64,000 nucleotides of DNA from NCBI GenBank assembly GCA_015686845.1, contig JADPRS010000001.1, positions 62,001-126,000 of the forward strand. Reading direction: 5' to 3'. Below are positions 1 through 64,000 of this stretch, one piece after another. Under the pieces are notes generated by a model. It saw only the letters and a list, made by a program, of their open reading frames with translations, was not told where the DNA came from and did not search any database. This stretch comes from Lutibacter sp. B2 (lineage in GTDB: Bacteria > Bacillota > Clostridia > Peptostreptococcales > Thermotaleaceae). How positions within the stretch are numbered: the stretch's first letter is position 1; every line of letters starts with the position of its first letter. A program made the position numbers and the translations under genes.

Positions 1-934
1 CTTTTATTAGAGATTTTAGAATCTCATCTAATTTTGCTCTCTTAGCTTCTTTAAATTCAGTTTTTGCAACTTCCATTATATTGCCTAGTGCTAATTGCGC
101 TCCATATTTAATAGCATTGGCTACTACAGGTACTCCAGAAGCCCTTGAAATAATCAAAATAGTTCTCCTATAGTCTTCTCCAATACCAGGGCCATATCCA
201 TATCCTAATGCTTCATAACTTCCTCCTGTACTATATGATGAAAAAACCTTCATCATTATATTCCCTGTTAAAGTGTCTGTTACCATAACATCAGCTGTTC
301 CTCTAAGTAAATCATTTCCTCTCATTACTGCACCACCATCAGCACGCATGGATTCTGCAAATTTAATATTATATCCATTTGACGATAATTCTTTCAATGC
401 CCTCTCTACTTGTTTTGCACCATCTACATTTAAAATTCCTACTTTAGGCTCTTTTATACCCATTGCTTTTGAAGTAATGATTCCATATAATGCATTTTTA
501 ACCATTGCTTCTACCCGATGTACAGATGCTGTACCTGTTGTAGTGGCTAAATACATTTCTTTTCCAAGTCCTGGCGTAATGACTTTTCCTACGGTTGATA
601 CCCCAATAGGAAAATTATAATGCATTGTTACACAAGCTTGAAGATAACCTTTATCTAGTAGTTCTTCCATTTTATTATACATTTCTTCTTCACTATTAAC
701 TTCTTCCACTTCCAGTGAAGTATTTACTTTGGGTCCAATTAATACAACTTCAAAATTTCCATCATCCCTTGCTGCAAGTTCTGCTCCTTTTACTAAATTT
801 TCTATTCCATGTTCACTTCCTAATGTGGTAATCCCTATTTTTACCTTTTTTTTAAATCTACCTGTCTCCATAGCATCTGCTATATCCATAAAAGTTTTTC
901 CAATCATTTGCTTTACAGATTTATTTTCCGTCAT
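1..934 (-). CDS. grdD: Glycine reductase complex component C, subunit alpha (GrdD), 3' end outside window
   Basis: The frame opens with ATG at 934 (MTENKSVKQMIGKTF) and stays open to base 2, so about 311 residues are visible and the C-terminus lies outside the window. The translation fits GrdD, a phosphotransacetylase-like protein (GIEN, GTASVHR, GYGYGPGIGED segments). With GrdC it forms component C, which takes the carboxymethyl-selenoether bound to GrdA and releases acetyl phosphate. It starts 10 bases after the grdC stop, so the two are probably translated together. Family proteins are about 380 residues, so roughly 70 residues are missing. The identification rests on operon position and sequence character. 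Confidence 0.9.
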   Translation of the reverse strand, partial: MTENKSVKQMIGKTFMDIADAMETGRFKKKVKIGITTLGSEHGIENLVKGAELAARDDGNFEVVLIGPKVNTSLEVEEVNSEEEMYNKMEELLDKGYLQACVTMHYNFPIGVSTVGKVITPGLGKEMYLATTTGTASVHRVEAMVKNALYGIITSKAMGIKEPKVGILNVDGAKQVERALKELSSNGYNIKFAESMRADGGAVMRGNDLLRGTADVMVTDTLTGNIMMKVFSSYSTGGSYEALGYGYGPGIGEDYRRTILIISRASGVPVVANAIKYGAQLALGNIMEVAKTEFKEAKRAKLDEILKSLIK

Positions 935-944
935 TATATCACCC

Positions 945-2477
945 CTATTCCTTTAGTAGCTGTGATGCGAAATCTCTCATAGACTCTGCTATCATTTTTT
1001 TAATAGTCTCCTGTGATACACCTACTTCTTCTGTTTTTCCACTATTTCTTTCAATAACAATTGACACGCCATCAAATAAATTCGTCATACGTCCTAAGAA
1101 CAAACTTCCTTTTCCTATAATCATCGCTCTATTTATATTTCCTTCTGTTAAATCCTTCATTGCAAATCCTAAGTATGGAACGCCTGATGGAATATGTCCC
1201 TGCGTAGGTGCCCATCCAGGCATACCATGCTCTTTTACAAAGTTGAGTAATTCTTTTCGCTCTAACTCATTTCTCTTAACGCCTAATGCGCCGATCATCT
1301 TATAATTTGCTTCAGGAACATCTCCTGCTCCAGCTGGTTTTGTGATATCAGGATTTTGCATTTCTACAGAATATTTATCTATATCGGTAATCTTTAATCC
1401 GCCTCTTTCTAATGGCGTCGTAACAAGGGCAGTAATAACTGCTTGTGGAGAAGATCCTGTTCCCACAGTATGTTTACCCACTAAATCAGTCCTTAGTACT
1501 GGATTTACGCCATCATTTTTACTAATTAAAATAGCAAATGCACCTAATACATCTTCTAAAATTGGCATTTCTTTTTTCACATGATCTTTACCATTCATAC
1601 CTAATTTTGCAGTAGCTCCGCCTGCTACAATCACAACATTTTCATATATACCCGATTTAACCAATGCCGCTGCTTCTATCAATGCATGGGTTGGTGCAGC
1701 ACAAAAACCTCTTGTATCTGAACCAGTTGCATTTACAGCTCCAACAGATTCAGCAATTGCTTTTGCAAAGTTTCCCCCACCTCTTTGATTCATATCACCA
1801 CATGCTTCTTCTGAACATTCTATGACATACTCTATATCTGAAACATCAATATTATTTTTATTAATAAGATGTTTGAAAGCTAACATACCAGATGCTTTTA
1901 CTACAAGATTTTCAAATAATATATGTGCAGTTAAGTTCAAATCTATATCATGTGCTTTTTTTACGCATCCAACTAAATTCCCTTCATGATAAAGCGCTTC
2001 TGCATGCTGCTCTTTAACCATTTTTTCAATTTCTTCTATTTCTTCTCCTTCTTTTAACTGATCCATGTCATTTTTAAACAAAGGATGATTTTGCATTTTT
2101 ACTTTTAAATTATTAATAAATTCTTTTTTTAATTTTACTAAATCAAAGGAATCAACAATTTTTAATAAACAAATAAATTCATCTTGTGGCATTATTTCTC
2201 CAAATTTTCCAAAACGATTTGCTTCTGGTACATCTTTATCAAACCATGGCAACTTATAATTTCGCAGATCTTCAGGTGTTATGTTTCCAATATAAACTTG
2301 ATTTGGTGCATAATTTATAACTTCTTCATAAGTTCTAATATGATCCGTTATTTTTTTTAGATATTCTGACTCAGGGTTTGTTATTCTTTCTGTTGTTTGA
2401 GTTGTGCCATTGTGAATAATCATATCTGGGGTATGAATTAGTGCATATCCCGCCCCTTTTATTACTGGATAACTCAT
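945..2477 (-). CDS. grdC: Glycine/sarcosine/betaine reductase complex component C, subunit beta (GrdC)
   Basis: This 510-residue protein belongs to the thiolase/KAS-III-like fold family. With GrdD it turns the Se-carboxymethyl group on GrdA into acetyl phosphate for ATP synthesis. The N-terminus MSYPVIKGAGYALIHTPDM and the segment GFCAAPTHALIEAAALV around the likely catalytic Cys are as expected for GrdC. A GTG at 2486 is also in frame, but GGAGGTGA lies at the right distance before the ATG at 2477, so I take 2477. The gene is 68 bases after grdB and 10 bases before grdD. Confidence 0.95.
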   Translation of the reverse strand: MSYPVIKGAGYALIHTPDMIIHNGTTQTTERITNPESEYLKKITDHIRTYEEVINYAPNQVYIGNITPEDLRNYKLPWFDKDVPEANRFGKFGEIMPQDEFICLLKIVDSFDLVKLKKEFINNLKVKMQNHPLFKNDMDQLKEGEEIEEIEKMVKEQHAEALYHEGNLVGCVKKAHDIDLNLTAHILFENLVVKASGMLAFKHLINKNNIDVSDIEYVIECSEEACGDMNQRGGGNFAKAIAESVGAVNATGSDTRGFCAAPTHALIEAAALVKSGIYENVVIVAGGATAKLGMNGKDHVKKEMPILEDVLGAFAILISKNDGVNPVLRTDLVGKHTVGTGSSPQAVITALVTTPLERGGLKITDIDKYSVEMQNPDITKPAGAGDVPEANYKMIGALGVKRNELERKELLNFVKEHGMPGWAPTQGHIPSGVPYLGFAMKDLTEGNINRAMIIGKGSLFLGRMTNLFDGVSIVIERNSGKTEEVGVSQETIKKMIAESMRDFASQLLKE

Positions 2478-2545
2478 TTCATTCACCTCCGTAAATTTTT
2501 ACTAATTAAATAACTGCCAGCTGCAAAAGCAGCTGGCAAATATTT

Positions 2546-3856
2546 TTAATCTTCAAACACTCTTTGGCCATCAACTTCTGTTTGCAAGGCTTTAAGTGCT
2601 TTCTCAACTAATTTTCTTCTTAACTTTTTCTCATCTTCTTTCTCCAATGCTGGATTTCCAAGAGGATGTGGAATTGCTATTGTAGGTACAATTCTATTTG
2701 CTCCAACCGTTAATGAAATTGGCACTACTGTACACATATGAACTACAGGAATACCCGTTCTTTCTATTTCTTTTACCATCGTTGCACCGCAACGAGTACA
2801 GGTACCTCAGGTTGAGGTTAAGATAACAGCTTCTACGCCATCTGCTACTAGCTCCTTTGCATATTCAGCAGCAAATTTTTTGGCATTTCCAACGGAAGTA
2901 CCATTACCAGTAGTTGTATAGAAGTATTTATGAAGTTCTCCGATAACGCCCTCTTTTTCTAAATCTCTTAATACATCTACAGGTAGTACCCTATCTGCAT
3001 CTTCATTGGCATAAACTGGGTCATATCCACCATGAGCAGTTTCATAAGTTTCTTCCGTTAAATCCATTACACCTTCTATATCATATTTTCCATATTTAGA
3101 TGCACTTGAAGACTCTATACGATCTGGATTTCCTTTCGGTACAATTCCTCCAGAAGTAAGAACTGCAAGCTTTATTTTTGATAAATCCTTAACTGCTTTT
3201 CCAGGTTCTACATTATCAAATTCTGGCATTGGATACTCAGTAATAAACGCTTCTCCTTTTAACTTCTTAATGAGCATATCAACCGCTCTTTTTGATCCTC
3301 TTTCTTCTCTGAAAATATTCTTTCTTATACCCCTAGGTATATATCCATCTTCACCAGGAGATTTAATTTCTTCATTTCTTGCTAATTTAAGCGCAAATTT
3401 CGCTAAAGCTGGAGCTGCGGTTCTCATACTAGCAGCAGAATTTTTTGTTTCAATAATATAAACATCTTTTTTGAACATATCTGCTCCTGGATTTTCTATG
3501 TACATTGCCGTTACAGCTGGAATATTTAATTCCTCTTGTATAGCTTTCGTAATAGCGCCACAAGCTACACCATATCTTCCTGCATTAAATGCGGGTCCTG
3601 CAACAAATAAATCTGGCTTATATTTCTTCACCATCTCAAGTATATTAGACTTTGCTTCTTCTATATTTTCATTGAAATAAGAATCTCCACAAATTACAGT
3701 AGCTACAATTTCTGCTTCATCTTTAAAAGTCATATTCAAAGCAGCTCCTGGACCTACTATACCGTCTCTTACTTCAGGTTTTATATCCGCTTTTTCTTCC
3801 CCACCAATTCCTGCAAAGAATTGATTTATATAATGAACAACTCTAATTTTACTCAT
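2546..3856 (-). CDS. grdB: Glycine reductase component B gamma subunit, selenoprotein (GrdB)
   Basis: The gene reads MSKIRVVHYINQFFAGIGGE at the start and runs 349 codons to an in-frame TGA at 2809-2807. It then continues in the same frame as GTCTRCGATMVKEIERTGIP to a stop at 2546. Read through as selenocysteine (Sec350) this gives a 436-residue GrdB with the U-x-x-C-x-x-C pattern. GrdB is the substrate-specific selenoprotein that, with the pyruvoyl subunits from GrdE, activates glycine and passes the carboxymethyl group to GrdA. An ordinary gene finder would split it in two. A 7-bp hairpin lies just after the TGA. A G-rich ribosome binding site precedes the ATG, 38 bases after grdA. Confidence 0.96.
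2779..2795 (-). promoter_or_regulatory. Candidate bacterial SECIS hairpin in grdB
   Basis: Starting 11 bases after the in-frame TGA codon the message can form a perfect 7-bp stem, TCGTTGC / GCAACGA, closed by the loop GGU. Bacterial SECIS elements sit within the coding sequence just downstream of UGA and often present a G/U-containing loop to SelB, so the position and form fit. No SelB binding can be shown from sequence. I saw no equally clean stem after the grdA UGA. Confidence 0.6.
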
Positions 3857-3894
3857 GTTTTCCCCCCCTCTCTATTTTAACCCGGGAAATTTTA

Positions 3895-4365
3895 CTAATA
3901 TTTACAAAATTGTTCTCTCATTGATTTCATTTCTTCTACAATTTCATCTACATCTAACACCATTTCCATCATACCAATTTGTTCTTCATATACTTCACCA
4001 TCTACTGCTTCTTTAAATTCTGGCTCTACAACATGATATACTCTAAGTCCTAACTGGACTCCAGCTAACGAACCTGCAAAAGTAGGATCTCCATTTGTCA
4101 CTGTTTCAGCAGCTAATCCTGCTGCCTCAGCTTCTGCTGCTCCAAAAAGTACGATAATATTTTCCGCACCATACTTTTCTGTCATGGATTTTACCCTATT
4201 TTGATTTTCTAGGTCCATTGCTCCTGCCGCCGTTCAGACAAAGCACTCAGTAGCTGAGAACACGACTTCAGCACCGGTTCCTTTTAGACATTCTTCTATG
4301 GCAGGACCTGGTATACCATCTCGATCACCAATGATCATGACTTTCTTTCCATCAAACATATTCAT
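3895..4365 (-). CDS. grdA: Glycine reductase complex selenoprotein A (GrdA)
   Basis: The start ATG at 4365 follows AAAGGGTGG and opens [17 protein letters not shown]. An in-frame TGA at 4236-4234 is codon 44, in the context C-F-V-U-T-A-A-G, the classic GrdA redox motif, after which the frame continues through [11 protein letters not shown] to 3895. The full product is 156 residues, normal for GrdA. GrdA carries the selenol that receives the carboxymethyl group from component B. Thioredoxin then reduces the resulting mixed selenide-sulfide. The gene sits between grdE and grdB as in other Stickland clostridia. Treated as two pieces it would look like a short truncated protein. Confidence 0.97.
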
Positions 4366-4422
4366 GGTTACCACCCTTTCTTAATATTTTTAAAATATTT
4401 TTTATTATGAATATTTGTTATA

Positions 4423-5718
4423 TTAAAATCCTATTGTGGACAATTTATTGAATCCCAATTCATTTGTAGCTCCGGTAATCACTTGGATTTCAGCTTCAAT
4501 GCTTCCATCGGCTCTTAAACTTCCGTCAAAACCACCTGCTATTTTATCTGTATAATCTAACATACCAATAATTTTTTTCATTGGCGGAAGTATAATTACT
4601 TCATTTGCATTTCCACCAGTTACTACTGCATCAGCTTTGGCATCTGCATCCGCTAAAGATTGAGAAGCACCATCTCTTCCAGCATACTCATCGGTTACAA
4701 TGACAGTCTTAATGCCTTCATTTTCTATTTTTTTACAATTCATAATTAAGTCAGTATCTGGATTTCCAAAACCTTCTTGTGATACAATAGCCCCATCCAA
4801 TCCTAAATATTTACACAATTTAGCTGTCCAATTTGATGATCTTTCTTTATCTGCAAGATAAACATTTTCATTTGTGATAATGATCCCTACAAAATTAATA
4901 TCTTTTCCATGTCTTTCATATAAATCATGAATGATTGGATTATTTTGATGGTGATATGTAGTATTCTTGTCACAGGCAGAAACACAATTCCCACTTAAAA
5001 TTGCTCCATCCATTACCTCTGTAGGATAAAGAATTGTAGGCACAATCTTCTTTGAATCCACTCCATAAACATAAGTATCATGAAGTAATCCTTGGGTTTG
5101 AAGCATATATACATATCCAACCTTTGGAAGGTTTGGATACTCATTAATACTTTCCAATAATGGTTTAGTTTCATACACCTCAACTTCATCAGGTTGTACA
5201 TCTTTACCTACTTTTCCTATAAAAGTAGCCACTTTTAATCCTGCCATTCTAACTGCAGCCTCATATTCATGTTGCTTTAAACCATCTACAGGTTTAATAA
5301 CTAAACAAACATTGTTTAATTTTGAAAATGGAGTAAATTCAGATCCAGGGCCTGACATATCAATAATTCCTTCCTGAAATCCAACAATTTTACCACATGT
5401 AATTACTGCGGCACCTTTCAATACATGTGTTCGACCTGTTCCTACTGTTGTAACTTTACTCATTACTCCAGGAAATATCTCTCCTTGACCTTCTACTTTT
5501 ACTCTCGGTTCAATTACATCTTTAACAGGTGTAATCCTAGTCTCTTCCCCTGGTTTAGCAAGCTCTACCTCTACACTTTTTATGTGCTCATCTTCCATAA
5601 CAATATCAATAATTTTCTGCTTATTTACATAAAGTGTTCCACTTTCTATTTTCGTCGTGTCACCAAATTGAACATCTACAATGTTAATTTTCCCAAGTTC
5701 TAGGCGCACATAACTCAC
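4423..5718 (-). CDS. grdE: Glycine reductase component B proprotein, pyruvoyl precursor (GrdE)
   Basis: This 431-residue proprotein is cut into two subunits of component B. In the family the cut is at an Asn-Cys bond, and the Cys becomes a pyruvoyl group that forms a Schiff base with glycine. Here the site is GNCVSACDKNTTYHHQNNPI with the Cys at about residue 245. Length and motifs match glycine-type GrdE. It follows trxA by 55 bases, and a hairpin lies in that gap. The RBS AAAGGGAGGTGAG precedes the ATG. Confidence 0.96.
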   Translation of the reverse strand: MSYVRLELGKINIVDVQFGDTTKIESGTLYVNKQKIIDIVMEDEHIKSVEVELAKPGEETRITPVKDVIEPRVKVEGQGEIFPGVMSKVTTVGTGRTHVLKGAAVITCGKIVGFQEGIIDMSGPGSEFTPFSKLNNVCLVIKPVDGLKQHEYEAAVRMAGLKVATFIGKVGKDVQPDEVEVYETKPLLESINEYPNLPKVGYVYMLQTQGLLHDTYVYGVDSKKIVPTILYPTEVMDGAILSGNCVSACDKNTTYHHQNNPIIHDLYERHGKDINFVGIIITNENVYLADKERSSNWTAKLCKYLGLDGAIVSQEGFGNPDTDLIMNCKKIENEGIKTVIVTDEYAGRDGASQSLADADAKADAVVTGGNANEVIILPPMKKIIGMLDYTDKIAGGFDGSLRADGSIEAEIQVITGATNELGFNKLSTIGF

Positions 5719-5738
5719 CTCCCTTTATATTATAACCC

Positions 5739-5767
5739 ACACTTAGTGAAATTAATCCACTAAGTGT
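5739..5767 (-). other. Intergenic hairpin between trxA and grdE
   Basis: A perfect 10-bp inverted repeat (ACACTTAGTG / CACTAAGTGT) with a 9-base loop sits between the trxA stop and the grdE start. In the transcript it is followed by GGGTTATAATATAAA rather than a U-run, so it is not a standard terminator. It may stabilise the strongly needed grdE-grdA-grdB message or mark an RNA processing site; this is inference. Confidence 0.6.
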
Positions 5768-5773
5768 ATATTA

Positions 5774-6094
5774 TTACTCTACATTTCTTTGAATCATATT
5801 TGAAATATTTATTTTGTTAGCATCCTCTTTTGTGACTTCATCAATCTTTTCACCATCTTTATATAATACAATTGTTGGAAGTCCTAATACTCTTTGTGAT
5901 ATAGCAAGTCTTCTAGCTTTTGTTGTGTTAAGCTTTGCAAATTTAACTTTTCCTTCATATTGCTCTGCTAATGCCTCTACATCTGGCATCAATGCTTTAC
6001 AAGGTTCACAACCATCACTCCAAAAATCTACAAGAACATATCCACTAGATTCTAATACTTCTGATTTAAAAGTTTCTTTATCTAATGCAAACAT
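5774..6094 (-). CDS. trxA: Thioredoxin of the glycine reductase system, CEPC active site
   Basis: A 106-residue thioredoxin-fold protein ([23 protein letters not shown]). The usual WCGPC motif is replaced by GCEPC, in line with the GCxPC thioredoxins that work with clostridial glycine reductase. It carries electrons from TrxB to the oxidised GrdA. A GTG at 6103 is in frame, but GGAGGTG lies 6 bases before the ATG at 6094, which I take as the start. It begins 12 bases after the trxB stop and precedes grdE. Confidence 0.94.
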
Positions 6095-6106
6095 ATCTAT
6101 CACCTC

Positions 6107-7054
6107 CTATTCTTCAAAATTATTTTCTATATATTTTTCAGCTTGAACAGCTGCTACTGCCCCATCTGCTGCTGCTGTTATTACTTGTCTTAGGGTTTTG
6201 ACCCTAATATCTCCAGCAGCAAAAATTCCACCTACATTCGTGTTCATATGCTCATCTGTAGGAATATATCCAGCTTTATCTAATTCAATATGACCTTTAT
6301 AAATTTCACTTACTGGTTGATATCCAATAAACGGAAATACGCCAAAAGTACCATCCTCTTCAGCTGCTTTATGCTCTGTGATCTCCCCTGTTTTTCTATT
6401 CTTAAATACAATGGATTCTACAATTCCATCCCCTTTAATTTCTTCAACTGCCGTATCCCATATAAAATCTATTTTTTCATTCTTAAAAGCCTTCTCTTGA
6501 ATAGATTTTGCAGCTCTTAACTCATCTCTTCTATGTACAATTGTTACCTTTCTTGCAAATTTTGTTAAGTATATAGCCTCTTCTACCGCAGAATCTCCTC
6601 CGCCTATTACAAATACTTCTAAATCTGTGAAAAAGTCTGCATCGCAAGTAGCACAATAGGATACGCCTTTTCCTATAAGCTTAACCTCACCAAGGCATCC
6701 AATTTTTTTTGGCGTAGCCCCACTAGCAACAATTATTGATTTTGCTCGATACTCAGTTTCCTCACATTTTACTATTTTTACTTTTTCACTAAAATCTACT
6801 TCAACCACATTTCCTTTCTTTCTTTCTGCTCCAAATTCTTCTGCTTGTTCTACCATTCTTGCAACTAAGCTAGGTCCTGTTGCTTCTTTAATAGAACCTG
6901 GATAATTAGCAACTTCATTTGTAGTAACAATTTGTCCACCAGTTCTATCTTTCTCTAAAATTAGTGTTTTCATTTTGGCTCTTGCTGCATATAATCCAGC
7001 TGCTAAACCCGCCGGACCCGCCCCTATAATTATTACATCATATAAATTTTGCAC
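6107..7054 (-). CDS. trxB: Thioredoxin reductase (TrxB)
   Basis: A 315-residue flavoprotein with the FAD-binding GAGPAGLAAG near residue 11, the redox pair CATCDADFF in the middle, the NADPH-binding GGGDSAVEEA and the C-terminal FAD motif GDIR. It reduces the neighbouring thioredoxin with NADPH and so supplies electrons to glycine reductase. The start is GTG at 7054, preceded by AGGAGG at 7 bases. It follows grdX, and an internal promoter may overlap the grdX stop. Confidence 0.97.
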   Translation of the reverse strand: MQNLYDVIIIGAGPAGLAAGLYAARAKMKTLILEKDRTGGQIVTTNEVANYPGSIKEATGPSLVARMVEQAEEFGAERKKGNVVEVDFSEKVKIVKCEETEYRAKSIIVASGATPKKIGCLGEVKLIGKGVSYCATCDADFFTDLEVFVIGGGDSAVEEAIYLTKFARKVTIVHRRDELRAAKSIQEKAFKNEKIDFIWDTAVEEIKGDGIVESIVFKNRKTGEITEHKAAEEDGTFGVFPFIGYQPVSEIYKGHIELDKAGYIPTDEHMNTNVGGIFAAGDIRVKTLRQVITAAADGAVAAVQAEKYIENNFEE

Positions 7055-7097
7055 TTCTTTTCCTCCTCTAATTTTAAATATACATACCCAAACAACT

Positions 7098-7126
7098 ATT
7101 TTATACTTTTTATCCCATTATCTCAA
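7098..7126 (-). promoter_or_regulatory. Possible internal promoter before trxB
   Basis: TTGAGA and TAAAAT on the minus strand are spaced by 17 bases at the end of grdX. This could allow trxB-trxA-grd transcription independent of the riboswitch. It is only a sequence match in an AT-rich gap. Confidence 0.4.
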
Positions 7127-7518
7127 CATTTTTTAAATTGATAGATGCTTTCTATGGCACTCTCTATCAATGAAAAATCAATGACTTGAAAATCTTCCAA
7201 TATTTTATTTGTCCATTTAGGTGTTTTTTTAGTTTTTAAAAATTTACTGGCCGTTTCAATACTTTTTTCTATAACATCTAATGAATTTAAATCTAAATTT
7301 TGTTCTTCTTTAATAACAATTGTAGACTTATAGGGTGTTTCATTTGGTTTTATACTACCTGAAAGAGGATGTGTTAATAATCTATATCCATTATGTATTT
7401 TGTCTCTTGTCATATACAAGATATCAAGATAACTATATTCATTAGAATATATTATTTCCATTTTATCTTTATTTTCTTCAAAAACTTTAGGATTATTCGT
7501 AATTAAAATATTTTTCAT
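7123..7518 (-). CDS. grdX: GrdX family protein
   Basis: A 131-residue protein, MKNILITNNPKVFEENKDK at the N-terminus, with the GYRLLTHPLSGSIKPNETPYKS block characteristic of GrdX proteins at the head of glycine reductase operons. Its biochemical role is not known. It is the first gene after the glycine riboswitch, so it is switched on with the rest of the operon. RBS GAGGTGAAAAT precedes the ATG. No membrane segment or signal peptide is visible. Confidence 0.9.
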   Translation of the reverse strand: MKNILITNNPKVFEENKDKMEIIYSNEYSYLDILYMTRDKIHNGYRLLTHPLSGSIKPNETPYKSTIVIKEEQNLDLNSLDVIEKSIETASKFLKTKKTPKWTNKILEDFQVIDFSLIESAIESIYQFKKC

Positions 7519-7542
7519 ATTTTCACCTCAGTTCTAGACATA

Positions 7543-7597
7543 AAGAAAGACAGAAAAGCATGACAAATATACGATTGCCATGCTTCTCTGTCTTTTA
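7543..7597 (-). terminator. Riboswitch expression platform terminator
   Basis: The transcript can form a long stem, AAAAGACAGAGAAGCATG pairing with CATGCTTTTCTGTCTTT, followed by a short U-rich stretch, directly before grdX. Its 5' arm contains the CAGAG that also closes the base stem of the second glycine aptamer. The two folds therefore exclude each other: glycine binding should disrupt the terminator and turn the operon on. Confidence 0.85.
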
Positions 7598-7770
7598 ACC
7601 TGAGAGTTTCTTCTAATAAATAGAATTGCTCCTTCGGTGCTCCATAGTAGAGCTTTCCAGAGTACTGTCAAAATGCGGTCCTTTTGCCTGAAAAATTCGC
7701 TCTTAGATAGGCACTATCCATTCGCTTGTCCCTTCGGCTATCTATTTAAAGATTCTCTCCCGCATTTATC
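7586..7770 (-). promoter_or_regulatory. Tandem glycine riboswitch
   Basis: Two glycine aptamers lie in series on the minus strand. Aptamer I (about 7766-7672) has base stem ATGCGG/CCGCAT, the GGGAGAG opening, GCCGAAGGGACAAGC and CAGGCAAAAGGACCG. Aptamer II (about 7662-7586) has base stem CTCTG/CAGAG with GCACCGAAGGAGCAA and ACTCTCAGGT in between. The linker is short. This is the standard two-aptamer class, found before glycine catabolic genes, and it precedes grdX-trxB-trxA-grdEABCD. It should sense glycine and permit readthrough past the terminator. Confidence 0.95.
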
Positions 7771-7817
7771 AACCAGACGTTTTTTCTCTGTTATTCAATT
7801 TTTTAATTTCTATATTC

Positions 7818-7846
7818 ATTATATTAAAAAACAAGCATGTTTGCAA
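7818..7846 (-). promoter_or_regulatory. Promoter of the glycine reductase operon
   Basis: On the minus strand TTGCAA and a perfect TATAAT are separated by exactly 17 bases, just upstream of the riboswitch. Transcription should start near 7811, giving an untranslated leader of about 290 bases that holds both aptamers. Confidence 0.85.
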
Positions 7847-7900
7847 TCTATTTTTTAAATTTTTGCTCAATTTGTATTTTTCATTTTATTTGAATATTCA

Positions 7901-8752
7901 TCATTTTTCTTCTTTCATATATAGCATTGCTAATAAGGTTGGTCCTGTATAAGTACCAATGGTACATCCAATCTCTGTTTCTATTAGTTTCGAAGGAGCA
8001 AATTCTTTTATTACAGCCTCTTTTAATTTTTCTAGCCCCTCTATATTATCTCCATGTGCAATACATATGTATTCTGTGCCTTTTTTTATACCCCTTTCCT
8101 TTGCTAACTCAATCAATTTATAGATTATTTTTCTGCTTCCTCTTACTTTATCTAATACTTCTACTTTTCCATCTTCTATGGTGAGAATTGGCTTAATACT
8201 CAAGATTTTTCCTATTGTTGCTTTTGTAGCACTTAATCTACCACCTTTTTCAAGAAAATCAAGTGTTTCTACGGAAAATAAGTGATCTATATTTTCTTTC
8301 ATTTTTTCAATTCTTCTAATAATCGCTTGTTTGCTCTCACCAATTTCAGCCATTTTAGCTGCTTCAACCACAATCATTCCACAGCTATACGATAGTGCTA
8401 AAGTATCTATTACCGTAATTTCTTCTGATTGCATTTCTCTTTTGGCCATCATTGCCGATTGGTATGTTCCACTAACACCCGATGAACCGTTTATTACAAT
8501 CACTTCATATCCTTCATCTAAATTCTTTTTCATTTCTTTCATAAATACACTTGGTGGAATTTGAGAAGTAGTAGGTAATTTATTGCACTCTTGTAGTTTT
8601 TCAAAAAATTCTTTAGAACTAAGATCTTCCCTGTCTCTATACTCATCATCTCCAAATATTATAGTTAAGGGAATCACAGTAATATTGTACTTTTCAATCA
8701 ATTCCTTTGGTATATCTGATAAACTATCCGTAATTATTTTTATAGGTTTCAC
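7901..8752 (-). CDS. DegV family fatty-acid-binding protein
   Basis: A 283-residue protein of the DegV fold (MKPIKIITDSLSDIPKELIEKYNITVIPL; then TSQIPP and VINGSSGVSGTYQSA). DegV/FakB proteins bind a fatty acid and present it to the kinase FakA. No fakA is nearby, so its exact role is open. The start is GTG at 8752 with AGGAGG at 8 bases. It has its own promoter and looks monocistronic, downstream of trmL and its terminator. Confidence 0.9.
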   Translation of the reverse strand: MKPIKIITDSLSDIPKELIEKYNITVIPLTIIFGDDEYRDREDLSSKEFFEKLQECNKLPTTSQIPPSVFMKEMKKNLDEGYEVIVINGSSGVSGTYQSAMMAKREMQSEEITVIDTLALSYSCGMIVVEAAKMAEIGESKQAIIRRIEKMKENIDHLFSVETLDFLEKGGRLSATKATIGKILSIKPILTIEDGKVEVLDKVRGSRKIIYKLIELAKERGIKKGTEYICIAHGDNIEGLEKLKEAVIKEFAPSKLIETEIGCTIGTYTGPTLLAMLYMKEEK

Positions 8753-8784
8753 TTGATTTACCTCCTATCATTTCTCATATCTAT

Positions 8785-8813
8785 ATTTTATTATTTATGT
8801 AAAAAAGTTACAA
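8785..8813 (-). promoter_or_regulatory. Promoter of degV
   Basis: TTGTAA and TAAAAT on the minus strand with a 17-base spacer, 33 bases before the degV start codon and just after the trmL terminator. Confidence 0.65.
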
Positions 8814-8848
8814 CTGCTTTTTTTGTATTTATGGATAGGATTATAAAA

Positions 8849-8869
8849 AAAAAGAGCGTTATCGCTCTA
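8849..8869 (-). terminator. Terminator of trmL
   Basis: Stem AGAGCG / CGCTCT with an ATAA loop, followed by a run of nine U in the transcript. The stem overlaps the trmL stop codon. Confidence 0.9.
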
Positions 8870-9337
8870 TACTAATCCTATAAACCCTATTTGTCTTAAT
8901 GCTTCATATAAAATAATATTAACTGTATTTGATAAGTTTAAAGATCTCGCTCTTTCATTAGGAACCATTGGAATTTTTATGCATGTATCACTATTTTCCC
9001 CTAACACGTTCTTTGGTAATCCAGCAGTTTCTTTCCCAAATACAATAAAACAATTTTCCTCATACTTCATATCACTATAATATTTCTTCGCCTTTGTTGT
9101 AGCAAAATAAATTTTAGCACCTTTATTTTTTTCAAAAAATTCATCTATATTTTCATATATATGCAAATCTAATAAATCCCAATAATCTAATCCTGCTCTT
9201 TTTAAATGTTTATCATCTATAGAAAATCCTAATGGCTTTATTAGATGCAAGCTTGTTCCAGTAGCTGCACAAGTTCTTGCAATGTTTCCTGTATTAGGTG
9301 GAATTTCTGGTTCAAATAATACAATATTAACAGACAT
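8867..9337 (-). CDS. trmL: tRNA (cytidine/uridine-34 2'-O)-methyltransferase TrmL
   Basis: A 156-residue SPOUT-family methyltransferase. The N-terminus NIVLFEPEIPPNTGNIARTCA, the central FGKETAGLP and the C-terminal IPMVPNERARSLNLSNT are the three family motifs that build the knotted SAM site. It methylates the ribose of the wobble base in tRNA-Leu isoacceptors. Length is typical. RBS AAAGGAGATAG precedes the ATG. It ends in a strong terminator. Confidence 0.95.
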   Translation of the reverse strand: MSVNIVLFEPEIPPNTGNIARTCAATGTSLHLIKPLGFSIDDKHLKRAGLDYWDLLDLHIYENIDEFFEKNKGAKIYFATTKAKKYYSDMKYEENCFIVFGKETAGLPKNVLGENSDTCIKIPMVPNERARSLNLSNTVNIILYEALRQIGFIGLV

Positions 9338-9353
9338 CTTCTCTATCTCCTTT

Positions 9354-9413
9354 ATATATGTACTTACGATTTTAATAAATTATATCACATTCATTATAAT
9401 TAAGTACATATAT
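9354..9413. repeat. 13-bp inverted repeat flanking the trmL upstream region
   Basis: ATATATGTACTTA at 9354-9366 and its exact complement TAAGTACATATAT at 9401-9413 are 34 bases apart. They enclose a minus-strand TATAAT that may belong to the trmL promoter. The distal arm touches the DUF362 stop codon. It could be a long hairpin or a paired operator; no function can be assigned. Confidence 0.6.
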
Positions 9414-10351
9414 TATTGATTCCCATGCAATTTCTTTATTTTATTTTTGTCTACTGCAATCTCATAATTATAAACTGCTTTGCTAACTATTGTTTCTGCT
9501 TCTTCTAGAGGAATCCCTTTTAAAATCATTTTTTCGGGCTCTGCAACCCCTATATTTTCATTATATAATTGATAGAGATAATGAATTCCTTGCGGTAAAA
9601 AACCTAACATTCTAGCACATATTGTATCCGTAGCTACTGGATCTGTCCCTGCAATAATAAGCCCTTGTATATCTACTGCTTTTCCATCTGATGGTCCTGT
9701 TCCTATCATGGTTTTATCAGCACTTACAATCGTAATATCTATAGGGATTTCTTTTGCCATTGCCACAATAAATCCATGTAAGTCATTATGAATACCTAAG
9801 TTTTTTTTTGGAAAACCATGAATTTCTGCTGGAGGCCATCCTAATGCAATATTTTTTATTCCCGCACTCATGGTTGCTTCTTCATGCTGTTTTAACTGTG
9901 TAAAAGAAATAAGCACATCAATTTCATCAATGATTTCATGGATCTTTGTTTCACAGGGATTCGTATGATCAAGTTTAAGGTTAACATATGGGCCATAGTT
10001 TAGATCTACAAACGTCACCTTCTCCTCTTTAATAATTTTATCATACCCAACATCTGATAGAACTTTAGGCGTAGGGTCTCCGCCAGAACCTACAGCAATA
10101 TATATCTTTTTTGGATTTTTATTCTTTACATAACGGATAAGTGTTCGTAATGTTTCTGGCCCTACTACAGTAGCCGTATAAGCTGGTTTTGACTTTACCC
10201 AATTGGGTGTAATAGCCACTACATCACCTTCCTTGATGATTTTATCCATATCTAGCAATTCTAGGGCTTTCACAATTGATTCTTCTTCTTTTTTCTCTTT
10301 CACAATAGCAACAACGGCTTCTTCTATTTTTCTTTTCCTTCTCATCCTCAT
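9413..10351 (-). CDS. DUF362 domain-containing protein
   Basis: A 312-residue protein with the DUF362 pattern: VAITPNWVKS, IAVGSGGDPT, and a long C-terminal half with MSAGIKNIALGWPP and IIAGTDPVATDTICARMLG. No Cys-rich ferredoxin domain is present, unlike some DUF362 proteins. The function of the family is not established. Two ATGs (10351 and 10345) are in frame after AAGGAG; the second has better spacing. The gene has a likely promoter of its own but lies downstream of nhaC behind only a weak terminator, so it may belong in part to the SDR-GcvP-like operon. Confidence 0.85.
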   Translation of the reverse strand: MRMRRKRKIEEAVVAIVKEKKEEESIVKALELLDMDKIIKEGDVVAITPNWVKSKPAYTATVVGPETLRTLIRYVKNKNPKKIYIAVGSGGDPTPKVLSDVGYDKIIKEEKVTFVDLNYGPYVNLKLDHTNPCETKIHEIIDEIDVLISFTQLKQHEEATMSAGIKNIALGWPPAEIHGFPKKNLGIHNDLHGFIVAMAKEIPIDITIVSADKTMIGTGPSDGKAVDIQGLIIAGTDPVATDTICARMLGFLPQGIHYLYQLYNENIGVAEPEKMILKGIPLEEAETIVSKAVYNYEIAVDKNKIKKLHGNQ

Positions 10352-10372
10352 CAGCTCCTTCTATTTCTAGTT

Positions 10373-10401
10373 ATAGTATGTCCACATACAAAGATCTTCA
10401 A
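10373..10401 (-). promoter_or_regulatory. Possible promoter of the DUF362 gene
   Basis: TTGAAG and TACTAT on the minus strand spaced by 17 bases. The -35 is reasonable and the -10 is weak. Confidence 0.4.
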
Positions 10402-10433
10402 AATAAGATTTAACAATTTATAACTTTATCACA

Positions 10434-10461
10434 GCAAAAGCTGAGGCATATACCTCAGCTT
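10434..10461 (-). terminator. Hairpin terminator after nhaC
   Basis: A 9-bp stem AAGCTGAGG / CCTCAGCTT with a 6-base loop, followed by only UUUUGC-type sequence in the transcript, so termination is probably partial. Confidence 0.65.
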
Positions 10462-10480
10462 CATTCCTTAAATAATATAC

Positions 10481-11947
10481 TTATGCAATTGATTTTCCTT
10501 TTTTTCTTAATTTAACTTGCGGCTCTCTTGGGAGTCCAAATAGTGGTATGAATCTATCCCATCCAGTAAACGTAAGAATCAACATTGAACCTACTGCTAC
10601 AAATGCCATAAAATTCATCCTAATTATATCTGTAGGTACAAAATCATAAAGCGGATATACGGCTTTTGCAATTGCAACATAGAATAATATGAAACAGTGC
10701 CATGGAATTAATTGTGAACCATATACACCCATTGCATCAGCAAAAGTTGCGTTTCTTAATCTTAGTTTATACATATCTTCTTCATTTGCCTCTACATTTT
10801 CATCTGTAATCGTTTTGATAATTGGACTTATTGTAACAATCTCAGCAGTCTCATCCCCAAAAGCAGCATTCCCAAATAGGCAAAGTACTGCATTGTAAAA
10901 CATAAGCTGCCTTACATTTTTGGCCATACTTACCAACGTCTTAGATATAGGTTCAAATGCATTCATACTGTTCATGATTCCACCAAATGAAGCAACCCAC
11001 ATCATCATTACGATAGACCAACTACCTGCATCTGAGAACCCTGTATATATAAGATTTAAGAATCCATCATCCCCAGTCATAGCTGTAACAGTTCCTGCTG
11101 AAAATCCTAAAATTAGTGCAGATAATATACCTGCTCCTAAACAAATCATTGTCTGAAATCCTTTAATAGCCATTCCAATAACGATAAGCAATGGAATAAT
11201 CATATACATTGGTACACCATTTTTAACTTGCTCAAGTAAAGTTACTGCCGAAGCTCTCTCTTGAGATAAAGCATCCCAAGCTTCTTGTGGAATTGCATTA
11301 ATAGCATCAGCGGCATTTCCTACTGTACTTGGAAGTCCCATTGATACACCCACAAAATAAATAATCATTGCGGTAACGAAAGCACATATGGCTGACCAAA
11401 CGCCCTGATGTCTAATCCTATGAATAATCTCTACTTTTTGCAATCCTGAACTCAGTACTGTGGTATCTGATATAAGACCTATATTATCACCAAAACAAGA
11501 TCCACCAGCTATTGAACATACTGTTAATATGATATCTCCACCAACAATATGATTTAACCATAAAAATACGGGTGCACAAGCTGCAAAAGTTCCCCAGGAT
11601 GTTCCTGTTGCAATGGATAATATACAAGTTACTACAAATCCTACTACTGCAACTGACTTAGCTGTAACCCCCATCTTTAATGCAGCAATAATAATTGAAG
11701 CCCCAACGCCTGTTGCCATAAATGATTCGGCTAAACCATATGCAAACATTAGAATGAAAAATACAATAACAATTTCCCTTACATTATCCAGTGCAAATTC
11801 TATAATTTCTTTAAATTTATACTTTTCTGTAATCATCGCCACAATTGCTGCAACAATAGTTGCAATTGGTGCTGCTAATAATACATCTATTCCTGACATC
11901 ATTAACCCTGCGAGTACAAAAATCGGTGAAATCTTAATTAACCCCAT
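10481..11947 (-). CDS. NhaC-family Na+/H+ antiporter-like transporter
   Basis: A 488-residue, highly hydrophobic protein with about a dozen membrane segments. It has the NhaC-type features VVTCILSIATGTSWGTFA and SIAGGSCFGDNIGLISDTT and a second related half with FGGIMNSMNAFEP and NAAFGDETAEIVTISP. NhaC relatives exchange Na+/H+ or organic acids. In this operon an amino- or organic-acid substrate is possible but unproven. ATG at 11947 has GGAGG 6 bases upstream and is preferred to 11953. It is 219 bases after the ATP-NAD-kinase-like gene, across a gap with a large palindrome. Confidence 0.88.
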   Translation of the reverse strand: MGLIKISPIFVLAGLMMSGIDVLLAAPIATIVAAIVAMITEKYKFKEIIEFALDNVREIVIVFFILMFAYGLAESFMATGVGASIIIAALKMGVTAKSVAVVGFVVTCILSIATGTSWGTFAACAPVFLWLNHIVGGDIILTVCSIAGGSCFGDNIGLISDTTVLSSGLQKVEIIHRIRHQGVWSAICAFVTAMIIYFVGVSMGLPSTVGNAADAINAIPQEAWDALSQERASAVTLLEQVKNGVPMYMIIPLLIVIGMAIKGFQTMICLGAGILSALILGFSAGTVTAMTGDDGFLNLIYTGFSDAGSWSIVMMMWVASFGGIMNSMNAFEPISKTLVSMAKNVRQLMFYNAVLCLFGNAAFGDETAEIVTISPIIKTITDENVEANEEDMYKLRLRNATFADAMGVYGSQLIPWHCFILFYVAIAKAVYPLYDFVPTDIIRMNFMAFVAVGSMLILTFTGWDRFIPLFGLPREPQVKLRKKGKSIA

Positions 11948-12140
11948 ATACATCCTCCTTATTTAATATAACTTATTTTCTATTCCTAAACAATTTCACC
12001 TCCTCACTATTTATTATGTAATATCTCTCTAAAATTTAGTGAAAGATATGACAAACCTCTACTAAATAAAGTTCAACTTCTATTGTTTTGGATGTAGGAA
12101 CACTTCAAGTTAAATATTAAGAACATTCTGATAGTTCTTT

Positions 12141-12185
12141 GTATATAAAATCGATTTTATATACATCTAATCGATTTTATATACA
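12141..12185. repeat. 24-bp perfect palindrome plus adjacent partial copy
   Basis: Bases 12141-12164 form a perfect palindrome with half-site GTATATAAAATC. Three bases further on, TAATCGATTTTATATACAA at 12168-12186 repeats one arm, inside the last codons of the kinase-like gene. The transcript hairpin is AU-rich without a U-run after it, so it could be an operator or a processing/stability site for the kinase-nhaC junction as easily as a terminator. Confidence 0.8.
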
Positions 12186-13273
12186 ATTTGTTCCCTATAT
12201 CCAGTAGTAACTCTCACATAGCCTCTCAACGAAATATCAAATTCTTCATCTCCTGTATCTACGAGAAAATGTTTTCCTGATAGTTCTCGAATCTTATGAT
12301 TACTAGCAATTACTATGATATTTTCTTTCCCTACTTTCTTAATAACCTCTGAACTAATTTGTTGATTCCCTCTACCAAATAAATATCCTTGCCCTCCAAT
12401 AGGGGTAATAATCAATTTACACACTTTATCACTTATTTCTTTTAGCAATTCTTTTTCAGTTAAATCGTTTTTAACTACCTTTCTATTGCATATCAAGTCT
12501 ACTCCTAAAAGCGTATACCGAAGCCCTAACGCCTGCATAATAGGACGCGTAGTGGAACCTGGACCAATGATATATAATACGTCCTCTTTCATATGATTTA
12601 TAACATCTAATGCAATTGCTCTTTGAGCTCCTTCATCATTCATAATGCTCCCAGATTTTTTTCCCTGTAAAAACTTTGGGTCATATGGAATTTTCAAATA
12701 TCCATATAATCTTGTATTTACAATCCCTTTTCTAAAAGCATCTTCATCAATATCCATCACTTCTACTTCTTTTACTTTTGATACGTTTCTTTTAAGATAC
12801 AATAGTGCTAATTCTCCAGCCTTTTTAGGACTACTTGCATAAACGGCTGAATGAATTTTTACGCCTGCTGGAATTCCAACTACAGCTAGATTCTCTCCAA
12901 CTGCATTATAAATATCTCTAGCAGTTCCATCTCCACCCGCAAACAAAAGCAAATCTACTTTTTCTTCTAGTATCCTTTTAGCTGCCTCAATTGTATCTTG
13001 TTGATTACTTTCTCTGTCTTTTATAGTTGAAATTACCTTTATCTTAAATCCACATTCTTTCGCTTCATTTTCACCCATTTCGCCAAAATACGTAACAATC
13101 TCTATATGATCTTTTATCTCCATAAGTGCTTTTAATGCAGAGATTGCACGATTAGGCGCTTGGGGAAAGGCTCCTAATGCTCTTGCTTTATCTACAACAC
13201 CATCCGTTCCCTTTAACCCCACTCTACCGCCCATCCCAGCAATAGGATTAACAATTAGCCCTATTCTTTTCAA
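12167..13273 (-). CDS. ATP-NAD kinase family protein (AcoX-like)
   Basis: A 368-residue protein with the start MKRIGLIVNPIAGMGGRVGLKG and the diagnostic LLLFAGGDGTARDIYNAVG of the NAD-kinase/diacylglycerol-kinase superfamily. It is longer than housekeeping NadK and resembles the AcoX-type proteins seen in catabolic operons, whose activity is poorly known. The start is TTG at 13273 after AAGGATGAT. It begins 12 bases after the GcvPB-like gene, so it is tightly coupled to it. A role in supplying NADP to the operon's dehydrogenase is only a guess. Confidence 0.85.
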   Translation of the reverse strand: MKRIGLIVNPIAGMGGRVGLKGTDGVVDKARALGAFPQAPNRAISALKALMEIKDHIEIVTYFGEMGENEAKECGFKIKVISTIKDRESNQQDTIEAAKRILEEKVDLLLFAGGDGTARDIYNAVGENLAVVGIPAGVKIHSAVYASSPKKAGELALLYLKRNVSKVKEVEVMDIDEDAFRKGIVNTRLYGYLKIPYDPKFLQGKKSGSIMNDEGAQRAIALDVINHMKEDVLYIIGPGSTTRPIMQALGLRYTLLGVDLICNRKVVKNDLTEKELLKEISDKVCKLIITPIGGQGYLFGRGNQQISSEVIKKVGKENIIVIASNHKIRELSGKHFLVDTGDEEFDISLRGYVRVTTGYREQIVYKID

Positions 13274-13285
13274 TTTTAATCATCC

Positions 13286-14851
13286 TTACTTTTCTGTATA
13301 TTTTTTTAAATAACTTCTCCAAGTAATTGCCCATTTTTCTGGATCATCCATATTTGATTCATCCACTTGATGGCATGAACTTGCAAATGGAGCATTTTCA
13401 AATTTATCAGGCGTTTCATATGCTTCATTAAATATATACTTAAGTGTTTCTATATATTCGTCTAAATCTTCTTTAGATGGAGTTTCCGTAGGCTCTAGCG
13501 TCATTGGCTCCGGTATATAATAAGGATGATGACTACACCAATAATGCATACCAAAATCCATCATTCTACGTTGAATATCTCCCGTTGTAACACCTGTATC
13601 TTTCGCTAATTTTTCAAGTGTGTATCTAACTTGCTCTATTCTCTGCTTTCCTTCTATATACGGTGCATCTACACAATCCAATTCCATTAATTTTTTAAAC
13701 ATATAATTATTATTAAGTACAGCTATCTTTGCTACTTCATAAAGACCTTCTGCGCCTAAGCTTCTGATCCATGCATACGCTTTCATAATTACGGGTGCAA
13801 CGCCATTAAATGATCTAATTTTTCCAATACTATTTGGAACATCATAGTTCAAATAATATTTTTCACCATCAAAATCGATTAATGGTGCTGGCATAAATTT
13901 TTCTAGCTCTTTAGTAACCCCAACAGCTCCTGTAGCTGGTCCCCCACAACCATGTGGCGTTGAAAATGTTTTATGAAGATTAAAGTGACACATATCAAAT
14001 CCAGCTTCCTTTGCTCTTGTTACACCTAGTAATCCATTGGCATTGGCTTGGTCATAACAGCAAAGTCCTCCATTTTTATGTACTAATTCTGTGAACTCTT
14101 GTACTTTCGTATTATATACACCTGTATCTTCAGGATTTGCTACGAAAAATGCTGCTGTTTTTTCTGATACAACACTCTTAAACGCTTCATAATCTGGATA
14201 GCCATCTTTATCAGGATGAATATAAATAATCTTGTATCCTTTTAATGCAGGCGCTGCTGCATCAGAAGGATGAGAATAAATTGTAGTAATAATTTCATCT
14301 CTTTGATCTACTTCCCCATTTGCCTCATGATAAGCTCTTACAAGTGATGCCATAGCCATTATAGCCTGACTACCACCACTTGGTTGAAAACTAAAACGAT
14401 CCATACCAGATATTTCTCTCATAGCAAGATCCGTTTCATATATAATCTCTAACATTCCTTGTACAGTACTTTCATCTTGCAATGGGTGAATTTCAGCCAT
14501 ACCTGGTAATTTACCTAATTGTTCATTTACTTTCGGACTGTATTTTACAGTACAAGTCCCTTGCCCAATTTCTATATTTACATCTGCACCTAATGTTTCT
14601 TGAGACAATCTCACGTAATGTCTTAGCACTCTCGATTGAGAAATTTCCGGAAGATTTACAGCTTCTTTTCTTAACATACTTGAAGAAATCTTTGATACTC
14701 CATCTCCTACTTCTTTTGTAATTTCATCATCAGCCTGTGGTACTAAAACGCCTCTTTCTCCTTTTTTACTTAATTCAAATATGATAGGTTCATCCCACTT
14801 GGCTTGATGAAAACCCGTTCTAACTTTCAAACTTCTATCTATTCGTTTCAT
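13286..14851 (-). CDS. Divergent GcvPB-like PLP-dependent decarboxylase subunit
   Basis: A protein of about 521 residues related to subunit 2 of two-part glycine dehydrogenase. The PLP lysine is conserved in NLHKTFSTPHG (about K294), as are the Asp of YDQANAN (about D267) and the late IPEPMTLEPTET. Other blocks differ from what I know of true GcvPB: YPLGSCTMKYNPK has become EIGQGTCTVKYSPK, the substrate-side AAGAHGE has become PSGGSQAIM, and GGGGPG has become GCGGPA. It is thus likely a PLP enzyme, but the substrate may not be glycine. GAAAGGG fits the ATG at 14851 better than 14860. It is paired with the GcvPA-like gene; no gcvH or gcvT is adjacent. Confidence 0.85.
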   Translation of the reverse strand: MKRIDRSLKVRTGFHQAKWDEPIIFELSKKGERGVLVPQADDEITKEVGDGVSKISSSMLRKEAVNLPEISQSRVLRHYVRLSQETLGADVNIEIGQGTCTVKYSPKVNEQLGKLPGMAEIHPLQDESTVQGMLEIIYETDLAMREISGMDRFSFQPSGGSQAIMAMASLVRAYHEANGEVDQRDEIITTIYSHPSDAAAPALKGYKIIYIHPDKDGYPDYEAFKSVVSEKTAAFFVANPEDTGVYNTKVQEFTELVHKNGGLCCYDQANANGLLGVTRAKEAGFDMCHFNLHKTFSTPHGCGGPATGAVGVTKELEKFMPAPLIDFDGEKYYLNYDVPNSIGKIRSFNGVAPVIMKAYAWIRSLGAEGLYEVAKIAVLNNNYMFKKLMELDCVDAPYIEGKQRIEQVRYTLEKLAKDTGVTTGDIQRRMMDFGMHYWCSHHPYYIPEPMTLEPTETPSKEDLDEYIETLKYIFNEAYETPDKFENAPFASSCHQVDESNMDDPEKWAITWRSYLKKYTEK

Positions 14852-14885
14852 TCTTATCATCCCTTTCTATCACTAAATTTAATAC

Positions 14886-16289
14886 TTACGACTCAACAAC
14901 TTCTGCTATAGCTGATACCAAGCGATCAATATCATCTTTAGTATGAATCTCAGTAACACAATATAGGGCACTTTCTCCTAATTGTGGAAAATCTTTTGAC
15001 AAATCTTTTCCACCAAAAATTCCCTTATCTAATAATTTTTTGTTGATTTCCTCAACAGTCTTACCCGTTTCATTAAAATCAACAGCAAATTCTTTAAAGT
15101 TTACTGTATCGAATTTAGAACCCTTAACCCCTTTAATCTGATCTAACCTCTTAATCGCATATTGAGAATTTTGCATAATTGTTTGACCTAATTCCCACAT
15201 ACCTGTTGGACCCATTAATGACAAATATACACCTGCTGTAATTCCCCACAATGCTGATTGTGTACCAACATATTCTTTTCCTCCTTCTCGTAAGTGTCCA
15301 AAAGAAGTTCTATCATATGCAACATCACTAAAACCATATTCACCTTCAACAGAAGTTTTTGCAATACCAAATAGACGAGATGGGAACTCCATTACAAATT
15401 TTTCTTCATCACGAGTAGCCATAAAACCAGCTTGACCTCCACCATAGTTCATATGCATTCCTAATGGCTGTAAATCTCCACAAATAATATCTGCACCATA
15501 TTGACTTGGCGGTGTTAATACGCCTAATGAACTTGGATCTACGCCTACAACACTAAGTGCATCTACCGCGTGTGCAATATGAGCAATTTCTCTACCATGG
15601 TCTTCAATAAATCCTAAGAAAGAAGGATTTTCTATGTACACACAAGCTGTCTTATCAGAAATTTTTTCTTTTAAATCGTTCAAATTTAACTGACCTGTTT
15701 TTTCATCATAATTTACTTCAATAAACTTAATATCTGGTGAACAATAATTTTTCATAACTAAATATCTTTCTGTATCAATTGACTTTGGAACCAATGCTTC
15801 TTTTCTTCCGGTCATTCTTGCTGCCATTCTAACTGCTGTAGCTGCTGCTTGAGCCCAATCCATCGTTGGCACATTTACTACATCCATATCTACCAATTCA
15901 GCTACTAAACTTTGATATTCAAATAATGTTTGAAATCTTCCAAAATCGTTATATGGCTCTCCGCCATACGCCGTTAAGAATTCACCTCTTGAATTAATCT
16001 CATCACAAACTGCAGGGACATAATGCTGCCAGCATCCTGCTCCTAAGAAATTCAAATAATCTTTGCATGACTTATTTTTGCTTAAAAGCCCTTCCATATA
16101 TCTTCTTAATTCATACTCAGATTTAAAAGCTTTAGGAAGATTCATATTTTCTTTTAATTTTATTTCCTCAGGTATTTCTGCATGAAGTTCTTCTAAATTA
16201 TTTAAACCAATTTCTTTTAGCATTTCTTCTTGTACTTCTACTACAGAGTTCGGAATATATGGATGATTCTTGAATCCTTGTATAGCCAT
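14886..16289 (-). CDS. Divergent GcvPA-like subunit
   Basis: A 467-residue homologue of subunit 1 of two-part glycine dehydrogenase (YIPNSVVEVQEEMLKEIG at the N-terminus; LNFLGAGCWQHYVPAV at about 79-94; MDVVNVPTMDWAQAAATA further on). The family segment TAYTPYQPEISQGTLQ is replaced by TAYGGEPYNDFGRFQT at about 106-121, a strong departure in the region near the active-site interface. Length is normal. RBS GTAGGAGGTATAAAG precedes the ATG. It is 38 bases after the SDR gene and 25 before the GcvPB-like gene. Automatic tools will probably label it GcvPA; I would not assume glycine decarboxylation. Confidence 0.85.
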   Translation of the reverse strand: MAIQGFKNHPYIPNSVVEVQEEMLKEIGLNNLEELHAEIPEEIKLKENMNLPKAFKSEYELRRYMEGLLSKNKSCKDYLNFLGAGCWQHYVPAVCDEINSRGEFLTAYGGEPYNDFGRFQTLFEYQSLVAELVDMDVVNVPTMDWAQAAATAVRMAARMTGRKEALVPKSIDTERYLVMKNYCSPDIKFIEVNYDEKTGQLNLNDLKEKISDKTACVYIENPSFLGFIEDHGREIAHIAHAVDALSVVGVDPSSLGVLTPPSQYGADIICGDLQPLGMHMNYGGGQAGFMATRDEEKFVMEFPSRLFGIAKTSVEGEYGFSDVAYDRTSFGHLREGGKEYVGTQSALWGITAGVYLSLMGPTGMWELGQTIMQNSQYAIKRLDQIKGVKGSKFDTVNFKEFAVDFNETGKTVEEINKKLLDKGIFGGKDLSKDFPQLGESALYCVTEIHTKDDIDRLVSAIAEVVES

Positions 16290-16327
16290 ATCTTTATACC
16301 TCCTACATTTATTTATATTTGATTAAT

Positions 16328-17122
16328 TTAAGCAATTCCTCCACCATCTACAACAATTGCAGTACCTGTAATCCAGCTAGACAAATCACTTGCTAAAAAC
16401 AATACAGCCTTTGCAATATCTTCTGTAGTTCCTAGTCTTCCAAGGGGTCTATCCTTACCACAATCTTTTAAATATTCTTCTTGTGATTTTTCATCAACCA
16501 CAAGACCTGTTTGACGTCCTTCATCTCTAAGCATTGCCGTATCTGTATCTCCAGGATTAACACTGTTTACACGAATATTTTGTGCACCATGATCAATGGC
16601 CATTGCACGCGTTAAATTAACAATCCCACCTTTAACTGCACAATAAGCGGCTGCATCATCTCCACCTTTTAATCCCCATCCTGATCCAGTATTGATGATA
16701 CTGCCTCCGCCACCTTCTTCCATGACAGGAATTACATATTTAGATAATAAATAAGTTCCTTTCAATCCTACATCTAATACAAAATCCCATTCTTTTTCTT
16801 CCAGTCCAACTACAGTTTTTCTTACTGTTACACCCGCATTATTAAATAAAATATCAATACGTCCAAAATCTTCTTTAATTGAATCTACAACTTTTTTTAC
16901 ATTTTGAGGAGATGTAACATCGCATTTGTAAAACGTTGCAACTCTACCTTCTTTTCTAATGTTGTCAGCTTCTTTTTCTCCTTGATCTTGTACATCTAAC
17001 ATTACAACCTTTGCGCCAAAGGCAGATAAAAGTTGCGATGTAGCCAAACCAATACCTCCTGCAGCTCCTGAAATTACAGCCACTTTACCTTCTATAGACA
17101 AGAAATTTTTTTTTTGTAACAT
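16328..17122 (-). CDS. Short-chain dehydrogenase/reductase (SDR)
   Basis: A 264-residue classical SDR: cofactor motif SGAAGGIG near residue 19, LDVQD where the second strand usually selects NAD(H), NNAG at the fourth strand, Ser in NTGSGWG and the catalytic YCAVKG (YxxxK). The C-terminus ends TGTAIVVDGG as usual. It should oxidise or reduce an alcohol/ketone; the substrate is unknown. It is the first gene of the sigma-54-type operon, with AGGAGGGG before the ATG, so it likely acts in the same pathway as the GcvP-like pair. Confidence 0.93.
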   Translation of the reverse strand: MLQKKNFLSIEGKVAVISGAAGGIGLATSQLLSAFGAKVVMLDVQDQGEKEADNIRKEGRVATFYKCDVTSPQNVKKVVDSIKEDFGRIDILFNNAGVTVRKTVVGLEEKEWDFVLDVGLKGTYLLSKYVIPVMEEGGGGSIINTGSGWGLKGGDDAAAYCAVKGGIVNLTRAMAIDHGAQNIRVNSVNPGDTDTAMLRDEGRQTGLVVDEKSQEEYLKDCGKDRPLGRLGTTEDIAKAVLFLASDLSSWITGTAIVVDGGGIA

Positions 17123-17198
17123 AGTAACCCCTCCTTATATGTTTAAATACTTTTACAAGCACTAAAAAACCATTTCTATTCTATCATCTATTTTTATA

Positions 17199-17215
17199 TG
17201 CATATATCATGCCAA
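17199..17215 (-). promoter_or_regulatory. Sigma-54 (-24/-12) promoter of the SDR-GcvP-like operon
   Basis: On the minus strand TTGGCATGATATATGCA has the invariant GG and GC separated by exactly 10 bases and matches TGGCA at -24. It lies 78 bases before the SDR start codon, giving a leader of about 65 bases. The divergently encoded gene is a sigma-54 activator, which supports the assignment. Confidence 0.85.
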
Positions 17216-17320
17216 AGAATATATATAAAATTATGTTCTGATGCTCTCTTTACTTTTCAACATTCTTTATACTTATTAAAGACTATTATATTGAAACATT
17301 CTTTTATTACAATTATTTTA

Positions 17321-17348
17321 TGCCAACTTTGGCAAATCATTTGCCAAA
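17321..17348. promoter_or_regulatory. Overlapping palindromes, likely activator-binding site (UAS)
   Basis: TGCCAA-CT-TTGGCA at 17321-17334 is a perfect inverted repeat. It overlaps a second perfect one at 17328-17348, TTTGGCAAA and TTTGCCAAA around TCA. The sites are about 110-135 bases upstream of the sigma-54 -24 element, the usual distance for an enhancer site, and the second covers the -35 of the activator gene. Confidence 0.8.
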
Positions 17349-17369
17349 ATTTTCAATATCTTATATACT
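17341..17369 (+). promoter_or_regulatory. Promoter of the sigma-54 activator gene
   Basis: TTGCCA and TATACT with a 17-base spacer on the plus strand. The -35 is inside the TTTGCCAAA arm of the palindrome, so the activator probably represses its own synthesis when bound. Confidence 0.7.
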
Positions 17370-17413
17370 ATTATTAAACAATTTAAACAATTTTCTGAAA
17401 AAGGTGATTATAT

Positions 17414-19144
17414 ATGACTTATTTAAAAACCATTCAATCTACATTACAAAAACTCATTTTAAGTATTTCAAAATCTATTAACTTTGAAGTAGCCATATTT
17501 GATAACGAATGTAATTTAGTTACATGTACTGAGACTTATTTAAAACACAAAGGCAGTACAGTACATATTCCTTCTCTACAAGAAGTTCTTTCATATGGAG
17601 ATGTTTTAGTAAATAAACCTGGATATATGAAATCTTGCATGGGCTGTCGTTTTAAAGAAGATTGTCCTGCTACCATTGAAATTCTTAATTGCATCAAATT
17701 ATCTAATGAACCCATTGGAATTATTGCTTTAACCTCTTTTAATGAAGAAGGACATAAAAGACTTAGCGAAAATATTGACATTTATCTTGATCTCCTGAAA
17801 GAAATTTCTGATCAAATTTCAATAATCATATGTAATAAAAATTATAATCCTCATTCAATAGAACTTAATAAAATACTTCAAGTAGTAATGGATACATCTC
17901 CCGATGCTTTAATTATTACAAATAACAAAGGAATCGTTACGCACTATAATCCTACAGCTTTTAATTATTTTTCATTTTGTAAGCACTATGAAAAATCAAT
18001 TCATCAAATTTTACCAAAGGTTATCGTTGAAGACATATTAACTGGAAAAAATGTAGCCGCTGGTTATAATCCACATAAAAACCTTCATTGTATTATCACT
18101 TCAATAGCCATAAAAGATAACGAAAAACTCTCTTCAACTATTATTAAGATCCAAAAGAAAAATCCTCTAACGATCTCAAATAAAACAAACCTCATTGCTC
18201 CTATAACATCAGATCTTTTTAAGGGTAATAATAAATCCATAAAAATAATAAAAAAACAAGTTCAAAAACTTAAGCATAGTAACTCTTCTATCCTTATTAC
18301 AGGAGAAACAGGTACTGGAAAAGAAATTTTGGCAAAAACAATTCATGCTCATAGTAGTAGGGCTCATGCACCTTTTATCCCTATTAACTGTGCAGGTATT
18401 CCAGAAACTCTTTTTGAAAGTGAATTATTTGGATATGAGGAAGGTGCATTTACAGGGGCAAAAAAAGGAGGGAAACTTGGACGTTTTGAATTTGCACATG
18501 GTGGTACTCTCTTTTTAGATGAAATAGGAGAAATGCCTTTATTTATGCAATCGAAGCTATTACGAGTTCTTCAAGAACACACCATCGAAAGAGTTGGTTC
18601 TACTCGTTCACTTTCAATAGACATTAGAATCATAGCAGCTACAAATCAGAATCTTGAAGAAATGGTTGCGAACAAAAAATTTAGAGAAGATTTATTTTAT
18701 CGTTTAAATGTTATCCCTTTTCACATACCCCCATTACGTAATAGGATAGACGATATTGAAATTTTATCAAAAGAATTTTTGCATAAATATAACATACAAC
18801 TTCACAAAAACATATCTACTTTTTCAAAGGAAACCCTTTCTGTATTTCATATATATGAGTGGCCTGGAAATGTTAGAGAATTAGAAAACACAGTAGAATA
18901 TGCTGTAAATATGACTGAGAATGATTTTATTAGCGTAGACAATCTTCCTCAACGTATATTAAATAATATTCCTACATCAGATATATCTAAAATCAAGAAA
19001 AAGATAAGAAACATAGAATTTGATACAATTAAAGCTACACTAGACAAATATGGTTGGGATGTACATGGTAAGACGAAAGCAGCGAAAGAATTGGGTATAG
19101 GATTGAGAACATTATATAGAAAGATAAAATCTTTCGAAAAATAA
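17414..19144 (+). CDS. Sigma-54-dependent transcriptional activator with Cys-containing sensor region
   Basis: A 576-residue bacterial enhancer-binding protein. Residues 1 to about 150 form a sensor region with a cysteine cluster CMGCRFKEDC near residue 76. A PAS-like segment follows (VVMDTSPDALIITNNKGIV), then an AAA+ domain with Walker A GETGTGKE, the sigma-54-contact motif EGAFTGA and Walker B TLFLDEIGEM. The C-terminus is a Fis-type helix-turn-helix (GKTKAAKELGIGLRTLYRKIKSF). It is divergent from the SDR-GcvP-like operon and should switch it on in response to an unknown signal; a redox, metal or small-ligand cue is possible through the cysteines. RBS AAAGGTGAT. It ends in a bidirectional terminator. 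Confidence 0.95.
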   Translation: MTYLKTIQSTLQKLILSISKSINFEVAIFDNECNLVTCTETYLKHKGSTVHIPSLQEVLSYGDVLVNKPGYMKSCMGCRFKEDCPATIEILNCIKLSNEPIGIIALTSFNEEGHKRLSENIDIYLDLLKEISDQISIIICNKNYNPHSIELNKILQVVMDTSPDALIITNNKGIVTHYNPTAFNYFSFCKHYEKSIHQILPKVIVEDILTGKNVAAGYNPHKNLHCIITSIAIKDNEKLSSTIIKIQKKNPLTISNKTNLIAPITSDLFKGNNKSIKIIKKQVQKLKHSNSSILITGETGTGKEILAKTIHAHSSRAHAPFIPINCAGIPETLFESELFGYEEGAFTGAKKGGKLGRFEFAHGGTLFLDEIGEMPLFMQSKLLRVLQEHTIERVGSTRSLSIDIRIIAATNQNLEEMVANKKFREDLFYRLNVIPFHIPPLRNRIDDIEILSKEFLHKYNIQLHKNISTFSKETLSVFHIYEWPGNVRELENTVEYAVNMTENDFISVDNLPQRILNNIPTSDISKIKKKIRNIEFDTIKATLDKYGWDVHGKTKAAKELGIGLRTLYRKIKSFEK

Positions 19145-19177
19145 AAATGATGATAGAAATACCTATCATCATTTTTT
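19143..19177. terminator. Bidirectional terminator
   Basis: A 14-bp stem AAAAATGATGATAG / CTATCATCATTTTT with a 6-base loop lies between the convergent activator gene and the minus-strand unknown gene. U-runs follow in both directions. Confidence 0.9.
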
Positions 19178-20458
19178 ATTATTTCTATTTGAAAATATAA
19201 TTCCCCGTCTCCTTCTATATATATACTCCTCCATATTTTTCATTTTACTTTCTAGCTCTTCTATTTGTTTTTCAAGCTGCAATATATCTTTTTCATGATT
19301 TTCCTTTAAATTACCTTCTACTAATTCACAGTTTTTCTCTTCTTTTATATCCTTTGTACCTTTTTCTACTTTATTTAATTCTTGGTCTTCCATTTTATCT
19401 CCCTCCTTTTTTTTTTTTAGAACTATCTCCTCAGCTTCATTTAATGAACCAAATCCAATGAAAGAAAATTCTGGATATTTTTTACCAAAAGCATGATTCA
19501 ATTGATATGTATTGTTTAATTCTTTATCTTTCGATTCAAATTTGTACCTAAAAAATAGATTTTCTTTCGTTCCTTTCCATACATAGGGTCCATTCCACGA
19601 AATTCCATTATTCAGCGTAAATGAACTGACGATCTGGTCATATTCAGTCCATACAGTCCATAGTTTATTTTCATCTATTACAAATGTAGGGTACATACAA
19701 TTTGCATGATTTGATAATTCTTTTTCTAGTACCTTCGTCCATTTATTATTTAGGTACTTATACTTATCATATTTTATAGTCAAATTCTCTTCAATATAAG
19801 ATGAATAGGATAAATGTAGTATTTCATTGTTCGTCATGATTATGTCTATACATAATTTATCATCATCACTTGAGGTAAGTTGAACAGGCACTTCCCATAC
19901 TTTATCTGAATGATTAAATTCTTTCACAAAAATTTGTTCTGTTGTATCTACTACATTATAATATCCAAGTATAAACCCTTTTTGTGTTTTAATTAATTGA
20001 AATGGATTTAATAAGCTTTTTTTAGTAATATCCATAACTTGTATATTGTTCCATTTCTCTCTATCATAAAAATGATGATATATTCTATATTTCATATCTA
20101 CTTTATCAAAAAGAGTACAATAGAGAATATGTATATCTTGGTTGTATGAAATAATATTTAAATTAAAAACATCAAGTCCATTTGCATCACCTAACAAATT
20201 TTCATCCCAATTTCCATTTTTAAAGCACCTTATAATCATTTGTTGATCTCTTCTCCTGTAAACTAAGTATAAGCAATCATCTTCATCAATTGTAACATCA
20301 AATTCAAGTGTGGCATTCTCAGCTAATGTAATAGTATGAAATTTATCCAAACTCTTATTAAAATAGATAAATTTTATTTTCTCTTCTTCCCATAAAAAAC
20401 TATATACACTTCCACAACGATCTGTTATTAAAACATTTCTTTGATTTGCAAAGGACAT
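19169..20458 (-). CDS. Protein of unknown function: repeat-rich N-terminus, charged coiled-coil C-terminus
   Basis: I do not recognise this 429-residue protein. The first 330 residues are rich in aromatic residues and beta-strand-like repeats (YLVYRRRDQQMIIR, ILYCTLFDK, LWTVWTEY, ISWNGPYVWKG), which resembles a beta-propeller of the sialidase/BNR kind. The last 90 residues are very acidic/basic, predicted coiled coil, ending YRRRRGIIFSNRNNKK. There is no signal peptide or membrane segment. ATG at 20458 has GGGGGATGGTGG before it and is preferred to 20476, which has no RBS. It is divergent from the cysteine-rich gene, so both could be spore or envelope proteins; this is inference. Confidence 0.7.
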   Translation of the reverse strand: MSFANQRNVLITDRCGSVYSFLWEEEKIKFIYFNKSLDKFHTITLAENATLEFDVTIDEDDCLYLVYRRRDQQMIIRCFKNGNWDENLLGDANGLDVFNLNIISYNQDIHILYCTLFDKVDMKYRIYHHFYDREKWNNIQVMDITKKSLLNPFQLIKTQKGFILGYYNVVDTTEQIFVKEFNHSDKVWEVPVQLTSSDDDKLCIDIIMTNNEILHLSYSSYIEENLTIKYDKYKYLNNKWTKVLEKELSNHANCMYPTFVIDENKLWTVWTEYDQIVSSFTLNNGISWNGPYVWKGTKENLFFRYKFESKDKELNNTYQLNHAFGKKYPEFSFIGFGSLNEAEEIVLKKKKEGDKMEDQELNKVEKGTKDIKEEKNCELVEGNLKENHEKDILQLEKQIEELESKMKNMEEYIYRRRRGIIFSNRNNKK

Positions 20459-20633
20459 ACTTCCACCATCCCCCATATAAATTTGTACTTATATAATTCT
20501 CTTTTCCTACTATCCTATTATAAAACAACAGTATATATGACAGTTTTATATAAGAAATGTAACAGAAAATTCCAAAATGAATATACTAACATTGAGAACA
20601 GTTATTTTCAAAAAAATAAAGGGGGTAACAAAC

Positions 20634-21587
20634 ATGACATGTAATAATAATTCACCTCAACTTAGTCTAGCCCTTCCAGATAAATGTTGTACGGCTACTA
20701 CAGGCTGTGACTGGGATGGAACATTAAGAAGGGTAAGAACTGAACCTATATATGTACAAAAGGTTTATGATGCTAAATTATTTAATTTGCAAGCACTAAG
20801 AACTGTTGCTGATCAAAAATTCAGACCTGCACTTGGACCTGGCGTAAAAATTATTAGAGTTCTTGATCTTAGATGCAAGAAATTCTTCAACCCAAAAAAC
20901 ATTAATGATGAAAGAAACTTAAAAGTAACTCCTGATACAACTGTATCAGGCGCAGAATTTGTAGAAGATGGATGCGGTAATCCAGTTACAGTAGTTGGTC
21001 CTGATGGAAATTATTCTGAAAAAATATTATATACAGATACCACAGAATGTGATGAAGAACGTAGACCTAAAGGAACACCAATATTTGGTACTCAAAATGT
21101 AAAAATTACCGGTAATGTTACTGTTGAAATTGATGTATTATATACAACTGATTGTTCTAAAGAATGCGTAGCAACCTTATCTGCAAATGTTCCAGTATCA
21201 TGTGACGAAGCACCAATCATTTTAACAAATTTCTTTGAATTATGTATGCCATCTGTATTTGATACTGCATTCTTACCTCGTTTTACTGAATTTTGTAATA
21301 TAGGCTGTGAAACAAGACTAGCAACCAATAGTATTATGAGAGATATTCGTATATGTCCTGTAACTGGTAACACTAAAATTAATTTAATCATTGCTTTATG
21401 TGTAACTTGTGAAAAGAAAATAGTTGTTCCAGTTCAGCTTTGTGTTCTATCAACTGGTTTCCCTGTTCTTTCACCTATAAATCCTGCAATATGCTCAACA
21501 TTCCCTCAACTATTCCCGAATCAAATCGACAGCAGACATCCATGTAGATGCGCAGAAGGCGTTGAATCTACAGAAGCTCCTGAATAA
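20634..21587 (+). CDS. Cysteine-rich protein, possibly spore coat/exosporium associated
   Basis: A 317-residue protein with many cysteines spread over its length (CCTATTGCDW at the N-terminus, ICPVTGNTKINLIIALCVTCEKK later, HPCRCAEG near the end) and no signal peptide. I do not recognise a named family. Such cysteine-rich, secretion-signal-free proteins in spore formers are often coat or exosporium components, but this is inference. AAAGGGGGTAAC places the start at 20634; a longer frame from 20577 has no ribosome site. It is monocistronic, with a perfect terminator. Confidence 0.75.
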   Translation: MTCNNNSPQLSLALPDKCCTATTGCDWDGTLRRVRTEPIYVQKVYDAKLFNLQALRTVADQKFRPALGPGVKIIRVLDLRCKKFFNPKNINDERNLKVTPDTTVSGAEFVEDGCGNPVTVVGPDGNYSEKILYTDTTECDEERRPKGTPIFGTQNVKITGNVTVEIDVLYTTDCSKECVATLSANVPVSCDEAPIILTNFFELCMPSVFDTAFLPRFTEFCNIGCETRLATNSIMRDIRICPVTGNTKINLIIALCVTCEKKIVVPVQLCVLSTGFPVLSPINPAICSTFPQLFPNQIDSRHPCRCAEGVESTEAPE

Positions 21588-21598
21588 TACAATATATC

Positions 21599-21626
21599 AA
21601 AAACCGCTCAATATTGAGCGGTTTTT
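21599..21626 (+). terminator. Terminator of the cysteine-rich gene
   Basis: A perfect palindrome with arm AAAAACCGCTCAAT, 10 bases after the stop codon, ending in a U-run. Confidence 0.92.
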
Positions 21627-21687
21627 GTTAATTCAGTGAAATTTTTCAATAAATAAGTAAATTTATACGATAAAACTATTTTTAATT

Positions 21688-21696
21688 TGTTATAAT
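21688..21696 (+). promoter_or_regulatory. Extended -10 promoter of hutD
   Basis: TGTTATAAT is an extended -10 element 38 bases before the chosen hutD start. No good -35 is seen, which extended -10 promoters do not need. Confidence 0.55.
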
Positions 21697-21733
21697 ATAT
21701 GTAAAATATATAGATATGAAAGGTGATGATCAC

Positions 21734-22348
21734 ATGTCATATGAAATTGAAATTATCAGAAAAGATGAACTTCAAACAAACAATTGGTCAGGAGGAACGA
21801 CTACTCAACTTGCTATATATCCAAAGGATTCACAGTATAGTGAGCGTAACTTTAAATGGAGATTGAGCTCTGCAAAAGTTGAAGTAGAAGAATCTACATT
21901 CACTTCCCTTCCTGATATCAATAGGATTATTATGATTATTGATGGAGCATTACATTTAGAACACGAAGGACATCACAAATCTTTATTAAAACCATTTGAA
22001 CAAGATTCTTTTAGTGGAAATTGGACGACAAAAAGTTTTGGAAAAGTAACAGATTTTAATCTAATGACTTCTAAAGGATGTGAGGGTAATCTTGAAGCTA
22101 TTCATATTGAAAAAGATAAGTACAGTAAAATTCTTTTAGAAAACAAAGATTCCTCAGCATCTACTCATGCTCTTTATTGTATTAATGGATGTGTAAAAAT
22201 ACATAGCTCAACAGGTGAATTATTGAATTTATCTAATGGAGATCTCTTAGTACTACAAATGAATGATAATTTTAAGAAAATGAATTTAGAAATACATAAT
22301 GAAAAAGATATGAGGGTTAATTTGATTAAGTCCTCTATGAAATATTAA
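21734..22348 (+). CDS. hutD: HutD/Ves family cupin-like protein
   Basis: A 204-residue protein with the HutD pattern: NNWSGGTTTQLAIYP, FKWRLSSAKVEVEESTFTSLPDINRIIMII and FSGNWTTKSFGKVTDFNLM. HutD proteins are linked with histidine utilisation or cold-inducible Ves in other bacteria and their exact activity is not settled. No hut gene is near, so it stands alone here. ATG at 21734 has AAAGGTGAT upstream and is preferred to 21716. It ends in a terminator shared with rnpB. Confidence 0.85.
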   Translation: MSYEIEIIRKDELQTNNWSGGTTTQLAIYPKDSQYSERNFKWRLSSAKVEVEESTFTSLPDINRIIMIIDGALHLEHEGHHKSLLKPFEQDSFSGNWTTKSFGKVTDFNLMTSKGCEGNLEAIHIEKDKYSKILLENKDSSASTHALYCINGCVKIHSSTGELLNLSNGDLLVLQMNDNFKKMNLEIHNEKDMRVNLIKSSMKY

Positions 22349-22370
22349 AATATATAATTATTTACAATAC

Positions 22371-22398
22371 AAAACACTTGCCCAAAGGCAAGTGTTTT
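22371..22398. terminator. Bidirectional terminator between hutD and rnpB
   Basis: A 12-bp stem AAAACACTTGCC / GGCAAGTGTTTT with a CAAA loop, with U-runs on both strands, between convergent hutD and rnpB. Confidence 0.92.
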
Positions 22399-22410
22399 TA
22401 ATATTTTAAA

Positions 22411-22752
22411 GCGAGCAAATCTATAAGCCGAGTTCTGTATTTGACAGCCATCTATCTAGGCCTACTGTTACCAGTAGGCTCAAGCGACCTACCATGGGAC
22501 ACGACGGGCAGCCGCTATATGGTCCCTACTTGGTCTTGCTCCGGATGGGGTTTACATAGCAGACTAGTCGCCTAGTCTCTGGTAAGCTCTTACCTCACCT
22601 TTCCACCCTTACCAGATAAAATCTGGCGGTATCTCTCTGTTGCACTTTCCTTGGAGTCACCTCCACTGGGTATTACCCAGCACCCTTGCCCTACGGAGCT
22701 CGGACTTTCCTCGTACATGTCGAGCATGCACGCGACCGTCTGACTTACTCAC
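22411..22752 (-). ncRNA. rnpB: RNase P RNA component
   Basis: The minus strand carries the catalytic RNA of RNase P, which trims the 5' ends of tRNA precursors. The conserved core is clear: GAGGAAAGTCCGAGCTCC near the 5' end, GAGGTAAGAGCTTACC-like sequence in the middle and ACAGAACTCGGCTTATAG near the 3' end. The ends are set by the P1 pairing GTGAGTAA / TTTGCTCGC, giving about 342 nt. It has a strong promoter and the shared terminator. Confidence 0.97.
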
Positions 22753-22779
22753 TTTATTTACTTTTTAACGACAAATATT

Positions 22780-22808
22780 ATAATATCATAACATCTCTAT
22801 ATTGTCAA
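22780..22808 (-). promoter_or_regulatory. Promoter of rnpB
   Basis: A perfect TTGACA and TATTAT with a 17-base spacer on the minus strand, about 28 bases upstream of the mature 5' end. TATAAT three bases later is an alternative -10. Confidence 0.8.
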
Positions 22809-22821
22809 ACTACCTTTATTA

Positions 22822-23532
22822 TTAAATTTCTTCATTATATAAAATTCTACCGCAATTACTACACATAACGATTTCTTTTGCTCTTATCTTTTGTACCGTA
22901 ATTATAGGCAAATCCATATGACAACCCATACACATATTTTCTTCTAATTTGGCTAAAGGCTTATTTACTCTGTTTTTAATTTCATTATACAGTAACATAT
23001 TCTCATGAGAAATTTCATTCTCTAATACTTCTTTTTCTTTCTCTAGTAAATTAATATTTTTCTCTTTTTCTTCCTTATCTTTATTTCTTTTACTTAACAT
23101 TTTGTTAATCTTTACGCCTAAAGAATATTCCTTGTCTTTTTCCTCTTTCATATTTTTCTCCATTATTTCTACTAAATCAATTTGTTTAAGAATTTCCGTA
23201 TCTAAACCTTCAATTTCATTTTCTAAATCTTCCTGTTTTTGCATTAGTTTTTCTAGTTGTTTTGAATCTTTTATATTTCCACTATATAATCTTTCCTTAT
23301 TCTCTTCTCTATTAAATTCTGATTTTTTCAGTTCTTTTTCTAATTTATCTAATTGTTTCTTTTCTACTATTAGATCTTTTTGTTTTTTTTCACAATCTTT
23401 CTTAAATAATTGGTGATTCTTAATCATTAGTCTAATATCAGTACCTTTAATAATTTCTTCAAGGAATATTTTTTCTTTCTTCTTCTTTTCTTCTATTTCT
23501 TGCAATTGTACTAACTTCTTTATCGGATTCAT
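22822..23532 (-). CDS. C4-type zinc-ribbon coiled-coil protein
   Basis: A 236-residue protein with about 190 residues of charged coiled coil and a C-terminal zinc ribbon, CMGCHMDLP and CSNCGRILY (four cysteines in two CxxC pairs). Such proteins are widespread in bacteria, commonly beside nif3-like and trmK genes as here, but their role is not firmly known. RBS AGAGGTG precedes the ATG. The nif3-like gene upstream ends in a hairpin 34 bases away. Confidence 0.9.
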   Translation of the reverse strand: MNPIKKLVQLQEIEEKKKKEKIFLEEIIKGTDIRLMIKNHQLFKKDCEKKQKDLIVEKKQLDKLEKELKKSEFNREENKERLYSGNIKDSKQLEKLMQKQEDLENEIEGLDTEILKQIDLVEIMEKNMKEEKDKEYSLGVKINKMLSKRNKDKEEKEKNINLLEKEKEVLENEISHENMLLYNEIKNRVNKPLAKLEENMCMGCHMDLPIITVQKIRAKEIVMCSNCGRILYNEEI

Positions 23533-23565
23533 CTACTCCACACCTCTTAAATTTATTTTTTTGTA

Positions 23566-23595
23566 GCAAAAAAGAATAGGTCTGAACCTATTCTT
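23566..23595 (-). terminator. Terminator of the Nif3-like gene
   Basis: Stem AAGAATAGG / CCTATTCTT with a 6-base loop and a U-run in the transcript, overlapping the end of the gene. Confidence 0.85.
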
Positions 23596-24397
23596 AATAC
23601 ACATCAAAAGGATTTATATTTATATCTGATACAAAAACCTCAATATCATATCCTTTTTCAATCATTTCATTTTTAATATCTTTTGCCAATGTTTTACATA
23701 CTATATCTTCTGTTTCAAAATGACCAGCATCAATTACTGCAATACCTAGTTGTTTTGCATATTGGGCATCATGATATTTTACATCTCCAGTAATATATAA
23801 ATCACAACCTGCCTTATATGCATTAGAAATGAACTCTGCACCACTACCAGTACATAGAGCAATTTTATTTATCTCTTTTTTATCATTCCCTACTACCTTT
23901 ACAGATCTTAAGCCTAATTTAAATTTTATACTTTTAACGATTTCTAATAAAGTTGTTGTTCTACTAAGAACACCAATTCTTCCTAATCCAAATTCTTCAT
24001 TCTTCATAGAAGAAATTAATGGTCTTTTTTCTTTAATATCCAATAGGTCTGCTAATACATCGTTCGTGCCTCTAGCTATTATATCTAGATTGGTATGTGC
24101 ACAATAAACGGCAATCTCATTTTGGATTAACTTATACACCATATTGCCTATTGGTTCGTCTGTTTTAATGGATTTCATAGCCTTAAAAATCAATGGATGA
24201 TGACAAATAATCAAATCAGCCTTCCTACCTATAGCCTCATTAATGATCTCTGGTGTTACTTCTAAACACACCATAATTTTTTTTATAGTATTTGAGGGAT
24301 TTCCAATAAGTAGACCTACATTATCCCAACCTTCAGCCAAATTATTTGGGATCATGTTATCCATCATATTTGCAATATCATTTAATATTTTAGGCAT
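23594..24397 (-). CDS. Nif3-like dinuclear metal-centre protein (YqfO family)
   Basis: A 267-residue Nif3/YqfO protein: GWDNVGLLIGNPSN near the N-terminus and the metal-binding HHPLIFKAMKSI, with AHTNLDI and a late DAGHFETE that supply further ligands. Family proteins form hexameric rings with two metal ions; a role as a GTP cyclohydrolase-like or metal-insertion protein has been proposed. It overlaps trmK by 16 bases, so it is cotranslated. The short bacterial form without the PII-like insert is present. Confidence 0.93.
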   Translation of the reverse strand: MPKILNDIANMMDNMIPNNLAEGWDNVGLLIGNPSNTIKKIMVCLEVTPEIINEAIGRKADLIICHHPLIFKAMKSIKTDEPIGNMVYKLIQNEIAVYCAHTNLDIIARGTNDVLADLLDIKEKRPLISSMKNEEFGLGRIGVLSRTTTLLEIVKSIKFKLGLRSVKVVGNDKKEINKIALCTGSGAEFISNAYKAGCDLYITGDVKYHDAQYAKQLGIAVIDAGHFETEDIVCKTLAKDIKNEMIEKGYDIEVFVSDININPFDVY

Positions 24398-25077
24398 TTC
24401 TTCACCTCTTCAAGCTTTTTAATGTGCTCCTTGCATTCTTCAAGTTTTCGTTTCGCATTTTCTGTAGTTTGATTCAATAAATTGTCCATTATTTTTTGAT
24501 ATTTATTTATTTTCATTTGTATATACTCTTCTAGTAATGGATCTTTATTTTCTATCAATTTTTGTCCAATTTCAAAATAAATATTATCATTAACTTCCTG
24601 CTTGCCTTTTTTTACAACCATAATCTCATAAATTCTATGTTCCTCACGAACCAATGCTTCATCAACAATACAAAACCCATTATTCACTAACCATTCTCTA
24701 AGTTCATCTTGCGCTACCATTGGTTGTAGAACAAACTTATCTATAGATTTAGTCACATTTGGATATCCTAATAATATATCTCTAATCAATAGTCCACCCA
24801 TACCTGCAATGATTACTGTATCTACTTCATTTGGTTTGATTTTCTCAAGTCCATTTCCTAATCGAGTTTCAATATTATTTTCAAAACCATATAGTTTTAT
24901 ATTTTTATTTGCACTGTTTAAGGGTCCTTCATTTACATCTGTTGCAATTACTTTTTTAGAAATCTCATTTTCAACTAAATACACTGCTATGTATGCATGA
25001 TCTGTACCTACATCAGCTACCATTTCTCCATTTTTTACAAATTCAGAAACTTTTAATAATCTTGGTGTTAATTTCAT
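24382..25077 (-). CDS. trmK: tRNA (adenine22-N1)-methyltransferase TrmK
   Basis: A 231-residue class I SAM methyltransferase (VADVGTDHAYIAVYLVE as motif I, VIIAGMGGLLIRDIL with the catalytic-side motif, LQPMVAQDELREWL after it) and a C-terminal coiled coil. It makes m1A22 in tRNA. The gene order trmK, nif3-like, downstream of sigA, matches Bacillus. It overlaps the Nif3-like gene by 16 bases. Confidence 0.95.
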   Translation of the reverse strand: MKLTPRLLKVSEFVKNGEMVADVGTDHAYIAVYLVENEISKKVIATDVNEGPLNSANKNIKLYGFENNIETRLGNGLEKIKPNEVDTVIIAGMGGLLIRDILLGYPNVTKSIDKFVLQPMVAQDELREWLVNNGFCIVDEALVREEHRIYEIMVVKKGKQEVNDNIYFEIGQKLIENKDPLLEEYIQMKINKYQKIMDNLLNQTTENAKRKLEECKEHIKKLEEVKKCLKY

Positions 25078-25158
25078 AATAAATCCTTTCTATTCCCATA
25101 ATATTCATAACATAATTTTTCTCTATTATTTAAAACTATCATTAAGGAGGTTTTGTTT

Positions 25159-25323
25159 ATGAAAAATAAAAATTCAAATAACGCTCTTCCTTTCACATGG
25201 GGTGGTACCACTCCTGAATGGCAACAAGAAGCAAAAGACATTACATTTGAACTAAAACCTAAAGAAACAAAAGAAGAAATAAAAAAAGATATAGAATATG
25301 GAAATCAAAAACAACGTTGGTAA
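25159..25323 (+). CDS. 54-residue protein of unknown function
   Basis: ATG at 25159 follows AAGGAGG at 8 bases. The product MKNKNSNNALPFTWGGTTPEW continues as a hydrophilic, lysine/glutamate-rich tail ending QKQRW. It is on the plus strand between divergent trmK and convergent sigA, and shares a bidirectional terminator with sigA. I do not recognise it. The strong RBS and dedicated terminator make it a real gene in my view; no signal or membrane segment is present. Confidence 0.75.
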   Translation: MKNKNSNNALPFTWGGTTPEWQQEAKDITFELKPKETKEEIKKDIEYGNQKQRW

Positions 25324-25340
25324 TAAATTTTAAACAATCA

Positions 25341-25369
25341 TAAAGATTCGCTTAGACGGCGAATCTTTA
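25341..25369. terminator. Bidirectional terminator, small gene / sigA
   Basis: An 11-bp stem TAAAGATTCGC / GCGAATCTTTA with a 7-base loop between the convergent genes. The stem covers the sigA stop codon. Confidence 0.85.
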
Positions 25370-26446
25370 TTCTAAATAATCCTTTAACTTTTTGCTTCTA
25401 CTTGGATGTCTTAATTTTCTTAACGCTTTCGCTTCTATTTGTCTAATTCTTTCTCTTGTAACATCAAATTCTTTTCCTACTTCTTCTAATGTTCTTGCTC
25501 TTCCATCATCTAATCCAAATCTTAATCTAAGTACTTTTTGTTCTCTTGGCGTCAATGTATCAAGCACTTCTATCAATTGCTCCTTTAACATAGAAAATGC
25601 TGCAGCTTCTGCTGGTGCCGGTGCATCATCATCTGGAATGAAATCCCCTAAATGACTATCTTCTTCCTCTCCAATAGGCGTTTCTAGCGATACAGGTTCT
25701 TGAGCAATTTTTAATATTTCACGAACTTTTTCTTCTGTCAAATCCATTTCTTTTGCAATTTCTTCTGGTTTTGGTTCTCTACCTAATTCTTGAAGCAATT
25801 GTCTAGATATTCTTATTAATTTATTGATTGTCTCTACCATATGAACTGGAATTCTGATTGTTCTCGCTTGATCTGCAATAGCTCTAGTAATGGCTTGTCT
25901 AATCCACCAAGTAGCATACGTACTAAATTTATATCCTTTACGCCAATCAAATTTTTCCACAGCTTTAATTAATCCTAAATTTCCTTCTTGTATTAAATCT
26001 AAGAACAACATGCCTCGACCCACATACCTTTTTGCTATACTTACAACAAGTCTAAGATTCGCCTCACATAATCTACGTTTAGCTTCTTCTTCCCCGTTTT
26101 CCATTCTTTTTGCAAATTCAATTTCTTCTGCAGCTGAAAGCAATGATACTTTTCCAATTTCTTTAAGGTACATTCTAACAGGGTCATCTATATTAATTCC
26201 CTTTGGAACAGAAATATCTATCTCAACTTCTTCTTTACTTTCATCAATTTCTTTTTCTTTTTCTCCTACAATCTCAATGCCCATAGAAGTCAAATTATCA
26301 TATACTTCTTCAATTTGATCTTTATCAATATCAATTTCTTCCAAAGTATTCATAACTTCAGTATATGTTAACATACCTCGTTTTTTTCCTTTTTCTATGA
26401 GTTTTTTCACTAATTGTATCTTTTTACTCTCCATTTTTATACTCAT
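25367..26446 (-). CDS. sigA: RNA polymerase primary sigma factor (SigA/RpoD)
   Basis: A 359-residue group 1 sigma factor. Region 1.1 is at the N-terminus, [21 protein letters not shown] marks region 1.2, [22 protein letters not shown] and [21 protein letters not shown] give regions 2.2-2.4 (-10 recognition), and the C-terminus has the region 4.2 helix-turn-helix ([32 protein letters not shown]). It directs housekeeping transcription. It follows dnaG by 25 bases, the usual dnaG-sigA operon. RBS GGGAGGG. It ends in a bidirectional terminator. Confidence 0.98.
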
Positions 26447-26471
26447 TATGCTTCCCTCCCTTCACACACTC

Positions 26472-28316
26472 TTATAACTTTTTTAATTCTTTTGTTACTT
26501 TCTGATGATTTATACATAATTCATTTATCCTCACTATCTGCTCTTGTGATTTATTTTTTATACATTCTAAGCTCTTTATATTGATTTCTATTTTTTTCTT
26601 TTCTTGCATCAAATTATACTTTTTAATAGTATCAAGATAATCCATTACGGCTTTTTGTATATTTTCTTGCGGTATAATTCGATCATTAATTTCTTTATAA
26701 ATTACAATATCATCTATATCTAATTCTCTTAAAATATAAGCATTATCTATTTCTCCATATTTAGAATATAATTCATAAATTATTTTAGCTATTTTCTTAT
26801 TACTCTCACTTATAAAATTTTCATAGGAAAAAATATCCTTTATTTCATAAAATATATCTTTGCTATTTATAATCATTTTTAATAAAGACATTTCTGCTTC
26901 TAAATATCCACTCTTATTTAGTGGCTTTTCAGGTTTAATACTCTCTTTATTAGTATTCCTATCCTTGTTTCTTATATACTTACTGTTATTGTCTCCAAAT
27001 TTTTTGTTATTTGTTTTATTTTCAAACTTATAGTTTCCATAAATTTCTCGATTGATAGCATCAACTGAAATTTGAGAGTCTAAAGATATTTTTTTTATAT
27101 ATGCATCTATTTCAACAGGACTTTTTAATTGTTTTACTATTTTTGTGATCGATTGAACAAATTTAATTTTACCTTCTGTAGTCGTTAAATCATTCTCTTT
27201 TTTTGCTAACATTATTTTATAATCAACTAATAACAATGCCTTATTTATATCTTCTAAAAAAACTTGTTTCCCTCTTTTTCTAATCAATTCATCTGGATCT
27301 TTTCCATCTGATAAGCTTACGACTCTTACTTGACATTCTGATTCAGTTAAAATTTCCATTCCTTTTAAAGTTGCTGCTTGTCCTGCTTCATCTGAATCAT
27401 AAGCTATAAAAGCTTTATCAGCATAACGTTTAAGTAATTGTCCTTGTCCTTTTGTAAGTGCGGTTCCTAATGAAGCTACCACATTTTTTATTTCGTGTTG
27501 ATAAAGAGAAATCACATCCATATATCCTTCTACAACGATCATTTCTTTTTTTGATGTTATCTCTTTTTTAGCAAAGTTTAGCCCAAATAAATTATAACTT
27601 TTATTAAAAACTAGCGTTTGTGGCGAATTTAAATATTTGGGTATTGAATCATCCATCGCTCTTGCTCCAAATCCAATTACTTTTCCAGTTGTATTTATAA
27701 TAGGAAATATAATTCTATTTCTAAACCTATCATAAAACCGATTGTTTTTTTCAGTTATTAATCCAGCATTATGAATAGATTGTTGGCTATATCCCTTTTC
27801 TAAAAGATAATTTTTTAAAGATTGCCACTCATTTAATGCATATCCTAATCCAAATTTTTTAATCGTTTTAACATCTAATCCTCTTTTATACAAATAATTC
27901 AAAGCTTCATTGGGTTGATTCATTAAATTTTTATAATAGAAAATGGCTGCATCTCTATTCATTTGGTATATATCATTTTTCTCACTTATTAATTCTTTTT
28001 GTTCCTTAGATACTCCTTCTTCTTCAATGTTAATTCCTACTTTTTCTCCTAACAAACGTAATGCATCTACAAAATCTACATGCTCCATTTTCATAATAAA
28101 TTCAATAACGTCTCCTGCTTGTCCACATCCAAAACAATGATATAATTGTCTATCATTTGAAACAATAAAAGAGGGTGTTTTTTCATTATGGAAAGGGCAT
28201 AAACCTTGATAATTATGTCCAGTTTGTTTTAGTGGTACGTATTGTGAAATGATTCCTACAATATCATTTCTTGCCTTAATTTCATCAATTAAACTTTCAC
28301 TAAAATTAATATTCAT
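26472..28316 (-). CDS. dnaG: DNA primase (DnaG)
   Basis: A primase of about 614 residues that makes RNA primers at the replication fork. The N-terminal zinc domain is CPFHNEKTPSF ... YHCFGCGQAGD, the TOPRIM core has VVEGYMDVISLYQ and IAYDSDEAGQAA, and the C-terminal part is the helicase-interaction region. The start could be ATG at 28316 (AGGTGA 5 bases upstream) or GTG at 28325 (AAAGGA upstream); I prefer ATG. It heads the dnaG-sigA operon after a 395-base non-coding stretch. Confidence 0.96.
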   Translation of the reverse strand: MNINFSESLIDEIKARNDIVGIISQYVPLKQTGHNYQGLCPFHNEKTPSFIVSNDRQLYHCFGCGQAGDVIEFIMKMEHVDFVDALRLLGEKVGINIEEEGVSKEQKELISEKNDIYQMNRDAAIFYYKNLMNQPNEALNYLYKRGLDVKTIKKFGLGYALNEWQSLKNYLLEKGYSQQSIHNAGLITEKNNRFYDRFRNRIIFPIINTTGKVIGFGARAMDDSIPKYLNSPQTLVFNKSYNLFGLNFAKKEITSKKEMIVVEGYMDVISLYQHEIKNVVASLGTALTKGQGQLLKRYADKAFIAYDSDEAGQAATLKGMEILTESECQVRVVSLSDGKDPDELIRKRGKQVFLEDINKALLLVDYKIMLAKKENDLTTTEGKIKFVQSITKIVKQLKSPVEIDAYIKKISLDSQISVDAINREIYGNYKFENKTNNKKFGDNNSKYIRNKDRNTNKESIKPEKPLNKSGYLEAEMSLLKMIINSKDIFYEIKDIFSYENFISESNKKIAKIIYELYSKYGEIDNAYILRELDIDDIVIYKEINDRIIPQENIQKAVMDYLDTIKKYNLMQEKKKIEINIKSLECIKNKSQEQIVRINELCINHQKVTKELKKL

Positions 28317-28398
28317 ACTGGTCACCTATATAGTCCTTTTATTTATTCTTTCTCCATATTTATAAAATTCCCTTTTCTTTCTAAAAAAATTATTTTTT

Positions 28399-28455
28399 TT
28401 ATGTTTTTGGACTATTAAAAGTGTTGCTAATAATTCTAGCTTGATCTTTAATCAT
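28399..28455 (-). CDS. Possible 18-residue leader peptide upstream of dnaG
   Basis: ATG at 28455 has AGAAGGTGAA immediately upstream and encodes MIKDQARIISNTFNSPKT before TAA. It lies in the 395-base gap (28317-28711) between dgt and dnaG, which otherwise holds only AT-rich sequence, an isolated TTGACA near 28513, and direct repeats. It may be a leader peptide or chance. Confidence 0.35.
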   Translation of the reverse strand: MIKDQARIISNTFNSPKT

Positions 28456-28609
28456 TTCACCTTCTTTCACAATTTATATAGTATATTTTGTAGTATCATC
28501 TATTTTCATTTGTCAAAACAAAATCTCAAAATCTGTGCAAATCAAATCATTTGCAATAATCGTCATATTTCTACATTCTTCTACATTCTATATATATCTC
28601 TTGTCTATC

Positions 28610-28651
28610 ATTATTCGACATTCATATATATATTATTCGACATTCATATAT
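28610..28651. repeat. Tandem 22-bp-spaced direct repeats upstream of dnaG
   Basis: ATTATTCGACATTCATATAT occurs at 28610-28629 and again at 28632-28651, a spacing of 22 bases, about two helical turns. A shorter tandem, CTACATTCT twice 10 bases apart, lies at 28571-28589. They could be paired sites for a DNA-binding protein, or slippage in AT-rich DNA. Confidence 0.7.
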
Positions 28652-28711
28652 CTTAATCCTTCTTATATTTTTCCAAAATTATTTTAAATAATAAATACAT
28701 AATTTTCCGAA

Positions 28712-29719
28712 CTATAAACGCCATACTTTCGGTACATAAATTTCTAAATATTTATTGATTATATATCTATCCGTCATTCCTGCTATATAATCTTTTATCA
28801 CCTCTTCAAGTCCAAACTCATAAATTCTAACGCTAGTTTCTAATGGAATCTTTTTATAATCCCTAAAAAAACAATCATATAATTGTTCTATTATATATTG
28901 TGCCTTATCTTCTTCTTTTTTAGACTTTTTGTTTAAATATACATTTTCAAACATAAAATCTCTTAATTTATTTGTATAGTATTCTATTTCTTTACTCATT
29001 TTAACTTTATTTTTTTCATAACTATTTTCAATAACATCCATAACCATATTATTAATTCTCTCACTATTTGTTATTCCAAGATATTTAACACAATCTTTGG
29101 GAATATCTTCATCACAAATTATATTTGCTCTAATGGCATCATCTATATCATGATTAATATATGCAATCCTATCACTAATTTTTACAACCTGCCCTTCTAA
29201 GGTACTCGCTTGTTTTGTTCCTGTATGATTTAAAATGCCATCTCTCACTTCAAAAGTCAAATTTAACCCAAATCCATTTTTCCCTTTTTCTAAACAATCT
29301 ACAACTCTTAAACTTTGTTCATTATGTCTAAATCCACCTTTATGAATAGTATTTAATATTTTCTCTCCGCTATGTCCAAAAGGTGCGTGCCCTAAATCGT
29401 GTCCTAATGCTATTGCTTCTGTCAAATCTTCATTTAAGCTTAATGCACGAGAAATTGTACGAGAAATTTGAGAAACTTCTATTGTATGCGTTAATCTTGT
29501 TCGGTAATGGTCTCCTTCAGGCAAAAGAAAAACTTGCGTTTTATCCTTTAATCGTCTAAATGCTTTAGAATATAAAATACGATCCCGATCTCTTTGATAC
29601 TCCGTTCGAACATGACATTTTTCTTCTTCAATTTTTCTTCCCACACTATCTTTTGATTTCAAAGCATAGATAGATAATATTTTTTCTTCATTTCTTTCTA
29701 TCATTTCTCTTACTAGCAT
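28712..29719 (-). CDS. dgt: Deoxyguanosinetriphosphate triphosphohydrolase-like protein
   Basis: A 335-residue HD-domain protein. The HD residues are in HTIEVSQISRTISRAL and IALGHDLGHAPFGHSGE, typical of dNTP triphosphohydrolases (dNTP to nucleoside plus triphosphate). The N-terminal CHVRTEYQRDRDRILYSKAFRRLKDK fits the dGTPase-like subgroup. It lies downstream of ppdK and its terminator and upstream of dnaG, a placement also seen in other clostridia. RBS GGAGTTTGTT. Confidence 0.93.
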   Translation of the reverse strand: MLVREMIERNEEKILSIYALKSKDSVGRKIEEEKCHVRTEYQRDRDRILYSKAFRRLKDKTQVFLLPEGDHYRTRLTHTIEVSQISRTISRALSLNEDLTEAIALGHDLGHAPFGHSGEKILNTIHKGGFRHNEQSLRVVDCLEKGKNGFGLNLTFEVRDGILNHTGTKQASTLEGQVVKISDRIAYINHDIDDAIRANIICDEDIPKDCVKYLGITNSERINNMVMDVIENSYEKNKVKMSKEIEYYTNKLRDFMFENVYLNKKSKKEEDKAQYIIEQLYDCFFRDYKKIPLETSVRIYEFGLEEVIKDYIAGMTDRYIINKYLEIYVPKVWRL

Positions 29720-29807
29720 AACAAACTCCTTTTTTCCACGAAATATGTACTTTTTAATATATATACCACTGTTTGTACTTTATTACTCTTAATTTCTCAA
29801 AAAAAAA

Positions 29808-29843
29808 AGAAGAAGGGCATTTTTTTATAATGCATCCTTCTTT
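29808..29843 (-). terminator. Terminator of ppdK
   Basis: An imperfect stem AAGAAGGATGCAT / ATGCCCTTCTTCTT in the transcript, followed by a run of U (ten A on the plus strand). Confidence 0.85.
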
Positions 29844-29850
29844 CTTCTTG

Positions 29851-32469
29851 TTATTTTTGTAATGCTGCACGAGCCGCTGCCATTCTTGCTACCGGCACTC
29901 TATATGGTGAACAAGATACATAATCAAGTCCAAGCTTATGACAGAATGCAATAGATTCTGGATCTCCACCATGCTCACCACAGATACCTAATTTAATATC
30001 TTTTCTAGTTTTTTTACCTAAATCTACTGCCATCTCCATTAATCTTCCTACCCCTACTTGATCTAGTCTTTGGAATGGGTCCTTTTCAAAAATTTCTTTT
30101 TTACGATATTCTCCTATAAATTTACCTGAATCATCTCTTGAAAATCCATATGTCATTTGCGTCAAGTCATTTGTACCAAATGAGAAGAATTCTGCGTGTT
30201 TTGCAATTGCATCTGCAGTTAATGCTGCTCTTGGAACTTCTATCATTGTTCCAACTTGATATTCAATTTCTACGCCACTTTCTTTAACTAGAGCATCAAC
30301 CGTTTTTATAATTAATTCTTTAATTATTTCTAATTCTTTTTCAGATCCAATTAGTGGTACCATGATTTCTGGTTTTATATCCAATTTCTTAGTAGTTTTC
30401 ACTTCTATAGCTGCCAATATAATTGCTTTTACTTGCATTTCATATATTTCAGGATAAGTAATTCCTAATCTACACCCTCTATGTCCAAGCATTGGATTAA
30501 ATTCTTTTAAATCCTCTACAGTCTCTTTTAGCGTATTATACTCTACACCTATTTGCGTTGATAATACTTTAATATCTTCATCATTATGTGGTAAAAACTC
30601 ATGTAGTGGAGGATCCAACAATCTAACTGTAACCGGTAACTCTCCCATAGTCTCATAAATCCCTACAAAATCATTTTTTTGGAATGGTAACAACTTATCT
30701 AATGCAACTTTTCTATCTTTTATATTTTTTGATACAATCATTTGTCTAACAGCAATAATTCTTTCTTCGTCAAAGAACATATGCTCTGTTCTACAAAGTC
30801 CTATCCCTTCAACTCCAAATTTCATTGCAACTGCTGCATCTCTTGGTGTATCCGCATTTGTTCTAATTTTTAAAGTTCTAAACTTGTCTGCCCATTCCAT
30901 CAGCTGTCCAAAGTTTCCTGTTAGTTCAGCTTCTTGAGTAGCTACACTTCCAACATAAACCGCTCCTGTATTTCCATTTAAAGAGATCCAATCTCCTTCT
31001 TTGAAAATCTTATTCCCTACTTTAAATGTTTTATTTGCTTCATCCACTCTTACTTCTCCACAACCGGCTACACAACATCTTCCCATACCTCTTGCTACTA
31101 CTGCTGCATGTGATGTCATTCCACCTCTTGCAGTTAATATTCCTTCTGCACTGACCATACCTTCTATATCTTCTGGTGAAGTTTCTAATCTAACTAAAAT
31201 TGCTTTTTCACCAGCTTCTTTTGCTTTTACAACATCTTCAGCATTAAAATATACTTTTCCTGTAGCCGCTCCAGGAGATGCGGGAAGTCCTTGAGTGATC
31301 TTTTCCGAATTTTCTAAAGCCTCTGGTTTAAAAGTTGGATGTAATAATTGATCTAATTGTGTTGGTTCGATTCTTAGAATTGCCTCTTCTTTACTAATAA
31401 TTCCTTCATTAACCATATCTACAGCAACATTTATTGCTGCTTTAGCTGTTCTTTTTCCATTTCTAGTTTGTAAGAAAAATAATTTTCCTTTTTCTATTGT
31501 GAACTCTATATCTTGCATGTCTTTATAATGATTTTCTAATCGTTCTGCAATATTTACAAATTGCTCATATACATCAGACATCGTATCTTTTAATGCTGCA
31601 ATGGGTTGTGGTGTTCTTATACCTGCAACTACATCTTCACCTTGCGCATTCATTAAGAACTCACCAAATAATTTCTTTTCTCCAGTAGAAGGATCTCTTG
31701 TAAATGCAACACCTGTACCAGATGTTTCTCCCATATTTCCAAAAACCATTGATTGAATATTTACAGCGGTTCCCAAATGACCTGGTATATCATTAAGTTC
31801 TCTATATACGATAGCTCTTGTATTATTCCAAGATCCAAATACAGCATCTATTGCCATTAATAATTGTTCTTCTGGTTTTTGTGGAAAATCCTTATGGGTT
31901 TCTTTTTTAACTAGCTTTTTATATTCATTTATAATACTTTTTAAATTCTCTACAGTTAGTTCTGTATCTAATTGAATTGAATTTTTTTCTTTCTCTTGGT
32001 CTAATACATTATCAAATTTATATTTTGGTATATCTAAAACTACATCTCCAAACATTTGGATAAATCTTCTGTAGCTATCATATGCAAATCTTCCATTCTC
32101 CGTTTGTTTTGCTAGCCCTTCTACAGCTTGATCATTTAATCCTAAGTTTAATATTGTATCCATCATTCCAGGCATAGAAACTACAGACCCTGATCTTACA
32201 GATACTAATAAAGGATTATTTATATCTCCGAATTTTTTATCAATCTGTTTTTCAAGTATATGTAAATACTCAAAAACTTCATCTATAATATTTTTATTGA
32301 TTTTTTGTCCATCTTCATAATATTGATTACATGCTTCTGTACTAACAGTAAATCCCTGGGGAACTGGAAGACCTATTTTAGTCATTTCTCCTAAATTGGC
32401 TCCCTTTCCACCTAGTAAATTTTTCATTTCTTTACTACCTTCATTGAATGAGTATATATATTTAGTCAT
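29851..32469 (-). CDS. ppdK: Pyruvate, phosphate dikinase (PpdK)
   Basis: About 872 residues, full-length PPDK, which interconverts pyruvate + ATP + Pi and PEP + AMP + PPi. The N-terminal ATP-grasp domain starts YIYSFNEGSKEMKNLLGGKGANL. The central phosphohistidine is in GGMTSHAAVVARGMGRCCV. The C-terminal TIM barrel holds GIGLCRTEHMFF, GHRGCRLGITYPE and ICGEHGGDP with the catalytic Cys. ATG at 32469 fits AAAGGAAG better than the upstream TTG at 32478. It is downstream of its regulator and a CcpN-like gene. It could feed pyruvate into gluconeogenesis in an amino-acid fermenter. Confidence 0.97.
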   Translation of the reverse strand: MTKYIYSFNEGSKEMKNLLGGKGANLGEMTKIGLPVPQGFTVSTEACNQYYEDGQKINKNIIDEVFEYLHILEKQIDKKFGDINNPLLVSVRSGSVVSMPGMMDTILNLGLNDQAVEGLAKQTENGRFAYDSYRRFIQMFGDVVLDIPKYKFDNVLDQEKEKNSIQLDTELTVENLKSIINEYKKLVKKETHKDFPQKPEEQLLMAIDAVFGSWNNTRAIVYRELNDIPGHLGTAVNIQSMVFGNMGETSGTGVAFTRDPSTGEKKLFGEFLMNAQGEDVVAGIRTPQPIAALKDTMSDVYEQFVNIAERLENHYKDMQDIEFTIEKGKLFFLQTRNGKRTAKAAINVAVDMVNEGIISKEEAILRIEPTQLDQLLHPTFKPEALENSEKITQGLPASPGAATGKVYFNAEDVVKAKEAGEKAILVRLETSPEDIEGMVSAEGILTARGGMTSHAAVVARGMGRCCVAGCGEVRVDEANKTFKVGNKIFKEGDWISLNGNTGAVYVGSVATQEAELTGNFGQLMEWADKFRTLKIRTNADTPRDAAVAMKFGVEGIGLCRTEHMFFDEERIIAVRQMIVSKNIKDRKVALDKLLPFQKNDFVGIYETMGELPVTVRLLDPPLHEFLPHNDEDIKVLSTQIGVEYNTLKETVEDLKEFNPMLGHRGCRLGITYPEIYEMQVKAIILAAIEVKTTKKLDIKPEIMVPLIGSEKELEIIKELIIKTVDALVKESGVEIEYQVGTMIEVPRAALTADAIAKHAEFFSFGTNDLTQMTYGFSRDDSGKFIGEYRKKEIFEKDPFQRLDQVGVGRLMEMAVDLGKKTRKDIKLGICGEHGGDPESIAFCHKLGLDYVSCSPYRVPVARMAAARAALQK

Positions 32470-32511
32470 ATGTCTCAACTTCCTTTCATACGTTTTATAT
32501 ATTTAAAATTA

Positions 32512-33327
32512 TTACATTCCTTTTCTTTCTTTAATAATATCGATAATAATATTTGCACTTTCTTCAATGGCTTTATTTGACACATCAATAATTGGACATC
32601 CTACCTTTTTCATAATCTTTTCAGCATAATCCAATTCTTCTAAAATTCTGTTCAAATTTGCATAACTAGCTTCATTTCCTAATCCTAATGCTTTTAAACG
32701 TTCTTGTCTTATTTCATTTAACTTTATAGGATTTGTAGTTAATCCTATAATCTTTTTAGCATTAATTTTAAACAACTCATCTGATACAGGTACTTCAGGT
32801 ACTAATGGCACATTAGCTACCTTTATATTTTTATGTGCAAGATACATACTAAGTGGTGTTTTAGACGTTCTTGAAACGCCTATAAGTACAATATCTGATT
32901 TGGCTAGCCCTCTTGGATCCTTTCCATCATCATATTTTACTGCAAACTCTATTGCCTCTACTTTTTTAAAATACTGCTCATCTAATTTTCTAATTAATCC
33001 TGGTTCATTTTTAGGCGTATCTTCTAAAACAATCTTTAATGCATCTATAAGTGGTGTCATAATATCAACTGCAATGATCTTATGCTCGTTTGCATGTTCT
33101 ATTAATATTTTTCGCAATGATGGAATTACCATGGTAAATACAATCATTGATTTTTCATTTTTAGCTTCATTTAGAATTTCAATAATCTGTTCTTCATCCG
33201 CTACATAAGAAAATCTCCTAATTTCATAATCTTCACATTGAAACTGACTTATAGCAGCTTTTATAACTTGTTCGCCTGTTTCTCCAATAGAATCAGAAAT
33301 CACATATACAACTAAACTGCGATTCAT
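32512..33327 (-). CDS. Pyruvate, phosphate dikinase regulatory protein (bifunctional kinase/Pi-dependent phosphorylase)
   Basis: A 271-residue DUF299 protein with the P-loop-like GVSRTSKTPLSMYLAHKNIKVANVPLVPEV. Family members switch PPDK off and on by phosphorylating a threonine beside its catalytic His and reversing this with phosphate. Immediately upstream of ppdK (gap about 42 bases), which makes PPDK the likely target. In Bacillus the same gene (yqfL) follows ccpN, as here. RBS GGAGG. Confidence 0.95.
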   Translation of the reverse strand: MNRSLVVYVISDSIGETGEQVIKAAISQFQCEDYEIRRFSYVADEEQIIEILNEAKNEKSMIVFTMVIPSLRKILIEHANEHKIIAVDIMTPLIDALKIVLEDTPKNEPGLIRKLDEQYFKKVEAIEFAVKYDDGKDPRGLAKSDIVLIGVSRTSKTPLSMYLAHKNIKVANVPLVPEVPVSDELFKINAKKIIGLTTNPIKLNEIRQERLKALGLGNEASYANLNRILEELDYAEKIMKKVGCPIIDVSNKAIEESANIIIDIIKERKGM

Positions 33328-33348
33328 AAATGAATCCTCCTTTTACAA

Positions 33349-33984
33349 TTATGACCTTCCTAGTTCAACAAATAATTTTGTAATGTTTGTTTTAGATATT
33401 CTTCCTATCACTTTATAATTTTCTTTATGATCTTTTATAACTTTCTCAACTACAGGAAGACTATCTACTTCATGCTCTATGACTTTTATTGCTGCTTCTA
33501 ATATAGTTTCCTCTTCACTGGTCATAACAATGTTTGGCATTCTAGTCATGATCAATCCTACGGGCACTTTATTAATATCTATTCCACCCATAATATTTTT
33601 CAAGAAATCTTTTCTCGAAACTACGCCTGATAAATATCCGTCCGAAAGTACATATATATTTCCAACATCCTCAAGAAATAAGGTGATAATTGCATCATAT
33701 AAAGTTGCTTTTTCATCTATAACTACTGGCATGGACTTCATATCCTTAACTTTGATACTATTAATATGTTTCGCTATAATATTGGAAGCACTACCTCCAG
33801 AATATATGTATCCTACTTTTGGTTTTGCATCTAATGCTCCAGTCATGGTTAGTATTGCAAGATCAGGTCTTAAAGTAGCTCTTGTAACATTTAACATCTT
33901 TGCAATTTGTTCACTCGTAATTGGATGGGTAGTCTTTACTATTTCAATGATCTTTAGTTGTCGTTGTGAAAATTCTATAATCAT
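33349..33984 (-). CDS. ccpN: CcpN-like CBS-domain transcriptional regulator
   Basis: About 211 residues. The N-terminal winged helix (LKIIEIVKTTHPITSEQIAKMLNVTRATLRPDLAIL) is followed by two CBS domains (ATLYDAIITLFLEDVGNIYVLSDG; EETILEAAIKVIEHEVDSLPVVE). CcpN senses nucleotide state and represses gluconeogenic genes. Here it precedes the PPDK regulator and ppdK, its natural targets. The start is unclear: GTG at 33987 and ATG at 33984 lie directly on GAGGTG. Orthology is by domain layout and gene order. Confidence 0.88.
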   Translation of the reverse strand: MIIEFSQRQLKIIEIVKTTHPITSEQIAKMLNVTRATLRPDLAILTMTGALDAKPKVGYIYSGGSASNIIAKHINSIKVKDMKSMPVVIDEKATLYDAIITLFLEDVGNIYVLSDGYLSGVVSRKDFLKNIMGGIDINKVPVGLIMTRMPNIVMTSEEETILEAAIKVIEHEVDSLPVVEKVIKDHKENYKVIGRISKTNITKLFVELGRS

Positions 33985-34093
33985 CACCTCTTTCTACACA
34001 TCTCTCTAATATGTTATACTATTTGATTTATATGTTACATTATATACTCACCAGAAGAAATATTCCACTCTTTTTTTATGGATTTATTTAAAA

Positions 34094-34147
34094 TAAAAGC
34101 AATAAAGATATTGTGTATAATGATTACACTTTTCCTTATTGCTTTTA
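34094..34147 (-). terminator. Terminator of glyS
   Basis: Outer stem TAAAAGCAATAA / TTATTGCTTTTA with an inner loop region, followed by UUUUAUUUU in the transcript, 20 bases after the glyS stop. Confidence 0.8.
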
Positions 34148-34166
34148 CTATTGAACCTATCGTATA

Positions 34167-35555
34167 TTAAAATTCAATTTTTCTTTGAATATAATTTTCA
34201 AGATCTTCAATTTTTATTCTTTCTTGCGTCATTGTATCTCGATCTCTTATGGTAACTGTATGATCTTCTAATGAATCAAAATCATAAGTAATACATAATG
34301 GCGTACCGATTTCATCTTGTCTTCTATATCTCTTTCCGATACTACCGGTTACATCATACTCGATCATAAATTTACTTGCTAATTTTTCATAAAGTTCATT
34401 TGCTTGTTCACTTAATTTTTTAGTAAGTGGTAATACAGCAGCTTTAAACGGTGCAAGTGCAGGATGTAATTTTAGTACAGTTCTAGTTTTTCCATCTTCT
34501 AATTCTTCTTCTTCATATGCATCAATTAAAAATGCCAATGTCACTCTGTCTGCACCTAATGAAGGCTCTATACAATAAGGAACATACTTTTCATTAGTCA
34601 CTGGATCTTGATAGCTTAAATCTACTCCTGAATGCTCCATATGCTGTTTCAAGTCAAAATCTGTTCTATCTGCAATTCCCCAAAGTTCTCCCCATCCAAA
34701 TGGAAACTTATATTCAAAATCTGTTGTGGCATTACTATAATGTGATAATTCTTCTTTATCATGATCCCTTAATCTTAAATTTTCAGCGTTCATATTTAAT
34801 GATAATATCCATTTTCTACAAAATTCTTTCCAGTATTCAAACCATTCTAAATCCTCTCCTGGCTTACAGAAAAACTCAAGCTCCATTTGTTCAAACTCTC
34901 TCGTTCTAAAAGTGAAATTACCTGGCGTAATTTCGTTTCTAAAAGATTTTCCAATCTGTCCAATTCCAAATGGCATCTTCTTTCTAGAAGTTCTTGCTAC
35001 ATTTTTAAAATTAACAAATATTCCTTGAGCCGTTTCTGGTCTTAAGTGAATTTCTGATTTAGAATCTTCTGTAACACCTTGATGGGTTTTAAACATTAAG
35101 TTAAATTGTCTAATATTTGTATAATTTAATTTCCCACATTCAGGACACTTAATTTCATGATCTTTAATATATTCTTCCATTTTTTCGTTAGACCAACCAT
35201 CTACAACAGCAGGTTCTCCCTTTTCTGAAAGATAATCTTCTATTAACTTATCTGCTCTAAACCTTGATTGACACTCCTTACAATCTAATAGAGGATCATT
35301 AAATCCTCCTATATGTCCAGATGCAACCCAAGTTTGTGGATTCATCAATATTGCAGTATCTAATCCCACATTGTATGGTGATTCTTGAATAAACTTTTTC
35401 CACCAAGCCTTTTTAACATTGTTTTTTAATTCTACTCCTAATGGACCATAATCCCATGTATTTGCAAGTCCTCCATAAATTTCAGACCCTGAAAATACAA
35501 ATCCTCTCGCCTTTGATAGCGCAACAATTTTATCCATCGTTTTTTCTGTTGCCAT
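34167..35555 (-). CDS. glyS: Glycine--tRNA ligase, single-chain dimeric type
   Basis: A 462-residue class II aminoacyl-tRNA synthetase that charges tRNA-Gly. Motif 1-3 regions are visible ([57 protein letters not shown]), with a zinc site CKECQSRF and [15 protein letters not shown] and the C-terminal anticodon domain. It lies between DUF4342 and ccpN. The leader carries only the 3' part of a T-box (see that entry). RBS GGAGGAACAGTA. Confidence 0.97.
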
Positions 35556-35587
35556 TACTGTTCCTCCTTATATGTACAAAAATAAAA

Positions 35588-35640
35588 TCTTTCATCCCTG
35601 TTCAAGGGACGAAAGATTATCTTCCGCGGTTCTACCCTAG
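35588..35640 (-). promoter_or_regulatory. T-box-type antiterminator/terminator remnant before glyS
   Basis: The transcript has AGGGTAGAACCGCGG, close to the T-box sequence AGGGTGGAACCGCGG, then a perfect terminator (AATCTTTC / GAAAGATT flanking a GTCCCT/AGGGAT stem) and a U-rich tail. The possible promoter has TATAAT at 35672-35677, and the previous gene stops at 35702. Only about 25-60 bases are thus available upstream, too few for Stem I and its specifier loop, and none is seen. The G-to-A change falls in the UGGA bulge that pairs with the tRNA end. Confidence 0.75.
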
Positions 35641-35701
35641 TTATTACATTTTACTAAAGTTTAACATATGAATTATACATTGTAAAGATATAAACAAGGA
35701 T

Positions 35702-36211
35702 TTATTGCTCTAAATCATCATCATTGTCATCTTTATTATTTTCGTCTTTTTTAAGTGTGATTTTTTCTTTATATTCATTCATTTTAGACTTTGCATTATC
35801 TAATGTATCCTCAGCCATTTCTTGAATATCAATTACTTTTCCATCTGTTTTTATAATTTCAATTTTGCATTTTGACAGAAGGGCTGTAGCAAATCCTAAC
35901 ATTGCTATTGGAGGCGAAATAAGCGCTCCTACTGCACCTGCTGTAACAGGGATATTCATAATTATGTCTTCGTCTTTTTTTAAAATAATTTTTGTGACAT
36001 TTCCCTTTTTAATAACATCCTTTATCTTCTCTAGTACCTCATTCCCCGCTTCTGAAACACTGCTTGACCATGTAGAATTTTTCTTTTCTTCAATATAAAT
36101 AATAGCCTCAATGATATCTCCATTCGTATTTTCTAATGCTTGTTTGGCTTCTTTGTAGCTTACTCCAGTTCGATCTCGAACCAAATCTATTTTTTCTAAA
36201 GTTATCTCCAT
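35702..36211 (-). CDS. DUF4342 protein with UBA-like N-terminus
   Basis: A 169-residue protein. The first 45 residues (KIDLVRDRTGVSYKEAKQALENTNGDIIEAIIYI) look like a UBA/EF-Ts-type three-helix domain. The middle is a DUF4342 domain with a hydrophobic stretch (IPVTAGAVGALISPPIAMLGFATAL), and the tail is acidic (DDNDDDLEQ). The function is unknown. It follows recO by 20 bases and runs into the glyS leader. Confidence 0.85.
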   Translation of the reverse strand: MEITLEKIDLVRDRTGVSYKEAKQALENTNGDIIEAIIYIEEKKNSTWSSSVSEAGNEVLEKIKDVIKKGNVTKIILKKDEDIIMNIPVTAGAVGALISPPIAMLGFATALLSKCKIEIIKTDGKVIDIQEMAEDTLDNAKSKMNEYKEKITLKKDENNKDDNDDDLEQ

Positions 36212-36231
36212 AACAGCACCACCTTATTTTA

Positions 36232-36984
36232 TTATTTTAATGTTTCTATAGCCTCTAAAAAAATCAAACTTTTAAATTCACTTTTATCTATCTGTGTATA
36301 GATATAATTTTTTATTATTTTATCTAATTCTTTTCTTATTTCTTCTTTTATTTTTAATTTAGCTATTTGTGACAATTCTGTTCTCATAAGATATACGATT
36401 ACATTCATTGTAATGGTAGAAATATTCATAGCATATGGGTCTGTATTAAAACACTTTCTACAAATTATACCTCCTTGACGTGAGCTGAATTTAACTTTAT
36501 CCAGTTCACTACTTCCACAACAAACACATATATTCATCTCTGGTTTATATCCAGCATACACTAACAATTTCATTTCATATGCTTTCACTAACGTAATAAA
36601 ATCACTTTTTTTACTTAAAAATTCCGTAAGCACTTCTATTAAAGTTTCAAATAAACGATTATTCGTTTGTCCTTCAATAATTATACTTTCCGTTAATTCT
36701 AATATATATGAAGCATATCCTAGTTTTATAACATCCTCTTGCAATTTGTAAAACGAGTTCTTTAAATCCATTTGAGAAATCTGATACAAATTTTTACCTT
36801 TAAATAATACGGCTTCCCCATACAGAAAAGGTTGTATTGTCGTTGAATTTTTCCCTTTTCCCTTTTTCCACCCTTTCGCAACTGCCTTAACTTTCCCTAG
36901 TTTTTTGGAAAAAAGAGTTAAAATAGCTTCCCCTTCTCCAAATTTACTTTTTTTTAAGACAATCACATCTGTCTTTATGAGCAT
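36232..36984 (-). CDS. recO: DNA repair protein RecO
   Basis: A 250-residue RecO. The OB-fold N-terminus (MLIKTDVIVLKKSKFGEGEAILTLFSK) is followed by a helical domain and a zinc motif CVCCGSSELDKVKFSSRQGGIICRKC with four cysteines. RecO helps RecF/RecR load RecA at gaps. It is downstream of yqzL and era as in Bacillus. RBS AGAGGTGGC. Confidence 0.95.
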   Translation of the reverse strand: MLIKTDVIVLKKSKFGEGEAILTLFSKKLGKVKAVAKGWKKGKGKNSTTIQPFLYGEAVLFKGKNLYQISQMDLKNSFYKLQEDVIKLGYASYILELTESIIIEGQTNNRLFETLIEVLTEFLSKKSDFITLVKAYEMKLLVYAGYKPEMNICVCCGSSELDKVKFSSRQGGIICRKCFNTDPYAMNISTITMNVIVYLMRTELSQIAKLKIKEEIRKELDKIIKNYIYTQIDKSEFKSLIFLEAIETLK

Positions 36985-37001
36985 TTTGCCACCTCTATAA
37001 A

Positions 37002-37127
37002 CTAAATAATTGAATGTTCTTCTTTTTCCTCTTCTTCATTTGTTTTTTCTTCTAGATCCTTGTAGCAAAGATAACTGTTCAAATCACCTGTACTTAAAAA
37101 TACATTCCAAGCAATATTTTCTAACAC
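37002..37127 (-). CDS. yqzL: YqzL family protein
   Basis: A 41-residue frame starting GTG at 37127, with AAAGGAGAG 8 bases upstream, encodes MLENIAWNVFLSTGDLNSYL, then CYKDLEEKTNEEEEKEEHSII. The TWxxFxxTGxxxxYLxxK pattern and the position between era and recO identify it as YqzL, a tiny conserved firmicute protein of unknown role. It is too short for most gene finders. Confidence 0.85.
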   Translation of the reverse strand: MLENIAWNVFLSTGDLNSYLCYKDLEEKTNEEEEKEEHSII

Positions 37128-37253
37128 CTCATTCTCTCCTTTCTTGGATCTATAACTAATATATATATATTAGTTTTTACTCTCATGAGGTGTAGATATA
37201 CATTGTAATTTTTACTATAAACAAATGAATTTATCTTATATTGATAAGATTTC

Positions 37254-38144
37254 CTACGATTTATATCCTAACTGATTTAACAAATTATCTTGATCTCTCC
37301 AGTTTTCTTTCACTTTTACCCATAACTCTAAAAATACTTTTGAACCTAAAAGCTTCTCAATATCTTCTCTCGCACTTTTCCCAACACCTTTTAGCTTTCT
37401 TCCATTTTTTCCGATGATAATACCTTTATGAGATTTTTTTTCGCAATAAATAGTAGCACTAATATCTACCATATCTTTGTTTGTTCTTTTTTTCATCTTC
37501 ATAACTTCTACTGCCACGCCATGTGGAACTTCTTCATCTAAATAATGTAACAATTTTTCTCTGATTATTTCACTTACAATCACTTTCTCCGGTTGATCTG
37601 TAATCATATCTGCTGGGAAATATTGAGGTCCTTCAGGTAAAAACCCTATGATTTTTTTAAGAAGTACTTCTACATTTTTATTTTCAAGTGCAGATATTCC
37701 AACTATATCTTTAAAAAGGTTTAGTTCATCATACATATAATATAATTTTTCAAATTCCTTAGGTTCAATCTTATCAATCTTGTTTATTACCAACATAACA
37801 GGTGTTTTTACTGTTTTTAGCGTTTCTAATATGTATCTATCTCCGGGTCCCATATCAGCAGTTTCATCAACTACTAATAAAATAACATCTACTTCTTTTA
37901 ACGTCTCTACTGCAGACTTTTGCATATATTCGCCTAGTTTATTCTTAGGTTTGTGCATTCCAGGTGTATCTAAAAATATAATTTGAAAATCTTTTTCAGT
38001 ATAAATTGTTCGAATTTTATTTCTAGTTGTCTGAGGCTTATCAGACATAATTGCAAGTTTCTCTCCTAATACTTGATTCATTAGTGTAGATTTTCCTACG
38101 TTTGGTCTTCCAATAATTGTTACGAATCCTGATTTGAATTCCAT
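37254..38144 (-). CDS. era: GTPase Era
   Basis: A 296-residue GTPase for 16S rRNA/30S maturation. The G motifs are GRPNVGKSTLMN, DTPGMHKP, NKIDKIEP and ISALENKN, and a C-terminal KH domain carries KGIIIGKNGRKLKGVGKSAREDIE. It begins 3 bases after the cdd stop. In firmicutes it works with YbeY and RNase P/ribosome genes, several of which lie in this window. Confidence 0.97.
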   Translation of the reverse strand: MEFKSGFVTIIGRPNVGKSTLMNQVLGEKLAIMSDKPQTTRNKIRTIYTEKDFQIIFLDTPGMHKPKNKLGEYMQKSAVETLKEVDVILLVVDETADMGPGDRYILETLKTVKTPVMLVINKIDKIEPKEFEKLYYMYDELNLFKDIVGISALENKNVEVLLKKIIGFLPEGPQYFPADMITDQPEKVIVSEIIREKLLHYLDEEVPHGVAVEVMKMKKRTNKDMVDISATIYCEKKSHKGIIIGKNGRKLKGVGKSAREDIEKLLGSKVFLELWVKVKENWRDQDNLLNQLGYKS

Positions 38145-38147
38145 TAA

Positions 38148-38567
38148 TTAACCTTCTTTCTGATTCTTTTTATTTTTTTCTAAATCGTTACCTGAAAAAC
38201 TATATGGTAATATTTCTTCCATTCGAAAAGTCTTTATTTCCTTTTCTTTGTTTGCTAAAACAATCTCAATCTCACTACCAAATTCATTAATCACTTGTCT
38301 ACAGATTCCACATGGAAAAGTATAATCCTCCAAATCGCTTACAATAGCAATTTTTTTAATATCTTTTTTTCCATCTGAAACAGCTTTAAAAATAGCCGTT
38401 CTCTCTGCACAATTGGTCCCCCCATAAGAAGCACACTCAATATTACAACCTGTATATACAGTTCCATCTCCTGTCAACAATGCTGCTCCTACTCTAAAGT
38501 TGGAATAGGGCGCATATGCATATTCCTTTGCTGCAATTGCTTTTTCAATTAATTCTTGATCTGTCAC
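38148..38567 (-). CDS. cdd: Cytidine deaminase
   Basis: A 139-residue zinc enzyme that turns cytidine/deoxycytidine into uridine. The active site is CAERTAIFKA with the catalytic Glu, and the second Zn cysteines are in PCGICRQV. N-terminal YAPYSNFRVGAALL is typical. Cdd next to era is the common firmicute order. Confidence 0.96.
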   Translation of the reverse strand: MTDQELIEKAIAAKEYAYAPYSNFRVGAALLTGDGTVYTGCNIECASYGGTNCAERTAIFKAVSDGKKDIKKIAIVSDLEDYTFPCGICRQVINEFGSEIEIVLANKEKEIKTFRMEEILPYSFSGNDLEKNKKNQKEG

Positions 38568-38583
38568 AAAATCCTCTCCTTAC

Positions 38584-39630
38584 TTATTGAATACTACATT
38601 CAAAATTAGTCGGTATAACTTCCATCCAAGTAACCCCTGGATTTAAATCTATTTCTTCCCCATTTTCATAGAAAAATTTTGTAATCCCTCTTCTAGATGT
38701 TTTTTCCCAAACAACTTCTTTCATTTGTCCATTTGTTATATATAAGCCTTGACCCTTTCCTACTAATTGGATTTCTATTCTTCCTTCATTATCGATTACC
38801 GTTGTACTTACTTTCTGTATCATAATATTTTTAGCTGACAAATGTTTTTTTGATTCTTCATCTAAATGCTTCTGATCATTGATGTATCTATAAAATACCA
38901 TAGCATCTTCGTCATAAACAAAACTTACCTTATAATCTTTTGAATATGGGATTACAATTTTACCAAGTTGATCTCCACCAATAGATTGATCTTTTTTGTT
39001 AAATTTTAATGTGTCGAATGTAACTTGTTCCCTATATCTACTTTGCATTGCTGCTTTTCTAATTGCATTTGTACTTGTATACTCATTATGGGGTCTTGAT
39101 TTATGAGACTTTCTCCAAAATATACTTTGATCTCTAGATTGTGCACTAATATCTGCTATTTTAAAATTCACGATATCTTCAAGTGCTTGTGGACTTCCTC
39201 CATCATGAATATACAAAGCATCGTATTCCATTGCTTTGTTAATAAAATAAGGTCTTGCACTTCTAACAGGTCCAATTAATTTCGGTTCTCCGGTTAAAAA
39301 AATTGCCATATATCTTGTAATATTACCTTCTGCTAACATTTCATAAATAATTTCTGCTTGATCCAGACCGGCTTGTGGTCGTGCTTTCACTTGATTATCA
39401 AACATTACTGCAAAAGGTCTTTTTTGTATGGTTTCTTGATCAGAATCTATTCCACTAATAGGAGATACAATTATTTCTTCTTTTTCAATTTCATTCTCAC
39501 TTTTATCAATTACAACTTGAGGCTCTTGTTCTACAGATGTAGGCATTTCTTTTTCTTCTTTAGCACATCCTCCTAAAAATAATATACCCCCTATTATTAT
39601 AAGTATTGCCAAATTACATTTTTTAAACAT
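38584..39630 (-). CDS. DUF3048 family lipoprotein (YerB-like)
   Basis: A lipoprotein of about 348 residues. ATG at 39630 with GGTGAGGGGGAC upstream opens MFKKCNLAILIIIGGILFLG and then the lipobox GGC at about residue 23, so it should be anchored outside the cell membrane. The main body has the DUF3048 segments RPFAVMFDNQVKARPQAGL, AIFLTGEPKLIGPVRSARPYF and YDALYIHDGGSPQA. The upstream ATG at 39687 lacks an RBS. The exact function is unknown; a cell-wall role is possible. Confidence 0.9.
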   Translation of the reverse strand: MFKKCNLAILIIIGGILFLGGCAKEEKEMPTSVEQEPQVVIDKSENEIEKEEIIVSPISGIDSDQETIQKRPFAVMFDNQVKARPQAGLDQAEIIYEMLAEGNITRYMAIFLTGEPKLIGPVRSARPYFINKAMEYDALYIHDGGSPQALEDIVNFKIADISAQSRDQSIFWRKSHKSRPHNEYTSTNAIRKAAMQSRYREQVTFDTLKFNKKDQSIGGDQLGKIVIPYSKDYKVSFVYDEDAMVFYRYINDQKHLDEESKKHLSAKNIMIQKVSTTVIDNEGRIEIQLVGKGQGLYITNGQMKEVVWEKTSRRGITKFFYENGEEIDLNPGVTWMEVIPTNFECSIQ

Positions 39631-39637
39631 GTCCCCC

Positions 39638-40252
39638 TCACCCTTCCTTCTTCGGTTCGTTTTTATTTTCAATATGCAATAACCCACCTGATATAACTAG
39701 TTTGACTGCAGTTTCAACAGATATATTTAATATCATAATATCTTTTTCTGCAACCATGACAAACATACCTGATGTTGGATTTGGTGTAGTAGGAATAAAA
39801 ATACTTTTCATTTTTTCTCCAGTTATTTGACAAATCTCATTTGGCGCATCTGCTGTAACAAATCCTATTGTATAAATTCCTTTTGAAGGATATTGTACTA
39901 CCACCGCACTTTTAAAATCATCCTTTTTTTTCATGAATATTGTATCAATCACCTGTTTAATTGACGAATAAATAATACTAACCATAGGAATTTTACAAAT
40001 TGTTTTATCTACTAAATAAATAATTTTCTTACCTAAATAATTCGTAGCGATTACACCCGTCCAAAATACAATCAAAACAGTTAACACTACACCTATTCCT
40101 ATAATTCGAAATCCTAAAATATTTTCAATTGGCACTCTAAAAATCGAATCGATCATGTTAAATAGCCATATAATCAAGGTTATTGTTCCTACAATTGGTA
40201 TTAATACCAATAGTCCAGTCAAAAAAATCTTTCTGACATCTCTCACAAGCAT
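39638..40252 (-). CDS. DUF502 membrane protein
   Basis: About 204 residues with two membrane segments near the N-terminus (IFLTGLLVLIPIVGTITLIIWL; IIGIGVVLTVLIVFWTGVIA) and a cytosolic or external domain with VVQYPSKGIYTIGFVTAD and IPTTPNPTSGMFVMV, as in DUF502. ATG at 40252 is preceded by GGAGGAAGTACA, so I take it over 40294. It lies 7 bases before the DUF3048 gene. Confidence 0.9.
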   Translation of the reverse strand: MLVRDVRKIFLTGLLVLIPIVGTITLIIWLFNMIDSIFRVPIENILGFRIIGIGVVLTVLIVFWTGVIATNYLGKKIIYLVDKTICKIPMVSIIYSSIKQVIDTIFMKKKDDFKSAVVVQYPSKGIYTIGFVTADAPNEICQITGEKMKSIFIPTTPNPTSGMFVMVAEKDIMILNISVETAVKLVISGGLLHIENKNEPKKEG

Positions 40253-40268
40253 TGTACTTCCTCCATTA

Positions 40269-41537
40269 CTACATATGTTTTTTATATATTTCAAGCTGAT
40301 CTATTCTCCTATTTTCTACATTTAAAATTTTGAATTTCACGTCATCTACTTCTATTTCATCATCTTTTTCTGGAATTCTTCCTAATAAATTAAATACAAA
40401 ACCACCTATTGATTCATACTCATCTTCATAAAGTTTTACGCCTAATACTTCGTTTACTTCTGCTATAGACGCTTTTGCATTTACAATAATTATATCTTCC
40501 TGTACCTGTTTAATAAAATCAATTTCTGCATCAAATTCATCGAAAATATCTCCAACAATTTCTTCTAATATATCTTCTATTGTAGCAAGTCCTAATGTAC
40601 CCCCATATTCATCTAATACAATTGCTATATGTACCTTTTTCTTTTTCATTTCTTTGAGTAATTCACTTACCTTCTTGCTTTCTGGAACATAATATGCAGG
40701 CCTGATCAACTTAAGTAGACTAAATTCTTCCCTATCCTTTATATACTTGGAATATACCAATAAATCTTTGGCATATAAAATCCCGATCACGTTATCTATG
40801 GTATCTCTAATAACAGGTATTCGTGAATAACCATAATTAATCACTACATTTAAGCATTCTTCTAGTGTAGCATTTTCTTCTACATAAATCATATCAATCC
40901 TAGGAACCATTACCTCTGACGCTTCCATCTCACCAATCTCAAATATACTATTGATCATATCTCTTTCTTGTCTTTCTATAATTCCCGCTTCCTCACCTAC
41001 ATCTACAAGGGTTTTAATTTCTTCTTCTGAAACAATAGCCCTATTCGTATCTACCTGTACTCCAAATAACCTTACAATAAAATTTGTAATACCTGTTAAT
41101 ACTTTTAAAATAGGAAACAAAATAAAGGATAACATTTCTAAAATGATTCCAAGTTTCATAACTACGCCTTCAGCATGATAAGAAGCATAGGTTTTTGGCG
41201 TAATTTCTCCAAAAATCAATATGGTTATCGTCATGAAAACCGTAACAAAAAGTGTACTATTTTCACCAGAAAAAAATTGAAATGTCAATTCTGTGGCAAG
41301 TGCAGTAGCTGCTATATTCACAATATTATTTCCTATTAATATAGTCGCTAATATTTTAGAAGACTTTTTCATGATTCGCTCTAATACTTCGACCTTTTTA
41401 ACGCCTTTATCTTTAAGCTGTTTAATTTTAATTACATTCATTGATGTAAGTGCTGTCTCAGCACTAGAAAACAGTGCTGAACAAAACACCAATACAAAAA
41501 GCAATGCAATCTTGATGGATGTATTATACATAAACAA
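40269..41537 (-). CDS. Hemolysin C/CorC-type membrane protein with CBS domains
   Basis: A 422-residue protein of the DUF21-CBS-CBS-CorC family: four membrane helices at the N-terminus, two CBS domains (MVPRIDMIYVEENATLEECL; IRPAYYVPESKKVSELLKEM) and a C-terminal CorC_HlyC domain (EDEYESIGGFVFNLLGRIPEKDDE). Such proteins are linked with Mg2+/Co2+ export. Start is TTG at 41537 with GGAGG 7 bases upstream; the ATG at 41531 has worse spacing. Confidence 0.92.
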   Translation of the reverse strand: MFMYNTSIKIALLFVLVFCSALFSSAETALTSMNVIKIKQLKDKGVKKVEVLERIMKKSSKILATILIGNNIVNIAATALATELTFQFFSGENSTLFVTVFMTITILIFGEITPKTYASYHAEGVVMKLGIILEMLSFILFPILKVLTGITNFIVRLFGVQVDTNRAIVSEEEIKTLVDVGEEAGIIERQERDMINSIFEIGEMEASEVMVPRIDMIYVEENATLEECLNVVINYGYSRIPVIRDTIDNVIGILYAKDLLVYSKYIKDREEFSLLKLIRPAYYVPESKKVSELLKEMKKKKVHIAIVLDEYGGTLGLATIEDILEEIVGDIFDEFDAEIDFIKQVQEDIIIVNAKASIAEVNEVLGVKLYEDEYESIGGFVFNLLGRIPEKDDEIEVDDVKFKILNVENRRIDQLEIYKKHM

Positions 41538-41559
41538 TCCAATTCCTCCTAATACGATC

Positions 41560-42258
41560 TTAATAAATCATTTGAAAAAACAATACTGTAATAAAAGTAC
41601 CCAACAAGGCGCCCATCATCACTTGAAAAATAGTATGAACATTTGCATCCACTCTACTTTGAGCAACTAAAAGGGCCATTAAAAAACATAATATAATCAC
41701 AATTGTATTAGACGACATAAAACTAATCGACGTCAAGATCGAAAATGCTACTGCCGTATGACCACTAGGCATGCCGCCTCTTAATGGAGTTCCCTTACCT
41801 ATATAAACTTTTATACTCACTACAACCATAACTACAATAAAAAAACTTATAAATGTAGTATGAAGCATAGTATTTCTAATTTTATTTAAAACCTTTTCTG
41901 TTACGATACTCACTTCATCAAAAAAAATAACATATCCTACAATTACTGCGTTCACTGCTGAAATCAATACCGCTCCCGCTGATACGTCTTTTGCTATTTT
42001 CGCTAGTGGATGATACGCATCTACCGTTAAGTCTATTGCTGCTTCAATGGCTGTATTAATCATCTCCGTTATAATCACTAATCCAATAGTAATACATAAC
42101 ACGATTAATTCCATCTTAGAAATCTTAGAAAATAGACTTCCTAGTACAACGATCATTCCAATCATATAATGAATTTTCATATTCCTTTGTGTTCTAATAG
42201 CATATAAAATACCCTTTATTGCATAATTAAAACTATCAATTATATTTTTTACTTTCAT
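41560..42258 (-). CDS. Diacylglycerol/undecaprenol kinase fused to a PAP2-type phosphatase
   Basis: A 232-residue integral membrane protein. The N-terminal half is a DgkA-type kinase (TQRNMKIHYMIGMIV; ITEMINTAIEAAIDLTVD) for undecaprenol or diacylglycerol. The C-terminal half is a PAP2 phosphatase (KGTPLRGGMPSGHTAVAF; SRVDANVHTIFQV). The last acid of the PAP2 signature (SRx5Hx3D) is Q here, so activity is uncertain. Clostridia often carry such a fusion between ybeY and the CBS protein. It may couple lipid-carrier phosphorylation and dephosphorylation. Confidence 0.92.
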   Translation of the reverse strand: MKVKNIIDSFNYAIKGILYAIRTQRNMKIHYMIGMIVVLGSLFSKISKMELIVLCITIGLVIITEMINTAIEAAIDLTVDAYHPLAKIAKDVSAGAVLISAVNAVIVGYVIFFDEVSIVTEKVLNKIRNTMLHTTFISFFIVVMVVVSIKVYIGKGTPLRGGMPSGHTAVAFSILTSISFMSSNTIVIILCFLMALLVAQSRVDANVHTIFQVMMGALLGTFITVLFFQMIY

Positions 42259-42274
42259 TAAAATACCTCACTCA

Positions 42275-42730
42275 TCATTCTCTTAGTATACCCATTTGTC
42301 CAAGAACTTCTTCTTCCTTTTTTCTCATAGCCTTAGTATTTTCTAAAGTATCATGGTCATATCCCATTAGATGGAACATACTATGCACCGTTAAGAATAA
42401 TACCTCTCTTTCAAATGAATGTCCATACTCAAAAGACTGTTCTTTCGCTTTTTCCAAAGATATTACAATATCACCAAGACACATACCTATTTTTATATCA
42501 TCCATACTTTCATATTGTGGAAATGATAGCACGTCCGTTTCCCTATCAATATTTCTATATTCTCTATTTAATTCATGTATCATTTTATTATCTAACAAGG
42601 TTATGCTTATTTCAACGTCTTTACTTACCATCTCTTTCTCTAAACATATTTCTATTGCATTGATCATTAAACTTTCTAATTTTGATTCGTATTTCATTTT
42701 ATTTTGTCTATTATCTATTAATATATTCAA
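42275..42730 (-). CDS. ybeY: Endoribonuclease YbeY
   Basis: A 151-residue zinc enzyme for 16S rRNA 3'-end maturation and ribosome quality control. The metal site is VHSMFHLMGYDHDT, three histidines as in the HxxxHxxGYDH motif. Start is TTG at 42730 immediately after the pgpH stop, with GAGGTGA inside the pgpH end at a spacing of 8. Order pgpH-ybeY-dgkA matches Bacillus. Confidence 0.95.
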   Translation of the reverse strand: MNILIDNRQNKMKYESKLESLMINAIEICLEKEMVSKDVEISITLLDNKMIHELNREYRNIDRETDVLSFPQYESMDDIKIGMCLGDIVISLEKAKEQSFEYGHSFEREVLFLTVHSMFHLMGYDHDTLENTKAMRKKEEEVLGQMGILRE

Positions 42731-44824
42731 TTACTCTGTCACCTCAATTTTTCTATTTTCTAACTCAGGATATTCTATTCTCTCATGAAAAATACCCATT
42801 AATACAGTTTTAAAAGTGATCGCTATTTCTCTCAAATCTTTTAGTGTAATTTCACACTCATTTAATTGTCCATCCGCTAGCTTGTCCTCTATTATTTTAT
42901 CAATTAAATTTCCTATTTTTTCAGCAGTAGGTTCAGGTATACTTCTTACTGCAGCTTCTGTAGAATCTGCTAGCATAACAATAGCAGCCTCTTTTGATTG
43001 TGGTTTTTCTCCCTTATATCTATAATCATTTTCATTAATATTATTATTTTCTTCTTTTGTAGCCTTATGATAAAAATATTTTACTAGGGTTTTTCCATGA
43101 TGCTGATTTATTATATCAACAATTTCTTTTGGTAATTTATTCTTAATGCCTATATCTGTTCCATCTTTTACATGGCTTATTATAATCATAGCACTTAAAC
43201 TTGCTCGCATTTTATCATGTGGATTTTCTGATGTTAATTGATTTTCTTTAAATAAATAGGGTCTTTTCAATTTTCCTATATCATGATAATATGCACTTAC
43301 TCTAGCAAGTAAACCATTTGCACCGATTGCGTCTGCAGCCGCCTCACTTAAATTGCCTACAATAATACTATGATGGTAAGTTCCAGGCGCTTCTAACAAC
43401 AACTTTTTAAGTATAGGATGATTTGGATTCGATAATTCTAATAGCTTAAATGGTGTTAAAATTTTAAATACAGACTCTAAAAGTGGCAATGACCCGATTG
43501 CTACAATTGCACAAAATATACCATTTAACATACCATAAAAACTATCTACTAAGATTTTGGTAATCTCATGGTGATTTATAAATCCCAACCCAAATATAAT
43601 CATAATATTACTTAAGCTAATCATAAAACCTGATAGAAATAAATTTGATCTTTGATGCGTACGTGTAATACCACACACACCCACAATGGCCGCCATAATA
43701 CTTGTTATAAAAAACCCAATATCGTATCCATTGCTTATAGCAATCAAAACAGTCATACTTAGATTGATCACGATAGCAAATCTAGCATCTATTAATACGC
43801 CTAATAAAATCGCAGCGGTTCCAATAGGAACAACATATGGTGAAATATCATACAACCTTTTGCATACAAAATAAGAACATAAAAATATAATTAAAATGAG
43901 GTACATTTTTGACACAGATAAAAAAATATTTTTATGGAATACATATATATATATAATTAGTACTGCTTGAATAAATATAACCAATAGGGCAACGCCTAAA
44001 TATAATGAAAAATCTTCATTACTTTTCCCTTTTACAATTCCTACGTCCTTAAGAATTTTTAATTTTTCTGGTGTAATCGTTTCTCCTTGTGCTACAATAA
44101 TATTCCCTCTTCTTATTATAACTCTATCTACACTATTTTTTGCTTCTTCTATTTTCCGCTGAGTAGTCTCCACATCTACAAAACGATTTAGTTGTATAGA
44201 CGAATTCACGATCTTCGTTCCTAATAAACGTATTTCTTCTGTAAAGTCCTCTAATCCATTAAAGTATTTTTTTATTTCTATTTTCTTCGTTTCTAATTCC
44301 TCTTCTTTGATTCCTATAGTCATTACTTGCGTAACCATTTCATAAATATAACTTTCCATATTTTTAATTTCTTTATCAGAAGTAAAAATTAATAATCTTA
44401 ATTCGTCATCCGTTAAAGAAAGCGTATCTTTTTCTTTTAATAGTAAGATTTTTTCATCTTCACTGATTTCTTCTATTTCTTTTATTTTATAAACATTTGT
44501 AAAAAATTTCTCTATTTTCTTTTTGACATCTATTTGTATAGTTGGATATAATATTTCTGTTGCTTTTACAGATTCGATAGCTTTTGTTATTGCTCTTTCT
44601 GTAGAAATGTGATCTTCCACATCTCTAGGTGCTTTAAAATCTATTGATGCTTGTTGACCTACTTCTAACTCATACTTATTGGGCGCTAGATTAATAATTG
44701 TACTGGTAAATATGGTTATAAAGAAAATACATACTACCATAACATAAGTAACTGTTCTTTTACCTAATAACTTCATAACCAACATACTATTTAATCTGTT
44801 TATTATACCTTTTATAAAGGTCAT
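42731..44824 (-). CDS. pgpH: 7TM-HD cyclic-di-AMP phosphodiesterase (PgpH family)
   Basis: A 697-residue protein with an N-terminal membrane segment, an extracellular 7TMR-HDED domain, seven membrane helices and a cytosolic HD domain (VSAYYHDIGKLKRPYLF; VADSTEAAV-like MLADSTEAAVRSIPEPT). The family breaks down c-di-AMP. It lies between phoH and ybeY as yqfF does in Bacillus. RBS GGAGGAAATATAG. Confidence 0.95.
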   Translation of the reverse strand: MTFIKGIINRLNSMLVMKLLGKRTVTYVMVVCIFFITIFTSTIINLAPNKYELEVGQQASIDFKAPRDVEDHISTERAITKAIESVKATEILYPTIQIDVKKKIEKFFTNVYKIKEIEEISEDEKILLLKEKDTLSLTDDELRLLIFTSDKEIKNMESYIYEMVTQVMTIGIKEEELETKKIEIKKYFNGLEDFTEEIRLLGTKIVNSSIQLNRFVDVETTQRKIEEAKNSVDRVIIRRGNIIVAQGETITPEKLKILKDVGIVKGKSNEDFSLYLGVALLVIFIQAVLIIYIYVFHKNIFLSVSKMYLILIIFLCSYFVCKRLYDISPYVVPIGTAAILLGVLIDARFAIVINLSMTVLIAISNGYDIGFFITSIMAAIVGVCGITRTHQRSNLFLSGFMISLSNIMIIFGLGFINHHEITKILVDSFYGMLNGIFCAIVAIGSLPLLESVFKILTPFKLLELSNPNHPILKKLLLEAPGTYHHSIIVGNLSEAAADAIGANGLLARVSAYYHDIGKLKRPYLFKENQLTSENPHDKMRASLSAMIIISHVKDGTDIGIKNKLPKEIVDIINQHHGKTLVKYFYHKATKEENNNINENDYRYKGEKPQSKEAAIVMLADSTEAAVRSIPEPTAEKIGNLIDKIIEDKLADGQLNECEITLKDLREIAITFKTVLMGIFHERIEYPELENRKIEVTE

Positions 44825-44841
44825 CTATATTTCCTCCCGCT

Positions 44842-45828
44842 TTACTTCTCTTTAGTATTTGTTTTGTTTTTTTCAAATTGATCATAAGCCTTAATAATTC
44901 TTTGTACTAATGAATGTCTAACAACATCACTTTCATCTAAAAATTGGAATGATACACCTTCTATATCATTTAAAATATTGATAATTTGTCTTAGCCCTGA
45001 TTCTCTTCCTTTTGGTAAATCAATTTGCGTAATATCGCCTGTTATAATAGCTTTAGAACCAACCCCTAATCGAGTTAAAAACATTTTCATTTGTTCTTTC
45101 GTGGTATTTTGTGCTTCATCCAATATTATAAATGCATTTTCTAACGTTCTTCCTCTCATATAAGCCAAGGGAGCAACTTCTATCAGTCCCCTTTCTTTAT
45201 ACTTTAAAAAAGTCTCTCCTCCTAATATATCATATAATGCATCATATAATGGTCTCAAATAAGGATCTACTTTTTCTTGCAAGTCTCCTGGCAAAAATCC
45301 TAAACTTTCTCCAGCTTCTACAGCGGGTCTAGTAAGAATAATTCTTCCTACTTTCTTATTTTTAAATGCATTTACTGCCATTGCCATTGCTAAATATGTT
45401 TTTCCTGTTCCAGCAGGTCCAATTCCAAATACAATATCATTATTTTTTATGGCATCCGAATATTTTTTTTGCCCTATTGTTTTTGCTTTTATTGGCTTTC
45501 CTTTTGCGTTCATACAAATAACGCCCTCTAAAAGCTGATCTATTTGATTTTCTTTTCCCTTTTCATACAAACTTATCGTATATTTTATTTTTTGACCATC
45601 TAAAGTTTCACCTGACTCTAGTATATTCATAAACTTATACAATAATTTTTCTACTATTTCTACCTTATCATTAGTACCAATGATCACAATTTCTCCTTGC
45701 CTTGAAACAATATTAACATTAAATTTGTCTTCTATGATCCTAATATGCTCATCAAAATTTCCGAATAATTCTTTTATATATACAAATTCAGTAATCACAA
45801 TTCTTTTTTCCATAGATTTTTTTTCCAA
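44842..45828 (-). CDS. phoH: PhoH-like protein
   Basis: A 328-residue P-loop ATPase with Walker A GIGPAGTGKTYLAMA, Walker B FIILDEAQN and an N-terminal KH-like part (VNIVSRQGEIVIIGTND). It is suspected to be an RNA-linked ATPase working with YbeY. Start is TTG at 45828 with GAGGGTG five bases upstream; the ATG at 45813 has none. It is one base after yqfD. Confidence 0.95.
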   Translation of the reverse strand: MEKKSMEKRIVITEFVYIKELFGNFDEHIRIIEDKFNVNIVSRQGEIVIIGTNDKVEIVEKLLYKFMNILESGETLDGQKIKYTISLYEKGKENQIDQLLEGVICMNAKGKPIKAKTIGQKKYSDAIKNNDIVFGIGPAGTGKTYLAMAMAVNAFKNKKVGRIILTRPAVEAGESLGFLPGDLQEKVDPYLRPLYDALYDILGGETFLKYKERGLIEVAPLAYMRGRTLENAFIILDEAQNTTKEQMKMFLTRLGVGSKAIITGDITQIDLPKGRESGLRQIINILNDIEGVSFQFLDESDVVRHSLVQRIIKAYDQFEKNKTNTKEK

Positions 45829-47037
45829 TTAAACACCCTCCTCAAATTCTTTGGGATATATTATTTCTTGTTGCTCTCCTATATTTTCTGAGGCTTCAAT
45901 TGTTAGTTTTGCTTTTATTATATTCCCTTCTTCATAAAATATAATATCTTTATTAATAATCTGTACATTTAGCGGCATTTTTTTCACTAAATCTACTTCC
46001 ATCTTTTCAGCCAAGGATTTTTTTGCAACACTCTTATCGATTTTTTCCTTTATTTTAATGGCTTCATAATATTCTTCTTTAATGATTTCGACAGGGATTT
46101 TGATATTCCTCCACCTAGAAAGACTTTTATCTGTCTTCTTTATTATAACATCTTTATAAGGTATTTCGCTTGCACCTAATGTAGTTTCTGTATTTCCAAT
46201 TTTTATAGTTCTCTTAACAATTTTATTTCCCGTCTCTACCTTTTTAACCTTCACTAATGAAATTTTATCATTTTCTTCATAATAGGTTTTTGCAATTACT
46301 TCTCCTAACCCATGTACATATCTAACATCCATATCTTCCCTATTAATTATGCCTGTAATTAATTCCTGTCCTTTTTTCACTACATCTCCTTTTCGAACTA
46401 AAGCATCTCCATTTTTGGCAATTATTTTTTCTATCACTCCATCTTTCTTGGCAACAATATTGCATGGTAGATCCTTTGAAATCTCCTTATGTATATTCAC
46501 ATTTTCTACAATTTCTACAATCACTTTTGTACCTTTAAAATGGATGCCTGCCCATGCTAGATTTTCAATATCTATCATCATATTATTTTCAATATCAGAT
46601 AAGTCAACTCTATATTTACATACACCAATTTTCAAACCTCGCTCACTTATATATTCTTCTATTTTTTCTTTTGGTATTTTATCATTACCAGTAATCTCCA
46701 TATCCCATACGAATGAAGTTATTCCGCAAACCATGATGATGGAAATAATAAAACCAATCATAAACATTTTCCTTACTTTAATCCTATGGAGAAAAAAAGG
46801 ATATCCTATTTTCGTCTTTATCTTCACTTTACAACCCGACTTTTTCACAATATGTCTAAGTTCTTTATACCCTCTCAAACCTATTTTTGCTTCTAATGTA
46901 GTATAATCTATACGCATAATATCCCATAAATATATACCCTTTGAGATTGTATAATTAATAAACTTTTCTAGATGCAATCCTTCTATTCTAATAAAAACAT
47001 ATCCTCTGAAAAAATTCCAAATCCTTACTACCAGCAA
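45829..47037 (-). CDS. yqfD: Sporulation protein YqfD
   Basis: A 402-residue protein with an N-terminal cytosolic part, one membrane helix (MFMIGFIISIIMVCGITSFVW) and a long external region with two turn repeats including NIVAKKDGVIEKIIAKNGDALVRKGDVVKKGQELI, a biotinyl/HlyD-like fold. YqfD is needed for full sporulation; its exact role is unclear. Start is TTG at 47037 after GGGGGG. It is 11 bases after yqfC. Confidence 0.93.
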   Translation of the reverse strand: MLVVRIWNFFRGYVFIRIEGLHLEKFINYTISKGIYLWDIMRIDYTTLEAKIGLRGYKELRHIVKKSGCKVKIKTKIGYPFFLHRIKVRKMFMIGFIISIIMVCGITSFVWDMEITGNDKIPKEKIEEYISERGLKIGVCKYRVDLSDIENNMMIDIENLAWAGIHFKGTKVIVEIVENVNIHKEISKDLPCNIVAKKDGVIEKIIAKNGDALVRKGDVVKKGQELITGIINREDMDVRYVHGLGEVIAKTYYEENDKISLVKVKKVETGNKIVKRTIKIGNTETTLGASEIPYKDVIIKKTDKSLSRWRNIKIPVEIIKEEYYEAIKIKEKIDKSVAKKSLAEKMEVDLVKKMPLNVQIINKDIIFYEEGNIIKAKLTIEASENIGEQQEIIYPKEFEEGV

Positions 47038-47048
47038 AACAACCCCCC

Positions 47049-47327
47049 CTATTGTAGAAATTCAATGCTATGTATTTTTCCACATATAACAATCTCTTCT
47101 GAGACGATATTTTTAATCAATAAATCATTTCCCATAATTCTAAGAATTCCATCTCTTGTATTTACTCTTATTCTAACTTTTGTGTATTCAATAATCCCTT
47201 TATGATTTTCAATATATAATTGTAAATTCCCTAATAACGTTATTCTTGGAAGATCCAACATAATATCCTTGGGAAGCTCTAATAATTCAGAAATACTTTC
47301 TTTTATTTCTTTTGTTTTTCCTTTCAT
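47049..47327 (-). CDS. yqfC: Sporulation protein YqfC
   Basis: A 92-residue YabP/YqfC protein: SELLELPKDIMLDLPRITLLGNLQLYIENHKGI and the ending RDGILRIMGNDLLIKN. It is made with YqfD in the mother cell in Bacillus. RBS GGGGGGAG. A sigma-E promoter is expected just upstream but I could not assign one with confidence. Confidence 0.93.
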   Translation of the reverse strand: MKGKTKEIKESISELLELPKDIMLDLPRITLLGNLQLYIENHKGIIEYTKVRIRVNTRDGILRIMGNDLLIKNIVSEEIVICGKIHSIEFLQ

Positions 47328-47390
47328 ATAATACTCCCCCCTTTTATATAGTAATCTTATGCTTACTTAAGTGAGTCTATTCCTTATAAA

Positions 47391-47466
47391 AATAAGTCAA
47401 GCCATGAAAATGATCTTCATGGCTTGACTTATTTTTAAATAAAAAATGACCTAATATTAGGTCATC
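47391..47466 (-). terminator. Two tandem terminators between yqeY and yqfC
   Basis: The first hairpin after yqeY (47445-47466) has ATGACCTA / TAGGTCAT and U-rich sequence after it. The second (47391-47433) is a perfect 18-bp stem, AATAAGTCAAGCCATGAA on the plus strand and its complement, with a 7-base loop and a following U-run. They separate the rpsU-yqeY unit from the sporulation/phoH operon. Confidence 0.9.
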
Positions 47467-47472
47467 CTCTTT

Positions 47473-47916
47473 TTATTGTAAAAATTCTCTTACAAATTTA
47501 TTTACTATTTTGCCATCAGCTTTTCCTTTTATCTTAGGCATTAATGTTGCCATTAACTTGCCCATATCTTTCATGTTCTCAGCTCCGACTTCTTCTATTG
47601 ACTGCTTTACAATCACTTTAATTTCATCTTCAGTTAATTGCTGAGGTAAGTATTTCATCAAAACATCTATTTCAGCTTTTGCTTCATTTACTAAATCTTC
47701 TCTATTACCTTTAGCAAATTCTTCAATCGCATCATTTTTCTGTTTTACTTGTTTGATCATTATATCTAAAACTTTTTCATCATCCATTTCTACTCTATTA
47801 TCAACTTCATATTGCGTAACTGAAGCTCTTACCATAGTAATAACAGATTTCTTGAGTTTATCTTTCTCTTTCATAGCTTGTTTTAAATCAAGCATTAATC
47901 TCTCTTTGAGGGACAT
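47473..47916 (-). CDS. yqeY: GatB/YqeY domain-containing protein
   Basis: A 147-residue YqeY protein: KERLMLDLKQAMKEKDKLKKSVI at the N-terminus and the tRNA-binding-like GatB tail MGKLMATLMPKIKGKADGKIVNKFVREFL. It resembles the C-terminal part of the GatB amidotransferase subunit. Its role is not settled. It follows rpsU, the standard rpsU-yqeY pair. Confidence 0.95.
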   Translation of the reverse strand: MSLKERLMLDLKQAMKEKDKLKKSVITMVRASVTQYEVDNRVEMDDEKVLDIMIKQVKQKNDAIEEFAKGNREDLVNEAKAEIDVLMKYLPQQLTEDEIKVIVKQSIEEVGAENMKDMGKLMATLMPKIKGKADGKIVNKFVREFLQ

Positions 47917-47930
47917 TTGTCACACCTCTT

Positions 47931-48113
47931 TTAGAATTTCTTTTTATTTCTTTTTGCTGCCTCTGCTTTGTTCTTACGCTTCACACTAGGCTTTTCATAA
48001 TGCTCTCTCTTTCTAACTTCTGATAAAACTCCAGACTTTGCACATGAACGCTTAAATCTACGAAGAGCACTCTCAAGAGTTTCGCTTTCACCAATTTTGA
48101 TTTCTGACGCCAT
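47931..48113 (-). CDS. rpsU: 30S ribosomal protein S21
   Basis: A 60-residue S21: [40 protein letters not shown] followed by a lysine-rich tail. It binds near the 16S rRNA 3' end. RBS GGAGGGAG. It has a strong promoter upstream. Confidence 0.97.
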
Positions 48114-48199
48114 CTACTTCTCCCTCCCTCCGCTTGCAAACTTGTGTTGATAGAAAAGTATACGCTAAACAAATATATACATTCGCCTAGCACTATGTT

Positions 48200-48228
48200 A
48201 GTATACATTAAATTTACCATTTATGCAA
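48200..48228 (-). promoter_or_regulatory. Promoter of rpsU-yqeY
   Basis: TTGCAT and TATACT with a 17-base spacer on the minus strand, about 87 bases before the rpsU start. Confidence 0.75.
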
Positions 48229-48234
48229 CAGTTT

Positions 48235-48579
48235 TTAACCTGCTGGCCAATTCATTTGTTTTCCTCCTAATAAATGGAAATGGATATGGTTAACAGTCTG
48301 ACCTCCAAGTTCTCCACAATTATTAACAACTCGGAATCCTTCTTTACTAATTTCTAGTTTTTTTGCAATTTTACTTATGCAAAGGTGAATATGTCCTAAA
48401 AGTTCCTTATGTATATCTAATACATTATTTAACGATTCTATATGTTCCTTTGGAATTACTATAACATGTGTAGGTGCAGCTGGTTCAATATCATGAAAAG
48501 CGATCACTAAATCATCCTCATATACAATATTAGCTGGAATCTCTTTAGATGCAATTTTGCAAAAAATACACTCTGACAT
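48235..48579 (-). CDS. HIT family (histidine triad) nucleotide-binding protein
   Basis: A 114-residue HINT-type protein: CIFCKIASKEIPANIVYEDD at the N-terminus and the triad HIHFHLLGGKQM near the end, with VVNNCGELGGQTVNH before it. The family hydrolyses nucleoside phosphoramidates. RBS GGAGGTGAG. It follows mtaB as in other clostridia. Confidence 0.96.
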   Translation of the reverse strand: MSECIFCKIASKEIPANIVYEDDLVIAFHDIEPAAPTHVIVIPKEHIESLNNVLDIHKELLGHIHLCISKIAKKLEISKEGFRVVNNCGELGGQTVNHIHFHLLGGKQMNWPAG

Positions 48580-48657
48580 AGACTCACCTCCTTTTTACAA
48601 TGCTAATACTATATATCCTATTCTACAAAAACGAACAAACTCCTTCTTTTAAGAAGA

Positions 48658-49971
48658 TTAGTTTTTATTACCTATAATCATTCCCATTATAGCTTCATTA
48701 TATGTTTCTTCTAATTTAACAGAAACAATTTGCCCGGATAGCTCTTCTTTAGATTTTACAAATACACGAATGTAATTATCCGTTAACCCTTCATAAAACC
48801 CATTCATTTCTTGACTAGCAGCTTCAATTAAAACCTTTTTTCTACTATTTATAAAACGCTTATTATATTTAATTAAACATTCTTCTGCCAAATGTATTAA
48901 TTTTTCACTTCTTATATTTTTTATATTTCCCAGTACCTGTTCTTTAAATTTGGATGCCGGCGTACCTTTTCTTGGAGAATATTTAAAAACATGAATTTGG
49001 CTAAATTGTATATATTTAACAAATTTCATCGTTTCATCAAATTCTTCTTCTGTTTCTCCTGGAAATCCTACTATTATATCAGTAGTAATAGATACATCGT
49101 TTATAATCCTTCTTAGTCTCTCTACAATCACTTTATATTCACTCGTATTATACTTCCTATTCATTCTCTTTAAAGTCTCATCACATCCACTCTGTAAGGA
49201 TAAATGAAAATGCGGACATACCTTTTCTAAACAAGACAATTCATATATAAATTCCTCCGTCATTATTGTCGGTTCTATAGAACTTAAGCGAATCCTTTCA
49301 ATACCATCAACCTCATGTACCCTCTTGATTACATCTAATAATGTAATATCTTTTAAATCTTTTCCATAAGATGCTACATGAATTCCAGTTAACACAATCT
49401 CCTTGAAGCCATTTTTAGCTAATCTATTTACTTCTTTCACGATTTCATCTATTTTTCTACTTCTAATATTCCCTCGTGCATAGGGAATAATACAGTATGT
49501 ACAATACTGATTACAACCTTCTTGAATTTTGAGAACTGCTCTAGTTTTCCCCTTCACTTCCCCTATTGACATTTCTTCAAATTCTTTAATTTCCATAATA
49601 TCTGAAACTGCATTGATTTTTTCTTCTTCAGATTTAAATTTTTCCACATAATCCACAATTTTTTTTCTGTCATTCGTACCTAATACAATATTTACACCTG
49701 CTATTTCCATTACCTCATCTGGTGAAGTTTGGGAATAACATCCAACAACAGCTATAATCGCATCTTCATTGTTTCTTTTTGATTTACGAATAAATTGTCT
49801 TGATTTACGATTTCCTAAATTTGTCACTGTACAAGTATTAATTATATAAACATCTGCAATTTCCTCATGATCTACAATACTATATCCAGCTTTTTCAAAC
49901 AATTCACTCATAGCCTCTGTTTCATATTGATTCACCTTACAACCAAGAGTATAAAATGCAACCTTTTTCAT
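48658..49971 (-). CDS. mtaB: tRNA t6A37 methylthiotransferase MtaB
   Basis: A 437-residue radical-SAM enzyme that turns t6A into ms2t6A at tRNA position 37. The N-terminal UPF0004 domain has YTLGCKVNQYETEAM and VVGCYSQ cysteines for one cluster. The radical SAM CNQYCTYCIIPYARG holds the other, followed by a TRAM domain. It starts one base after rsmE, so it is cotranscribed. Confidence 0.95.
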   Translation of the reverse strand: MKKVAFYTLGCKVNQYETEAMSELFEKAGYSIVDHEEIADVYIINTCTVTNLGNRKSRQFIRKSKRNNEDAIIAVVGCYSQTSPDEVMEIAGVNIVLGTNDRKKIVDYVEKFKSEEEKINAVSDIMEIKEFEEMSIGEVKGKTRAVLKIQEGCNQYCTYCIIPYARGNIRSRKIDEIVKEVNRLAKNGFKEIVLTGIHVASYGKDLKDITLLDVIKRVHEVDGIERIRLSSIEPTIMTEEFIYELSCLEKVCPHFHLSLQSGCDETLKRMNRKYNTSEYKVIVERLRRIINDVSITTDIIVGFPGETEEEFDETMKFVKYIQFSQIHVFKYSPRKGTPASKFKEQVLGNIKNIRSEKLIHLAEECLIKYNKRFINSRKKVLIEAASQEMNGFYEGLTDNYIRVFVKSKEELSGQIVSVKLEETYNEAIMGMIIGNKN

Positions 49972-50724
49972 TTATTTGCCTCCCAAATCACCAATCTCAT
50001 ACATTACAATACCTAAAGCTACAAAACCAGCAGTCTCTGTTCTTAGAATTCTTGGTCCTAATGTAACAGATTTTGCACCTACTTCTTTTAATCCTTCAAC
50101 CTCTTCTTTTTCAAATCCACCTTCTGGCCCTACAACAATTGCGATCTTCTTTGACTTTTTACTTGCCTGCAAAATAGATTTAATGCCCAAATCTTGTTCT
50201 TCTTCATAAGCTACAATAACTAAATCATATTGAGATATACATTCTAACAGTTCCCTATAATGCAAAGGCATATCTATTTTAGGTATAACCCCTCTTTTAC
50301 ATTGTTTAGCTGCTGTATCAGCAATTTTTTGCCATCTATCAATTTTCTTTTCTTCCGCCTTTTTGTCTTTTAATTGCACAATGGTTCTTTCTGTAACTAC
50401 TGGTGTAATTTTATTGATTCCTAATTCCGTACATTTTTGAATAATCAAATCCATTTTGGTTGATTTAGGAATTCCTTGAAAAAGCGTTACACAAATTTGT
50501 GCTTCTGTCTGAGACTCTTTTTTTTCTAAAATTGTAGCTTTAACCTGGGTTTTATCCACTATAGAAAGTTTTGCAATATACTCCTGATTTTCTCCATCAC
50601 AAACTTCTATAATATCATCTTTGGATAATCTTAAAACCTTCACTATATGTTTTACATCCTCTACATGATCAATGATAATTTCTTCTTCAGAAATATTTCC
50701 TTTATGAACAAAAAATCTATGCAT
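49972..50724 (-). CDS. rsmE: 16S rRNA (uracil1498-N3)-methyltransferase RsmE
   Basis: About 250 residues. ATG at 50724 (MHRFFVHKGNISEEEIIIDH) has GGAG upstream and overlaps the end of prmA by 8 bases; a longer frame from 50781 has no RBS. The SPOUT C-terminus is clear: VVGPEGGFEKEEVE and LGPRILRTETAGFVAL. It methylates U1498 of 16S rRNA. Confidence 0.94.
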   Translation of the reverse strand: MHRFFVHKGNISEEEIIIDHVEDVKHIVKVLRLSKDDIIEVCDGENQEYIAKLSIVDKTQVKATILEKKESQTEAQICVTLFQGIPKSTKMDLIIQKCTELGINKITPVVTERTIVQLKDKKAEEKKIDRWQKIADTAAKQCKRGVIPKIDMPLHYRELLECISQYDLVIVAYEEEQDLGIKSILQASKKSKKIAIVVGPEGGFEKEEVEGLKEVGAKSVTLGPRILRTETAGFVALGIVMYEIGDLGGK

Positions 50725-51673
50725 AATGATGATCTCCACCAATTTTTGAAACAATTGCAGCCCATTCACCTTGTCTATCAATGCTTATTATTTCAAATTT
50801 ATTTTTCTTTAATTCTGCAACTACTTCATCCACTTTTTCTAATATGATTCCAGAAGCAATAAAAACTGCATCTTTTTTCATAAAATCAGAAATATAAGAA
50901 CTTAAGCCCATAATAACATCTGCCATAATATTAGCTACAATTATATCCGCCTTACCATTTACTACATCCATCAAATTTCCTCTTTTTATTTCTACTGTAT
51001 CCGCAACTTTATTATCAGATACATTTCTAATAGAAGCATCCACAGCAACTTGGTCTAAATCTACACCCAATACTTCTTTTGCTCCTAATTTAGCGGCAAC
51101 AATTGATAAAATTCCACTTCCACACCCTATATCAAATACTAAACTATTTTCACTTATATACTTTTCAAGATTTTGTACACACATCATTGTAGTTTCATGG
51201 GTTCCTGTCCCAAAAGCCATGCCTGGATCTAATTCTATAATTAATTCATTTTCTTTTGGTTCATACATTTCCCATGATGGTTTAATCACTATTTGGTTTC
51301 CTATTTTTTTAGGTTTATAATACTTTTTCCATTCATTTGCCCAATCTTCTTCATACACCTCAGTTGTTGTCACTTCCCCTAATCCCTTATCTAAATTAAA
51401 AAGAGGTATTCTTTCAACATTCTGCTTTATTAACTCTATTATATCTAATAACTCTTCACTTTTAGGTAAATACCCTTTTATAATTGCTCCTTCATAACTA
51501 TTTTCTAAAATAGACTCATCAATATAATCCCAATCTCCTTTTGCTTGTTCTTGGAAAATAGAATCATTAGAATCCTCTATAGCAACCCCATCTACTCCTA
51601 CTTCATATAAAATATTTGCTACCGCCTCTACCGCTTCTGTTGTAGTTTTAATCTTAACTTCTATCCATTTCAT
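50717..51673 (-). CDS. prmA: Ribosomal protein L11 methyltransferase
   Basis: About 318 residues; ATG at 51673 (MKWIEVKIKTTTEAVEAVAN) follows GGAGG by 8 bases. The SAM motif is VFDIGCGSGILSIVAAKLG and a late IIVANIMADVIMGL is typical. It methylates L11. It is downstream of dnaJ after a terminator and overlaps rsmE. Confidence 0.96.
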   Translation of the reverse strand: MKWIEVKIKTTTEAVEAVANILYEVGVDGVAIEDSNDSIFQEQAKGDWDYIDESILENSYEGAIIKGYLPKSEELLDIIELIKQNVERIPLFNLDKGLGEVTTTEVYEEDWANEWKKYYKPKKIGNQIVIKPSWEMYEPKENELIIELDPGMAFGTGTHETTMMCVQNLEKYISENSLVFDIGCGSGILSIVAAKLGAKEVLGVDLDQVAVDASIRNVSDNKVADTVEIKRGNLMDVVNGKADIIVANIMADVIMGLSSYISDFMKKDAVFIASGIILEKVDEVVAELKKNKFEIISIDRQGEWAAIVSKIGGDHHYA

Positions 51674-51757
51674 CTTTAAAACCTCCGTAGCTTTCACATT
51701 TACCTGTTATTATACCCTGCCAACTTATAATTTAACATATTATTGCTACCTCTTTTA

Positions 51758-51793
51758 TAATGAAACACCCAGCATTTACTGGGTGTTTCATTA
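51758..51793 (-). terminator. Terminator of the dnaK-dnaJ operon
   Basis: A 15-bp stem TAATGAAACACCCAG / CTGGGTGTTTCATTA with a 6-base loop, overlapping the dnaJ stop, followed by a U-rich stretch. It is likely to reduce readthrough into prmA-rsmE-mtaB. Confidence 0.9.
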
Positions 51794-52927
51794 TATTCCT
51801 AGAATGTCCTTTGCTTTATCAACAAAACTCTTTCTTTGTTCATGTACCTCTTCGCCCATTTCTTCAGCAAACTTTTTTAACATATCCTTTTGTTTTTGAT
51901 TTAACTTTTTCGGTACTTCTACAATGATTTTTACGTAATGATCTCCTCTACCATGTCCTCTTAAACTTGGTACCCCTTTGCCTTTTAACCTAAAAACAGT
52001 TCCGCTTTGTGTACCTTCAGGAATGTTATATTTAACCCTTCCATCTAATGTAGGAATAATTAATTCCTCTCCTAAAGCAGCTTGAGCAAAGGTAATAGGA
52101 ACTTCACAAACGATATCATTGCCATCTCTTTTAAATATTTTATGTGATTTTACTCTTAAAACAACATATAAATCTCCCATAGGGCCACCCTTAACGCCTG
52201 GTCCGCCTTCACCTCTTACTGAAATTGCAGAACCTGAATCTACACCTGCTGGAATTTTTAGTTTTATCGTCTTATTTTTTAATACGTTTCCAGTTCCATT
52301 ACATGTCTGACACGGTTGTTCAATAACACTTCCTTCTCCATGACACTCATCACAAGGCTTAACATTTACAAATTGTCCTAAGGGTGTTCTTTGTGCATAA
52401 CGCACTTCTCCCGTTCCATTACATTTCGAACATGTTCTTTTAGAAGTTCCCTCTTTTGCACCTGTTCCACTACAAGTACTACACTTTTCGTGTTTTTTAA
52501 TACTTATTTCCTTTTCAACACCAAATGCAGCTTCTTCAAAGGTAATAGACATTTCATATTGTAAATCTTCCCCTTTTTGAGGCCCAGATCTTCTTCTTCC
52601 TCCGCCACCAAACATATCAAATATATCACCAAATATGTCTTCAAATCCTCCAAATCCAGAGGCACCACCAAATCCAGATGCGCCACCAAACCCGCCTTGC
52701 CCATCTACACCTGCATGACCAAATTGATCATATCTAGCTTTTTTTTCACTATTTCCTAGAACTTCATAAGCTTCATTAATTTCCTTAAACTTTTCTTCCG
52801 CTTCTTTATCTCCAGAATTTCTATCTGGATGATATTTCATCGCTAGTTTACGATAAGCTTTTTTGATCGACTGTTCGTCTTCCCCTTTTTGAACATCCAA
52901 TACATCATAATAGTCTCTCTTTGACAT
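51791..52927 (-). CDS. dnaJ: Molecular chaperone DnaJ
   Basis: About 378 residues. The J domain has YHPDRNSGD with the HPD, then a Gly/Phe stretch, four CxxCxGxG zinc repeats (CSTCSGTGAKEG; CSKCNGTGEV; CDECHGEGSV; CQTCNGTGNV) and the C-terminal substrate domain. ATG at 52927 begins MSKRDYYDVLDVQ as usual; the longer frame from 52969 is unlikely. It stimulates DnaK. It is third after grpE and dnaK. Confidence 0.97.
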   Translation of the reverse strand: MSKRDYYDVLDVQKGEDEQSIKKAYRKLAMKYHPDRNSGDKEAEEKFKEINEAYEVLGNSEKKARYDQFGHAGVDGQGGFGGASGFGGASGFGGFEDIFGDIFDMFGGGGRRRSGPQKGEDLQYEMSITFEEAAFGVEKEISIKKHEKCSTCSGTGAKEGTSKRTCSKCNGTGEVRYAQRTPLGQFVNVKPCDECHGEGSVIEQPCQTCNGTGNVLKNKTIKLKIPAGVDSGSAISVRGEGGPGVKGGPMGDLYVVLRVKSHKIFKRDGNDIVCEVPITFAQAALGEELIIPTLDGRVKYNIPEGTQSGTVFRLKGKGVPSLRGHGRGDHYVKIIVEVPKKLNQKQKDMLKKFAEEMGEEVHEQRKSFVDKAKDILGI

Positions 52928-53026
52928 CACTCTCACTGCCTTTCTAATCAGGTTTTGTGAGAAAATCACAAACTACATCAATTATATGAAAAATATTTAT
53001 TTTTTGCAACTCATTTAAGAATTATA

Positions 53027-53046
53027 AGGCACCCAATAGGGTGCCT
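53027..53046 (-). terminator. Hairpin between dnaK and dnaJ
   Basis: An 8-bp stem AGGCACCC / GGGTGCCT with a TATT loop, 11 bases after the dnaK stop. No good U-run follows, so it is probably an attenuator or processing/stability hairpin that lowers dnaJ relative to dnaK. Confidence 0.65.
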
Positions 53047-53057
53047 ATTTTAATCTT

Positions 53058-54887
53058 CTATTTATCCTCATCTACTACTTCATAATCTGCATCTACAACA
53101 TTATCATCTTCTTCTGTTTTACCTTGCTCACTACCCGATTGTTGTTCTGCTGCTGCTTGCTCATACATTTTTTGTGATATTGCATGGAATGCAGTAGTTA
53201 ACTCCTCAGTTGCTTTTTTAATCTCTTCATCGTCTGTTCCTTCTAACATTTTCTTTAGATTTTCTAAAGAAGACTCTACTTTAGACTTCTCATCTTCAGT
53301 AATTTTATCTCCAACTTCTTTTAATGTCTTTTCAGTTTCATAAACCATAGAATCTGCTTTATTTCTATTTTCTATAGCCTCTTTTTTCTTTTTATCTTCT
53401 TCTGCAAATTTTTCTGCATCTTTTACCTTTTGTTCTATTTCTTCATCAGAAAGATTACTAGAAGAAGAAATCGTAATTTTTTGTTCTTTTCCTGTTCCAT
53501 TATCTTTTGCACTTACATTTACGATACCATTCGCATCAATATCAAAAGTTACTTCTATTTGAGGGATTCCTCTTTGTGCAGGCATAATTCCACCTAGTTG
53601 GAATCTACCTAATGTAATATTATCTCCTGCCATTTGTCTTTCTCCTTGAAGAACATGTATATCTACAGAAGTTTGGTTATCCGCAGCAGTAGAGAATACT
53701 TGGCTTTTCTTAGTAGGGATCGTAGTATTTCTTTCAATTAACCTTGTCAATACGCCTCCAAGTGTTTCAATTCCAAGTGAAAGTGGTGTAACATCTAGTA
53801 ACAATACATCTTTTACTTCTCCCGTTAAAACACCTGCTTGAATTGCAGCACCTACTGCTACACATTCATCAGGATTTACGCCCTTATGAGGTTCTTTCCC
53901 AGTTAATTTTTTAACCGCATCTTGAACCGCAGGAATTCTAGTTGATCCTCCAACTAAAATAACTTTATCTATATCTCCAGAAGCTAAATTCGCATCTTTT
54001 AACGCTTCTCTAGTAGGACTCATACTCGCTTCTACCAACTTTGCAGTTAATTGATCAAATTTCGCTCTCGTTAAATCTATATTTAAATGGATCGGACCTG
54101 CTGCCGTAGCAGTAATAAATGGAAGATTTACATTTGTTGTTTGTGTCGTTGATAATTCTTTCTTCGCCTTTTCAGCAGCTTCTTTTAATCTTTGTAATGA
54201 CATTTTATCATTTCTTAAATCTACACCATGCTCTTTCATGAAAGTTTCAGCTAAGAAATCCATAACTGCCTTGTCAAAATCGTCTCCTCCAAGATGGTTA
54301 TTTCCTTTTGTAGAAAGTACTTCAAATACGCCATCTCCAAGTTCTAATATAGATACGTCAAAAGTACCGCCACCTAAATCAAATACCATGATTTTATGAT
54401 GTTCTGTATCTTTATCAAGACCGTAAGCTAATGATCCAGCTGTTGGCTCATTGATAATTCTTTTAACTTCTAATCCCGCAATCTTTCCAGCATCCTTAGT
54501 TGCCTGTCTTTGGCTATCTGTAAAGTATGCAGGAACTGTGATTACAGCGTCTGCTACCTTTTCGCCTAAATAACTTTCCGCATCTGCTTTTAATTTCATA
54601 AGGATCATAGCAGAAATTTCTTGTGGTGTATAATCTTTACCATCTATGTTTACTTTATGATCTGTTCCCATTTCTCTTTTAATAGAGCTGATCGTTCTCT
54701 CTGGATTTGTAATAGCTTGTCTTTTTGCAGTCTCGCCCACTAATCTTTCTCCATTTTTAGTAAATGCTACTATGGATGGCGTAGTTCTATTCCCTTCAGC
54801 ATTTGGAATTACTACTGGTTCTCCTCCTTCTAAAACTGACACACATGAATTCGTTGTTCCTAAGTCAATACCTATTATTTTACTCAT
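53058..54887 (-). CDS. dnaK: Molecular chaperone DnaK (Hsp70)
   Basis: A 609-residue Hsp70: ATPase signatures [28 protein letters not shown] and [14 protein letters not shown], and a substrate domain starting after [15 protein letters not shown]. The acidic tail [18 protein letters not shown] is normal. It works with GrpE and DnaJ encoded on either side. Confidence 0.98.
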
Positions 54888-54918
54888 TTCACAAATTCCT
54901 CCTTAATTATATAAAAAA

Positions 54919-55470
54919 TTATTTTATCACTTTTACCATGCAAGGGCGAATTACTTTATCATTCAAAGTATATCCCTTTTGAAATTGATCCACTACAGTT
55001 TCTGATTCATACTCATCATTTTCTTCTTGTAATACTGCATGATGATAATTAGGATCAAATTTTTGACCAATTGCATCTATTTCTTTTACATCATTCTTAG
55101 TAAGTACATCTAAAAACTGCTGATGAATCATTTCAATTCCTTGTGTAAATGATTCATTTGCACCTTCATCTTGATTAGACTTAAGTGCTCTTTCTAAGTT
55201 ATCTATCGTTGGCAATAAATCTACTATAAGTTTTTCATTAGCAAATTGATAAATATCACTTTTTTCTTTTTCTGCTCTTTTTTTAAAATTTTGAAAATCT
55301 GCAGTCATTCTTAAATACTTATTATTAATTTCTTTATTTTCTTCTTTTAATTTTTCTAATTCTAGATTTTTTGGAGATTCATCTTGATCGCTGTCATCTT
55401 TTTTATCAGCATCCAGAATATCTTCCTCTTGAATTACTTCTTCTTGATTTTCTACATGATTCTCTTTCAT
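54919..55470 (-). CDS. grpE: Nucleotide exchange factor GrpE
   Basis: About 183 residues. An acidic, disordered N-terminus (MKENHVENQEEVIQEED) is followed by a long helix and the GrpE core (RMTADFQNFKKRAEKE; EKLIVDLLPTIDNLERAL; VRPCMVKV-like end VIRPCMVKVIK). ATG at 55470 has AGGTGG 6 bases upstream and is preferred to 55536. It is 46 bases after hrcA. Confidence 0.95.
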   Translation of the reverse strand: MKENHVENQEEVIQEEDILDADKKDDSDQDESPKNLELEKLKEENKEINNKYLRMTADFQNFKKRAEKEKSDIYQFANEKLIVDLLPTIDNLERALKSNQDEGANESFTQGIEMIHQQFLDVLTKNDVKEIDAIGQKFDPNYHHAVLQEENDEYESETVVDQFQKGYTLNDKVIRPCMVKVIK

Positions 55471-55516
55471 CCATAACCACCTACCTAATTTATTTTGTCT
55501 TCCTATCAAACCATAT

Positions 55517-56548
55517 TTACTTTCTCTTATCTTCATTTAATATTTCTGATAAAGTTCTTGTAATACTTCTAACAACAGATGTAGTATAGCTATAATCCAT
55601 CCGTGTTGGACCTATTACACCAATTTTACCTACAATGAATCCATTATATTGATAGGTTGCAGTAATTAAACTACAATTTTTCATCTCCAAATGTTTATTC
55701 TCTTTTCCAATGGTAATATCTAATTCCTCTTTACTACTTAATAGCAAATCTATCAGATATTCTTTTTGGTCCAATAATGTCATGAAATTTCTTGCTCTAT
55801 CTATATTGTGATATTCTGGCAGATCAAAAATATTTGTTAATCCTTCTAGATACAATTCTATACTTACCATTTCTTCTAATGCATTCATAAGTGCAGGAAA
55901 TATTTTTTTCACAATAGCACTGTATTTAATCACTTCTTCATACATATTCTCTATAATGAAAGCTGTAATATCACAAATTCTTATACCTTTTAACTTAAAA
56001 TCTATAATTCTTGATATAATCTCCAAATCATTAAAGGTATAGTCTTCATCTACTCTAATAATTGTATTTTTTACAATGCCTGTTTCAGATACAACAATCA
56101 ATAAAATTACATTAGAGTCAATAGAAACAAGCTTAACATACTTTAATTTTCCTTGTTTTAACTGAGGCGATAAAACAATAGAAGTTAGTTTTGTCGTCTC
56201 CGATATGAATTTCGCAGTATTTTCAATTATTTGCTCAATTTCTCCTACACTTTTAATAAATTTCTTCTTAATTTCATTTTTTTGTTTTTGTGGATTGGTA
56301 CCATTTTTCATTAAATGATCTACGTATAATCTGTACCCCTTATCAGAAGGAATTCTTCCGGAAGAAGTATGTGGTTGTTCTAAATATCCCAGTTCTTCTA
56401 AATCTGCCATTTCATTCCTAATAGTAGCTGAACTAATGCCTAAATCATATTTTTTAGCTAAAGTTCTTGAGCCTATAGGCTCTGCTGTAGTAATAAAATC
56501 TTTAATTATGGCCTGCAAAATCTTTAATTGTCTATCTCCCAGCCCCAT
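55517..56548 (-). CDS. hrcA: Heat-inducible transcription repressor HrcA
   Basis: About 343 residues. The N-terminal winged helix is LKILQAIIKDFITTAEPIGSRTLAKKYDLGISSATIRNEMADLEELGYL, and the C-terminus has IGKIGVIGPTRMDYSY-like VGKIGVIGPTRMDY. It represses its own operon by binding CIRCE. ATG at 56548 has GGGAGTGAG upstream. Confidence 0.96.
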   Translation of the reverse strand: MGLGDRQLKILQAIIKDFITTAEPIGSRTLAKKYDLGISSATIRNEMADLEELGYLEQPHTSSGRIPSDKGYRLYVDHLMKNGTNPQKQKNEIKKKFIKSVGEIEQIIENTAKFISETTKLTSIVLSPQLKQGKLKYVKLVSIDSNVILLIVVSETGIVKNTIIRVDEDYTFNDLEIISRIIDFKLKGIRICDITAFIIENMYEEVIKYSAIVKKIFPALMNALEEMVSIELYLEGLTNIFDLPEYHNIDRARNFMTLLDQKEYLIDLLLSSKEELDITIGKENKHLEMKNCSLITATYQYNGFIVGKIGVIGPTRMDYSYTTSVVRSITRTLSEILNEDKRK

Positions 56549-56565
56549 AATCTCACTCCCATTTG

Positions 56566-56592
56566 TTAGCACTCTCTTTAGTCGAGTGCTAA
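56566..56592. promoter_or_regulatory. CIRCE operator
   Basis: TTAGCACTC and GAGTGCTAA are separated by nine bases, a perfect match to CIRCE, the HrcA operator. It lies between the promoter and the hrcA start, so HrcA controls the heat-shock operon itself. Confidence 0.97.
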
Positions 56593-56606
56593 ACGATTAT
56601 ATTTTT

Positions 56607-56635
56607 AAATTATCACTAAAAAAATCTTTTGTCAA
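56607..56635 (-). promoter_or_regulatory. Promoter of hrcA-grpE-dnaK-dnaJ
   Basis: TTGACA with TAATTT 17 bases downstream on the minus strand, directly upstream of CIRCE. The -10 is weak; a TATAAT a little further on is too far from this -35. Confidence 0.65.
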
Positions 56636-56653
56636 TATCCTTTTTAATATTTT

Positions 56654-57793
56654 TTAATCTAATAAAAATTCAACGAATACTTGATTTGATAAATCTATCC
56701 CTTTATTTGTAAGTTGAATATTTTTATCATCCACCTTCAATAGCCCTTGGGATTGTAATTTCAATATTTGTTTTTCATAAATTTCAAAAGGACTCTTTTT
56801 ATATCTCTCTTCAAAGTATTTAAGATCTATGCCAGCCATCATTCTAAGTCCTAAAAACATAGTCTCTGCAATTTCATCTTTCAAACTATTTTTTTCTTCA
56901 ATAATATTACTACTTTTATCCTGTTTTATATTATAAATATACTCTTTTATATCATTAGTATTTGAAAATCTTATTCTATTTATATATGAATGTGCACCTA
57001 ATCCAAAACCAATATATTCTTCATTTTTCCAATAAATTTTATTATGTTCGCATTCATAATTTGATTTTGAAAAATTTGATATTTCATAACGATGATACCC
57101 ATTTTTCTCTAAAAACCCTTGTGTATATTCATACATCTTCCTGTCTTCTTCTTCGTTTGGCAAATTTAGTCTTCCACTTTTATATTCTTTTTCAAAAATT
57201 GTATTTTCTTCTATTTTTAAACTATAGGACGATATATGTTCTGGATTTAAGTCCACTATATTTGACAAAGTTTCTTCCCAATGGCTAAAAGTTTGATTTG
57301 GAAGTGAAAACATTAAATCAATATTAATATTATTAAATCCATATTCTCTAGCCAAATGAAAGTTTTTTACAAATGTATCTTTATCATGAATTCTACCTAA
57401 TTTTTTTAATAATTGATCCTGCCAAGCTTGCAAACCTATACTCAAACGATTTATTCCACTTTTAGTATAATACTTTACTTTTTCTTTCGTAAGAGTACCA
57501 GGATTACTCTCAATACTAAATTCTAAAAAAGAATCCATCTCAAAAGTTGAATATAACACACTTAGTATTTTATCTATATCTTTTATAGTGAGTATAGATG
57601 GAGTCCCTCCTCCTATAAAAATAGATTTAATCTTATATCTTTTAAATTTTTCTTTTGAAGATTTTATCTCCATACAAAGTGCATCTACATATTCTGAAAT
57701 TATATGTTCTAAATTACTAAAAGATTGAAAATCACAATAATGACATTTCTTTATACAAAATGGTATATGTATATATACCCCTAACTTCTTCAT
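56654..57793 (-). CDS. hemW: Radical SAM heme chaperone HemW
   Basis: A 379-residue radical-SAM protein with CIKKCHYCDFQS near the N-terminus (CxxxCxxC), FIGGGTPSIL and SIGLQAWQDQLLKKLGR. The HemW group delivers heme; old annotations call it coproporphyrinogen oxidase-like. Order lepA-hemW-hrcA is conserved in firmicutes. RBS AGGAGAGATG. Confidence 0.93.
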   Translation of the reverse strand: MKKLGVYIHIPFCIKKCHYCDFQSFSNLEHIISEYVDALCMEIKSSKEKFKRYKIKSIFIGGGTPSILTIKDIDKILSVLYSTFEMDSFLEFSIESNPGTLTKEKVKYYTKSGINRLSIGLQAWQDQLLKKLGRIHDKDTFVKNFHLAREYGFNNINIDLMFSLPNQTFSHWEETLSNIVDLNPEHISSYSLKIEENTIFEKEYKSGRLNLPNEEEDRKMYEYTQGFLEKNGYHRYEISNFSKSNYECEHNKIYWKNEEYIGFGLGAHSYINRIRFSNTNDIKEYIYNIKQDKSSNIIEEKNSLKDEIAETMFLGLRMMAGIDLKYFEERYKKSPFEIYEKQILKLQSQGLLKVDDKNIQLTNKGIDLSNQVFVEFLLD

Positions 57794-57829
57794 ACCTGCA
57801 TCTCTCCTATAATAGATTATCTAAATAAC

Positions 57830-57860
57830 ATAAATAGCCACCTATTAGGTGACTATTTAT
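57830..57860 (-). terminator. Hairpin at the end of lepA
   Basis: A stem (AAATAG, mismatch, CACCT with complements) that covers the lepA stop codon. No long U-run follows, so it is weak or partial. Confidence 0.55.
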
Positions 57861-59667
57861 CCTCATCATATTTAAGAATTGCCATAAACGCCTCTTGTGG
57901 AACTTCCACTGATCCAAGCTGACGCATACGTTTTTTACCTTCTTTTTGTTTTTGTAAAAGTTTTTTCTTTCTACTAATATCTCCACCGTAACATTTAGCC
58001 AATACATCTTTTCTTAATGCACTAATATTTTCTCTTGCAATAACCTTATTTCCAATAGCCGCTTGAATAGGTATGGCAAACATATGTCTTGGAATTACTT
58101 CTTTTAATTTCTCACAAATAATTCTTCCCCTAGACTCAGCCTTGCTTTCATGCACAATCATAGAAAATGCATCTATTATATCTTTATTTAATAAAATCTC
58201 CATTTTTACTAATTTTGATCTTGAATACCCGTTCAATTCATAATTTAGTGAAGCGTAACCTTTGGTTTTAGATTTTAATGCATCAAAGAAATCATAAATA
58301 ACCTCATTTAAAGGTAACTCATAATGCAATGTTACTCTTTTTTCATCTAAATACTCCATATTTTTCATGTTACCTCTTCGATCTTGACACAACTCCATTA
58401 CATTTCCAACATATTCATTTGGCAACATAATCTTTGCAGCTACAATCGGTTCTTCCATAAAAGAAATTTCTTCTGTGGGCGGTAAATTTGTAGGATTTTG
58501 TATCATTACAACTTCATCATTCGTCTTTGTAATTCTATAAATTACACTTGGAGAAGTTGCAATAAGATCTAAATCAAATTCTCTTTCAAGTCTTTCTTGT
58601 ATGATTTCCATATGTAAAAGTCCTAAAAATCCACATCTAAATCCAAATCCTAACGCATTGGAAGTCTCCGCTTCAAATTCTAATGCTGCGTCATTTACTT
58701 GTAATTTTTCTAACGCATCTCTTACATCTCCGTATTTTTCTCCCTCTGCTGGATATATTCCACAATATACCATAGGTACAGCTTTTTGATATCCTGGTAA
58801 CGGTTCATCTACCGGATGATCTGCACTTGTAACTGTATCTCCTACTCTAACATCTACAACATTTTTAATACTCGCTGTTAGATATCCAACATCCCCTGCT
58901 TTTAGTTCATCTACAGGCACTTGCCCAGGAACAAATATTCCTACCTCAGTTACTTCAAACTTCTTACCCGTAGCCATCATTAGAATCTTATCTCCACGTT
59001 TTACAGACCCTTGTTTAATACTTAAATAAGCAATGATCCCCTTATAACTATCATAATAGGAATCAAATATTAATGCTTTAAGCGTTCCATCCTCATCTCC
59101 AGTTGGAGCAGGCACGTGTTTAACGATTGCTTCTAAAACATCTTCCATATTCAATCCCGATTTAGCAGAAACCAAAGGAGCTTCACTAGCATCAATTCCT
59201 ATAATTTCCTCAATTTCATGTTTTATTTCTTCTGGTCTAGCACTTGGTAAGTCGATCTTATTAATAACAGGAACAATTTCTAGATTTTGATCAAGTGCCA
59301 AATAAACATTTGCTAATGTTTGTGCTTCTACACCTTGTGCTGCATCTACTACTAAAACAGCTCCCTCACATGCTGCCAAGCTTCTAGAAACCTCATATGT
59401 AAAATCCACATGTCCAGGTGTATCTATTAAGTTTAATATATATTCTTCTCCTGTTTTATCTTTATATACCAACCGAGTTGTTTGTAGTTTTATGGTAATT
59501 CCACGTTCACGCTCTAAATCCATGCTATCTAGTATCTGCTCTTTCATCTCTCTTTTTGTAAGCAGCCCAGTTTTCTCTATTAAGCGATCTGCAAGTGTAG
59601 ATTTTCCGTGATCAATATGTGCGATGATACTAAAATTACGTATCCTTTTTTGACGATTACTTATCAT
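57853..59667 (-). CDS. lepA: Elongation factor 4 (LepA)
   Basis: A 604-residue translational GTPase: [29 protein letters not shown] and NKIDLPSA as G motifs, and the unique C-terminal domain with [23 protein letters not shown]. It back-translocates or rescues ribosomes. RBS GGAGGATTAG. Upstream of hemW. Confidence 0.98.
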
Positions 59668-59763
59668 CTACTAATCCTCCTCTATATGCCTTACATAACA
59701 TTCCACTAATCCTTGTTATTATAACATAATTCATTTGGACCGTATAGTTTTATATAACAATAA

Positions 59764-59780
59764 CCGAGCATAAAGCTCGG
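59764..59780 (-). terminator. Terminator of the small membrane protein gene
   Basis: Stem CCGAGC / GCTCGG with a 5-base loop, 3 bases after the gene's stop codon, followed by UUAUUG. Short but GC-rich. Confidence 0.7.
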
Positions 59781-59783
59781 CAT

Positions 59784-60119
59784 TTATCTATTCTTTGTGA
59801 AACATATTATCTTGTTTTTTATTTTTCCTAAAAAATTATATGTATCATTCTTTACATCAATATATTTATTTTCTAATTCTTTTTCATTTATATAAAATTT
59901 TTCTCCACAAAAATAAACTTTGTATAGAGACTCATTCACCTTTTCACAAGCAAAAATATTTTGTTCTTGCCTCTTAGTCATTTCTTGGAAAGAATGATCT
60001 ACTCTAATTAATGATTGAATTAGTAAAACAAATAAAAGAATTATATAAATCCACTTATGTTTTTTCTTATTTTCTCTATATCCTAATTTTTCTTGTTCTT
60101 TTCTTTCCGTCCTATTCAT
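59784..60119 (-). CDS. Small membrane protein of unknown function
   Basis: About 111 residues: a charged N-terminus (RTERKEQEKLGYRENKKKHK), one membrane helix (WIYIILLFVLLIQSLI) and an external or cytosolic tail with two cysteines (FACEKVNESLYKVYFCGE). I do not recognise it. Starts at 60128 (GTG), 60125 or 60119 are possible; GGGTGATGCGA fits 60119 best. It lies between spoIIP and lepA, flanked by hairpins, so it forms its own unit. Confidence 0.7.
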   Translation of the reverse strand: MNRTERKEQEKLGYRENKKKHKWIYIILLFVLLIQSLIRVDHSFQEMTKRQEQNIFACEKVNESLYKVYFCGEKFYINEKELENKYIDVKNDTYNFLGKIKNKIICFTKNR

Positions 60120-60166
60120 TCGCATCACCCATATTATTATAGACTACTGTTCTTTTTTGATACTCA

Positions 60167-60190
60167 AAGGGATCGTTAAACGATCCCCTT
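60167..60190 (-). terminator. Hairpin after spoIIP
   Basis: Stem GGGATCG / CGATCCC with a UUUAA loop 6 bases after the spoIIP stop, followed by UUUGAG; a weak terminator. Confidence 0.65.
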
Positions 60191-60195
60191 AAATA

Positions 60196-61482
60196 TCATT
60201 CTTTTATATCTTTAATTACTTCATCTACTATTTTTGCTACATATTTAGCAGTTCTCAAAGATTCATCTATATAATTAGCATTATTTCCTACTTCAAGAAG
60301 CACATAATAATCTGAATTATATCCATTAAATTTATAAGGTTTTGTAATGGTCTTTTTCGCTAACCCTGGATAATATTTATCACTTTTTGCTTTTATGTAT
60401 TCTGCTAATACCAACAATTTTTCTGCATTTTCGTTTCCCGTTCCTACTACAATGCTGAATTTTGCAACCTTTTCGTTATTAATGGTTACATAGCTTCTTT
60501 CTCTAACTTCTTTACTATTATTTGGTGCTGCATCTCTGTGAACATCAAATACAATTTTTAATGAAGAATTATTTTTTAAATTTTTACGTAATGTTTCCAA
60601 AGAACGAACATATGCTTTTTGATAAGAGGGGTAATCATGAATGGTATTATCATGAATAACATTATATCCCATTTTACCCAAATGATCTGCTAATACATCT
60701 CCAACTGCTCTAACTGTATATTTTCTATTTAAAGAATGAAAATTACCGATTGCTTCTGGCATATAAGATTCCGTTGCATGTGTATGATAAATAAAAATAG
60801 ACGGTTTTTTTAAATTTAATTTTACTTTATTCGGTTTTTTGACCTTCGAACTAATTACCTTGATCGTATCTAATTTTTTAGACTCATCCTCTTTAGGATT
60901 ATCTTGTATAGGTTCTTTACTTTCCTTACTTTCTATAATCTTATCTTTTTTAACCTCTTTTGATAAATCTTCTATCTCTATATTTTTAGATACACTAATC
61001 TCTTCTTGGTCTTTAACATCCTCATATTCTTTTGTCAATTCTTCTTTATTATATAAATTTTCTTGCAAATTATCATTTTTATATTTATAGCCATGTTTTT
61101 CTGCTAAATCATCATCCATTTCGTCTAACATGCTTATTTGTGCCTTAAATAAAGTTTTCGGATCTTCATAGTCAAAATTAACGACCTTAGATAAAAAATT
61201 TTTCGCAATTGTACTACTATCAAAATCTCCTTTCTTTTTATAACTGATTTCCATGGCAGGAATCGTCTTGCAAAAAAATAACTTCATCCATGAATCCTTC
61301 GTATCTTGTTGTTTCTCTGCTTGTACTACTTTCTGTTCTTGTTGGGTTGTATTTGCTTTCACGGACGTATGATAAAGATCAAAAATTAGTACCCTACACG
61401 CTACTATACACATAATACCCGTAAGTAAAACACAGATCCACTTATAACATTTTCTGATTTCAATTATCCTAATTTTTATCAC
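60196..61482 (-). CDS. spoIIP: Stage II sporulation protein P
   Basis: About 428 residues. An N-terminal membrane anchor (WICVLLTGIMCIVACRVLIF) precedes a long charged stretch and the amidase/endopeptidase domain (IFIYHTHATESYMPEA; VFDVHRDAAPNNS; LLEVGNNANYIDESL). It degrades septal peptidoglycan during engulfment. Start is ambiguous: GTG at 61482 has GAGGGG 8 bases upstream; GTG at 61491 lies directly on it. It follows gpr, the common gpr-spoIIP order. Confidence 0.94.
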   Translation of the reverse strand: MIKIRIIEIRKCYKWICVLLTGIMCIVACRVLIFDLYHTSVKANTTQQEQKVVQAEKQQDTKDSWMKLFFCKTIPAMEISYKKKGDFDSSTIAKNFLSKVVNFDYEDPKTLFKAQISMLDEMDDDLAEKHGYKYKNDNLQENLYNKEELTKEYEDVKDQEEISVSKNIEIEDLSKEVKKDKIIESKESKEPIQDNPKEDESKKLDTIKVISSKVKKPNKVKLNLKKPSIFIYHTHATESYMPEAIGNFHSLNRKYTVRAVGDVLADHLGKMGYNVIHDNTIHDYPSYQKAYVRSLETLRKNLKNNSSLKIVFDVHRDAAPNNSKEVRERSYVTINNEKVAKFSIVVGTGNENAEKLLVLAEYIKAKSDKYYPGLAKKTITKPYKFNGYNSDYYVLLEVGNNANYIDESLRTAKYVAKIVDEVIKDIKE

Positions 61483-61562
61483 ACCATGCACCCCTCTTTG
61501 ACTTATCTAAAAGTTTACTGTACTATAAGATTATATGAGTTATAACATGGATATATGATAAT

Positions 61563-62537
61563 TTATCGTAAATATCTATTCACATCCTTTAAATCAATTC
61601 CTGGATGTATAGCAATATTAATTGCATTTGCAATAATCTGAGAAATATTTCTTATAATCGTATCGATATCCTTCGTTGTAACAATCATATTTGCACCATA
61701 GGGTTCTAATGCATCCCTTATAAGAGCATATTTATCTTCATCAGATATTTCTTTTAATAAATTATAAAATTGAGATCCTTTTTCCGACTGCTCACATAAA
61801 TGTTCAATCACCAATTTAATCGTATCATTTGTCAACGTAGCTGCATCTACAACCGTAGGTACTCCAATTGCTAGTACAGGTACGCCAAGTGTTTCCTTAC
61901 TCAACTCTTTTCTTTTATTTCCAACCCCGCCTCCAGGACGAATGCCCGTATCAGAAATTTGAATTGTAGTATACACCCTTTGCATTCTTCTAGATGCTAA
62001 TGCATCTACAGCAATGACCAAATCAGGCTGGGTTTTTTCAACGATTCCTTTTATAATATCCACCGTTTCTATCCCCGTTGTGCCCATTACACCTGGTGCT
62101 ATAGCACTCACTTGACGCATGGTGGGATCTTCAATCTTGCCATACGCTTCAAAATAATGTCTTGTTACAAATACCTTAGATATGACTTGTGGACCTAGGG
62201 CATCTGGCGTAATATCCCAATTTCCTAATCCTACTACAAGGGTTTTAAATTTTTTCTTTTTCGGAACCAACTGCACTAATTCTTCTGCTAAAAGCTTACT
62301 CATTTTATCTTTTATATCTGAATCTGCTTGCTTTAGTGATTTTGATTCAATGGTAATATAAACACCTTTTGGTTTACCCATTATTTGACTTCCTTGTTCA
62401 TCTAACACTTTTACATACGTAATAGTAGCTATATCTTTTTCGTACTTTTCAACTTCCACGCCAGGAATTTCTTGCTGTTTGTTTTCTTTGTACATTTCTC
62501 TAGTTTCTAATGCTAAATCCGTTCTTATTTCAAACAT
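61563..62537 (-). CDS. gpr: GPR germination endopeptidase
   Basis: A 324-residue protease that cuts small acid-soluble proteins at germination. Key segments: N-terminal FEIRTDLALETREMYKENKQ near the autoprocessing site, TLVVGLGNWDITPDALGP, VSAIAPGVMGTTGIET, DLVIAVDALASRRMQRV and GPGGGVGNKRKE-like RPGGGVGNKRKELS. RBS GGGAGGTG. A sigma-G promoter should lie upstream but I could not define it. Confidence 0.97.
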   Translation of the reverse strand: MFEIRTDLALETREMYKENKQQEIPGVEVEKYEKDIATITYVKVLDEQGSQIMGKPKGVYITIESKSLKQADSDIKDKMSKLLAEELVQLVPKKKKFKTLVVGLGNWDITPDALGPQVISKVFVTRHYFEAYGKIEDPTMRQVSAIAPGVMGTTGIETVDIIKGIVEKTQPDLVIAVDALASRRMQRVYTTIQISDTGIRPGGGVGNKRKELSKETLGVPVLAIGVPTVVDAATLTNDTIKLVIEHLCEQSEKGSQFYNLLKEISDEDKYALIRDALEPYGANMIVTTKDIDTIIRNISQIIANAINIAIHPGIDLKDVNRYLR

Positions 62538-62633
62538 TATTCACACCTCCCATTCATATAGTATTAACTTTTTCATTTATTTTATGTATGAAAATAATTA
62601 CTTATGTAAATTAAATAAAATAGTAGTTTTCCC

Positions 62634-62662
62634 TTGCAATTTCAGAACAATCATGATAAAAT
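62634..62662 (+). promoter_or_regulatory. Promoter of rpsT
   Basis: TTGCAA and TAAAAT with a 17-base spacer on the plus strand, about 38 bases before the rpsT start, giving a short leader. Confidence 0.75.
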
Positions 62663-62699
62663 GATTTTTGTTAACTTAACTATAAGGGGGGTGAACAGG

Positions 62700-62963
62700 T
62701 TGGCTAATATTAAATCTGCTAAGAAAAGAATCAAAGTTATTCAAACAAAAACAGCTATGAACAGAACTGTTAAATCAGCTGTTAAAACTGCTATCAAAAG
62801 ATTTGAAGAAGCTTTAGCTACAGGTAACACGGAAGAAGCAACAAACAAATTCCGTTATACTGAAAAGAAAATTATGCAAGCTGCTGCTAAAGGAACTTTC
62901 CATAAAAACGCTGCTTCAAGAAAAGTTGCTAGACTAGCTAAAAAGCTTAACCAAGCAATATAA
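62700..62963 (+). CDS. rpsT: 30S ribosomal protein S20
   Basis: An 87-residue S20: the start TTG at 62700 reads (M)ANIKSAKKRIKVIQTKTAMN, preceded by AAGGGGGGTGAAC. The remaining AVKTAIKRFEEA and RKVARLAKKLNQAI are typical. Longer frames back to 62634 have no RBS and would add an unusual tail. It is the only ribosomal gene on the plus strand here, convergent with holA, and has its own promoter and terminator. Non-ATG starts on S20 are known in other bacteria and linked to autoregulation. Confidence 0.97.
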   Translation: MANIKSAKKRIKVIQTKTAMNRTVKSAVKTAIKRFEEALATGNTEEATNKFRYTEKKIMQAAAKGTFHKNAASRKVARLAKKLNQAI

Positions 62964-62997
62964 TTTATTTTCAACCTTTATAAATTCCCCATAATTG

Positions 62998-63023
62998 AAA
63001 AGCGTACAAAGTACGCTTTTTTT
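62998..63023. terminator. Bidirectional terminator between rpsT and holA
   Basis: Stem AAAAGCGTAC / GTACGCTTTT with an AAA loop and U-runs on both strands. Confidence 0.92.
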
Positions 63024-63029
63024 GATATC

Positions 63030-64000
63030 TTATATTGTTTTGGAGAACTTTCCAATAAGTAGTTCTATACCTAATCGAGGATTTATTTTCCCTTGTTTAA
63101 TGTTAGCATCTGTATAAAGGCATTCTTCTAAAACTTCTTTTAGTGCCTCTATATTAAAATGCTTTACCTGCCTTATATATTTCGTCACAACAAAGGGTTG
63201 TAATTTTAGCTTTGGCCCTATGCCTATATTCGTGTATCCTTGATTGATCATTAATTTTATTTGATATAGATGTCTAAATTGCCTTATAATCATATACAGT
63301 ATTTTCACTTCAGACTCTCCTTGAAGTAACATATCATTCAAAAGCAATAAGGCCTGATCTGTCTTATTTTCTCCAATAGATTCTACCAATGTAAATATAT
63401 TATTTTCCAAAGATTTAGGTGAAATAGTTTCTATATCCTGACAAGTAATATAATCTCTTTCTCCCACATAACTTGATAGCTTTTCAATCTCATTTTCTAA
63501 ATCCTTCAAAGTTTTAATGGAATTTCTGTCTTCATATCCCACAACTTCTATTAATAAAGACCCTTCTTTATTTGAAATACTTTTATTTCTTTTCTTAAAC
63601 ATTTTAACAATCCATTTATGAAGTTCTGTTCCTGATAATTTATTAAACTCTATAATACGACCACATTTTTTGATGCTCTTAAATAGTTTTTTTCTCTTAT
63701 CAATTTCTTCCGTCACTAAAAAAAACAAATATGTACTCTTGGGCATTTCACTTAAGTACTCAGCAATTTTTTTTTCTCCATCTTCATTTATATTCTTTCT
63801 TTTACTAAAAAAACATTCAAAATTCTTTATTATAACAACTCTCTTTTCTCTCATAAATGGCAGCGTCTCACATGCATTCAATATAAAGTCCACACTGGTA
63901 TTTTGCCCATCTATCAATTGATAATTTAATGCTTGAAAATCTTTGTCCACCAAATCATCTTTAATCGTGCTTATCGTCTTTTCAATCAAATAATATTCTT
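63030..64000 (-). CDS. holA: DNA polymerase III subunit delta (HolA), 5' end outside window
   Basis: The frame is open through the window edge (…EYYLIEKTISTIKDDLVDK), so about 323 residues are visible and the first 15-20 are missing. It matches HolA: TLPFMREKRVVIIKNFECFF, the middle TYLFFLVTEEIDKRKKLFKSIKKCGRIIEF, and the C-terminal VKILYMIIRQFRHLYQIKLM and EECLYTDANIKQGKINPRLGIELLI. HolA loads the beta clamp as part of the clamp loader. An apparent start at 63989 is TTG and is not needed. HolA-rpsT-gpr order is common in firmicutes. Confidence 0.94.
   Translation of the reverse strand, partial: EYYLIEKTISTIKDDLVDKDFQALNYQLIDGQNTSVDFILNACETLPFMREKRVVIIKNFECFFSKRKNINEDGEKKIAEYLSEMPKSTYLFFLVTEEIDKRKKLFKSIKKCGRIIEFNKLSGTELHKWIVKMFKKRNKSISNKEGSLLIEVVGYEDRNSIKTLKDLENEIEKLSSYVGERDYITCQDIETISPKSLENNIFTLVESIGENKTDQALLLLNDMLLQGESEVKILYMIIRQFRHLYQIKLMINQGYTNIGIGPKLKLQPFVVTKYIRQVKHFNIEALKEVLEECLYTDANIKQGKINPRLGIELLIGKFSKTI

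Follow-up and report, generated by a model that had tools for sequence, protein, structure and literature searches.

Results

Gene layout and promoters

The window analysed here is a stretch of 64,000 nucleotides from the genome of Lutibacter sp. B2 (3.24 Mb, 98.4% complete), and coordinates refer to it unless a contig or locus is named. The start codons of a predicted sigma-54 activator gene, to the right, and of a metabolic operon, to the left, face away from each other across a gap at 17123-17413. The relevant features are as follows.

9413-10351, minus strand: DUF362 protein, possible operon end; not found in several orthologous loci
10481-11953, minus strand: NhaC-family transporter (family match)
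12167-13273, minus strand: ATP-NAD-kinase-family protein (family match)
13286-14860, minus strand: GcvPB-like subunit (family scores)
14886-16289, minus strand: GcvPA-like subunit, paralogous to the glycine-cleavage P protein (family scores, identities)
16328-17122, minus strand: short-chain dehydrogenase (SDR), first operon gene (Pfam/NCBIfam)
17199-17216, minus strand: putative sigma-54 (-24/-12) promoter of the operon, TTTGGCATGATATATGCA (sequence and conservation)
17320-17335, plus strand: half-sites 1 and 2 (dyad 1), ATGCCA-ACTT-TGGCAA, including the palindrome at 17321-17334; found in 15/21 and 15/21 orthologues, respectively
17328-17348, no strand assigned: perfect palindrome TTTGGCAAATCATTTGCCAAA, equal to half-sites 2 and 3; unique in the genome, shuffle chance 0.002
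17341-17356, plus strand: half-sites 3 and 4 (dyad 2), TTGCCA-AAAT-TTTCAA, 21 bp from dyad 1; found in 20/21 and 11/21 orthologues
17341-17369, plus strand: putative sigma-A-type promoter of the activator gene, with -35 TTGCCA (17341-17346), a 17-bp spacer and -10 TATACT (17364-17369)
17414-19144, plus strand: sigma-54 activator, 576 aa (Pfam/NCBIfam, orthologue alignment, structure models, fold search)

Read from left to right, the gap holds the -24/-12 element, about 100 bases of AT-rich DNA and the segment ATGCCAACTTTGGCAAATCATTTGCCAAAATTTTCAATATCTTATATACT (17320-17369), followed by the activator start at 17414. All the elements that an earlier note on this DNA had described were found in place. 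The gene for sigma-54 itself, rpoN, whose absence that note had regarded as fatal to its reading, is present in the host genome (Pfam PF00309, E=1.4e-16; C77:56556-56693), 5.3 kb to the left of the window.

For comparison, we used the N-terminal part of the activator as the query against 297 genomes of the order and added two named Marinisporobacter MAG contigs, the intergenic regions of which proved identical to two already in the set; distinct regions were counted once. The same divergent arrangement of activator and operon was found in 21 distinct intergenic regions from about 20 species and seven families, this locus included. The operon core, consisting of the dehydrogenase, GcvPA, GcvPB and the NAD-kinase, is nearly constant, and in many loci an NhaC-family transporter lies close by.

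The GG-N10-GC promoter that had been proposed for the operon is conserved throughout this set. Its GG is the complement of 17212-17213 and its GC that of 17200-17201, at a spacing of exactly 10 bases, and transcription is expected to start at about 17189. The pattern TGGYA-N7-TGC occurs on the operon strand in all 21 regions, against 0.17 expected from shuffles.

The sigma-A promoter of the activator gene likewise bears out the claim that its -35 lies inside a palindrome, the hexamer falling within 17328-17348; transcription from this promoter is expected to begin about 7 bases beyond 17369. The fusion of the -35 with half-site 3, combined with a 17-bp spacer to a TATAAT-like -10, is preserved in 20 of the 21 regions, the remaining one having an 18-bp spacer.

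The predicted operator

The earlier note had posited two overlapping perfect palindromes built on TTTGGCAAA. Both exist, but in the second, TGCCAACTTTGGCA (17321-17334, half-sites 1 and 2), the arms TGCCAA/TTGGCA are only 6 bases long and do not include the full TTTGGCAAA. The longer palindrome has two 9-base arms and a 3-base centre (strictly, arms of 10 around a single base), and in Markov shuffles of the intergenic region, an inverted repeat as long and GC-containing arose in 0.2% of cases. The same note had suggested a search for this palindrome upstream of other sigma-54 promoters; the 3.24 Mb genome contains no second copy within 3 mismatches, so that 17328-17348 is the sole site. Among the relatives, a single locus (L018) comes close to the perfect symmetry, and elsewhere the palindrome is imperfect, making its perfection nearly particular to this genome.

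What is conserved among the relatives refines this picture: the predicted operator appears to be a ladder of four half-sites more than two overlapping palindromes. With the best sigma-A promoter close to each activator start as the anchor, we aligned the regions and scored the conservation of each column. The resulting pattern, TTGYCA-N4-TGnCAA-N5-TTGYCA-N4-TnnCAA (17320-17356 here), comprises four TTGnCA half-sites in alternating orientation, 10-11 bp apart and all facing the same side of the helix. Half-sites 1, 2 and 4, which are not favoured by the anchor, match at five or more of six positions in 15, 15 and 11 of the 21 loci, respectively, when about 2.7% is expected per position; the matches of half-site 3 in 20 of 21 loci are partly imposed by its role as a -35 and by the anchoring there. 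The columns upstream of the ladder are nearly flat, such that the ladder stands at fixed offsets from the activator promoter between non-conserved flanks; the orthologous intergenic regions showed no further conserved block.

Dyads 1+2 and 3+4 each span 16 bp and are set 21 bp, or two helical turns, apart, whereas 2+3 spans 17 bp. Both spacings are strongly over-represented, with 27 tandem 16-bp dyads against 0.37 in shuffles and 19 of the 17-bp dyads against 0.33. We lean tentatively towards the tandem 16-bp dyads as the dimer sites because two loci of one family (L019 and L020) retain the activator and the -24/-12 element with a ladder reduced to half-sites 3+4, and another (L013) has an extra complete dyad. 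Additional TTGnCA-N7-TGnCAA dyads occur in L019 and L020 farther upstream of half-site 3, and the reduced ladder, alongside a diverged helix-turn-helix (HTH), suggests that the geometry of the operator has changed in these two loci. Two further loci (L024 and L025) show no clear ladder although the activator and the -24/-12 element are present.

The distance from the ladder start to the -24 element is 105 bp here and 105-162 bp in most relatives. In L026 and L027, the operator is merely 37-38 bp from the -24 element, which is unusually short for an enhancer-type site.

In the host genome, the ladder at up to 1 mismatch was found nowhere else, and at 2 mismatches the counts did not exceed those of a reversed-pattern control. 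A wider regulon in the host was accordingly rejected, and because the ladder is confined to this locus, the regulator looks dedicated to the SDR-GcvPA-GcvPB operon. Additional ladder matches at 1 mismatch are seen in relatives.

The activator

The activator combines a cysteine-bearing GAF-like domain, a PAS-like region, an AAA+ domain and a C-terminal Fis-type HTH at about residues 515-576. The AAA+ domain scores 238.9 bits against Sigma54_activat (PF00158; cut-off 20.2) and its GAFTGA motif is intact in the alignment; the HTH scores 37.9 bits against PF02954 (cut-off 22). Judged by the AAA+ domain with GAFTGA, the Fis HTH, the presence of rpoN and a -24/-12 target with an upstream site, the protein classifies as a bacterial enhancer-binding protein. 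Identity with either of two characterized activators was rejected: the NCBIfam equivalog score for PrdR is 394.3 bits against a cut-off of 795, with an alignment from residue 141 onward only, and that for NifA is 333.8 against 528.85. The score for NtrC is under the family cut-off, too.

Residues 1-145 were modelled as a GAF-like domain (pTM 0.77), and this assignment comes from the fold alone, no Pfam family matching the domain at its cut-off and a sequence search of the PDB giving no convincing match. In the fold search, the model best matched SpoVT (Z 13.7, 2.7 A over 121 residues) and the GAF domain of NifA (8jrc; Z 13.2, 3.5 A over 130), many GAF-like folds being tied. Cys75, Cys78 and Cys84, which form a C-x2-C-x5-C motif (residues 75-84, 17636-17665), are invariant in the 21 orthologues and fall in a low-confidence loop of the predicted domain. 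Our guess is that this motif belongs to a metal, Fe-S or thiol (redox) sensor.

The operon and its GcvP-like enzyme

Both subunits of the GcvP-like enzyme exceed their family thresholds (GcvPA, 499.7 bits against 364; GcvPB, 570.7 against 441). The GcvPA-like subunit shares 66-80% identity with its operon orthologues and only 37-39% with the GcvPA located beside GcvH in relatives. No PF01597 match, the mark of the glycine-cleavage H protein, was found in the 98.4% complete host genome, when 13 of 14 control genomes were positive; among other operon-bearing genomes, two also are without a match and three have weak matches only. The absence of an H protein in the host and the low identity to GcvH-linked GcvPA together suggest that the enzyme probably has a role outside the glycine cleavage system, at least in this organism.

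The host encodes a second GcvPA/GcvPB-like pair (C71:45274-47984), and the GcvPA subunits of the two pairs are 56% identical; both pairs belong to a paralogous group apart from the GcvH-linked GcvP of relatives. The second pair adjoins genes for a DUF819 membrane protein and an M19 dipeptidase. Within the operon, a perfect 26-bp palindrome, TGTATATAAAATCGATTTTATATACA (12140-12165), lies between the NAD-kinase and NhaC genes.

Discussion

The most probable reading of this control region, in our estimate, is that it works in two directions, with the adjacent activator driving the operon through sigma-54 and shutting its own promoter. Sequence and conservation show the two promoters, the operator with its overlap of the -35, the presence of rpoN and the confinement of the operator to this locus; from them, we infer binding by this activator, activation, repression and a signal. 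The activator would be made at a basal level from the sigma-A promoter at 17341-17369 and would bind the four-half-site ladder at 17320-17356, most likely in the form of a pair of dimers from which the hexamer is nucleated. Reception of a signal by the GAF/PAS-like sensory part would engage the activator, which, through DNA looping, would contact the RNA polymerase-sigma-54 complex at 17199-17216, some 140-160 bp away as counted from the operon start, and thereby switch on the SDR-GcvPA-GcvPB-NAD-kinase-NhaC operon. With half-site 3 serving as its -35 and half-site 4 lying in the promoter spacer, the bound activator would also shut off its own synthesis. The proposal of the earlier note that one protein activates the operon and limits its own level is thus supported by the comparative evidence.

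Alternatively, the ladder could serve activation only, the overlap with the -35 having little effect or even helping the sigma-A promoter. Binding of an activator close to a -35 need not repress strongly, and compact, AT-rich intergenic regions favour such overlaps. Nevertheless, we regard this possibility as unlikely. The -35 is itself a half-site in nearly all orthologues, and in most species the hexamer reads TTGCCA or TTGTCA rather than TTGACA, which makes steric autorepression of the activator promoter likely; by analogy with PspF, a protein flanking and covering the -35 should block the sigma-A polymerase. Conservation of the overlap between -35 and operator across seven families is what autorepression predicts and, given that the activator site and the activator -35 have stayed fused over this range, self-limitation looks like a product of selection rather than an accident.

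Two other readings concern the identity of the conserved sequence. The ladder could be the site of some other regulator of the activator gene, which we consider improbable. A global regulator is unlikely because the host ladder, at up to 1 mismatch, occurs only at this locus; furthermore, the ladder tracks the activator gene across families, even in two loci (L021 and L022) where the first operon gene differs, and sigma-54 activators as a rule require a site upstream, for which the regions offer no other conserved block. The perfect palindrome could also be taken for a two-way sigma-54 promoter, given that TTTGGCAAATCATTTGCC fits GG-N10-GC on both strands. This fit holds for the present sequence and for L018, that is, for only 2 of the 21 orthologous regions, and two matches on the activator strand equal, and do not surpass, the shuffle maximum of 2. 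At the other loci, whose half-sites read TTGTCA/TGACAA and the like, the GG is lost but the TTGnCA ladder and the TATAAT are kept; we therefore rejected this reading, which we hold to be extremely improbable.

Autorepression by a sigma-54 activator has precedents, and the design of such a switch is already known. The control region of PspF has a divergent layout like that of the present locus. In the pspA-pspF region of Escherichia coli, as here, two upstream sites accompany a sigma-54 target promoter, and binding of PspF at the pspA enhancer has been shown experimentally to regulate its own expression negatively (PMC3709507). Unlike the activator described here, with its GAF/PAS-like sensory part, PspF is devoid of a sensory domain and is kept inactive by PspA; the present locus is further distinguished by the half-site TTGnCA and by a -35 hexamer that itself is a half-site. 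NorR at norVW, and NorR2, for which negative autoregulation has been predicted (PMC1274295), similarly combine a divergent sigma-54 activator, tandem sites and a -24/-12 promoter, but NorR recognizes GT-N7-AC sites, serves another operon and signal, and has been described in proteobacteria. NifA and NtrC share the AAA+ domain and the Fis HTH with our activator, the N-terminal model of which matches the GAF domain of NifA. The sites of NtrC span 17 bp, the same as half-sites 2+3.

The available part of a survey of clostridial sigma-54 activators (Nie et al. 2019, PMC6615313) describes 39 groups (PrdR, OrdR, AcoR, SarR and others), mostly one-component regulators adjoining the catabolic operons that they control, with sites mostly 100-250 bp upstream. 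The 105-162 bp distance of the ladder is close to this norm, whereas the commonest motif in that material, TGT-N10-12-ACA, differs from the TTGnCA-N4-TGnCAA found here. The 39 groups of its Table 1 include none that controls an SDR-GcvPA-GcvPB-NAD-kinase-NhaC operon (PMC6615313), and a literature search on this operon returned nothing relevant. As far as these sources extend, the pair of regulator and operon is apparently undescribed, and the ladder supplies a sharply defined operator candidate for it. Attention is also drawn to a presumably inducible operon: the enzyme at its centre is similar to glycine decarboxylase yet occurs in genomes without an H protein.

More speculatively, with odds that we would place somewhat below even, the operon could encode a distinct catabolic pathway built on an H-protein-free P-protein paralogue and sensed via the GAF-like C-x2-C-x5-C domain. 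If so, the activator would define a new group of sigma-54 activators in Clostridia, and the operon would point to a so far undescribed enzyme that decarboxylates or condenses amino acids. In two relatives, amidohydrolase (Amidohydro_3) genes lie downstream of the operon (L081:9200-10879 and L082:11321-12988), a possible clue to a step preceding the pathway that uses an amide or N-acyl substrate.
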